The notes under the pieces were generated by a model. The model ran no database searches. It was not told where the DNA came from and saw only the letters and a list, made by a program, of their open reading frames with translations. Positions 1 through 31,471 of a stretch of 31,471 nucleotides of DNA are shown here, piece after piece (the first letter of the stretch is position 1; each line of letters opens with the position of its first letter). The stretch is from a virus, in IMG/VR virus record IMGVR_UViG_3300029922_000222, positions 1 to 31,471 of that record. The stretch is one strand, 5' to 3'. Position numbers and translations under genes: made by a program.

Positions 1-1
1 T

Positions 2-253
2 CTTAATATCGAAGATGGAGAAAACGGCGATTGGTTTTATGGCACACTGAAAGGTGATTTCCACACGATGATTTCGTTTTGTCGTTTCGACGATTATTTG
101 CATGGCGACGAACTCTCGATCTCCATACCTGTCGATTTGAGCGAAGATGAACGTCTCGATGGCACATACTGGAATCGCGAAGTTGATCTCGATCGGGTTT
201 GGCCGCAGTTCCTCGCGCCCCTGCGTCTGATCAAGGAGGCGCTCGCGGCGTAA
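2..253 (+). CDS. Hypothetical protein, C-terminal part (cut by window edge)
   Basis: The frame is open from the left edge of the window to a TAA at 251-253 and encodes at least 83 residues. The ATG at 68 is internal to this frame, so the true start probably lies outside the window. The visible part is acidic and ends with a hydrophobic stretch rich in Leu and Ala. I recognise no domain or catalytic motif. A 175-base gap follows before the next start, and it contains one copy of the recurrent 20-bp dyad. The gene is supported only by its open frame and by codon use like the neighbouring phage genes; the function is unknown. Confidence 0.6.
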   Translation, partial: LNIEDGENGDWFYGTLKGDFHTMISFCRFDDYLHGDELSISIPVDLSEDERLDGTYWNREVDLDRVWPQFLAPLRLIKEALAA

Positions 254-350
254 GAAGGAAAGAGACTCAGCTCGCGCTGGGTTTCTATGCCGCGGTGACG
301 CCATGGGCGCCTAATCCCACACCCGGCCCATGCGATCCCACGCGCGAAAC

Positions 351-370
351 TGCCATCAGTTCTGACTTGC
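351..370 (+). promoter_or_regulatory. Copy A of the 20-bp dyad
   Basis: The bases read TGCCATCA-GTTC-TGACTTGC. The right half matches the consensus well and the left half only in its inner bases. It lies 58 bases before the start of the gene at 429. Confidence 0.5.
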
Positions 371-428
371 AGTCCGCTCAGCCGCGTGTGATTGTAGTTG
401 CACAGTGAATGAACAAGAGAGCGCGAAA

Positions 429-632
429 ATGACAAATCAGAATCTTTACGGACACATCACGGAAGCTGCGGACTTCGTTGGAGCGACGCTGCGTCATCGC
501 GACGCTGACGAGACGAAGTGGAATGAATATCTCGATCTCCGCAATTACGAAGAGCGTCTCGCGTGGAGCTTGAAGGTCGGACATGCGGAATTTTGTCGCT
601 TACAGCGCCTTTCATTCCATTGCTTCATCTAA
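429..632 (+). CDS. Hypothetical small protein (67 aa)
   Basis: I chose the ATG at 429 over the in-frame ATG at 405 because the bases before it (GAGAGCGCGAAA) resemble the leaders of the next two genes. The product is short and polar, with an Asp/Glu-rich middle and an aromatic C-terminus. No family is recognised. It belongs to a run of small plus-strand genes (429-1592), a type common in phage accessory regions. Downstream lies an 85-base gap that carries a strong inverted repeat. Confidence 0.55.
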   Translation: MTNQNLYGHITEAADFVGATLRHRDADETKWNEYLDLRNYEERLAWSLKVGHAEFCRLQRLSFHCFI

Positions 633-658
633 CGCGCCGCTAACATCCACGCGCAACA

Positions 659-698
659 CGCTTGTCTAGTGCTAGATTGTATTCGCACTAGACAAGCG
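659..698. promoter_or_regulatory. Inverted repeat with paired CTAGTGC sites, copy 1
   Basis: The 14-bp arms (659-672 and 685-698) are perfectly complementary around a 12-base centre. The inner heptamers CTAGTGC and GCACTAG are 12 bases apart. It lies 20 bases before the next start codon. A second copy with the same heptamers and the same spacing is at 944-979, so a dimeric operator is more likely than a chance hairpin. Confidence 0.7.
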
Positions 699-717
699 CA
701 AACAAACGAGAACGAAA

Positions 718-918
718 ATGAAAAACATCAGCTTGAACGTCCGCTTCGAAGTCGTCGATCACGCCATCGTCCACCTCGATCCGGATCTTCTCGACGCCGC
801 CGCCGACCTGATCGAGCGCCGCAAGCATGATCGCAAGCTGTCGATGGAGCGCAAGCAGCGCCGCATTCAGCGCAATCGCGAATATTCCGCCGATCTCCAG
901 CTCGCCGGCTTGATCTAG
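718..918 (+). CDS. Hypothetical basic small protein (66 aa)
   Basis: This is a 66-residue protein with a short beta-like N-terminus and a strongly basic middle (residues about 33-54, rich in Arg, Lys and Gln) predicted to be helical. The basic helix could bind nucleic acid, but no named domain is recognised. The start at 718 has an upstream GAGAACGAAA leader of the same type as the next gene. The inverted repeat at 659-698 sits directly upstream and is likely to control it. Confidence 0.6.
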   Translation: MKNISLNVRFEVVDHAIVHLDPDLLDAAADLIERRKHDRKLSMERKQRRIQRNREYSADLQLAGLI

Positions 919-943
919 CCTCCAGGCGCCAACCGCATTCCGC

Positions 944-979
944 AGTCTCTAGTGCGAAGATTAAATCGCACTAGAGACT
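944..979. promoter_or_regulatory. Inverted repeat with paired CTAGTGC sites, copy 2
   Basis: The perfect 14-bp arms are 944-957 and 966-979, around an 8-base centre. As in copy 1, the CTAGTGC and GCACTAG heptamers are exactly 12 bases apart (949-955 and 968-974). The arms outside the core differ between the copies, but each copy keeps its own symmetry. It ends 16 bases before the next start codon. Confidence 0.7.
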
Positions 980-995
980 AACGAGGAGAACGAAA

Positions 996-1217
996 ATGTA
1001 TTGTATCGACGACGCTGGAGAGATTTCGTTTCGAACGGATAAGTTCGATATATCGCACGACGCTTTCATGGACTTGATCGCGAATGCGACGAATGCAGCT
1101 GTGGCTGCTGTGCCGGAAGAAGTTCGCAAATACATGATTAACGATCGGTGGATCGACATCGAGGATAAGATCGAGGAAGCGTTGCTTGAATTCTACAATG
1201 TGGGAGCACAGTCATGA
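996..1217 (+). CDS. Hypothetical acidic protein (73 aa)
   Basis: The ATG at 996 has a strong Shine-Dalgarno sequence (GAGGAGA) about ten bases upstream. The product is acidic and probably mainly helical, with an Ala-rich middle. No family is recognised. Its TGA overlaps the ATG of the next gene (ATGA at 1214-1217), which indicates translational coupling. The inverted repeat at 944-979 is directly upstream and probably controls the group 996-1592. Confidence 0.65.
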   Translation: MYCIDDAGEISFRTDKFDISHDAFMDLIANATNAAVAAVPEEVRKYMINDRWIDIEDKIEEALLEFYNVGAQS

Positions 1218-1405
1218 TTTACGCAATCTCCGTTGACTTCGGGTCCGGCTGGGAAAAAGTGCTCGAAACCAATGTCGCCGCCGAGGCGATGGGCGCGATC
1301 GTCGCCATGCGCCAGGATTCGAAGGGCGAAAAAGTCAAAGTCGCCCGTAAGGTCAACCCGCTCAATCCGCAGAACCGCCGCGTGTTTCGCATCATGTGTA
1401 ACTGA
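1214..1405 (+). CDS. Hypothetical protein (63 aa)
   Basis: It starts inside the stop codon of the previous gene (ATGA overlap), a typical coupled start. The 63 residues begin with a beta-like segment and carry a Lys/Arg-rich C-terminal half. No known domain is seen. The tight packing on both sides supports a real gene, although the function cannot be inferred. Confidence 0.6.
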   Translation: MIYAISVDFGSGWEKVLETNVAAEAMGAIVAMRQDSKGEKVKVARKVNPLNPQNRRVFRIMCN

Positions 1406-1415
1406 GAGAACCGTA

Positions 1416-1592
1416 ATGTCGGCGAACAATAGCAAAATCGACTCGAAGCTGGAGCAACTCAAGGCGTTTCTCCTGGGCATGTGGGAGTTCCGCAGCGATT
1501 TCACATCGCATCTGGAATATTGGTATATGGACGCTTACGACCAAGGGCGTGATTTCGCCCATAAGCTGACGTTCCGGTATTTCGACAACTAA
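1416..1592 (+). CDS. Hypothetical protein (58 aa)
   Basis: The ATG at 1416 lies 10 bases after the previous stop, with a GAGA sequence upstream. Read from an upstream in-frame ATG at 1233, the frame would overlap the previous gene completely, so the shorter start is preferred. The product is helical and rich in aromatic residues towards its C-terminus. No family is recognised. An intrinsic terminator follows within 10 bases, so this is the last gene of the 996-1592 group. Confidence 0.6.
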   Translation: MSANNSKIDSKLEQLKAFLLGMWEFRSDFTSHLEYWYMDAYDQGRDFAHKLTFRYFDN

Positions 1593-1598
1593 GGAGAC

Positions 1599-1624
1599 AG
1601 CCCAGGCTTCGCGCCTGGGTTTCC
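1599..1624 (+). terminator. Intrinsic terminator after the 996-1592 operon
   Basis: A 7-bp GC stem (CCCAGGC at 1601-1607, GCCTGGG at 1613-1619) encloses a 5-base loop and is followed by a short T-rich run. It ends the group of small plus-strand genes. Confidence 0.7.
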
Positions 1625-1640
1625 TTCAAAGCCGTATAAG

Positions 1641-2007
1641 CCATGGGGCAGGGGATGGATGTAAAGGAAAACCGTCCCCACGCGGGCTTAGGGTCGCGCC
1701 CACGCCCATGGCCCACGCCATGGGCGCCAGACCCATGGGTTTCTCCATCGCCGGCGTCGCCCATGGGAGCCGTATAAGGGGCTCCGTGGTAAACCGTTGC
1801 CATGGATTTCCGTCCCCACGGGCGTTAAAGAATTTCCTCCGGCCCATGGACTTCGCCATGGCTAGGCCCGTAAGGCGCCCATGGGGCTCGCCCGCGCATG
1901 GGTTTCCATGGAAGCCCAGTAAGAAAACCCTTTACGAATGCCGCCATGGGAAATAATGTCCCCACGCGAGATCCCGTGGGCGTGCGTGCCCATGGAAATC
2001 CCCATGG
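1641..2007. repeat. CCATGG palindrome array (13 copies)
   Basis: CCATGG starts at 1641, 1706, 1718, 1733, 1761, 1800, 1844, 1856, 1879, 1906, 1944, 1990 and 2002. By chance about 0.1 copies would be expected in 367 bp, and I noticed only four others in the rest of the window (301, 8470, about 16308 and about 21355). The block also repeats GTCCCCACG three times (1674, 1812 and 1958) and GCCGTATAAG twice (1631 and 1769), so it partly consists of degenerate modules about 138 bp long. The role is unknown. Origin, centromere-like site, structured RNA or packaging signal are all possible. Confidence 0.8.
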
Positions 2008-2053
2008 GCGGCGCTCATTTACGCTTTTCAGCGTATATGACGATAAAATGAGA

Positions 2054-2063
2054 TATGCACATA
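2054..2063. repeat. TATGCACATA palindrome-like repeat, copy 1
   Basis: The 10-mer is the core of AGATATG-CA-CATATCT. The same 10-mer recurs at 2188-2197 and 3364-3373. Copies 1 and 3 also share a TTTAT run just downstream. Confidence 0.5.
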
Positions 2064-2184
2064 TCTTTATATGTAGTTTCACGCATATGTCGTCAAAGTT
2101 GCAACTCGCTCTGTCAGATACACGTTTAACGAGTTGTGCGTTTAATCGCGTTCTAAGCTATGCTAGAGCGCGTCATCGATCAAG

Positions 2185-2202
2185 AGCTATGCACATAGCT
2201 CG
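2185..2202. repeat. TATGCACATA palindrome-like repeat, copy 2
   Basis: The inverted repeat GAGCTATG-CA-CATAGCTC has perfect 8-bp arms. It shares its centre with the copies at 2054 and 3364. Confidence 0.5.
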
Positions 2203-2320
2203 CATCTCGTTTCAACGCATGTGCGACGCGCTCTCGCGCTCTATTTTCGACGCTGTGACGTTCGCTCGCGCGCGTTTCGACAAGCGCAAAGCGTCGATCG
2301 ACACGAAGCACCGCAAACGC

Positions 2321-2347
2321 AAAAAGCGCACTCTTTCGAGTGCGCTT
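2321..2347 (-). terminator. Intrinsic terminator, minus strand
   Basis: A perfect 10-bp stem (2324-2333 with 2338-2347) has a four-base loop and is followed, on the minus strand, by five T residues. It lies 30 bases beyond the stop of the small gene at 2377-2550 and closes the minus-strand pair. Confidence 0.75.
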
Positions 2348-2376
2348 GCGTATTGAGACGATGTTTGCGGTGTAAT

Positions 2377-2550
2377 TCAGCTAACGCATTTGAGCACAAT
2401 TTCAATCGTTTCGTTTTCGTCAAGTAGTCGCTCATTCATATCTCGCATTACATAGTCGATTGCGCTTTCGGTGTTTGCAGCGATAATCGAAACGCTATTA
2501 ATTCGCATATGAGCAGCATTATACAGCGTAGCAGTTGCTTGAATTTTCAT
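2377..2550 (-). CDS. Hypothetical small protein (57 aa)
   Basis: On the minus strand an ATG at 2550 opens a 57-residue frame ending in TGA at 2377-2379. The product is acidic, with Met/Ile/Ala-rich stretches, and contains no Gly, Pro or Trp, in keeping with the GG/CC depletion of its DNA. The leader has a purine run (GAAAGAAAG) but no strong ribosome site. It lies 66 bases after the larger minus-strand gene and 30 bases before an intrinsic terminator, so it is probably the second gene of a short operon. The function is unknown. Confidence 0.55.
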   Translation of the reverse strand: MKIQATATLYNAAHMRINSVSIIAANTESAIDYVMRDMNERLLDENETIEIVLKCVS

Positions 2551-2577
2551 TGTCGTGACTTTCTTTCGAGTGAAGTT

Positions 2578-2601
2578 GCTAGCGCGTTTAAACGCGCTAG
2601 C
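2578..2601. repeat. 24-bp perfect palindrome between two minus-strand genes
   Basis: The two 12-base halves GCTAGCGCGTTT and AAACGCGCTAGC are exact reverse complements. It sits 16 bases beyond the stop of the gene at 2617-3246. It has no T-run, so it may be an operator, an RNA processing hairpin or a transcript-stabilising hairpin rather than a terminator. Confidence 0.6.
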
Positions 2602-2616
2602 GTGACGCTGTGACGA

Positions 2617-3246
2617 TCAAAGCGACGCGAGCAATGCTTTGCTAGTCGCGGTGTCTTGATACGTGTAAACGTCTTTACGCGACGCGTTAGTGCTTTCTTT
2701 CAAAACACCGAACTTCACAAGCGCGAAGACGCTGCTAGCATGTTGTGCTTGAACTGTCGAAAGCGCAACGTGTTTTTGATATTTAACAACTAGCTTTTCT
2801 TTCGCAGCGTCTTTGCTGTGTGCGTCAAGCGAACACGCGCTCTTTACTTCGTCGATTGTCATTTCAGCGTTTGCGGTGTGAAACGCTTTCGCGCTAAGTA
2901 GTATAGCGCGCATGTAGTGATGTAGCGAATCAGTCTTAGCGATTGAGCGCGCAAGCATCGTCACGCGCTCAATGCGATATATATCGCAGCGTGCATCTTT
3001 GCGCGTCGCTTCATTGATAAAGTTGAAGTCAATATGTGACTTCATGCAAACACCGAGAATCGTGTCATGCGCGATGTTAGCGCGATACGCTTTCAGCTTC
3101 GCGAGTTTGTTCGCGAGAATATCAGCGTCGCTCACTTGCGTCTTCTCATACGCTGCGCGCGCTTCGAAAGCAGCGTCTACGCTAGCGCGATACGAGTCTA
3201 GCGTGACAACTTGCTTAGTCGTTTCTTTAGCTTTTGCGGTGCTCAT
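2617..3246 (-). CDS. Hypothetical protein of unusual composition (209 aa)
   Basis: This 209-residue protein is rich in Ala, Lys, Ser and Thr and appears mainly helical. It contains no Pro and no Trp, and only two Gly, in FGV and LGV contexts. This follows from the near absence of GG and CC in its DNA, since Gly, Pro and Trp codons need them. No domain or motif is recognised. The ATG at 3246 is preceded by a purine-poor leader without a clear ribosome site. A CTAGTGC half-site lies at 3259-3265, and ACTAGACAAG at 3303-3312 repeats ten bases from the arm of the inverted repeat at 659-698. It may therefore share control with the early plus-strand genes. It could be a recent import. Confidence 0.65.
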   Translation of the reverse strand: MSTAKAKETTKQVVTLDSYRASVDAAFEARAAYEKTQVSDADILANKLAKLKAYRANIAHDTILGVCMKSHIDFNFINEATRKDARCDIYRIERVTMLARSIAKTDSLHHYMRAILLSAKAFHTANAEMTIDEVKSACSLDAHSKDAAKEKLVVKYQKHVALSTVQAQHASSVFALVKFGVLKESTNASRKDVYTYQDTATSKALLASL

Positions 3247-3363
3247 TTTGTTTTCTCTCTAGTGCGTTGCGCTTTCTGTGAAGCGACAATCTGATAATAG
3301 CGACTAGACAAGATAAGTCAATATTTATTTTCATGCGAATGCATGAATTATTCCATATGATGA

Positions 3364-3373
3364 TATGCACATA
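3364..3373. repeat. TATGCACATA palindrome-like repeat, copy 3
   Basis: Same 10-mer as at 2054 and 2188. With copy 1 it brackets the minus-strand gene pair. Confidence 0.45.
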
Positions 3374-3477
3374 TGTTTATGTGACGAATGATGACAGATG
3401 AGACTCTCTGTGACTTATACACGCATGACGCGAAGTCTGACGCGAGACGAGTTGTGCTCGGGAGGGATGCCGCCAAT

Positions 3478-3580
3478 CATCCTCGACATTCCGGCTCTGA
3501 CACCTTCCTCTCATCCTCGACATTCCAGCTCTGACACCTTCCCCCTATCCTCGTGATTTCTAGCTCCTAGACCTGGCACC
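3478..3580. repeat. 34-bp tandem repeats
   Basis: Units start at 3478, 3512 and 3546. The first two agree in 31 of 34 positions (opening CATCCTCGACATTCC), and the third is degenerate. The sequence is C/T-rich on this strand and noncoding. There are no unique spacers, so it is not a CRISPR array. Confidence 0.65.
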
Positions 3581-3662
3581 GAGCATATCCGGCGTCTGGA
3601 CCTTCCTCCTACACGACATGCCGACACCCGAAGACCGAGACCTGGCGCTCGTAACCCCGGAT

Positions 3663-3691
3663 TTGACTTCAATGCGGTAGAAGGGTAATAA
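3663..3691 (+). promoter_or_regulatory. Sigma-70-like promoter overlapped by dyad copy B
   Basis: TTGACT at 3663-3668 and TAATAA at 3686-3691 are separated by the ideal 17 bases. The -10 box overlaps the first bases of dyad copy B at 3688. It would drive the lytic transglycosylase gene. Confidence 0.6.
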
Positions 3692-3707
3692 GTCAAGACT
3701 GACTTTA
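3688..3707 (+). promoter_or_regulatory. Copy B of the 20-bp dyad
   Basis: The bases read ATAAGTCA-AGAC-TGACTTTA, with a perfect left half and only the last two bases of the right half off consensus. It covers the -10 box and probable transcription start of the promoter at 3663-3691, as expected for a repressor site. Confidence 0.7.
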
Positions 3708-3753
3708 CGAAACTTCCTTGATCGGTGCGATCGATTTCCAACCCGGAGTAGAA

Positions 3754-4305
3754 ATGCAGTCGCATAAGACCTGTCGCATTATCCCGACCCTGGCGCTTTT
3801 CGCCGGTATGGTTCTTTTGATTTCACCAGCGCGCGCCGATGGGCTCGGCGATTTCCTCACCTCGGTGCTTGGATCGCAGCGCGTGGCCGCGCAGACCCAG
3901 CGAGAGGCGCCGCGCTATCGCCATCACAAGATCATCGCGCCGCACTCTCACATCGGCGCCGCCACCAACCTGATCGCCATGAACGTCTCGCAGCGCCTGG
4001 GCGCGCAATGGGTGCCGATCGCGCTGCGCATCGCCCACATCGAGAGCGGCGGGCGCTGCAATGCGCGCAACGGGCGCGCGCTGGGCGTCTTTCAGGTGAT
4101 CAACCCCGGTCAGTTCGGCGTCTCGAAGGGACAGGCTTTGACCTGCGAGGGCGGCGTCAGAGCAGGGGTGGCGCACATGGAGCGCTGCATTCGAAACGGG
4201 GCGCGCACCAACGCACAGATGCTTGCGTGTCACAATTCGGGCTCGCCGTTCACGCGGACGGCCCACTTGGAGAAGGCTTACCGGCGCGTGCTGGCGAGAC
4301 TTTGA
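3754..4305 (+). CDS. Secreted lytic transglycosylase-like endolysin
   Basis: The 183-residue protein has a Sec-type signal peptide, with a basic start, a hydrophobic core and a likely cut after Ala-Arg-Ala at residue 28. It is followed by a lysozyme-like SLT domain. The motif AHIESGG, with catalytic Glu97, followed by ALGVFQV is typical of the Slt70/transglycosylase family, which cleaves the MurNAc-GlcNAc bond of peptidoglycan. I chose the ATG at 3754 because of the GGAG upstream; a TTG at 3718 would spoil the signal peptide. Export would place it in the periplasm, so it is probably the host lysis enzyme. A virion-associated role is possible, since the tape measure carries a second such domain. 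Promoter and dyad B lie upstream. Confidence 0.8.
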   Translation: MQSHKTCRIIPTLALFAGMVLLISPARADGLGDFLTSVLGSQRVAAQTQREAPRYRHHKIIAPHSHIGAATNLIAMNVSQRLGAQWVPIALRIAHIESGGRCNARNGRALGVFQVINPGQFGVSKGQALTCEGGVRAGVAHMERCIRNGARTNAQMLACHNSGSPFTRTAHLEKAYRRVLARL

Positions 4306-4322
4306 AATCAACACTGATTTAA
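4303..4322 (+). promoter_or_regulatory. Copy C of the 20-bp dyad
   Basis: The bases read TGAAATCA-ACAC-TGATTTAA. The GTCA core is changed to ATCA, with the matching change in the other arm, so the symmetry is kept. It starts on the stop codon of the transglycosylase gene and ends 12 bases before the next ATG. Confidence 0.6.
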
Positions 4323-4334
4323 CAGGAGAGTAAT

Positions 4335-4571
4335 ATGACCGAACAACCGACAGTTGGACGCATCGTCCACTTCTACACCACCGACACCAGCAAACATTTC
4401 AACGGTCAGGGCGCCGGACCCTACCCGGCGATCGTGCTGCAAACCTTTGGCGACAAATACATCAATCTCAAGGTGCTGCATTGGGGCGGCGACTACGACG
4501 AGGGTAGCGTCTCGCATCTCGACGATATGCCGAATAATTATCGTTATTGGGTTTGGCCTTCGCGCGCCTGA
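4335..4571 (+). CDS. Hypothetical phage protein (78 aa)
   Basis: The ATG at 4335 has a strong GGAGAG ribosome site. The 78-residue product starts with GRIVHFYT and has a Gly/Pro turn (GAGPYPAIV) followed by an aromatic-rich end. It looks like a compact beta-barrel of the small GxIVhfY-type phage proteins of unknown function. Dyad copy C lies directly upstream. It sits in the cluster with the lysis gene and a membrane protein, but I cannot assign a role. Confidence 0.65.
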   Translation: MTEQPTVGRIVHFYTTDTSKHFNGQGAGPYPAIVLQTFGDKYINLKVLHWGGDYDEGSVSHLDDMPNNYRYWVWPSRA

Positions 4572-4595
4572 CACCGAATTAACAGGAGAAACAAC

Positions 4596-5084
4596 ATGCT
4601 TCCGATTGTAATCTATATTCTTCTCTACGTGGCGTCGAACACCGGCGCCATCAACTGGCTCTCGGCGGTTTTTCTCATGCTGCTTTGGTTCGCGCTGGGA
4701 ATTTACGCCACAAACGTCAAGGAGACGAGACTGGAGCGGCTGGAGAAGCGAATTTTCGACCGCGACGAGAGCATTTATCGGTTCGAGGCGCTGCTGATGA
4801 GCATGGAGGCTCAGCGAATCATCGACGAGATGAATTGGAACGACGGCCAATATACCGCGTTCGAATATCTAGCGTCATTGACCACAGGGCAGGCGCTTCT
4901 GACCAGCAGCAATCCCGCCGCGCTTTATGTTTGGAAAACAGACACCGGCGGCGTCTACTTCTCGACATCGGAGGCGCTCGCGATCACCGGCACGGTGGTT
5001 ATTCACCAGCCCTCGAAGGATAACGCCCCGGTGATCTCCACGTTCAACGACTTCTACAAGGACTACTTCTCCGACCCGGCCTAA
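4596..5084 (+). CDS. Membrane protein with two N-terminal TM segments
   Basis: The start at 4596 has an AGGAGAAA ribosome site. The 162 residues begin with two hydrophobic segments (about 3-15 and 21-40), joined by a short polar turn. A charged, coiled-coil-like stretch follows (about 45-75, with an LERLEKRIFDRDE pattern), then a soluble C-terminal domain with Thr/Gly and aromatic residues. Its position next to the secreted lytic transglycosylase makes a holin or lysis-related membrane role possible, but the large soluble tail is longer than in simple two-TM holins. No family is firmly recognised. An inner-membrane anchored accessory protein is an equal alternative. Confidence 0.65.
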   Translation: MLPIVIYILLYVASNTGAINWLSAVFLMLLWFALGIYATNVKETRLERLEKRIFDRDESIYRFEALLMSMEAQRIIDEMNWNDGQYTAFEYLASLTTGQALLTSSNPAALYVWKTDTGGVYFSTSEALAITGTVVIHQPSKDNAPVISTFNDFYKDYFSDPA

Positions 5085-5107
5085 ACCGCGTTGCTATCTT
5101 CACGAGG

Positions 5108-5127
5108 ATAAGTTAGTATTGACTTAT
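5108..5127 (+). promoter_or_regulatory. Copy D of the 20-bp dyad
   Basis: The bases read ATAAGTTA-GTAT-TGACTTAT, a single base from a perfect dyad. It lies 33 bases before the Ig-like protein gene. Confidence 0.7.
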
Positions 5128-5160
5128 CAGACCTGATCAAACCCTTCGAAGGATTTTTCT

Positions 5161-5811
5161 ATGACCACCGCAGCCGATATTACCGCCGCAAGCACGGCGG
5201 CAGCAGCCGTCACCAGCTTTCCCCTCGCGATCACCGCGCTGAACGCCATCATCGTCGTGCTGAACGATCTCGCCGCCGCCGTCGCCACGCTGACGACTAA
5301 CGAGGCCAACGACGCCGCGAACATCGCCACCTTGACCAGCGGTCTCGCCGCCGTGGTCGCCACCGAGGGCACTGTCGCCGCCGAGATCGCCAGCGGCACG
5401 GTTCGCACCGATTTCGCGACGCATCTTCAGCCGCAGATCGATCCGGCCTCGCAGATCACGACCGATACGGTCGAGTTCTCGCCGGATCAGATTTCGCTGC
5501 CGGCGCCGACCGTGGGTCGTTTCTTCTCGGACATCGTGTTCACGTCGGCGGCTCTCGTCACCGTGACTCACGCCGTTGCGATGACCGCGTTCGATTTCGT
5601 CGTCACCGGCGGCGTCAACTGGTCCAACACCGCGCAGGCGCCGACGTTCTCGCTCAGCCCCTATACGGCGCTTCCGGCGGGCCTGTCACTCAGCTCCAGC
5701 GGCGTGCTCTCGGGCACCCCGACGGTCGAGGGTGTCTACCTGATCATCGTGACCGCCACCGATCTCGTCGGTAATTCGACCTCGGCTTGGTTCACGATCA
5801 CCGTCGCCTAA
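5161..5811 (+). CDS. Ig-like surface protein with putative Ig (He_PIG-type) domain
   Basis: The 216-residue protein has an Ala/Thr/Val-rich N-terminal half predicted to be helical, with heptad-like repeats (about 1-85). The C-terminal domain (about 140-216) contains the pattern LPAGLSLSSSGVLSGTPT followed by a beta strand and an aspartate turn, which is characteristic of putative Ig domains on cell-surface and phage proteins. Such domains often decorate capsids or tails and bind weakly to carbohydrate, so a virion decoration or host adhesion role is plausible. It has an AAGGA ribosome site, dyad D upstream and a strong terminator downstream, so it may be transcribed alone and at high level. 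Confidence 0.65.
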   Translation: MTTAADITAASTAAAAVTSFPLAITALNAIIVVLNDLAAAVATLTTNEANDAANIATLTSGLAAVVATEGTVAAEIASGTVRTDFATHLQPQIDPASQITTDTVEFSPDQISLPAPTVGRFFSDIVFTSAALVTVTHAVAMTAFDFVVTGGVNWSNTAQAPTFSLSPYTALPAGLSLSSSGVLSGTPTVEGVYLIIVTATDLVGNSTSAWFTITVA

Positions 5812-5830
5812 TACGGTTTCGACTGCTAGG

Positions 5831-5855
5831 AGAGGGGCTTTCGAGCCCCTCTTTT
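5831..5855 (+). terminator. Intrinsic terminator after the Ig-like gene
   Basis: A 9-bp stem (5831-5839 and 5844-5852) with a TTCG tetraloop is followed by a T-run. It is a strong rho-independent terminator. Confidence 0.85.
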
Positions 5856-5868
5856 ACGGAGAACGAAG

Positions 5869-6072
5869 ATGCGTCTCATATTCGACCACAGCAATGCTCA
5901 CTGGCGTAGTGATCTTCGCGTCAAACATGGCCCGCAAATCTGGCGATGGTGGCACCTACTGTCGTTTTCGGTCGTGAACCTTCGCGTTCACGCGCCGTCA
6001 ATTGGTCGGCGACTGTGGATTTACACGCGCTGGGGTGCGTTACTTTTTGACGTTGTGTTGGATCGCCGTTAA
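5869..6072 (+). CDS. Hypothetical small basic protein (67 aa)
   Basis: The ATG at 5869 follows a GGAGAACGAAG leader like those of other genes here. The product is basic and rich in Trp, Arg and Leu, and may attach to membranes. No family is recognised. It lies just after a terminator, so it needs read-through or its own promoter. Its stop codon overlaps the stop codon of the converging minus-strand gene at 6069. Confidence 0.5.
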   Translation: MRLIFDHSNAHWRSDLRVKHGPQIWRWWHLLSFSVVNLRVHAPSIGRRLWIYTRWGALLFDVVLDRR

Positions 6073-6086
6073 AGCATCCGGCGATC
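6061..6086. terminator. Hairpin at convergent gene ends
   Basis: Perfect 8-bp arms (GATCGCCG at 6061-6068, CGGCGATC at 6079-6086) enclose the overlapping stop codons of two converging genes. There is no T-run, so termination activity is uncertain. Confidence 0.4.
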
Positions 6087-6338
6087 TGGATCTAGTTTAG
6101 AGCCGTGCGTGTCGAGGTAGCATTTTAGCGCCGCCTCCAGCAGTTCCTTCATCGACATGCCACGCATCACCGCCTCGCCCTTGAATAGCGTGTGAAACCT
6201 CGGCGCCACCTTGAAATTCATATCCTGTAGCGCGACGACACCCTCGTTCGCCTGCGTCAGATTATCCGGCGCCTGAATAGGAGCGGGCGGCGCGACCAGG
6301 CGTCTAGGGGGCGGTGGGGCGACCTTTGGCGTGCTCAT
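6069..6338 (-). CDS. Ribbon-helix-helix protein, probable partner of ParA
   Basis: The 89-residue protein has a flexible Pro/Ala-rich N-terminus (1-30) and a C-terminal segment (about 40-77) reading MNFKVAPRFHTLF then GMSMKELLEAAL. This is the pattern of a ribbon-helix-helix DNA-binding fold, with a beta strand followed by two helices. The layout, a disordered N-terminus plus RHH, resembles the small centromere-binding proteins that work with ParA in ParG-type partition systems. It begins with an ATGA overlap on the parA stop codon, so the two are translated together. It may bind a centromere-like repeat and repress the operon. The exact binding site is not known. Confidence 0.7.
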   Translation of the reverse strand: MSTPKVAPPPPRRLVAPPAPIQAPDNLTQANEGVVALQDMNFKVAPRFHTLFKGEAVMRGMSMKELLEAALKCYLDTHGSKLDPDRRML

Positions 6339-6979
6339 GCGACCTTCTCTTTGGATTTAGCGGCGGCGATGATCTCACCGACAAGATCGCCGGCGCGACT
6401 GTTGAGCGTGGCGTAGAGCGTCTCGGTCAGCGCGCGCCCGCCGTTTTGCGCCAGCTGATAGCCAGTCTTGAAGGGAATGTCGGTCGCGGCGCACTCGTAG
6501 CCGGCGCCGCGAATATAACTGTGGGCGTCGTCGCAGACTAACTGGCTATCGACCGTGCGATTGACGACGAACAGCAGGCGCCGGCGATCGACGCCCTTGG
6601 AGATAAGCTCGTGCGCGAACAGCACCTGCGGCTGAAGGTCATCGAGCGAGACGCCAGCGGGCACGACGATCAGATCGGCGATGCGGGCGATCTCTAGCGA
6701 GGTCACGTCGCTGTCCGGACGCCCGTCGAACACCATCAGATCGTAGTTGTCGGCCTGCTTCAGCGCCAGCTTGACGGAGGTGAAGGTCTCTGCCGCGACC
6801 AGCGGCTCGATGTGCTTCTCCTGGCGCGTCGCGGCCCAGTCGGTCGAGGTCTTCTGCTTGGTGTTGAAGTCGGCGATCTTCACGACCCAACCAGAGCCAG
6901 CGTAGGCAACGGCGACGAGGCGGGAGAAGGTCGATTTACCGACGCCGCCCTTTTGGGACAGACAGGCGATTGTGAGCAT
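6335..6979 (-). CDS. parA: ParA-like partition ATPase
   Basis: The 214-residue protein carries the deviant Walker A motif KGGVGKST (residues 10-17), preceded by a beta strand (MLTIACLSQ), a DFNTKQKT switch segment and a VFDGRPDSD Walker B region. This is the hallmark of the small ParA/MinD family ATPases that distribute plasmids, or act in phage-plasmids, by ATP-driven dimerisation on DNA. I start it at ATG 6979 because the family usually begins within a few residues of the first strand. A TTG at 7042, overlapping the previous stop codon as TTGA, would add 21 residues and cannot be excluded, because another gene in this window starts that way. It is co-translated with a ribbon-helix-helix partner. 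Confidence 0.85.
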   Translation of the reverse strand: MLTIACLSQKGGVGKSTFSRLVAVAYAGSGWVVKIADFNTKQKTSTDWAATRQEKHIEPLVAAETFTSVKLALKQADNYDLMVFDGRPDSDVTSLEIARIADLIVVPAGVSLDDLQPQVLFAHELISKGVDRRRLLFVVNRTVDSQLVCDDAHSYIRGAGYECAATDIPFKTGYQLAQNGGRALTETLYATLNSRAGDLVGEIIAAAKSKEKVA

Positions 6980-7038
6980 GACGAACCCGCTTTTTTTAGC
7001 GAAAGCGCCTAAATGCTTTATCCAGAAAGCGCTACGTG

Positions 7039-7632
7039 TCAAGCCGGCTCGAATTCGTCGAAGTCGAACAGCTCCTCATAGGCTTCTTCCGTCACCAGAA
7101 GAGCTTTCCATCTGAAGCGTAGCGACATTGTATTCGGCATTTCAATATATTCAGCGTAACGCGGCACCTCGGAAGGCCACGGCGCCGCATGAGTTTTCAT
7201 TCGCTCAAACTTGATTCTATCAATATCGAACGATCTTTCGGCAATTGTTAAAATTATGTGTTTAGGCTTAGTCGGCATCTCTCTGGACATAATATTTCGT
7301 GCTATAATTTGCGCGGAATCTTCTATATAAGTTAAAACAATCTCGCTTCTACCGCTTAGTTCTATATTAGATGTCGAAAGACTACCAACCAGTTTATCTT
7401 TCATGTAAACGTCAATTTCGTTCTGACGAGGTATAGCCGGTGTCGATTCGAAAGAGTTGCGCTTCGCTAGGGACCACGCGGCATCAAGCATTATATCGCG
7501 CTTGATCAGTGGATCCATATAAGGATCGTAGATGCTCGTGTTGGCGATGGCCGTCAGCGTCAGTTCGGCACCATCGCCAACCGTAGCGCCATAGCGAAGC
7601 GCATCCATCCAATGCATCCAGTGATCACTCAT
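7039..7632 (-). CDS. Hypothetical protein (197 aa)
   Basis: I chose the ATG at 7632 because it overlaps the stop of the upstream 30-residue gene as ATGA; a GTG at 7647 would add five residues. The 197-residue product starts with a Trp/Met-rich segment (HWMHWMDALRYGA), has a mixed alpha/beta middle and ends in an acidic aromatic tail (ELFDFDEFEPA). No domain is recognised. Its DNA is somewhat richer in AT than that of its neighbours. It lies between a tiny membrane protein and the partition genes on the same strand. Confidence 0.65.
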   Translation of the reverse strand: MSDHWMHWMDALRYGATVGDGAELTLTAIANTSIYDPYMDPLIKRDIMLDAAWSLAKRNSFESTPAIPRQNEIDVYMKDKLVGSLSTSNIELSGRSEIVLTYIEDSAQIIARNIMSREMPTKPKHIILTIAERSFDIDRIKFERMKTHAAPWPSEVPRYAEYIEMPNTMSLRFRWKALLVTEEAYEELFDFDEFEPA

Positions 7633-7721
7633 TTGAAATTCATCCACATCAGCACGACGAAAACCACGAACCCAATCCAGGGCAGGGCGCGCACGAACAG
7701 ATCGTCCTCGGCAGGGGTCAT
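7629..7721 (-). CDS. Single-pass membrane microprotein (30 aa)
   Basis: A 31-codon frame begins with an ATG overlapping the kinase stop (ATGA, 7718-7721). It ends with a TGA overlapping the ATG of the next gene (ATGA, 7629-7632). The product has a short acidic N-terminus (MTPAEDDLF) and a hydrophobic segment of about 17 residues (LPWIGFVVFVVLMWM), then Asn-Phe-Lys. The two perfect four-base couplings are strong evidence that it is translated, despite its length. A copy of the 20-bp dyad (7762-7781) lies about 40 bases upstream within the kinase gene. The role is unknown; small phage membrane proteins include lysis regulators, exclusion proteins and toxins. Confidence 0.65.
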   Translation of the reverse strand: MTPAEDDLFVRALPWIGFVVFVVLMWMNFK

Positions 7722-8275
7722 GCCGCCACCTTCACGATCATCGGAAAGTGCTTTTGCACGATTAAGTCAATAGTGACTGATAAGTCGGCCAGCGAGCCGC
7801 CGTTGTAAAGCGTCAGATCGGCGAGGCTGCGATCGAATCGGTCGAATTCATACGGCGAAAAGCAACCGGGTCGATCAACCTCGATCACCAGGGCGCCGTG
7901 TCGTTTCCACACCTTCGCCTGTTCGCGTCGCACCGAGCCAGCGCAGTAAAAGTTGCCGGGATCGAGCCGGCGCACCGCCATCTCCGGAATGGCGTCCGGA
8001 CCCAGCAGCTTCTCTATGGCGTTGCCCAATTCGCCAAGAAACCAGCGGTTCTCGAACTTGACGTCGGCGAACTCGGTGATTTCCGCCTTGCCCTTCTGGG
8101 TGTGAACCTGATCGTAGGTCAGACCAAGATGACGCTGGGCGAAGTCGCGCATCGGCAGACCATCGTCGATCGGCCTGAAGCGATAGTTGCGATGCAGAAT
8201 TTCCTGCACCGTGCTTTTGCCGGCACCGGGATAACCACACAGAGCGATGATTTTGGGCGCGTGGGGTTTGAACAT
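7718..8275 (-). CDS. P-loop nucleotide kinase (dNMP kinase-like)
   Basis: The 185-residue protein opens with a beta strand and a Walker A motif, GYPGAGKST (residues 14-22). The spacing and the later Arg/Asp-rich segments (PMRDFAQRHLG, RREQAKVW, EVDRPG) fit the phage deoxynucleoside monophosphate kinase group, which phosphorylates dNMPs for phage DNA synthesis. Other small P-loop kinases cannot be excluded. The start codon lies directly against a dyad copy (8274-8293) and no Shine-Dalgarno sequence is visible, so a very short leader or leaderless translation is likely. The gene is the first of a coupled chain 8275-6069. Confidence 0.75.
   Translation of the reverse strand: MFKPHAPKIIALCGYPGAGKSTVQEILHRNYRFRPIDDGLPMRDFAQRHLGLTYDQVHTQKGKAEITEFADVKFENRWFLGELGNAIEKLLGPDAIPEMAVRRLDPGNFYCAGSVRREQAKVWKRHGALVIEVDRPGCFSPYEFDRFDRSLADLTLYNGGSLADLSVTIDLIVQKHFPMIVKVAA
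7762..7781 (-). promoter_or_regulatory. Copy E of the 20-bp dyad (inside the kinase gene)
   Basis: The plus strand reads TTAAGTCA-ATAG-TGACTGAT. It is the only copy clearly inside a coding region. It lies about 40 bases upstream of the 30-residue membrane gene, so it may control that gene and those after it. Confidence 0.5.
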
Positions 8276-8293
8276 AAGTCAGCTCTTACTGTT
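8274..8293 (-). promoter_or_regulatory. Copy F of the 20-bp dyad
   Basis: On the minus strand it reads AACAGTAA-GAGC-TGACTTAT, and the final AT belongs to the kinase start codon. A GATAAC sequence at 8297-8292 could be a -10 box, but the matching -35 (CTGATT) is weak. Confidence 0.55.
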
Positions 8294-8315
8294 ATCGTTG
8301 GATAAATAAAAAAAA

Positions 8316-8510
8316 TCAGTGCGTCTTAATCGCCTTGATTTTCGCGGGTTCAGGCGTCACGGGTTCCTGATGGCGCGCCTGCGTCTGTAAAACGCGACGC
8401 AGCCGGTCATTCTCATTGGTCAACCGCAGATTCTCGGCCATCAGCGACTTGATAGAGAGCCGCGAGTCGCCATGGGCCGTGAACAGGTGAATATTGCGAA
8501 TTTGCTTCAT
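8316..8510 (-). CDS. Short coiled-coil protein (64 aa)
   Basis: I start it at ATG 8510, 19 bases after the helicase stop codon; the in-frame ATG at 8594 would lie inside the helicase gene. Residues 20-43 form a leucine-zipper-like heptad pattern (LMAENLRLTNENDRLRRVL), followed by a Pro/Lys-rich tail. It could dimerise or bind a partner such as the helicase. No family is recognised and the ribosome site is weak. Confidence 0.5.
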   Translation of the reverse strand: MKQIRNIHLFTAHGDSRLSIKSLMAENLRLTNENDRLRRVLQTQARHQEPVTPEPAKIKAIKTH

Positions 8511-8529
8511 GCGAGTAGCTATAGCGGGT

Positions 8530-11178
8530 TCACGCTGTTTTACGAGAAGAAAATACAGACCAGTCGAAATCTTGTTCGGCGGTGATACCGACATCGAAGC
8601 CAGGCGTGCCCTCGACGATCGCCCGGCGCTGCTTGGCGTGATCGCTCAGGTGCGAATTGAGCCCATCCTCGAAATCGACGATGAACACCACGTTCTCGCC
8701 CTTTTTCTTAGCGCGCATTCCGCGACCGATGCGCTGACGCAGCGCCACTTCGGCCTTGCCACCACCGGCGAGAATGATCATGCCGACCGAGGGCACATCG
8801 ACGCCGACATCGAGAATGGTGGTGCCGATCAGAATGTCGATTTTGCCGACCTTGAGCTTATTCAGCGCTCCCTTGCGCTCGGACTGCTTATCGGCGCCGC
8901 GCAAAAACTGAGTCTTGCCAACGGGATCGAGCAGCTTCTTTAGAGCGACGCCATGCGCGACATGCAGCGCCAGCACCATCACCTGCAAGCCGTGTTCAAC
9001 CGCCTTCTTGGCGAAATCCACGATCTTAGTGTTGCGATCCGGCGCCTCGACAATGCCGAGCTGATAGGCGCGCTGCCAGGGCGAGGTCTTGCGCAGCTTC
9101 GGATGCGGCGCGTATTTGGCGTAAACGAAGCTCGGCTTGGCCAGAATGCCACGATCGATCAGCAGTTTCTCGGAAATGTCGATCAGAATCGGCCCGAACA
9201 CCGCCATCAGTCGCATATTGTTCTCGGCGTCGGCGCGCATGAACGGCGTCGCGGTCAGGGCGACGCGAATATTGGCGTTCTTGCAATGGCGCAAAATCTC
9301 GAAATAGGAGTTGCCACCGGCCTCGTGCGCCTCCTCGCCGATCACCACCTCGACCATTCCGAGCAATTTGATGGTGCGCAGCCGATCACGCTCCTTTTCG
9401 TCGAATGCCTTTTGCGCCAGCATCGCCAGCTCCGGCTCGGTGAATCTGGCGCCGCTCTTGATCATCTTCTCGACCAGCGAGCGGCGCTCGGCGGCGATTG
9501 TCGTCTCCTTTAGTCGGGCGACGAAGGTTTGCACCATGCCGACGTTGATGCCGTGCGAGGGCGCGAACACACCATCACCGATCACACCGCATTTGAAGCC
9601 GACGTTCTCGCAATCGTCCTTCATCTGGTGCATCAGCACGCCGCGAGTCGTCAGAAACAGCGTCATGCGCCGATAGCGCGCGGCTATCATTTTTGCAATT
9701 CTTGTATTATGCGTGACCGTAAAGTCACCTAGCATAAAAAGACTATCCCCATCTATCTCAAAGCCAAAATATTCACCTTCACCGATTGGCTCCACAGTTA
9801 AGCCTACTACAAGATGATCTTTTTTCTGCTGACGCGGGTTGGCCTTACGGCGTTCAAGCCTTACGGGAATTGTTTCCAGATCACCACTAAAGTTAGTTGC
9901 AAAGTAGACTCCAACCACGCCGTTATTGCAGCATGTTTTATTAACTGTCTTTTTGTAAGCGGAGAAGCCGAGAGAGCGAGCTAGAAAGATGCAATCGTCC
10001 AGCAGACGCTCATTTTTCTGAATAAGATATAGTCCTTTTCCGTCATAGTTGCCATCAGTATCCAGAATGCCCGCTAATAGTTGAAGTCGATCTTCGCGTG
10101 ACGCGGTTTTATATATGTGTGGAATGAATTTATCAGCTGCGCACGTCGCGCCAATACCGAGACTTCGTAAAGCTGCTGTAAGCGGATTCTCTTTTCCGCC
10201 GTTTCGACCTCCCGTTAGATAAAAGGTAGACGCCTTGTTATTTAGATCTGACTTTTTACATTCATTTACGCCTAATCCCCAGATGCGCGCTTGATTATGA
10301 ATCTCCATTTTAATTTCATTATCAGCAGTCGTGACGCTTACCGATCCATTAACCGAACCGTCGCCCAAAATTACACCAAGAAAATATGGATCAACTGGTA
10401 AATGAGCGCCTACCGGAAAATCAACTCCGGTGCGCCAACCCTTATGAATGTGTCGAAATGTATTTGTTTCGGCGAGATATTTCTCCACATTGATATTGAC
10501 GATCTCGCCTTTCGGGTATTTCTCGCCATCTCTATTGCGACCGCGATAACCTCGACTGGTTTTTTTTAAGCTCAGAATATGAGCATCATTGACGATATAG
10601 GAGTCGCCCTTCGTTGGAGTGACCCTATAAAGCGGATCGCGACCGGCACAGACGGAGAGAACGAAGCGCGGCTTACTATCCGGTCCCATCAGCAGATCGC
10701 CAACGACTACATTCTGCACCATCTTGATAGTGCCATTGTGCATTAGAATTGGCGTATCGCGCCCAAGACATTTACCACCGCCGGTCGCGACCCGTAGAAT
10801 GCCACATTGATGCCGTTCGACCTGGTGCAGCGATTCAGGCTGAAAATCGTAGCGCGGGTCGTCATTGCCATATTCATCGACCTTGGGATCGACCGGACCT
10901 AGCGGCGCGATCGCCTTGGCGCGAATCAGCTGAACTTTATAACCCTTGGCGACCAATTTATCGTGAACGATCGCCACAAAGCCGGCTGGAAAGGTCGAGG
11001 TGCGCCGCGAAAAGAAGCTGGAGCGCCCATCCCACTTGCCGTGACCGAAGCTGCCGCTGAATTCGGCGCCTTCTACGAAATACGACAAACTTTCTGCGAC
11101 CAGATCCTTCACTTCCTTATCATCACAAAAAATTTTCGCCGTTATCGCATTATGCGCGAGCTTTATAGGTTCCAGCAT
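8530..11178 (-). CDS. SF2 DNA helicase containing an intein
   Basis: The 882-residue precursor is a superfamily 2 helicase of the UvsW/type III restriction subunit style. It has a P-loop ATGGGK-T split by an intein at residues 137-491, a DEAH-like box read as GEEAHEA (614-620), motif III TAT (642-644) and motif VI QRIGRGMR (815-822). After splicing the helicase would be 527 residues long and could act in replication, recombination or fork rescue. It reads on the minus strand, divergent from the ParB-like gene, with an extended dyad (11208-11235) between the two starts. The ATG at 11178 has only a weak purine-rich leader. The intein DNA is visibly richer in AT than both exteins, which suggests separate acquisition. 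Confidence 0.85.
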   Translation of the reverse strand: MLEPIKLAHNAITAKIFCDDKEVKDLVAESLSYFVEGAEFSGSFGHGKWDGRSSFFSRRTSTFPAGFVAIVHDKLVAKGYKVQLIRAKAIAPLGPVDPKVDEYGNDDPRYDFQPESLHQVERHQCGILRVATGGGKCLGRDTPILMHNGTIKMVQNVVVGDLLMGPDSKPRFVLSVCAGRDPLYRVTPTKGDSYIVNDAHILSLKKTSRGYRGRNRDGEKYPKGEIVNINVEKYLAETNTFRHIHKGWRTGVDFPVGAHLPVDPYFLGVILGDGSVNGSVSVTTADNEIKMEIHNQARIWGLGVNECKKSDLNNKASTFYLTGGRNGGKENPLTAALRSLGIGATCAADKFIPHIYKTASREDRLQLLAGILDTDGNYDGKGLYLIQKNERLLDDCIFLARSLGFSAYKKTVNKTCCNNGVVGVYFATNFSGDLETIPVRLERRKANPRQQKKDHLVVGLTVEPIGEGEYFGFEIDGDSLFMLGDFTVTHNTRIAKMIAARYRRMTLFLTTRGVLMHQMKDDCENVGFKCGVIGDGVFAPSHGINVGMVQTFVARLKETTIAAERRSLVEKMIKSGARFTEPELAMLAQKAFDEKERDRLRTIKLLGMVEVVIGEEAHEAGGNSYFEILRHCKNANIRVALTATPFMRADAENNMRLMAVFGPILIDISEKLLIDRGILAKPSFVYAKYAPHPKLRKTSPWQRAYQLGIVEAPDRNTKIVDFAKKAVEHGLQVMVLALHVAHGVALKKLLDPVGKTQFLRGADKQSERKGALNKLKVGKIDILIGTTILDVGVDVPSVGMIILAGGGKAEVALRQRIGRGMRAKKKGENVVFIVDFEDGLNSHLSDHAKQRRAIVEGTPGFDVGITAEQDFDWSVFSSRKTA
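9706..10770 (-). mobile_element. Intein with LAGLIDADG homing endonuclease (355 aa)
   Basis: The intein runs from Cys137 (CLGRDTPI, block A) to His490-Asn491, followed by Thr492 as the +1 nucleophile. Block B is GDSYIVNDAH. The endonuclease blocks are FLGVILGDGS (266-275) and LLAGILDTDG (367-376), both with the acidic residues intact. Block F is EYFGFEIDGDSLFMLGDFTV. Insertion exactly between Lys and Thr of the Walker A motif means that the helicase cannot bind ATP until splicing. All splice-site residues are present, so it should be active. Confidence 0.92.
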
Positions 11179-11207
11179 CGAATTTTCCGCTTGCCTTATG
11201 TGGTCCG

Positions 11208-11235
11208 TGTGGTAAGTCAGTAGTTACTTACCACA
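11208..11235. promoter_or_regulatory. Extended dyad between divergent genes (copy G)
   Basis: The arms TGTGGTAAGT and ACTTACCACA are perfect 10-bp complements around 8 bases. The 20-bp core is 11212-11231. It lies between the helicase start (11178, minus) and the ParB-like start (11245, plus), so one protein could control both directions. Confidence 0.75.
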
Positions 11236-11244
11236 GGTTGATAA

Positions 11245-11928
11245 ATGTCCAAAACAAAAGTGTTCGAAGTTCATCCCGATCTGCTCCGTTCCAACGATTG
11301 GAACGTCAACTTCATGACCGCGCCGAATGAAGCGAAACTCGCCGCGTCGATTGATCGTTTTGACGGTTTATTCAAGCCAATTCTAGTTCGCGAAGTCGCC
11401 GGCGTCGAGGGTTACGAGATTCTTGGCGGTGAGCATCGCTGGATCGTCGCCAAGAGTAAGAAGCTCGCCCTGGTGCCGATTTGGAACCTTGGTGAGATCG
11501 ACGACAAGAAGGCTAAGGAAATTTCGCTGGCCGACAACGCCCGTTACGGCGCCGACGATACGCTGGCGCTCGGCGAGTTGTTGAAGGAGCTGACGGTCGA
11601 TGGCGACGATCTGCAAGATTACCTTCCCTATTCCGATGTCGATCTTCACGCGATCTTTTCGTCAGATATAGCGCTGGATGAGTTGTCGCTCGATGAAATC
11701 GACGACAAGCCGAAAGAAACCGTCGAGGAGCCCGTCACGCGCCCCGTTAAGACGCATACCATCATGCGCTTCAATATCGCCAACGAAGACGCCGAGCGTC
11801 TCACCGCCGCCCTCGCGAAAATCCAAAAATTCTACGGTTACTCCAGCGCCGACCAGATGACCAACGCCGGCGACGCGCTGATGCAAATGGTCATCGATGC
11901 GATCGTCGCCTCCGAGGATGAATCGTGA
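11245..11928 (+). CDS. ParB/Srx-like protein 1
   Basis: The 227-residue protein has an N-terminal ParB/sulfiredoxin-like domain (about 5-120). It shows the sequence PILVRE, then GYEILGGEHRW (57-66, the box corresponding to ParB GxxR), then LADNARYG. This family includes CTP-dependent DNA clamps and DNA-acting nucleases or accessory factors. The C-terminal half is acidic and then helical, without a recognised DNA-binding domain. The start has a CAGG ribosome site, and the extended dyad G is 10 bases upstream. It is the first of eight overlapping genes to 15646. Next to an ABC-type ATPase and a GNAT enzyme, an accessory role in DNA modification is possible. Confidence 0.75.
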   Translation: MSKTKVFEVHPDLLRSNDWNVNFMTAPNEAKLAASIDRFDGLFKPILVREVAGVEGYEILGGEHRWIVAKSKKLALVPIWNLGEIDDKKAKEISLADNARYGADDTLALGELLKELTVDGDDLQDYLPYSDVDLHAIFSSDIALDELSLDEIDDKPKETVEEPVTRPVKTHTIMRFNIANEDAERLTAALAKIQKFYGYSSADQMTNAGDALMQMVIDAIVASEDES

Positions 11929-12140
11929 AGGAGCCCGGTCAGCGATTTGACGATTGCGTCAGCTGCAAATTTTTTAAGCCGCTCCGACACCGCGATTACA
12001 TCGCGCGTCCCTCTGGCGTCTGTCTGCGATGCGGCGCCGGCGAGTATTTCGAGGAGCGCTTCGACGATTTCGAGCCGAGCGACCAGGAAAAGTTGAATCT
12101 CTACCTTGAAAACGAGGATTTGGACGACGCCGATGAGTAA
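11925..12140 (+). CDS. Small zinc-ribbon-like protein (71 aa)
   Basis: It starts with a GTG overlapping the previous stop codon (GTGA). Cys11, Cys14, Cys33 and Cys36 form CxxC-N18-CxxC, a likely zinc site, followed by an aromatic/acidic tail. It could bind DNA or a partner protein. No specific family is recognised. It overlaps the next gene by 8 bases and sits between two ParB-like genes. Confidence 0.65.
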   Translation: MKEPGQRFDDCVSCKFFKPLRHRDYIARPSGVCLRCGAGEYFEERFDDFEPSDQEKLNLYLENEDLDDADE

Positions 12141-12798
12141 AAGAATCGAAACCGAACTCTGGGATGTCGCCGATCTCATTCCCTACACCAAGAACGCCAA
12201 GAAGCACCCGGTCGCGCAGGTCAAGAAGCTCGCGAAGCTGATCAAGGAGCATGGTTGGACGCAACCGATCGTCATCGACGGTGAAAATGTCCGCGGCTCG
12301 GTAGTGGTTGGACATGGGCGGCGTTTAGCCGCGATCCACCTCGAACTGAAGAAAATTCCGGTGCAGGTGCTCTACGGCTACTCGCTGGCCGAGATCGATG
12401 CGCTGCGCCTAGCCGATAACCGCGTCAGCTCGACCGATTACGACAGCTCCTTGATGCAGGACGAGCTGCTGCGGCTGAGCGGCGAAGACATCGACATGCT
12501 GGATTTCGGCTTCGATGCGAAGGAGCTTGAATTCGCCGATGCCGATCTGGGCGAACTCGACGATAGCGCCTTCACCGAAGACATCGGCTCGGCGGTCGAG
12601 GCGCAATCCGAGCGTAACAAGGAGATCATCGGTGAGACCGACGCCGGCACGACGCCGCTCGCCGACGCCTTCGGCTTCAAAAAGCTCACCGTCGCCCAGT
12701 CGCGCAAGATTCGCGCCTTCATGACGCGCGTCGAATTCGAGACCGAACAGACCGGCGCCGCGGCATTGGTCGCCTATATCGAGGAAAACAAGCTTTGA
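12133..12798 (+). CDS. ParB/Srx-like protein 2
   Basis: The 221-residue protein has a clearer ParB-type N-terminal domain (about 10-110). It contains KKLAKLIKEHGWTQPIVID, the GHGRRLAA box (60-67) and ALRLADNRV. I chose the ATG at 12133 rather than 12106 because the domain begins right after it and the overlap with the previous gene becomes 8 bases. In phages this type is often found near DNA methylases and terminases. The C-terminal part is acidic, then helical. Two different ParB-like paralogues in one operon are unusual and might form hetero-oligomers or recognise different sites. Confidence 0.75.
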   Translation: MSKRIETELWDVADLIPYTKNAKKHPVAQVKKLAKLIKEHGWTQPIVIDGENVRGSVVVGHGRRLAAIHLELKKIPVQVLYGYSLAEIDALRLADNRVSSTDYDSSLMQDELLRLSGEDIDMLDFGFDAKELEFADADLGELDDSAFTEDIGSAVEAQSERNKEIIGETDAGTTPLADAFGFKKLTVAQSRKIRAFMTRVEFETEQTGAAALVAYIEENKL

Positions 12799-13208
12799 CC
12801 GATGAACCGAGCGTCCCCGAGAAGCCCAAAGTCGTCAATCTATTCGGCCGCGATGCGTTCGAGGCGGAAAAGGTCGGCGCCAAGCTGACCGCGAAGGAGC
12901 CTGACGATCTGACGATCAAGGCGCTTGAGCAAGCGCTGGAGGCGGCGCGCGCCGGCGAGTTCACCGGCATCATCGCCATCGGCTGGGATCCAATCGCCAA
13001 GGAAGTATGGCGCAGCGTGGTGATTCCGGAGATCGAGGGGCTGGAGACGCGCAACTCCGCGGCGCTGATGCTCGGCGGCTGGAAAATGATGGCGACAGAT
13101 CTCGAAGATCTCGCCTTCTGGACCAAGGGCTACGATCCAATCTCGGTGATCAACACCGGCGATGACGACGATCTGGAAATCGACGACGACAATGAGGATT
13201 TATCGTGA
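12795..13208 (+). CDS. Hypothetical protein with acidic tail (137 aa)
   Basis: It starts with TTG at 12795, overlapping the previous stop codon (TTGA) with a good GAGGA ribosome site. No in-frame ATG is near. The middle has a helix (KALEQALEAARAGE) and a beta segment (FTGIIAIGWD), and the last 20 residues are dominated by Asp and Glu. The acidic tail could mimic DNA or bind a basic partner. No family is recognised. It is coupled at both ends in the ParB/ABC/GNAT operon. Confidence 0.6.
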   Translation: MTDEPSVPEKPKVVNLFGRDAFEAEKVGAKLTAKEPDDLTIKALEQALEAARAGEFTGIIAIGWDPIAKEVWRSVVIPEIEGLETRNSAALMLGGWKMMATDLEDLAFWTKGYDPISVINTGDDDDLEIDDDNEDLS

Positions 13209-13966
13209 AATATTTCATTAGCCGCAGCTTCAATTCGCGGGTCGAACGCACGCCGCGCGTGCTGGAGATCGCCGAGGGCTTTGGTCTTGGACTGACCGAC
13301 AAGAAATTCGTCGTCTACGATAATCTCGAATTGGAGATTAACGGCGGCGATGTGGTCTACATCACCGGTCAATCTGGCTCCGGCAAGTCACTGCTGCTGA
13401 AAGACCTCGCTGAAAAGATGCGCGGCGACGGTCTGAGAGTCGCCGATCTCAACGAAATTGAGCTGCGCGACGAGCCGGTGATCGAGCTGGTTGGCAAATC
13501 GACGCCACAAGCTGCTGATTTACTGGCGAAAGCTGGCATTTCCGACGCCTGGATTTACATTCGCAAGCCGAGCGAGCTGTCCGACGGTCAACGCTACCGG
13601 CTGAAGCTGGCGATGCTGATGGAAAGCGACACCAATGTGTGGATCGCCGACGAGTTCGGCGCCATTTTGGATCGCCCGACGGCCAAGGCGGTCGCCTTCA
13701 ACATTCAAAAGGTCGCGCGCGCGCTAAGCAAGACCCTGATCGTCGCGACGACCCACGATGACCTCGAAGCCGAACTTGGTCCCGACCTGACCATTACGAA
13801 GCGATTTCGCGAGCGCGTCGATCTGAAGCGGCCCGAGCCGAAACTCACCAACGGACAGCATACCTGCGACGGTCGGCATCCGCATATTTGCGTCTATTCC
13901 GGAGCGATGAATCAGCCCTATCCGCGCGCCTGCGTCGTCTGCGGCAAGATCGAGGCGCTGTCATGA
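13205..13966 (+). CDS. ABC-type ATPase (COG2401-like, soluble)
   Basis: The 253-residue protein has all the motifs of an ABC ATPase: Walker A GQSGSGKS (55-62), an LSDGQ signature (125-129), Walker B VWIADE (145-150) and a His-loop at His184. There are no membrane genes nearby, so it is not a transporter part. A C-terminal Cys/His cluster (219-246, ending ACVVCG) looks like a zinc site. With the GNAT gene two places downstream it matches, as separate chains, the COG2401 fusion of an ABC ATPase with an acetyltransferase. It could act as an SMC- or MutS-like DNA-engaging motor. It starts with GTG overlapping the previous stop codon. Confidence 0.8.
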   Translation: MKYFISRSFNSRVERTPRVLEIAEGFGLGLTDKKFVVYDNLELEINGGDVVYITGQSGSGKSLLLKDLAEKMRGDGLRVADLNEIELRDEPVIELVGKSTPQAADLLAKAGISDAWIYIRKPSELSDGQRYRLKLAMLMESDTNVWIADEFGAILDRPTAKAVAFNIQKVARALSKTLIVATTHDDLEAELGPDLTITKRFRERVDLKRPEPKLTNGQHTCDGRHPHICVYSGAMNQPYPRACVVCGKIEALS

Positions 13967-14325
13967 GCAGGCGCAAAGTTCCGGTTGGGCCGAAGTCGCT
14001 GACGATTGGTCCGTTCGTCTACAGCGTCGATCTGAAGTGGCCCGGGGAAGAGTCGATCAAGGCGAACCACGCCGGTCAGTGCCGTTATTTTCCGTGTGAA
14101 ATCGTGGTTAGCGAGGATTTGAACGATCAGCGCCGCGGCGAGGTGCTGTTACACGAGGCGCTACATGGCATTTTCTATAATTCGCTAAAGCACAATCGCC
14201 AGGTGAACGCCAACGAGGAGACCATCGTTGACGCCTTCGGTCTTGGGCTGATTGCCCTGATGCGCGCCAATCCGGATTTCATGCCTTATCTGGCGAAACT
14301 TATCGCCTTGAGCGAGCCCAAATGA
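13963..14325 (+). CDS. HExxH zinc metallopeptidase-like protein
   Basis: The 120-residue protein contains HEALH (64-68) and a downstream Glu pair (85-86) in NANEETIVDAFGLGL, followed by MRANP. This is the pattern of the small phage zinc-peptidase group related to ImmA/IrrE-like minimal gluzincins. Such proteins may cut repressors or process partner proteins. I chose the ATG at 13963 because of the ATGA overlap with the ATPase stop; the in-frame ATG at 13888 lies deep inside the ATPase gene. It is coupled to the GNAT gene by another ATGA. Confidence 0.75.
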   Translation: MSRRKVPVGPKSLTIGPFVYSVDLKWPGEESIKANHAGQCRYFPCEIVVSEDLNDQRRGEVLLHEALHGIFYNSLKHNRQVNANEETIVDAFGLGLIALMRANPDFMPYLAKLIALSEPK

Positions 14326-15302
14326 CCATCGCAGAGAAGCTCGCTGAGCACGACCAAAGCGCGCGAGCTACATCGTGTCGTCTCGATGCGCTTCGCGAGC
14401 CCAGCACTACTCTCTCGCTGTTTAACGCTGCGCCGGCGTCTGAGTTCTACATCAAGCGCAACGCTACGCCGAAACCGGTGTTCTCGCTGCTCGACGAAAT
14501 GTGGGTGGAGCGCGGCGATCGCTCGGATTGGGATTTGCTGCACGATCTTCACTACAAGGCGGAAAAGCTGCCGATCGGCCCGAAATACTGGAAACTGACG
14601 CTCGGCGGCGAGACCATCGGCGTGCTGGTGTCGGGCGTGCCGAAGGGCATGGTTAAGGAGCGCCATATCGTCATGATGAATCTTCGGCCCGGCCCCGGCG
14701 ACACCAAGTTCACCAACACCCAGCGCTACGTATGGATCAACGGTAATATTCGTGTCGTTTCGCGGTTCGTGCTCGACACGATGTATCGCGGCGTCGGCGC
14801 AGGCTATCGCGCGATGAATCTCGCCAGTCGAATGGAGGGCAAGGCGATCATGGAAATTCAGTCGTCGATGTCGAAGTTCAATATGTTCGGCCAGAAAGCT
14901 GGCTTTCGCTTCGTGACGCCGCTCAACGCTAATATGTTCGCTAAGGGCATGAGATTTTTTCGCCAGCACTTCGAGAATAATCCGCAAGACTCCGAGGCGC
15001 TGATGCTGGAGCTGGAGAGCAAGCCGGAGATCGAGCGGTATCGACTCACCGAGGCGCTGCGAACCTTCTATATGCGATTTTCGTCGCTGGAGAACACCGG
15101 CGCGATGAAATCGTCAGGTAGGGGCGTCAAGCGCGTCGCCGCGATGGATCACCGGGCGTTGATCAAGGCGATCCAACAGATGTGTCTGTCGTCGCCGCTT
15201 TACGGCATTTATAAGAACCCGGATTGCGGCCGCGTTCTGCCCGAGCGCTTGCCATTGTCGGCGTTCGATCGCCAGGGCTTCAATCAACCGCTGGTGTTTT
15301 GA
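14322..15302 (+). CDS. Mom/COG2401-like GNAT acyltransferase
   Basis: In the 326-residue protein, residues about 70-200 form a GNAT fold. It has LHYKAEKLP (76-84), strand GETIGVLVSG, then VSRFVLDTMYRGVGAG (146-161, the acyl-CoA loop RGxGxG) and SSMSKFNMFGQKAGF (181-195). The last motif corresponds to the Ala/Met-x-x-(Y/F)-N-P-F-F-x-K-A-G-M segment of COG2401 and recalls Mu Mom, a GNAT-fold enzyme that modifies adenine in DNA. The C-terminal third is unassigned. I infer modification of phage DNA with help from the ATPase and ParB-like proteins. Protein or RNA acylation is an alternative. It is coupled by ATGA upstream and by TGATG downstream. Confidence 0.7.
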   Translation: MTIAEKLAEHDQSARATSCRLDALREPSTTLSLFNAAPASEFYIKRNATPKPVFSLLDEMWVERGDRSDWDLLHDLHYKAEKLPIGPKYWKLTLGGETIGVLVSGVPKGMVKERHIVMMNLRPGPGDTKFTNTQRYVWINGNIRVVSRFVLDTMYRGVGAGYRAMNLASRMEGKAIMEIQSSMSKFNMFGQKAGFRFVTPLNANMFAKGMRFFRQHFENNPQDSEALMLELESKPEIERYRLTEALRTFYMRFSSLENTGAMKSSGRGVKRVAAMDHRALIKAIQQMCLSSPLYGIYKNPDCGRVLPERLPLSAFDRQGFNQPLVF

Positions 15303-15646
15303 TGACCACCTATTCAGTCGTCACGCCGGGATCATACAACGACACGCCCAAGCAGAACGAGATTCTCGCGCGAGTGCTGAAAGCCGCCGACACCGGCGTT
15401 TATATGTATCTCGGACAACTGTCGCGGGAGGTGTCATGGGGACCAATCCGCGTGCAGTCGATGACCAACTCGATCAAGCATCTGGAGGCGCACGGTTTCG
15501 TCAAGCGGATGTATGCTCCCGCATCCGAGACCGACATGACGAAACTCATTCCGTTCAAGACCGGCTATCCGGAGCTGTTTAGAGGAAAACGCCAATACAT
15601 CGTTCCGACGCCGCAAGCCTATATTCTCTTCAAAGGTGCACGCTAA
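15302..15646 (+). CDS. Winged-helix-like DNA-binding protein (114 aa)
   Basis: It starts on the last base of the previous stop codon (TGATG). The 114 residues show a helix-turn-helix pattern (residues about 18-60: QNEILARVLKAA, YLGQLSREV, VQSMTNSIKHLEAHGFVKR), then a hairpin-like segment with basic and aromatic residues, as in winged helix proteins of the MarR or phage regulator type. It is the last gene before the inverted-repeat region and terS, so it could regulate the late genes or bind the dyads. That is inference only. Confidence 0.55.
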   Translation: MTTYSVVTPGSYNDTPKQNEILARVLKAADTGVYMYLGQLSREVSWGPIRVQSMTNSIKHLEAHGFVKRMYAPASETDMTKLIPFKTGYPELFRGKRQYIVPTPQAYILFKGAR

Positions 15647-15683
15647 TTCGCGACACCGCCGTTTATGAATGGAAAAACCATGC

Positions 15684-15780
15684 ATTTCCGATCCGCGACT
15701 GCATTCTTTCTTTCTTACTTTCTTTCTTCTACTACTATTATATAATAGTAAGAATAGTATTACAGTCGCGGATCGGAAAT
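15684..15780. repeat. 18-bp inverted repeat flanking a pyrimidine tract and palindrome
   Basis: The arms ATTTCCGATCCGCGACTG (15684-15701) and its exact complement (15763-15780) are 61 bases apart. Between them lie a C/T-only-like tract (about 15702-15730) and an 18-bp perfect palindrome, TACTATTATATAATAGTA (15733-15750). The AT-rich centre contrasts with the GC-rich genes. Its position immediately before terS suggests a packaging (pac/cos), TerS-binding or replication-type site; a control region is also possible. Confidence 0.75.
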
Positions 15781-15793
15781 CACGTTCGGAAAT

Positions 15794-15813
15794 GGAAGTC
15801 AGGACTGAGTTAT
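15794..15813 (+). promoter_or_regulatory. Copy H of the 20-bp dyad
   Basis: The bases read GGAAGTCA-GGAC-TGAGTTAT, and the last two bases are part of the terS start codon. No Shine-Dalgarno sequence is visible between it and the ATG. Confidence 0.55.
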
Positions 15814-16507
15814 GAGCAAGGTTGAGGACGATCTCGAAGCTGAACTGGCCGAACTCGCCGGTGTAGTCGAGGCGATTGACGAGGAAGAAGATAAAGACGA
15901 GGCGCTGGAGCCGGCGACGCCGAGCACCGTTCGTCTATCCGCCGCGGATTGGGAGAAGCTCGTCGCGGAATATGAAAGCAGCCTGACCATCTCGGTGATC
16001 GACCTGGCGGTGAAATGGGGCGTTTCGCGCACCGCGATCCAGATGCACTTCAAGCGCCTCAAGGACAAGGGCTACAGCGTCGCGCGCGGCAGCAAGGCCG
16101 TCGGCGCCTCCAAGCCAACGGCTGGACCGGCGGCGGAACCGACCTGGGAAGACAAGCGCCGCGCGCGCATCGAGATCGTGCGCGAGGACAGCTACAAGAC
16201 AACGCGCGCGCTGCGCCAGCTTAATATCGGCCTGGTGGTCGAGGCGAAGAGAGCCGGCGCCTCGTTCGCGACGATCAAGGAGCAGCTGCGGGCGCTGCGC
16301 ATCGCCATGGCGACGGAGATCGAGGGCAGCAATCACGACCTCATGAACCTGGAGGCCGCGAAGAACTCCGATCCCAATGAATTACCGGAAATTCGCATCA
16401 TCAATCTGACCGATGAGGACATCAAGGAGCTGCGCGCCGGCGACGAGGACGACAGTCCGGAAATGCCCGCGCTCGAACTCGAAGAAGAAGTGGTCGTGAT
16501 TGAATAA
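15812..16507 (+). CDS. terS: Terminase small subunit
   Basis: The 231-residue protein has an acidic N-terminus (1-35) and a helix-turn-helix segment (about 48-90, WEKLVAEYESSLTIS then LAVKWGVSRTAIQMHFKRL). A basic/helical middle follows, then a very acidic C-terminus that may contact TerL. The assignment rests on the HTH and on the position one base before terL in the packaging module. TerS recognises the packaging site on phage DNA, and a strong inverted repeat lies directly upstream. The start codon overlaps dyad H and has no clear ribosome site. Confidence 0.75.
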   Translation: MSKVEDDLEAELAELAGVVEAIDEEEDKDEALEPATPSTVRLSAADWEKLVAEYESSLTISVIDLAVKWGVSRTAIQMHFKRLKDKGYSVARGSKAVGASKPTAGPAAEPTWEDKRRARIEIVREDSYKTTRALRQLNIGLVVEAKRAGASFATIKEQLRALRIAMATEIEGSNHDLMNLEAAKNSDPNELPEIRIINLTDEDIKELRAGDEDDSPEMPALELEEEVVVIE

Positions 16508-17779
16508 ATGGCGCGACCTGTAAAAATTCTTCGGCTTCATAAGGGTCAAAGGGAGGTTTTGAACGATCGCCACCGGTTCAAGGTGGTTGTCGCCGGGCGC
16601 CGTTGGGGTAAATCGATGGTGAGTTTGATCGCCATCATCGAGCGCTCGCGCCGCGCCAAGCAGAACATCTGGTATGTAGCGCCGACCTATCGCATGGCCC
16701 GGTCGATCATGTGGACCGCGCTGATCGACGCCATTCCGCCTGAGCTGATCGTCAGGAAGCATGAGACACTCATGCTGGTGCAGTTGGTCAATGGCACGGT
16801 AATCGAGCTGAAAGGCGCGGACAAGCCGGATTCGCTGCGCGGGGTAGGTCTGGACTATCTCATTCTCGACGAAGTGCAAGACATGCGCCCGGCGGTTTGG
16901 AAGGCTGTGCTGCGACCGACGCTGATGCGCTCGCGCGGCGAGGCGCTGTTCATCGGCACGCCGAAAGCCTTCAACTTCCTTTACGAACTCTACATGCTCG
17001 GCCAGCGCGGCGAGAGCTACACCGAGACCGACGGCAAGATTTATCACAACGCCTGGAAATCCTGGCAGTTTCCGACCATCATGTCGCCGTTCATCCCGAT
17101 CAAGGAGATCGAGGAGGCTCGGCGCGATCTCGACGAGAAGACTTTCAATCAGGAGATGATGGCGTCGTTCGAAACGATGTCGGGTCGGGTCTATTACGCC
17201 TTCGACCGCAAGATTCACGTCGGCAAATATTCATTTAATCCGAAACTGCCGATCTGGGTCGGTCAGGATTTCAACATCGATCCGATGTCGTCGGTGATCA
17301 TGCAGCCGCAGCCCAACGGCGAGGTGTGGGTGGTCGATGAGATCATCCTGCACAACTCCAATACGCAGGAGACGGCCGACGAGCTGGGGCGGCGTTATTT
17401 CCGCCACATGAAGCAGACGGTGATCTATCCCGATCCCGCCGGCGCCAATCGCACCACCGCGTCGCGCGGCGTCTCGGATTTGGACATCTTGAAGGACGCC
17501 GGCTTTGGGCGCCAGAAGCACCGCAAGAAGCATCCGCCGGTCGCCGATCGCGTCAACGCGGTCAATCGCATGTTTAAGTCGGCCAACGGGCTGACGCGAA
17601 TGCGGGTTGATGAGAGCTGTAAGGATACGATCTCATCGCTGGAGCAGACCATCTATAAGGAAGGCACTCGCGATGTCGATAAGACTAAGGACACCGAGCA
17701 TCAGGCTGACGCTCTTGGTTACTGCATTCAGTTCGAATTTCCGATTCGTAAAATCGAGACGCGCGGGCTGTCTATTTAG
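16508..17779 (+). CDS. terL: Terminase large subunit
   Basis: The 423-residue protein has an ATPase domain with Walker A AGRRWGKS (29-36), Walker B YLILDEVQD (117-125) and a coupling segment FIGTPK (148-153). It is followed by an RNase H-like nuclease domain with Asp254 (VGQDFN), Asp309 (YPDPAG) and Asp401 (HQADALGY). It pumps DNA into the prohead and cuts the concatemer. It starts at ATG 16508, directly after the terS stop codon. The length and order of motifs are standard for the family. Confidence 0.92.
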   Translation: MARPVKILRLHKGQREVLNDRHRFKVVVAGRRWGKSMVSLIAIIERSRRAKQNIWYVAPTYRMARSIMWTALIDAIPPELIVRKHETLMLVQLVNGTVIELKGADKPDSLRGVGLDYLILDEVQDMRPAVWKAVLRPTLMRSRGEALFIGTPKAFNFLYELYMLGQRGESYTETDGKIYHNAWKSWQFPTIMSPFIPIKEIEEARRDLDEKTFNQEMMASFETMSGRVYYAFDRKIHVGKYSFNPKLPIWVGQDFNIDPMSSVIMQPQPNGEVWVVDEIILHNSNTQETADELGRRYFRHMKQTVIYPDPAGANRTTASRGVSDLDILKDAGFGRQKHRKKHPPVADRVNAVNRMFKSANGLTRMRVDESCKDTISSLEQTIYKEGTRDVDKTKDTEHQADALGYCIQFEFPIRKIETRGLSI

Positions 17780-17787
17780 GGTTGATT

Positions 17788-17807
17788 ATAAGTCATAACT
17801 GACTTAT
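17788..17807 (+). promoter_or_regulatory. Copy I of the 20-bp dyad (perfect)
   Basis: The bases ATAAGTCA-TAAC-TGACTTAT form the perfect consensus with two 8-bp arms. It lies in the gap between terL and the portal gene, 12 bases before the portal start. Confidence 0.8.
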
Positions 17808-17819
17808 GCTCGCGCAGTC

Positions 17820-19529
17820 ATGCCAGTTTCAACCAGCAATAAGAAAAAAGTGCTCCAGATGCTCCAGCGTCGGCATCCTGATTATATCGGGAAGCTGCCG
17901 CACTGGACCTTTTTGCGTAAAACCTATGAGGGTGGGCGCAACTGGTTTTACGATAATATCTTTCGCTATCTGAAAGAGGGCGATCAGGAATATATGGATC
18001 GTCTGAAGCGCGCCTATCGCTTCAATCACACTCGCGAAATCGTCGATCTGGTTCAAAAATACATCTTCAAGACCGAGCCTGCGCGAAACGTCACCGACGC
18101 GCCGGCGGCGATTAAGACATTTTGGGAAGACTGCACGCTCGCCGGGCTCGAAATCAACCAGTTCATGCGCCTGGTCTCCACGGCCTCATCGATCGATGGT
18201 CGCATCTGGGTGTTCGTTGATTCGACGCAGAGTCAGGTCGGCGTTTCCGTCGCCGACGCCAAGAAGGCCGGCGCCCGAGTCTACGCCTATATCGTTCGCG
18301 CCATCAACATGCTCGACATGGGGCTCGACGAGGATACCGGCGCGCTGAAATGGGTGCTGGTGCGTGAATATCACCGCAACGACGCCGATCCGGTCAACGA
18401 TAATGGCTTCGTCGAGGAACGCTATCGGCTGTGGACCGAAGACGAGTGGGTGCTGTTCAAGATCGTTGACATCTCCAAGGAGCAACAGCAGCAATTACAG
18501 CTGGTGCAGCCGTCGGCGCTCGAAGCCAACCCGAACATTTCCGCCTATGTCACGCAACAGACCTCGATGACGCAGCAGACGCTGACGCCAAAGGTTATCG
18601 ATCGTGGCCCTGTAACTATCGGTCGCGTGCCATGCTTCGCTGTCGATAACGTGATTGGCGATCATCGCTACAGCTCGCCGGCGCTGATCGAGGACATCGC
18701 CTATCTCGATCGCGCCGTCGCCAATTACTGCTCGAATCTCGACGCGGTGATTCAGGATCAGACTTTCTCGCAGCTGGTTATTCCGACTCAGGCGATCGTC
18801 GAAGGTCAGGATAAATACGATCCGCTCTATCAGCTCGGCACCAAGCGCATCTTCACTTATGACGCCGAGGGCGGCAGAGCGCCGGAGTATATTTCACCCG
18901 ACGCCTCGCAGGCGAAGGTGATCATGGACACCATCGCCGCGACCATTCACGAGATTTATCATTCCGTCGGCATGGCGGGAGAGCGCACCAGCAAGGATAA
19001 CGCCGTCGGCACCGATGATTCATCCGGCGTCGCCAAGGCATATGACTTCGAGAAGTTGAATTCGCTGCTGACTACCAAGGCCGAGGCGAACGAAAACGCC
19101 GAAAACAAGCTGGTCGAGTTGGTGCTTCTGATGAATGGCATCAAGGAGATGCCGACGGAAGAACTGGTTGAATACCCCGACACTTTCGATGTGCGCTCAC
19201 TGTTCGATGAATTCACTGTCGCCGAGAAACTTGAGCTGATTGGGGCGCCCGACACCGTGCGTCGCGTTCAGATGGGTCAGGTGCAGGCTAAGCTATTTCC
19301 AGCGCAGCCAAAGGCAGAAGCCGCCGAAATGGCCGAGGAACTCAAAAGCTGGCCTCCAGAGCCGCTCGAAATCACGCTGGCGACAATGAGCGCCGCAAAT
19401 GGCAGTCCGCCACAGGGTTCGATTAAGAATGCGCCCGCATCCTCTTCAGCGCCCGGTGGAAAGCCGGCGGCGTCAAGGAATCCCCAGACGAAAAATCGTC
19501 AGGGACAGGTCACTTCGGAAACGAAGTGA
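17820..19529 (+). CDS. Portal protein
   Basis: The 569-residue protein follows terL, as portals do, and has the expected length. The N-terminal part (HWTFLRKTYEGG, DNIFRYLKEGDQEY) and the central region resemble the DUF4055-type portal group. A long helical segment follows at about 330-450, and the C-terminus is Ser/Pro/Ala-rich and probably disordered. Portals form the dodecameric ring through which DNA enters and leaves. The ATG at 17820 has no Shine-Dalgarno sequence; the perfect dyad I lies 12 bases upstream. Confidence 0.85.
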   Translation: MPVSTSNKKKVLQMLQRRHPDYIGKLPHWTFLRKTYEGGRNWFYDNIFRYLKEGDQEYMDRLKRAYRFNHTREIVDLVQKYIFKTEPARNVTDAPAAIKTFWEDCTLAGLEINQFMRLVSTASSIDGRIWVFVDSTQSQVGVSVADAKKAGARVYAYIVRAINMLDMGLDEDTGALKWVLVREYHRNDADPVNDNGFVEERYRLWTEDEWVLFKIVDISKEQQQQLQLVQPSALEANPNISAYVTQQTSMTQQTLTPKVIDRGPVTIGRVPCFAVDNVIGDHRYSSPALIEDIAYLDRAVANYCSNLDAVIQDQTFSQLVIPTQAIVEGQDKYDPLYQLGTKRIFTYDAEGGRAPEYISPDASQAKVIMDTIAATIHEIYHSVGMAGERTSKDNAVGTDDSSGVAKAYDFEKLNSLLTTKAEANENAENKLVELVLLMNGIKEMPTEELVEYPDTFDVRSLFDEFTVAEKLELIGAPDTVRRVQMGQVQAKLFPAQPKAEAAEMAEELKSWPPEPLEITLATMSAANGSPPQGSIKNAPASSSAPGGKPAASRNPQTKNRQGQVTSETK

Positions 19530-19588
19530 ATTTCCGAGCCGAGAAACTGGCTCAACCGTAGGCCGAGAAACTGGCCGAGGAGTAGTAG

Positions 19589-20467
19589 ATGAATAAGATG
19601 ATGAAATACTGGGGCGTCGCTCATTTCGACGCCGCCGACGACAAAGCCGCGGCTGATGAAGCCTCGCGCATCGCCGCCGAAAAGGTCGCGGCCGACGCCG
19701 CCGCCAAGGCCATCGCGGATAAGGAAGCCGCCGACGCCGAAGCCGCCCGTATCGCCGCCAGCAAGATTCCCGAGGCCGAAGCCAAACTTCTCAAGGAAGT
19801 GATGGCGAAGAAGAAGCTGATCGAGGATCTTCAGGAGAAGCTCAAGGGCTTCGATGGCGTCGATCCCACCGAATTCAAAAAGCTGACCGAGCAGAAGAAA
19901 GAGGCCGAAAAGGCCAAAAAGGACGCCGAGAAGAAAGCTGCCGAAGCCGCCGGCGACATCGATCGGGTCAAGAAGATCATGGTCGAGGAGCATGAGCGCA
20001 CGTTGGCGGAAGCCGTCGCCGCGCATGACGTAACCAAGCAGGCGCTCGCCAAGAAGGACGCCGAGATCAACGATCTGACGGTCGGCCAGGCGTTCAACGT
20101 GTCGCCGTTCGTCACCACCGAGCTGGTGCTGACGCCGACCAAGGCGCGCGCGGTTTATGGCGCGTATTTCGAAAGCAAGGACGGCAAGGTCGTCGGCTAC
20201 GACAAGCCGGCGGGCGCCGCCGAGCGCACCGAGCTGATCGATGGCAAAGGCAAGCCGCTACCGTTCGAGGCGGCTATTCGTAAGCTGGTCGAGTCGGATG
20301 CGGATCGCGATCATATGCTGAAGTCGAAGATCGCCGCCGGCGCCGGTTCGAAGCCTGGCGCTTCGGGCGCGAAAGTTACTGTCGAGGGCGATGGCGAACC
20401 GCGTGGTTTGGCGCGTTTATCGGCGGCTTTGGCGAAAAGCGGCTTCGGCAACGCCTCGAAAAAGTAA
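19589..20467 (+). CDS. Scaffolding protein
   Basis: The 292-residue protein is rich in Ala, Lys, Glu and Asp, with long helical coiled-coil regions (about 18-150) and a more structured C-terminal part ending in a basic segment (GLARLSAALAKSGFGNASKK). Its composition, the position between portal and major capsid protein, and the short basic C-terminus are typical of phage scaffolds that guide prohead assembly and then leave. The ATG at 19589 has a GAGGAG ribosome site. A 59-base gap separates it from the portal gene. Confidence 0.8.
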   Translation: MNKMMKYWGVAHFDAADDKAAADEASRIAAEKVAADAAAKAIADKEAADAEAARIAASKIPEAEAKLLKEVMAKKKLIEDLQEKLKGFDGVDPTEFKKLTEQKKEAEKAKKDAEKKAAEAAGDIDRVKKIMVEEHERTLAEAVAAHDVTKQALAKKDAEINDLTVGQAFNVSPFVTTELVLTPTKARAVYGAYFESKDGKVVGYDKPAGAAERTELIDGKGKPLPFEAAIRKLVESDADRDHMLKSKIAAGAGSKPGASGAKVTVEGDGEPRGLARLSAALAKSGFGNASKK

Positions 20468-20488
20468 ATCAAATCGACGCTAACTTAC

Positions 20489-20508
20489 AAAAGTCAGCGT
20501 TGACTGAT
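20489..20508 (+). promoter_or_regulatory. Copy J of the 20-bp dyad
   Basis: The bases read AAAAGTCA-GCGT-TGACTGAT. It is the first of two copies in the 141-base gap before the major capsid gene. Confidence 0.65.
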
Positions 20509-20543
20509 CTTTTTCCTTCCAATAGCTATGCTCTAGGTTTAAT

Positions 20544-20575
20544 ATAGCGGTAAGTCGAAAATGACTTACCGCTAT
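20544..20575 (+). promoter_or_regulatory. Extended dyad (copy K) before the major capsid gene
   Basis: Perfect 13-bp arms (ATAGCGGTAAGTC and its complement) surround 6 bases. The 20-bp core is 20550-20569. This is the longest symmetry among the copies and might also form an RNA hairpin upstream of the capsid start. Confidence 0.75.
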
Positions 20576-20608
20576 GCCGCCGCGTGCGGTGAAACTGGAG
20601 TTATGTGA

Positions 20609-21511
20609 ATGCCTCTTTTGCAGGTTCAAGCCGAAAAGCTGTCTCTCGAACAGCTTGAGCGCGGCATTATCGAAGAAATCATCGACATCGACCAGTTCTA
20701 TGCGCTGGTTCCGTTTTTGCCGGTCAACGGCAAGGCGTATCTCTACAATCGCGAGCAGACGCTTTCCGAGGCCGAATTCCTTTCGCCTTACGATCCCGTC
20801 AGCGAAGGCGCCGCGACTTTCGAGGAAGTCACCGCCAAGCTGCGCATTATCGCGGGCGATGTCGATATGGATAAGTTCATCGTCTCGACGATGAGCGATC
20901 ACAACAGCCAGTTGGCGATTCAGTTGGCCGAGAAGGCTAAGGGCGTCAGCCGTATGTTCCGTCGCGCGCTGATTCAGGGCGACTGTTCGGTTAATCCGAA
21001 GTCGTTCGATGGTCTCGCCAAGCTCTGCGTTCCCGATCAGACCCTGGTCGCCGGCGTCAATGGCGCCGCGATGACCCTGGGTATGCTCGACGAGCTGCTC
21101 GACGCGGTGAAGCTCGGCGCCGATGCGCTGGTGATGCGTCGTTCGACCTGGCGTTCCGTGCGCGCGCTGCTGCGCTCGTTCAACGGCAACCATGCCGACA
21201 TGATCATGATCAAGAACTTCGGCCAGCCGGTTCCCGCCTACAATGGCACGCCGGTGCTGCTGAATGACTTCATTCCTCCGACCGAAGTGACCGGCACCAA
21301 CAACGCCACGACTTCGATCTACGCCGTTCGTCTCAACGAGGCCGATGGTTTCCATGGCATCGTCGGTGGCGAGGCCGCGGGCTTCAAGATCGAGGAAATC
21401 GGCACGATTCAGAACAAGGACGCCGTTCGTTACCGCGTGAAGTGGTATGTCGGCACGGCGCTGAAGTCCACCCTGTCGCTGGCTCGCCTGTCTGGCCTGA
21501 CCAACGTCTAA
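20609..21511 (+). CDS. Major capsid protein (HK97 fold)
   Basis: The 300-residue protein has an N-terminal helical arm, a run reading FLPVNGKAYLYNRE (E-loop-like), a spine-helix region (MSDHNSQLAIQLAEKAKGVSRMF) and a P-domain/A-domain region with ALVMRRSTWRSVRALL. This is the layout of short HK97-fold capsid proteins. Its place after the scaffold supports this. It has a GGAG ribosome site, two dyad copies upstream and a strong terminator downstream, consistent with a highly expressed and separately controlled unit. Confidence 0.88.
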   Translation: MPLLQVQAEKLSLEQLERGIIEEIIDIDQFYALVPFLPVNGKAYLYNREQTLSEAEFLSPYDPVSEGAATFEEVTAKLRIIAGDVDMDKFIVSTMSDHNSQLAIQLAEKAKGVSRMFRRALIQGDCSVNPKSFDGLAKLCVPDQTLVAGVNGAAMTLGMLDELLDAVKLGADALVMRRSTWRSVRALLRSFNGNHADMIMIKNFGQPVPAYNGTPVLLNDFIPPTEVTGTNNATTSIYAVRLNEADGFHGIVGGEAAGFKIEEIGTIQNKDAVRYRVKWYVGTALKSTLSLARLSGLTNV

Positions 21512-21519
21512 GGTTGTAT

Positions 21520-21539
21520 GACAGTCAATTCTGACTTAT
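21520..21539 (+). promoter_or_regulatory. Copy L of the 20-bp dyad
   Basis: The bases read GACAGTCA-ATTC-TGACTTAT. It lies between the capsid stop codon and the terminator at 21544, so it cannot simply be a promoter for the next gene. Confidence 0.65.
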
Positions 21540-21543
21540 AGTG

Positions 21544-21568
21544 AGGGCGGGAGCGATCCCGCCCTTTT
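21544..21568 (+). terminator. Intrinsic terminator after the major capsid gene
   Basis: An 8-bp GC-rich stem (21545-21552 and 21557-21564), extended by one A-T pair, has a 4-base loop and is followed by TTTT. It directly follows dyad L. Confidence 0.88.
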
Positions 21569-21583
21569 GCTTTGAGTGGTGAG

Positions 21584-21862
21584 ATGACAAAACAAATCGA
21601 AATTTATGGCCACAATGGCTGCGCCTGGTGCGAGCGAGCTAGGGCGCTGGCGACGCGATTCAAGCAGCCGTTCGTATATTATAACTATACGAACGATCCA
21701 GCCATACTTGCCGAACTGCTGCTACGCGGCAATAAGGCCGGCGTCGAGGTTAGAACCGTGCCGCAGATTTTCATCGGCGACATTTTACTTGGCGGTTACG
21801 AAGACTTCGCTAAGGCGATAGAAAACGGCGAGATCGCGAATTTTCTATCTGGAGAAGTGTAA
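21584..21862 (+). CDS. Glutaredoxin-like protein
   Basis: The 92-residue protein has the redox motif CAWC near its N-terminus (GCAWCERARAL), the cis-Pro loop TVPQIFIGD and the GGYEDF glutathione-binding segment of glutaredoxins. It reduces disulfides, for instance in ribonucleotide reductase. I prefer the ATG at 21584 to the TTG at 21572. Its place inside the head gene cluster, overlapping the next head gene as TAATG, is unusual and suggests a moron or a need for thiol control in assembly. Confidence 0.85.
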   Translation: MTKQIEIYGHNGCAWCERARALATRFKQPFVYYNYTNDPAILAELLLRGNKAGVEVRTVPQIFIGDILLGGYEDFAKAIENGEIANFLSGEV

Positions 21863-22347
21863 TGGGTTTTCGCAGAATTCGGATCACGCAGCCGACTTGG
21901 CTCGGTTTCACCGGTCACATGGCGTCGGTTGAGTTCGTCGATGGCGTTTCGACCACCTTCGTGCCGCAAAATATCTACGATCGCATCGCCGCGGAGCTTT
22001 CGATTGTCGATGATCGCAGCGAGGAAATTCTCGGCGTGCAGACGCGCATGATCAGCGCCAGGCTGAAGACGCTGAATGTGCTTCCCGACACGGCGCGCGC
22101 GCCGGTGGTCACGCCGGAGGTTGTAGTCGAATTCGTGCCGCCGCCGCCGGTGCTTACGCCGAAGTGGACCAAGGAGACGCTCGAAGCGCTGGCCGACAAG
22201 ACCGGCATCAAGGGTCTGCGCGAGATCGGCGACCCGCTTTCCGCCAAGGGTCGCGCTATTCCCGAACTGATCGAGGCGATTCTACGTGCTCAGAATGAGG
22301 TGGTCGCGCGTCGCGAAGGCCAACTGGCTCGATTGAGCGAAGGCTAA
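21862..22347 (+). CDS. Head-region protein with HeH/SAP-like segment (161 aa)
   Basis: It starts at the ATG overlapping the glutaredoxin stop codon (TAATG). The N-terminal half is beta-like; a Pro-rich linker (VPPPPVLTP) leads to a C-terminal helical segment (WTKETLEALADKTGIKGLREIG then AKGRAIPELIEAIL) of the helix-extension-helix type found in phage head proteins. It may belong to the head completion set. The specific function is uncertain. Confidence 0.6.
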   Translation: MGFRRIRITQPTWLGFTGHMASVEFVDGVSTTFVPQNIYDRIAAELSIVDDRSEEILGVQTRMISARLKTLNVLPDTARAPVVTPEVVVEFVPPPPVLTPKWTKETLEALADKTGIKGLREIGDPLSAKGRAIPELIEAILRAQNEVVARREGQLARLSEG

Positions 22348-22350
22348 GTC

Positions 22351-23205
22351 ATGATCACCTATCCAGCAGGCACGGCGATTAATCTGTCGATTGCGCTGCC
22401 GAACGACAGCACGGGCACGCCCGTCGTGCCGCTGGGCATCAACTGGACGCTGACCGACGAGGCTAACCGGCTGGTGATTCAGACGACGGCGGTCGAGGGT
22501 CCATTCATATCGCCGATCATTATTCCGATCGCCGCGGCGTCGAACGCGCTGCGTCAGGACATCTATGTCGGGCTCAGTCCCAATCTGTCCAATCAGACTG
22601 TCGGCGCGCGCGTGTTGGAGATGGTGATCGCAACCGCCAACGGCGCCTATATCGTCAGATCGACCTATCTGCTGCAAGACACCGGCAATGACGCTCTCCA
22701 GCTGCTGGTGAATTCGTTTCAATCGCTGGTGCAGGCCGAGCTTAACGCGGTCAGCATTCCCGGCATCGCGCCCGTCTGGAACGTCACCAGCGACGCCGAT
22801 AAAGTCGCGGCGATGACCGAAGCCTATTTTCGCATGATCAAGTTCGGCTTTTACGTGCGCTGGCCGCGCGATCCCGACGCTCAGAACATCGTCACCTGGT
22901 TCAATGATCGCAACGAGGTGATCGTGCCGCGGCTTTGGTATGTCATGACTATTGACCGGTTCCTGAACTGGTATCCGGAGGATTTTCGTGTCGCGCTGCG
23001 TCGCGCCCAGATCATTGAGGCCGTGCATATTCTGGCGCCGAACAAAATTCTGGAGATGCGTCTCGCCGGCGTCACAGCGACCGGTGTTGGCGAGACACGC
23101 ACGACGTTCTCCAATGTGCGGCCGCTCGATATTGGGCTGTCGCGCGCGACGCTGAAGGTGCTGGCGAATTACATCGACCCCCGCTTCACCACAACTCGCA
23201 GCTAA
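22351..23205 (+). CDS. Head-tail region structural protein (284 aa)
   Basis: The N-terminal half looks like a beta-sandwich (alternating hydrophobic residues with many Thr/Ser/Asn), and the C-terminal half is helical and rich in Arg, Trp and Met. It lies between the capsid and the neck genes, so it is probably a virion or connector protein. No named family is recognised. The ATG at 22351 has an AAGG ribosome site and follows the previous stop codon by three bases. Confidence 0.55.
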   Translation: MITYPAGTAINLSIALPNDSTGTPVVPLGINWTLTDEANRLVIQTTAVEGPFISPIIIPIAAASNALRQDIYVGLSPNLSNQTVGARVLEMVIATANGAYIVRSTYLLQDTGNDALQLLVNSFQSLVQAELNAVSIPGIAPVWNVTSDADKVAAMTEAYFRMIKFGFYVRWPRDPDAQNIVTWFNDRNEVIVPRLWYVMTIDRFLNWYPEDFRVALRRAQIIEAVHILAPNKILEMRLAGVTATGVGETRTTFSNVRPLDIGLSRATLKVLANYIDPRFTTTRS

Positions 23206-23215
23206 GGAGGCGTCA

Positions 23216-23575
23216 ATGCTGATTCCAAATCAGGTCGGCGTCTGGATGCAGCTGACGGGCTACAATCTATACGGTGAGCCAATATGGGGACCGTCAACGG
23301 ATGTGCCGTGCTCGATCGTCAGTATGAAGCCGAAGTTGGCGAAGACGCCCATTCGTTCCGAAGCATCCGCCTCGCACTCGGCGTCTGACGAAGAAGATTC
23401 GTTGGCGACGATCCTAGTGTCGGCGTCGGCCCCGGTTGGCATCGGCGATCGATTCGAGGTCGTTGGCGAGGATTTTCGCTTTATCACGGTGCAGCAGCGC
23501 TTCGATATTCTCGGCGATCTCGATCATTATCAGTGCGAGTGCGAAGCCTGGTTCCTATTGGGGCCTGCTCCGTAA
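23216..23575 (+). CDS. Probable head closure (stopper) protein
   Basis: The 119-residue protein is beta-rich, with the sequence order QLTGYNLYGEPIWG, then a Ser/Ala/Glu loop, then GDRFEVVGEDFRFITVQQRFD and a Cys/Trp end. This, with the length and the place before an HK97 gp10-like gene, suits a head-closure protein of the SPP1 gp16/HK97 gp8 type. The ATG at 23216 has a strong GGAGG ribosome site. The stop codon overlaps the next ATG (TAATG). Confidence 0.6.
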   Translation: MLIPNQVGVWMQLTGYNLYGEPIWGPSTDVPCSIVSMKPKLAKTPIRSEASASHSASDEEDSLATILVSASAPVGIGDRFEVVGEDFRFITVQQRFDILGDLDHYQCECEAWFLLGPAP

Positions 23576-24066
23576 TGCGCGTGAGAAGCAAAATCACCGG
23601 CTTCGAGGAGATTTCTATCGGACTGCGCCATATCGCCGACAAGGTGAAGGATGGCGCGCGTAAGCAGATGCACCGTTCGGCCGATAAGATCGTCAAGGAG
23701 GCGCAGCTCAACGCCCCTTTCGACACCGGCGCGCTTGAAAAATCCATTCACAAGGAAATCTCATACGAGACTAGAGGTCGGCTGCGCATCACCATCGTAG
23801 CCGGCGGTGAAGTCGATGGCGTTGATGTAGACGCTTATGTCGTGATGATCCATGAACATTATGACGATATGCGTCCCGGCGAGGGCACGCGGCTAAAGAT
23901 GCAAGCGAATCCCGGTCGTCTGATCGGTGATCACTTTCTGACACGCGCCTATGATGCTCAGGAAAACAAGCTGCAAAAGGCGATGATCGGTATGGTGTCG
24001 TTGCTTGGTAACGTCAAGGTCGGCACGTCGCTTCCAAATATCGATGTGGAAACGGGTGAAGAATGA
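23575..24066 (+). CDS. HK97 gp10-like neck/tail completion protein
   Basis: The 163-residue protein has the signature helix followed by APFDTGALEKSI (about residues 41-53), typical of the HK97 gp10 family, which joins the head to the tail. A beta-rich part with aromatic and acidic residues follows. I chose the ATG at 23575 (TAATG overlap) over the ATG at 23533, which lies inside the previous gene. The stop codon overlaps the next ATG. Confidence 0.75.
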   Translation: MRVRSKITGFEEISIGLRHIADKVKDGARKQMHRSADKIVKEAQLNAPFDTGALEKSIHKEISYETRGRLRITIVAGGEVDGVDVDAYVVMIHEHYDDMRPGEGTRLKMQANPGRLIGDHFLTRAYDAQENKLQKAMIGMVSLLGNVKVGTSLPNIDVETGEE

Positions 24067-24455
24067 ATCTTTGCATTATAGCCGATATGATCGTCAACGC
24101 TGGGCTTGGCGTCCTCGGCACCAGCCTATTCATCGATCACATGCCGGAGACATGCGAGGTCGGCGTGATGATCCGTAATCCGCTCCAAGGCAACCCGATC
24201 AATCATTATATTCCAGGCTATGAGAAATGGCAGTTTCAGATCATTGTGCGGGATCGCACGCATGTCGGCGGGGAGACGCGCTCGAACGCCATCAGCAAGC
24301 TGCTGTATTTTGGTAATATGAATTTCACTCAGGCCGACGGCAGCAATCTGCTTATAAATTTCTGTCGCCCGCGCACCAAGCCGGTGACTTATCCGCGTCT
24401 GCCGAACAATCTGATTGAATGGTCCACGATGTTTGAGGTCAATTCGGCCGAATAG
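24063..24455 (+). CDS. Probable tail terminator protein
   Basis: The 130-residue protein starts with an ATGA overlap. It has a helical start, a beta segment (YEKWQFQIIVRD) and a later FCRPRTKPVTYPRLP region. Its place between the gp10-like protein and the tail tube gene, and its size, fit the tail terminator that caps the tube and joins it to the head. The sequence evidence is weak compared with the position. Confidence 0.55.
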   Translation: MNLCIIADMIVNAGLGVLGTSLFIDHMPETCEVGVMIRNPLQGNPINHYIPGYEKWQFQIIVRDRTHVGGETRSNAISKLLYFGNMNFTQADGSNLLINFCRPRTKPVTYPRLPNNLIEWSTMFEVNSAE

Positions 24456-24458
24456 GCT

Positions 24459-24487
24459 TTGACCTTATTACGGTCAAGCTGTAGAAT
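24459..24487 (+). promoter_or_regulatory. Sigma-70-like promoter overlapped by dyad copy M
   Basis: TTGACC (24459-24464) and TAGAAT (24482-24487) are 17 bases apart. The -35 box is one arm of a small inverted repeat (TTGACC with GGTCAA at 24472-24477). The -10 box overlaps dyad M. It would drive the tail tube gene. Confidence 0.6.
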
Positions 24488-24505
24488 AGATCAGTTCTGA
24501 ATTAT
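24486..24505 (+). promoter_or_regulatory. Copy M of the 20-bp dyad
   Basis: The bases read ATAGATCA-GTTC-TGAATTAT, a degenerate copy. It begins on the last bases of the -10 box, in almost the same register as copy B. Confidence 0.55.
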
Positions 24506-24528
24506 CTGTCGCTGAAGGAAGCTGTTCC

Positions 24529-25395
24529 ATGTCCGATACAAGAAATATTAAAATCGGCGCGTGCCGCGTCTTCTTTGGCGGCGTCGATCTCGGTTTCACC
24601 CAGGGTGGCGTCGAGGTGTCCGTGACGACCGAGACCCACAAGATCATGGTCGATCAGTTCGGCAAGACCATCGTCGATGAAATTATTCTGTCGCGAAACA
24701 TCGACGCCAAGGTGCCGTTGGCCGAAACGACCATCGAAAATCTGGTCAACATCATGCCGGGCGCCGTGCTGTCGCAGACCGGCGCGACCTATGCCTCGGG
24801 CAACATCACCTATACGGCCGTTCCGGTCACTGGCACCGGCACTGTCACGGTCAATGGCATCGTGTTCACCGCCATGACATTGCCCACCGCGCCCAATCAA
24901 TTCGCCATCGGCGCCAATATCGCCGCGACGGCGGCGAATTTGGCCGCGACGCTCGAAGCATATGATGATCCGGCGATCAACGTCGCCAGCTATGTCGCCA
25001 CCGCTGGCGTCGTCGCCGTCACTTATGATCAGGCCGGTGGTCCCGATTCGGCTTACGTCGTCGCGGCGGGTAACGCCTTCACGCTCGCCGTCTCCGGCAC
25101 GGGCGTCACTGTCTCTGGCGCAACTCTGTCGGGCGGCGTCGGCGCGACCTCGCGCACCGTCACCGTGCCGACCGCCGTCAACACCTCGTTGCTGGCCTTG
25201 GCGCAGGAGCTGGTTCTGCATCCGCAGATTCTTCCGTCCAGCGATCACAGCCAGGATTTGGTGATTCCGCTCGCCAACACCGCCGGCGCGATGCAGTTCG
25301 CCTATCAGGTCGAGAAGGAGCGTATCTTCAACGTCTCCTTCAACGGTTATCCGAACGCGACGACTGGCGAGCTGTTTTCTTACGGCGGTCAGTAA
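24529..25395 (+). CDS. Major tail tube protein with inserted domain
   Basis: The 288-residue protein begins and ends like a phage tail tube protein (CRVFFGGVDLGFTQGGVEVS; later MQFAYQVEKERIFNVSFNG). Between about residues 82 and 205 there is a Gly/Ala/Thr-rich segment (TGTGTVTVNGIVFTAM, then IAATAANLAATLEAY) that resembles inserted domains found in many tail proteins. The tube forms the DNA channel of the long tail. It has its own promoter and dyad upstream and a terminator downstream, so it is probably highly expressed. Confidence 0.8.
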   Translation: MSDTRNIKIGACRVFFGGVDLGFTQGGVEVSVTTETHKIMVDQFGKTIVDEIILSRNIDAKVPLAETTIENLVNIMPGAVLSQTGATYASGNITYTAVPVTGTGTVTVNGIVFTAMTLPTAPNQFAIGANIAATAANLAATLEAYDDPAINVASYVATAGVVAVTYDQAGGPDSAYVVAAGNAFTLAVSGTGVTVSGATLSGGVGATSRTVTVPTAVNTSLLALAQELVLHPQILPSSDHSQDLVIPLANTAGAMQFAYQVEKERIFNVSFNGYPNATTGELFSYGGQ

Positions 25396-25415
25396 TCGCT
25401 TGCATCGTCTCTTGA

Positions 25416-25435
25416 ATAAGTCAATACTGACTGGC
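25416..25435 (+). promoter_or_regulatory. Copy N of the 20-bp dyad
   Basis: The bases read ATAAGTCA-ATAC-TGACTGGC. The left half is perfect. The right half runs into the terminator stem at 25430, as in copy L. Confidence 0.6.
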
Positions 25436-25453
25436 GCCCACTGGGCGCCAGTT
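25430..25453 (+). terminator. Intrinsic terminator after the tail tube gene
   Basis: A 10-bp stem (25430-25439 and 25443-25452) with a 3-base loop is followed by a T-containing stretch. It overlaps dyad N. Confidence 0.8.
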
Positions 25454-25475
25454 TCAATTTAGGACACGCAACAAC

Positions 25476-25847
25476 ATGACAACCCAAGAAACCAAGACGC
25501 AATTTCTCGATCTCGACGCTCTGCTGCCGGCGGTCGAAGTGACCGTGAAGCTGGGCGGTAAATCGCACAAGCTGAAGCAGCTTTCGGTGCAGGATTTCGT
25601 CGCCAACACCGCCGATCAGCAAAAGCTGGGCGAGGCCAGCACTCTCGCGGCCGAGGTAGAGACGGTCGTGCGAATGCTGCATCGCGCATTTCCGAGCATC
25701 ACGGTCGAAATGTTCAACGAACTCGAACTCGCCAAGCTCTACAAGCTGCTGTCGTTCGCGCTCGAACAGAACGGCAGCGACAAGGCCAGCAAGGAAGTCG
25801 CCGCGGAGGCGAAGTCAGACGATGAAAACCCTCAGACGGCGGCGTAG
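25476..25847 (+). CDS. Tail assembly chaperone, short form (G-like)
   Basis: The 123-residue protein has a beta-rich, then helical composition with an Ala/Glu/Lys-rich acidic tail. It stands just before an overlapping -1 frame and the tape measure gene, the usual place of the lambda G-like chaperone. It is made in excess over the frameshift form and helps to build the tail around the tape measure. The ribosome site (AGGA) is somewhat far from the ATG. Confidence 0.8.
   Translation: MTTQETKTQFLDLDALLPAVEVTVKLGGKSHKLKQLSVQDFVANTADQQKLGEASTLAAEVETVVRMLHRAFPSITVEMFNELELAKLYKLLSFALEQNGSDKASKEVAAEAKSDDENPQTAA
25826..25832 (+). other. Programmed -1 ribosomal frameshift site
   Basis: The heptamer A_AAC_CCT matches the X_XXY_YYZ rule in the frame of the short chaperone. 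It lies in the only window where both frames are open, right after a TGA (25823-25825) in the -1 frame and before the TAG of the short form (25845-25847). Confidence 0.8.
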
Positions 25848-26197
25848 TTAAAGCTATCGATTTCGGCTTTATCTTCACCCGCTTCTGTCGGTTTTATTCC
25901 TACAGTCACCAGAGAGTTTTAGCGATGCCGCTAAAACTTTTCTGGATGATGCACAAGAGCATCGATCGGCTCACGGCCGAGGAAGATATGCGATTGGCGA
26001 TGACGCTCATTTCATCGGAGAGCGGCGAAGGTTTTTCGTCACTGATGGAAAATTTGCGCAAGCAAATGGGTAAGGTCGTCGTCATCGATGAAGTTAAAAC
26101 GGCGTTGTTGGAAAAGCACGACCGGGCAGGGATGTTGTCTATCGCGGCGCTCGGTAAAGGCGCATGTCTCGGAAAGGCTTTGAAAAGTGTCAATTAA
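25826..26197 (+). CDS. Tail assembly chaperone, frameshift extension (T-like)
   Basis: The -1 frame is open from 25826 to TAA at 26197. It encodes an aromatic segment, ending FTRFCRFYSYSHQRVLAMP, before the internal ATG at 25925. This segment is typical of the T part of chaperone fusions, so translation normally enters by frameshift at 25826-25832 to give a GT-like protein of about 240 residues. The middle and C-terminus are helical. The GTG start of the tape measure gene overlaps its end by 11 bases. An independent start at 25925 would lose conserved-looking residues. Confidence 0.78.
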   Translation, partial: KPSDGGVVKAIDFGFIFTRFCRFYSYSHQRVLAMPLKLFWMMHKSIDRLTAEEDMRLAMTLISSESGEGFSSLMENLRKQMGKVVVIDEVKTALLEKHDRAGMLSIAALGKGACLGKALKSVN

Positions 26198-29100
26198 GGT
26201 TGAACTAGAACTCGACTCCGGTGATTTTGAATCCGGTGTTGTTCGCGCGAGCACCACGCTGGCTCAACTTAACACGGCAGCGAGCGGCACTGTCGTTAGC
26301 ATTAATCGCCTGGAAGACAACTCCAAGTCGTTTCTATCGACGCTGCGCGACGTGACGACGGTGCTAGGACTCGCCGGCGCCGCCATTCACAATGTTCATG
26401 CGGTGACGACGGGCTGGGTTGGCGAGATTATTCATCTCAACGCTGAAGTTCAGAAGATGACCGCGACGTTGCGGGCGATGTCCACCGCGACCGATCCGAT
26501 GAAGGAGGCGCTCGGCAGCATCAAGGATTTGCGTAAGGAGGCCAAGGAAACGCCGTTCTCGCTTCAGGCGATGCATCAGGCGTTCGTGCGTATGAAGTCG
26601 GGCGGGCTTGATCCCACCGCCGGTTCGATGAGAGCCCTGACCGATGCGGTCGCGGCGTTTGGCGGCACCGATGAGACCTTGAACCGAGCGGCGCTGGCGT
26701 TTCAGGAAATGGCCGGCAAAGGCGTCGTGCAGATGAAGGAGCTGCGTAACCAGCTCGGCATGGCTGTGCCCACCGCGATGCCTATGATGGCGCGCGCCTT
26801 TGGCGTCACCTATCAGGAGTTGATGTCGGATGTTCACACCGGCACGGTGAAGGCGACCGAGGCGATCGCGGCTCTGCTCGCCGAAATGAATCGCAGCTTC
26901 GGCGGTCAGGGTCTGAGGCAGATGGAGACCTTTTATGGTCAAATGAATCGCTTCAAAACCATCATGATGGATTTGTCGCTAATCGCTGGCGGCGAAGGTA
27001 AAGTAGGTGGCTTCTTTCAGACCATCGAGACTCAGTTCGCCGATATGAATAACATGCTCGATGGTTCGATCGGTAAGATGCTCGCTGGTCAGATTGGCGA
27101 TCAGCTCACCGGCGTCGTGCTGTCGATTCGTAAGGTGATCGATGCGGCGATGGAGATGCGCGGCGCGATCGTTAGCGTCGGCACGGCGATGGCTTATGGT
27201 CTCGGCGGCACGATGGCGATCAATTCGACGCTCGGGCTGATCACGATGATTAAAGGTATAGGCGCCGAATGGGCGCTTATGGCGGCGAAGATGAGGATCT
27301 CCGACGCTAATATTTCGGCGTCTTGGGCGTCTTTAATGCCGGCTATGGCAACTCTGCGCACCGGAATAACGCTTCTCGGCACAGAGCTTAAAATCGCGGG
27401 GCGCAGCGTTCAGATATTTTCGTCAAATTTCATGGCGGCGGTCGAGGCGACGCGCGTCGGAATGACGATGATGGTCGCGCAAGGTGCTTTTTCGTTTCGC
27501 GCTTTATCCACCGAGATAAACATAGCGGCACTGAGCATTCGGGGATCATGGTCATCGATGGTGACAACTATTTCCGTGCTACCGCAGGCGCTCTCTGCCG
27601 TCGGCTCGATCATTGCTGGCGGCATTATGCCCGCAATGCGGTCGCTTCTCGGCATCGGCGCCGGCGTATTCGGTGTGCTCGCAGCCGGCGCTGTCGCCTT
27701 CGCCCCCTATTTGCCGCTGATTTTGGGTGGTCTTTATTTAATCAATGACACCTTCGATCTGATGGGTAATAAGGCTAAAGACGCCTGGAAGGATATGGAG
27801 GAATATGGCGCCCGTTCCGCGAAGCAGGCGAAGCAGGTTGGCGACGCCTATATTAATGATTTAGAGAAAAAGTTGGTAATGGTCAGAAGTCGGCCGAAAA
27901 TATTTCGCGCTGATGGCGACCTCGAAGAGATACAGAAACAAATAGATGCCGCCAAGGAGGCGCAGAGCGGTTTCATATTTTCCGGCACTCAGGCGGACGC
28001 GGAAAAATCTTCGAAGGCGCTTATTAAGCCGATGCTGGAGGCCGAGCAAACGCTTCGTCTCGCCTATTTGCAAACCGCTGCCGAGCAAAAGAAGCGTCTC
28101 GATCAAGAAACCGCGGACACAATCGCTCACGGTCACTCTGTTGAAGAGGTTACGAAGGAAAATCAGCGAGCCGTTCGCGCGACCAATCTAAAACTTTATG
28201 ACGATCTCATTGCGAATTACACCGCTTATCAGCAGAAGATGCGGGAGATCGCCGGCGATGGGCAGAAATCGACCACCGATCGGCTCGCCGCCGACATAGC
28301 AGCTAAGGAAGCACAGCGTCGCATCGATGAAGAAACCGCCCATCGCGCCGAGGAAGCGTCGCGAAAGATGGGTGTGGCGATGCTCCCTAAGGCGATGAAG
28401 GATGAGGAGCTTTTTGGTAAGGGAACCAAGTTCCTCGAAAAGCTCAGCGCCGACATCGAGGGTGCCAAGGCCGGCATCATGGGTCTTGATCCGGATGTTG
28501 CCAATCTGAAGCGCTCGCTCGCCGATATGAAGTTTGGCGACGAGAATATCGAGCGCTTCAAACAACTCGGCGATCAGATCCTCGCTGCGAAGCAGGAGGC
28601 CGACGATCTCAACACGGTGATGAATTCCGGCAAGAAGATCGATCAGAGCCTCGATACGCTTCTAGCCAAGCAGGCCGAGGAGCATTTCGACCTCACGCAC
28701 CAAAGCATGAGCGATGTCGAAAAGTTGCAGGAGAAGATCAGGTCTGGCTTCTTCGCCGGCTATGGCGAAGCGAGTTCGCCGGTGGCCGCGAAGCTGGTCG
28801 AGCTGCGCAAGCAAACGCAGGATGTGTTCATTTCCGCCGAGAAGGTCGGCAATCTTCTAAAGAACGGCGTGTTTGGCGGTGAGGCGATCACCGGCGCGCA
28901 GACCTATTACACCGCGATCGATAAGATCGCCTCGGTGTTCGAGCGCATAAAGGGCTCGATCGTTGACGCCAATATCGGTGAAGCCTTCAGCTCGATCGGC
29001 AAGCCAGGCACGCCGATGTTCACGCGCCCGAACAGCGGCGCGCAGGGCGACTATTATTCCAATCTCTATGGCGCGGAGTCGAGCAATCGAACCAACGCCG

Positions 29101-31190
29101 CGGCGACGACCTCCAGCGCGCAGGGTCTCGGTCAGTTCACCGAAGGCACCTGGATGCAGTTCATCAAGACGATGCATGAGGATATGCTGGCGCTGGGCCG
29201 TGACGCCGTGCTGGCGAAACGCACCAGCGATCCCGATATGATGAAGGAGGCGACGGGCTGGCTCGCCAATCAGAACGCCGCTCAGTTGCAGAAGAGCGGT
29301 GTCGAGCCGACCGATCAGAACGTCTACGCAGCGCATTTCCTGGGCGCTACGGGCGCCGTCGATGCGCTGAAGGCGCCCGATAGCACGATGCTGTCGGCGA
29401 TCGACAGTCTCACCAGCGCGCTCAAGGCCAATCCAATTCTGCGCCCGATGACGGTCGGTGACTTCAAGGATTACGTCGCCAGCAAGGGCTTCGGCACCGG
29501 TCAGACATGGAGTGGCAAGGCGGCGCCAGCGGTTGGCTCGTCCAACCCACAAGGCTTGAACGACGACGAATCGCGCAAGATGGGCGATGCCGTCGCGAAC
29601 GAAGCTCGCGACGCGCCATTGCGGGTCAAGAAGCAGTTGACCGAGGATGTAGCCGCTGCGGAGGCTAAGATCGCCGAGGCGAGCGCGATCGAGGTCGAAA
29701 ACAACAAGCGTGTAGCCGCCTACAAGACGCTGATCAAGGAGGGCAAGGGCGCGAATCCTCTTGATCGTAATCCTGACGCCGACGAATATAAGGAGGTGCT
29801 CGCGGTTCTAGCGCGCCTAGATACGGCCGAGGAAGCGCGCGACACTCGTAAGAAGCTGAGAACAGCGGCCAGCGCTGCCGCCGAAAAGCTGTCCGAGCAG
29901 TCTAAAAGAGCCGACGAAAAGCTAAAGGATTCGCAGGTCGGTTTGGGTAGTCCGCAGGATGTTCACATCAGCAGTGAGCAGGAGCGCACTAAAAAGGAGA
30001 GCGCGCCGAATGTCGAAAAACTCAATGAGGATTATCAGGCCGATCTGAAGAATTATCAGAAGGCGCTAGACCAAAAGAACACCGCGCTCGCTGAGTCCTT
30101 GAAGGAGAGCGTCGCCAAGAGTAAGGCGGCGCTTGATTTGGGCACGGCGGAGGCGGCGCATTCGCTCGCGGCTGAAAAAGACGCCGAGGTGACGACTGAG
30201 ATCAAGGCACTCGATAAGAAGACGCAGGCGAATGTGCGCTTCTTGGAAGGTTTGGATGAGTCGCGCGAGGACGCATTCGAAAAGGAAAAGACACGGCTTA
30301 GTAAGGAACTGGCGACCTATTCGGGCACCGAGGAGCAGAAACTCGCGCTGACGAAGAAACTCGATGCCTATGTGATCTCGGAGCAGGCTAAGCTGAACGC
30401 TGAGTCGCCGCTCGGCAAGGCGATGAAAAGCTGGACCGACATCGGGCAGAATTTTCAATCCGGCATGATAGCCTCGATAAACACTGTCGCCGATAATCTG
30501 ACCACTCTCGCCATGCACGGTAAGGTGAAGTGGAAAGATATGACAAAGAGCATGGAAAAGGACATGCTCTCTATGCTGATGAAATGGTCGTTCGGATCGG
30601 TTGGTCAGATGGGTAAGCAGGGCGCCAGCGCGGCGTTCGGCGGCACCGGTCTTGGCGCGATGGCGGGCATCGGCGGTCCCGGCACCAGCGGCGTGCCGTC
30701 GAGCAGCATCGGTGGTTCCGCTGGCGGACTGTTTGGCGGTCTTCTTGCAAAATTATTCGGTTCTGGCACCGCGCCGGCGGCGAGCACGGATGCGACGATT
30801 CTGTCTGGTCTGTATCATACCGGCGGCTTGATCGGCACCACCGGCGGATTAAACTTTCGCTCGGCGTCGATGGGCCTATTCGATAATGCGCCGAAGTTTC
30901 ACACTGGCGGCGTTGTTGGCGCCGACGAGGTGCCGATCATCGCGCGTAAGGGTGAGGGCGTCTTCACTCAGGCGCAGATGGCGGCGCTTGGTGGCGGTAA
31001 GACCCAACACATCAATATTTCTTCGCCGATTTCGGTGAACGCTAATGGCGGCACGCCGGATCAGAATAACGATCTTGCTCAGAAGATCGGCGATCAGGTG
31101 CAGCAGTCGATGCGCAACACTATCGTGCAGGAACTTCAAAATCAGATGCGCGACGGCAATATTCTGTCCAGTCGCTACGCTAGACAGTAA
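26187..31190 (+). CDS. Tape measure protein with lytic transglycosylase domain
   Basis: The 1667-residue protein starts with GTG at 26187, with AAAGG upstream and overlap with the chaperone gene. It has a tape-measure N-terminal domain (about 60-270), hydrophobic segments that may be membrane-inserting (about 478-518), and a long helical region. A lysozyme/SLT-like domain follows (about 955-1105) with GAESSN (candidate catalytic Glu near residue 964) and AQGLGQF. Then come coiled coils (about 1160-1400) and a C-terminal part with the lambda-tail-like WTDIGQNF segment, a Gly-rich linker and FHTGGVVGADEVPIIARKGE. The length sets the tail length; the usual 1.5 Angstrom per residue would suggest a tail of roughly 230-250 nm. 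The domain probably opens the cell wall during DNA entry. Confidence 0.92.
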   Translation: MSIKVELELDSGDFESGVVRASTTLAQLNTAASGTVVSINRLEDNSKSFLSTLRDVTTVLGLAGAAIHNVHAVTTGWVGEIIHLNAEVQKMTATLRAMSTATDPMKEALGSIKDLRKEAKETPFSLQAMHQAFVRMKSGGLDPTAGSMRALTDAVAAFGGTDETLNRAALAFQEMAGKGVVQMKELRNQLGMAVPTAMPMMARAFGVTYQELMSDVHTGTVKATEAIAALLAEMNRSFGGQGLRQMETFYGQMNRFKTIMMDLSLIAGGEGKVGGFFQTIETQFADMNNMLDGSIGKMLAGQIGDQLTGVVLSIRKVIDAAMEMRGAIVSVGTAMAYGLGGTMAINSTLGLITMIKGIGAEWALMAAKMRISDANISASWASLMPAMATLRTGITLLGTELKIAGRSVQIFSSNFMAAVEATRVGMTMMVAQGAFSFRALSTEINIAALSIRGSWSSMVTTISVLPQALSAVGSIIAGGIMPAMRSLLGIGAGVFGVLAAGAVAFAPYLPLILGGLYLINDTFDLMGNKAKDAWKDMEEYGARSAKQAKQVGDAYINDLEKKLVMVRSRPKIFRADGDLEEIQKQIDAAKEAQSGFIFSGTQADAEKSSKALIKPMLEAEQTLRLAYLQTAAEQKKRLDQETADTIAHGHSVEEVTKENQRAVRATNLKLYDDLIANYTAYQQKMREIAGDGQKSTTDRLAADIAAKEAQRRIDEETAHRAEEASRKMGVAMLPKAMKDEELFGKGTKFLEKLSADIEGAKAGIMGLDPDVANLKRSLADMKFGDENIERFKQLGDQILAAKQEADDLNTVMNSGKKIDQSLDTLLAKQAEEHFDLTHQSMSDVEKLQEKIRSGFFAGYGEASSPVAAKLVELRKQTQDVFISAEKVGNLLKNGVFGGEAITGAQTYYTAIDKIASVFERIKGSIVDANIGEAFSSIGKPGTPMFTRPNSGAQGDYYSNLYGAESSNRTNAAATTSSAQGLGQFTEGTWMQFIKTMHEDMLALGRDAVLAKRTSDPDMMKEATGWLANQNAAQLQKSGVEPTDQNVYAAHFLGATGAVDALKAPDSTMLSAIDSLTSALKANPILRPMTVGDFKDYVASKGFGTGQTWSGKAAPAVGSSNPQGLNDDESRKMGDAVANEARDAPLRVKKQLTEDVAAAEAKIAEASAIEVENNKRVAAYKTLIKEGKGANPLDRNPDADEYKEVLAVLARLDTAEEARDTRKKLRTAASAAAEKLSEQSKRADEKLKDSQVGLGSPQDVHISSEQERTKKESAPNVEKLNEDYQADLKNYQKALDQKNTALAESLKESVAKSKAALDLGTAEAAHSLAAEKDAEVTTEIKALDKKTQANVRFLEGLDESREDAFEKEKTRLSKELATYSGTEEQKLALTKKLDAYVISEQAKLNAESPLGKAMKSWTDIGQNFQSGMIASINTVADNLTTLAMHGKVKWKDMTKSMEKDMLSMLMKWSFGSVGQMGKQGASAAFGGTGLGAMAGIGGPGTSGVPSSSIGGSAGGLFGGLLAKLFGSGTAPAASTDATILSGLYHTGGLIGTTGGLNFRSASMGLFDNAPKFHTGGVVGADEVPIIARKGEGVFTQAQMAALGGGKTQHINISSPISVNANGGTPDQNNDLAQKIGDQVQQSMRNTIVQELQNQMRDGNILSSRYARQ

Positions 31191-31201
31191 GGCTAATCAT
31201 C

Positions 31202-31471
31202 ATGACTATACCCACATTTACACCGCCGCGTCTGCCCGACATGGGCACCGGCGGCAAATTTAAAACCAAGATATTGAAGGCTGATTTTGGTGACGGCTAT
31301 ACGCAAAGCGCGGCCGATGGTGTGAACTATATTCGTCGCACGGTGACACTTTCCTGGGAGGTGCTGACGCCGACCGAGATCGCCACGATGAACGCCTTCT
31401 TCGTCGCGCAGGGCGGCTGGAACCCATTCTGGTGGACGCCGACCGATGAGAGCACGCCGGTTAAGTGGACC
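31202..31471 (+). CDS. Minor tail protein (phage_min_tail/gpM-like), N-terminal part
   Basis: The ATG at 31202 follows the tape measure stop codon by 11 bases with AAGG upstream. The 90 visible residues show ADFGDGYTQ, then DGVNYIRRTV, the WEVLTPTEI segment and FWWTPTDE, the pattern of the minor tail family related to lambda M. This family is placed at the tail tip and joins the distal tail to the tube. The gene is cut by the right edge of the window. Confidence 0.8.
   Translation, partial: MTIPTFTPPRLPDMGTGGKFKTKILKADFGDGYTQSAADGVNYIRRTVTLSWEVLTPTEIATMNAFFVAQGGWNPFWWTPTDESTPVKWT

Follow-up and report, generated by a model that had tools for sequence, protein, structure and literature searches.

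The virus DNA considered here, a fragment of 31,471 nucleotides (IMG/VR record IMGVR_UViG_3300029922_000222; referred to below as the window), contains a block of about 1.45 kb from which the dinucleotides GG and CC are almost absent. The locus raises the question of why a virus would keep one stretch of its genome, genes included, clear of a single dinucleotide, and what could read so short a word. We know of no other genome in which a complete gene unit, its noncoding DNA included, is stripped of one dinucleotide on both strands to the point where its proteins lose three amino acids, with this state upheld across a virus family. Members of this family have Rhizobium-like bacteria as hosts and live as plasmids, and the block, here called the island, occupies what is probably one genome end, with a gene for a small, predicted DNA-binding protein.

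GG and CC depletion in the window

The island and the features inside it are as follows.

2012 to 3459, no strand: GG/CC-free island, 1448 bp with 9 GG/CC (counts, shuffles, and desert scan)
2617 to 3246, minus strand: gene I, an open reading frame (ORF) of 209 amino acids (aa) with a predicted N-terminal helical domain and C-terminal winged helix; the core island gene of the family
2377 to 2550, minus strand: 57-aa ORF, free of Gly, Pro, and Trp, on the downstream side of I; it may be a second gene of the unit
2311 to 3239, no strand: eight tolerated CGGTG/CACCG sites, with GG or CC at 2311, 2369, 2470, 2650, 2708, 2875, 3053, and 3238

An initial sequence-only reading had described few GG or CC amid abundant CG and GC. 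Exact counting bears this out, with five GG and four CC against 153 CG and 150 GC, and the rough estimate of about 150 expected GG/CC was close to the 156.5 ± 10.3 obtained from 2000 mononucleotide shuffles of the island, the lowest of which still held 125. With the 209-aa protein held fixed and codons drawn according to phage usage, its gene is expected to contain 65.2 ± 6.1 GG/CC (5000 draws; lowest, 44), and shuffling of its own synonymous codons gives 25.6 ± 3.2; the gene has 5. Noncoding DNA is as depleted as coding DNA (2 observed against 42 ± 5 expected at 2012 to 2376, and 1 against 16.7 ± 3.3 at 3247 to 3459), which, together with the far higher codon-level expectation, places the constraint on DNA rather than on protein, as had been proposed. 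The 209-aa protein has two Gly and no Pro or Trp, and all three are missing from the 57-aa ORF, also as first read; these residues make up 12.6% of the ten other window ORFs. The edges are indeed sharp, as the nearest outside GG lie at 2010 on the left and 3460 on the right. In a maximum-score desert scan of the window, GG/CC reached 138 and every other dinucleotide 11.2 or less. Eight of the nine exceptions are CGGTG/CACCG.

AlphaFold2 predicts the I protein of the window with a mean pLDDT of 95.3 as a helical domain followed by the C-terminal winged helix. Its matches in the PDB, to winged-helix regulators, were weak and yielded no function, and no Pfam, PHROG, or PADLOC family matched it, so that these collections link it to no known anti-CRISPR or anti-defense family. 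A homologue of the 57-aa ORF was sought and none was found; other islands have unrelated small ORFs in this place. Candidate signals within the island, and the tract beside it, are listed here.

3294 to 3321, minus strand: sigma70-like promoter TTGACT-16-TATTAT upstream of I, predicted by a sequence scan
2321 to 2346, minus strand: hairpin AGCGCACTC/GAGTGCGCT followed by a minus-strand T run, read as the likely intrinsic terminator of the I unit
2578 to 2601, no strand: perfect palindrome of 24 bp, GCTAGCGCGTTTAAACGCGCTAGC, in the gap that separates the ORFs, found by self match
1590 to 2011, no strand: noncoding tract dense in GG/CC, with CCATGG copies, adjoining the island; 13 CCATGG occur within 600 bp from 1641

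A family of island-bearing phage-plasmids

The window phage is a relative of the RHEph10/pLM21S1-type phage-plasmids: its ParA is 51 to 62% identical to those of members, and the gene arrangement (island, parA, helicase, parB-like genes, and terminase) is common to both. The window is a 31-kb virus fragment, and its relatives are alphaproteobacterial phage-plasmids of ~115 kb. A tblastn search with the 209-aa protein retrieved RHEph10-type Rhizobium phages and ~116-kb phage-plasmids of Methylobacterium, Pararhizobium, and Shinella; further loci, mostly from IMG/VR, were fetched by alignment of the neighboring helicase, and single-protein pattern scans retrieved zero relatives. The window phage differs from this group in its own exempt word, CGGTG, and in an intein-like insert in its helicase. 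The helicase ORF (8530 to 11178, minus strand) encodes 882 aa, ~320 aa more than in relatives, and the extra part, which opens with CLGRDTPILMHNG and closes with FTVTHN/T, resembles an intein with an endonuclease-type domain.

Rather than disappearing among relatives, the depletion is present in related phages too. The same kind of island surrounds an I homologue in at least 40 distinct records, with a length of 0.7 to 2.4 kb and mostly 0 to 9 GG/CC, and GG/CC-free blocks adjoin parA in related loci. Examples are the islands of V1VFA-S (1279 bp, 0 GG/CC), Sinorhizobium pLM21S1 (1334 bp, 0 GG/CC), and Methylobacterium AMS5 pAMS5a (1682 bp, 1 GG/CC). The complete genomes of AMS5, LM21, V1VFA-S, RHEph10, and B1VFA each contain exactly one island, and a scan of M. 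oryzae p2 and the virus L090v detected none. Desert scores for GG/CC in island-bearing genomes are 119 to 279, against at most ~20 for the best other dinucleotide, and G+C content is reduced in islands. Import from a GG-avoiding genome, a cause that the sequence-only reading had offered, does not fit an island that lies in the same place family-wide, is unique in each complete island-bearing genome, has diverged vertically, and has been purged in place. Neither chance nor import accounts for the depletion in the window; the other possibilities raised at the outset, a local function or selection against GG, were correctly identified as those at issue.

Each island holds one I (~186 to 221 aa), usually without Gly, Pro, and Trp, and the small ORFs beside it differ by lineage. 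Most genomes also have N, a GG-normal paralogue located 2 to 4 kb from the island; both proteins have predicted winged-helix domains. Within the RHEph10 group, I is 84 to 87% identical and N 71 to 82%. The plus-strand coding sequence annotated in the RHEph10 island (gp148 of JX483881; 10728 to 11408 of locus L006) is probably wrong, as the homologous I gene lies on the minus strand at 10818 to 11432. GG avoidance and the I/N paralogues are not mentioned in the accessible parts of the papers on the RHEph10/pLM21S1 group, described there as plasmid-like prophages, and on B1VFA/V1VFA-S (PMC4447125, PMC5537653, and PMC12509600), and a literature search on GG avoidance by phages returned nothing relevant.

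The island edge, a probable virion genome end

One edge of the island carries a conserved element.

3428 to 3473, minus strand: conserved edge element of ~45 bp, the predicted terminus of the virion genome, with GGCATCCC at 3471 to 3464 and 30 bp from ATCCC to AGACTTCG (from 3438 down)

The window copy reads GGCATCCCTCCCGAGCACAACTCGTCTCGCGTCAGACTTCGCG (3471 to 3429, minus strand), and the family consensus is AGAAGGCATCCC(C)ATCA-N-TCTAAGACTTCG, with a spacing of 29 to 30 bp between ATCCC and AGACTTC across lineages. The element sits at the parA-proximal edge of the island irrespective of the orientation of I; its outer half holds the last GG, and the island begins at its inner half. RHEph10-type members have the outer-half variant GGGCATCAT, and a recognizable element is missing in a few lineages (e.g., L014 and L038). 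The exact edge 12-mer is present as a single copy in each genome that has it. In L044, the edge word is found as TCTAGGACTTCG, in inverted orientation, near both island ends (15082 to 15093 and 16068 to 16079).

Terminal repeats of 3605 and 3939 bp are given for B1VFA and V1VFA-S, respectively, in the accessible text of their description, which states lengths without positions (PMC12509600). The sole homologous windows of the two genomes that fit both lengths run, in B1VFA, from 39639–39809 to 43243–43413, and the edge 12-mer of B1VFA, at 43245 to 43256, falls within the fitted end range. Given this unique fit at the 12-mer, the virion genome most likely has an end at the edge, and its terminal repeat would hold both I and N. 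We consider it probable that the island edge is a terminus of the linear virion genome, at a position derived from the lengths reported for two relatives and accurate to 171 bp, and it is strongly indicated that this terminus lies inside a direct terminal repeat (DTR) of ~3.6 to 3.9 kb that also holds N. Many loci (e.g., L010, L011, and L013) have conserved GCGTGTGT and ATAGAGAG words 600 to 800 bp upstream of N, near where the terminal repeat would be expected to end on its other side.

In 40 of 44 records, I lies wholly within the island, and the remaining 4 are start-codon miscalls. Whichever way I is oriented, it is flanked inside the island by at least 75 bp on its start side and at least 45 bp after its stop. 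Because I is always enclosed with such margins, the island is best described as reaching from the probable genome end to where the I transcription unit finishes and not over any fixed distance.

Maintenance, loss, and exempt contexts

Between the V1VFA-S and LM21 islands there are 212 substitutions, and none of the substituted sites lies in a GG or CC, compared with 43.8 ± 4.8 expected by random placement. In relatives without an island, substitutions create GG at a near-random rate: 36 against 46 expected in L090, 70 against 84 in M. oryzae (L003), and 62 against 76 in L031. Islands are therefore actively cleared of GG, and the return of GG in island-less relatives shows that I tolerates it. 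The GG depletion, its conservation, and its active maintenance are near certain. From the edge element across the whole I unit, DNA is kept free of GG/CC family-wide, save for lineage-specific exempt contexts.

These contexts are evident in the islands richer in exceptions, where exceptions are nonrandom, lineage specific, and strand symmetric. The exempt word is GGTG in the window, L053, and L059 and mainly so in L039; it is CGGT in L079, L080, L083, L094, and L096; and GGT in general is exempt in L075, L077, L100, and L102. In L044, exceptions are mostly GGA, on both strands. Exempt words that vary by lineage and hold for both strands argue for a factor that reads double-stranded DNA through a GG core in a variable context. 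A cause at the level of amino acids (tRNA-Gly, -Pro, or -Trp) is ruled out, as GG is missing out of frame and in noncoding DNA, and a cause at the level of RNA is unlikely given that GG and CC are equally missing and exempt words occur on either strand. General avoidance of restriction sites is ruled out by the lack of a comparable desert for other dinucleotides; the most depleted non-GG trinucleotides, GTA and TAA, merely follow TA. Restriction-site avoidance in phages is alike in that short target words are lost under selection, but it is usually genome-wide and directed at sites of 4 to 6 bases, whereas here a dinucleotide is lost from 0.7 to 2.4 kb, with proteins that do without Gly, Pro, and Trp. 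Recognition of a PAM or restriction type, which the sequence-only reading had named, is a possible cause of the absence of GG.

A first-entering segment as a tentative explanation

A GG-free segment at a probable genome end suggests that first-entering DNA must escape something that recognizes GG, and phage T5 offers a comparison. The T5 record AY543070 has a 10.2-kb left terminal repeat with the pre-early genes dmp, A1, and A2; in T5, this repeat is the part of the genome that goes in first. In T5-like phages, EcoRI sites are missing from the pre-early region of a tested phage, accompanying EcoRI insensitivity there, and DNA-targeting defenses have been reported to hit the pre-early region primarily (PMC13250531). 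The island is like the first-step-transfer (FST) segment of T5 in its terminal-repeat position, inferred here, in its small genes that include one for a DNA-binding protein (A2 in T5; I, by prediction, here), and in the short words that are missing (EcoRI target sites in the T5-like phage; GG/CC, as putative target sites, here); it is unlike that segment in being far shorter and in lacking a dinucleotide instead of a restriction site. I shows no similarity to A2 and is not its homologue, and the first 14 kb of T5 contain no dinucleotide desert.

By analogy, we tentatively favor, as plausible rather than probable, the reading that the island is a T5-like pre-early, first-entering segment lacking sites for a GG-dependent, DNA-directed agent. 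Entering DNA would meet an agent for which GG on double-stranded DNA, in a context that differs somewhat between lineages, would suffice; such an agent could be a nuclease, a GG-dependent binding or stop factor, or a targeting complex whose PAM is GG. The site-free first segment would allow I, and any small cotranscribed genes, to be made, and I may then let the remaining, GG-rich genome enter or survive. A host-encoded agent would be more likely than a phage-encoded one, because no gene of the phages distinguishes genomes with an island from those lacking one, and similar terminases occur with and without it. In the gene-content comparison, no credible gene was confined to genomes with an island: M. 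oryzae lacks the rIIA/rIIB-like genes, but L090v has them, and other candidates were shadow ORFs.

Against the first-entry reading, N lies inside the inferred DTR, yet its GG content is normal, and it would be unusual for a defense system to have a target as small as a dinucleotide. The island requirement is also not universal, since some relatives, L090 among them, have lost the island and kept the edge element and I. More doubtful is a broader form of the same reading, in which alphaproteobacteria would have a widespread, undescribed barrier against entering DNA that reads little beyond duplex GG, and the virus family would answer it with a target-free, first-entering end encoding a pre-early counter-protein, I, composed of 17 amino acids. 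The island opens to direct testing the question of what senses the first kilobase of DNA to enter: exempt words that differ by lineage would report on the specificity of the sensor, and the island-less relatives are natural controls for finding it.

Alternative explanations

It is unlikely, if worth weighing, that the island evades a silencer, that is, that a phage or host protein (e.g., N or a nucleoid protein) silences GG-containing DNA and the site-free island keeps I expressed in the plasmid state. This would agree with the constant presence of I and its upstream region within the island, with the predicted winged-helix domains of the paralogues N and I, and with a GG density beside the island that exceeds the locus average. 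However, the DNA between edge and I, the DNA past the likely terminator, and the lineage-specific small ORFs are equally GG-free, and the GG-normal I of M. oryzae is 61% identical to the GG-free I of AMS5, with N in both. We know of no silencer that reads GG.

The position of the island beside the inferred terminus, and an element of fixed spacing that resembles a protein-binding site, could also point to packaging, with a nuclease that cuts near GG-type sites and an island that limits cutting to the terminus element. We regard this as improbable: in L090, GG is back although the element is kept and the terminase shares 92% identity with that of V1VFA-S; the terminases of AMS5, with an island, and M. 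oryzae, without one, are 80% identical; and island length follows where I ends rather than a constant distance.

CRISPR is sparse in Rhizobiales, one GG core across many alphaproteobacterial genera would require a common PAM, and I has no Pfam, PHROG, or PADLOC match. These points weigh against the island as DNA that escapes CRISPR systems with GG/CC-type PAMs, which would cut free or first-entering ends and take spacers from them, with I as an anti-CRISPR or associated protein. This, too, has a low probability in our judgment, even though PAM recognition is the best-known recognition that is dinucleotide level, duplex, and lineage variable. In its favor, too, NGG is the PAM of Streptococcus pyogenes Cas9, and spacers are taken preferentially from free DNA ends (PMC10415147).

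A pre-early phage nuclease that degrades host DNA at GG while the island alone is inside the cell would spare the island. T5 does break down host DNA in its FST phase, according to the notes of its record, but the elements studied here persist as plasmids, no candidate nuclease was found, and the gene-content comparison gave no credible island-restricted gene; self-sparing is thus very improbable.

Relaxed CC-specific m5C methyltransferases, recognizing CC, are described for alphaproteobacterial phages in the accessible part of one paper (PMC5537653). The CC dinucleotide is what they share with the island, but methylation would not be confined to one segment. A C5-cytosine methyltransferase (PF00145) was detected in none of 19 virus, phage, or plasmid records, and both of the 2 matches were in whole host genomes; a phage C5 methyltransferase was therefore rejected as the cause. 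Mutational erosion, in which a local cytosine deaminase or CC methylation strips CC without selection, has the least to recommend it: avoided BCC and tolerated ACC in several lineages recall a context-dependent cytosine modifier, and G+C is lower in islands, but exempt contexts vary by lineage, I proteins of the RHEph10 group are no less conserved than N, the methyltransferase is missing from the 19 virus, phage, or plasmid records, and edges that take in a whole transcription unit are not predicted.

Repeated words near I and N

Many members have CCATGG clusters (up to 13 in 600 bp) in the noncoding DNA close to I or N (e.g., L011, 23135 to 24110; L066, from 16475; and L031, from 11991). They were rejected as a general counterpart of the island because, frequent as they are near I and N, they are missing from several island-bearing genomes; CCATGG is absent from 32 to 40 kb of V1VFA-S, LM21, and pRlX6, where 10 to 13 copies are expected. 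The noncoding DNA just outside the island in L011, L012, L014, L018, L025, L038, and L044 contains a repeated word like CCGTTCCTAA or CCGGTTCCTAAAATC. Upstream of N in L004 (6640 to 6850), there are several ATGTTGACAG-like direct and inverted repeats, which are iteron-like.
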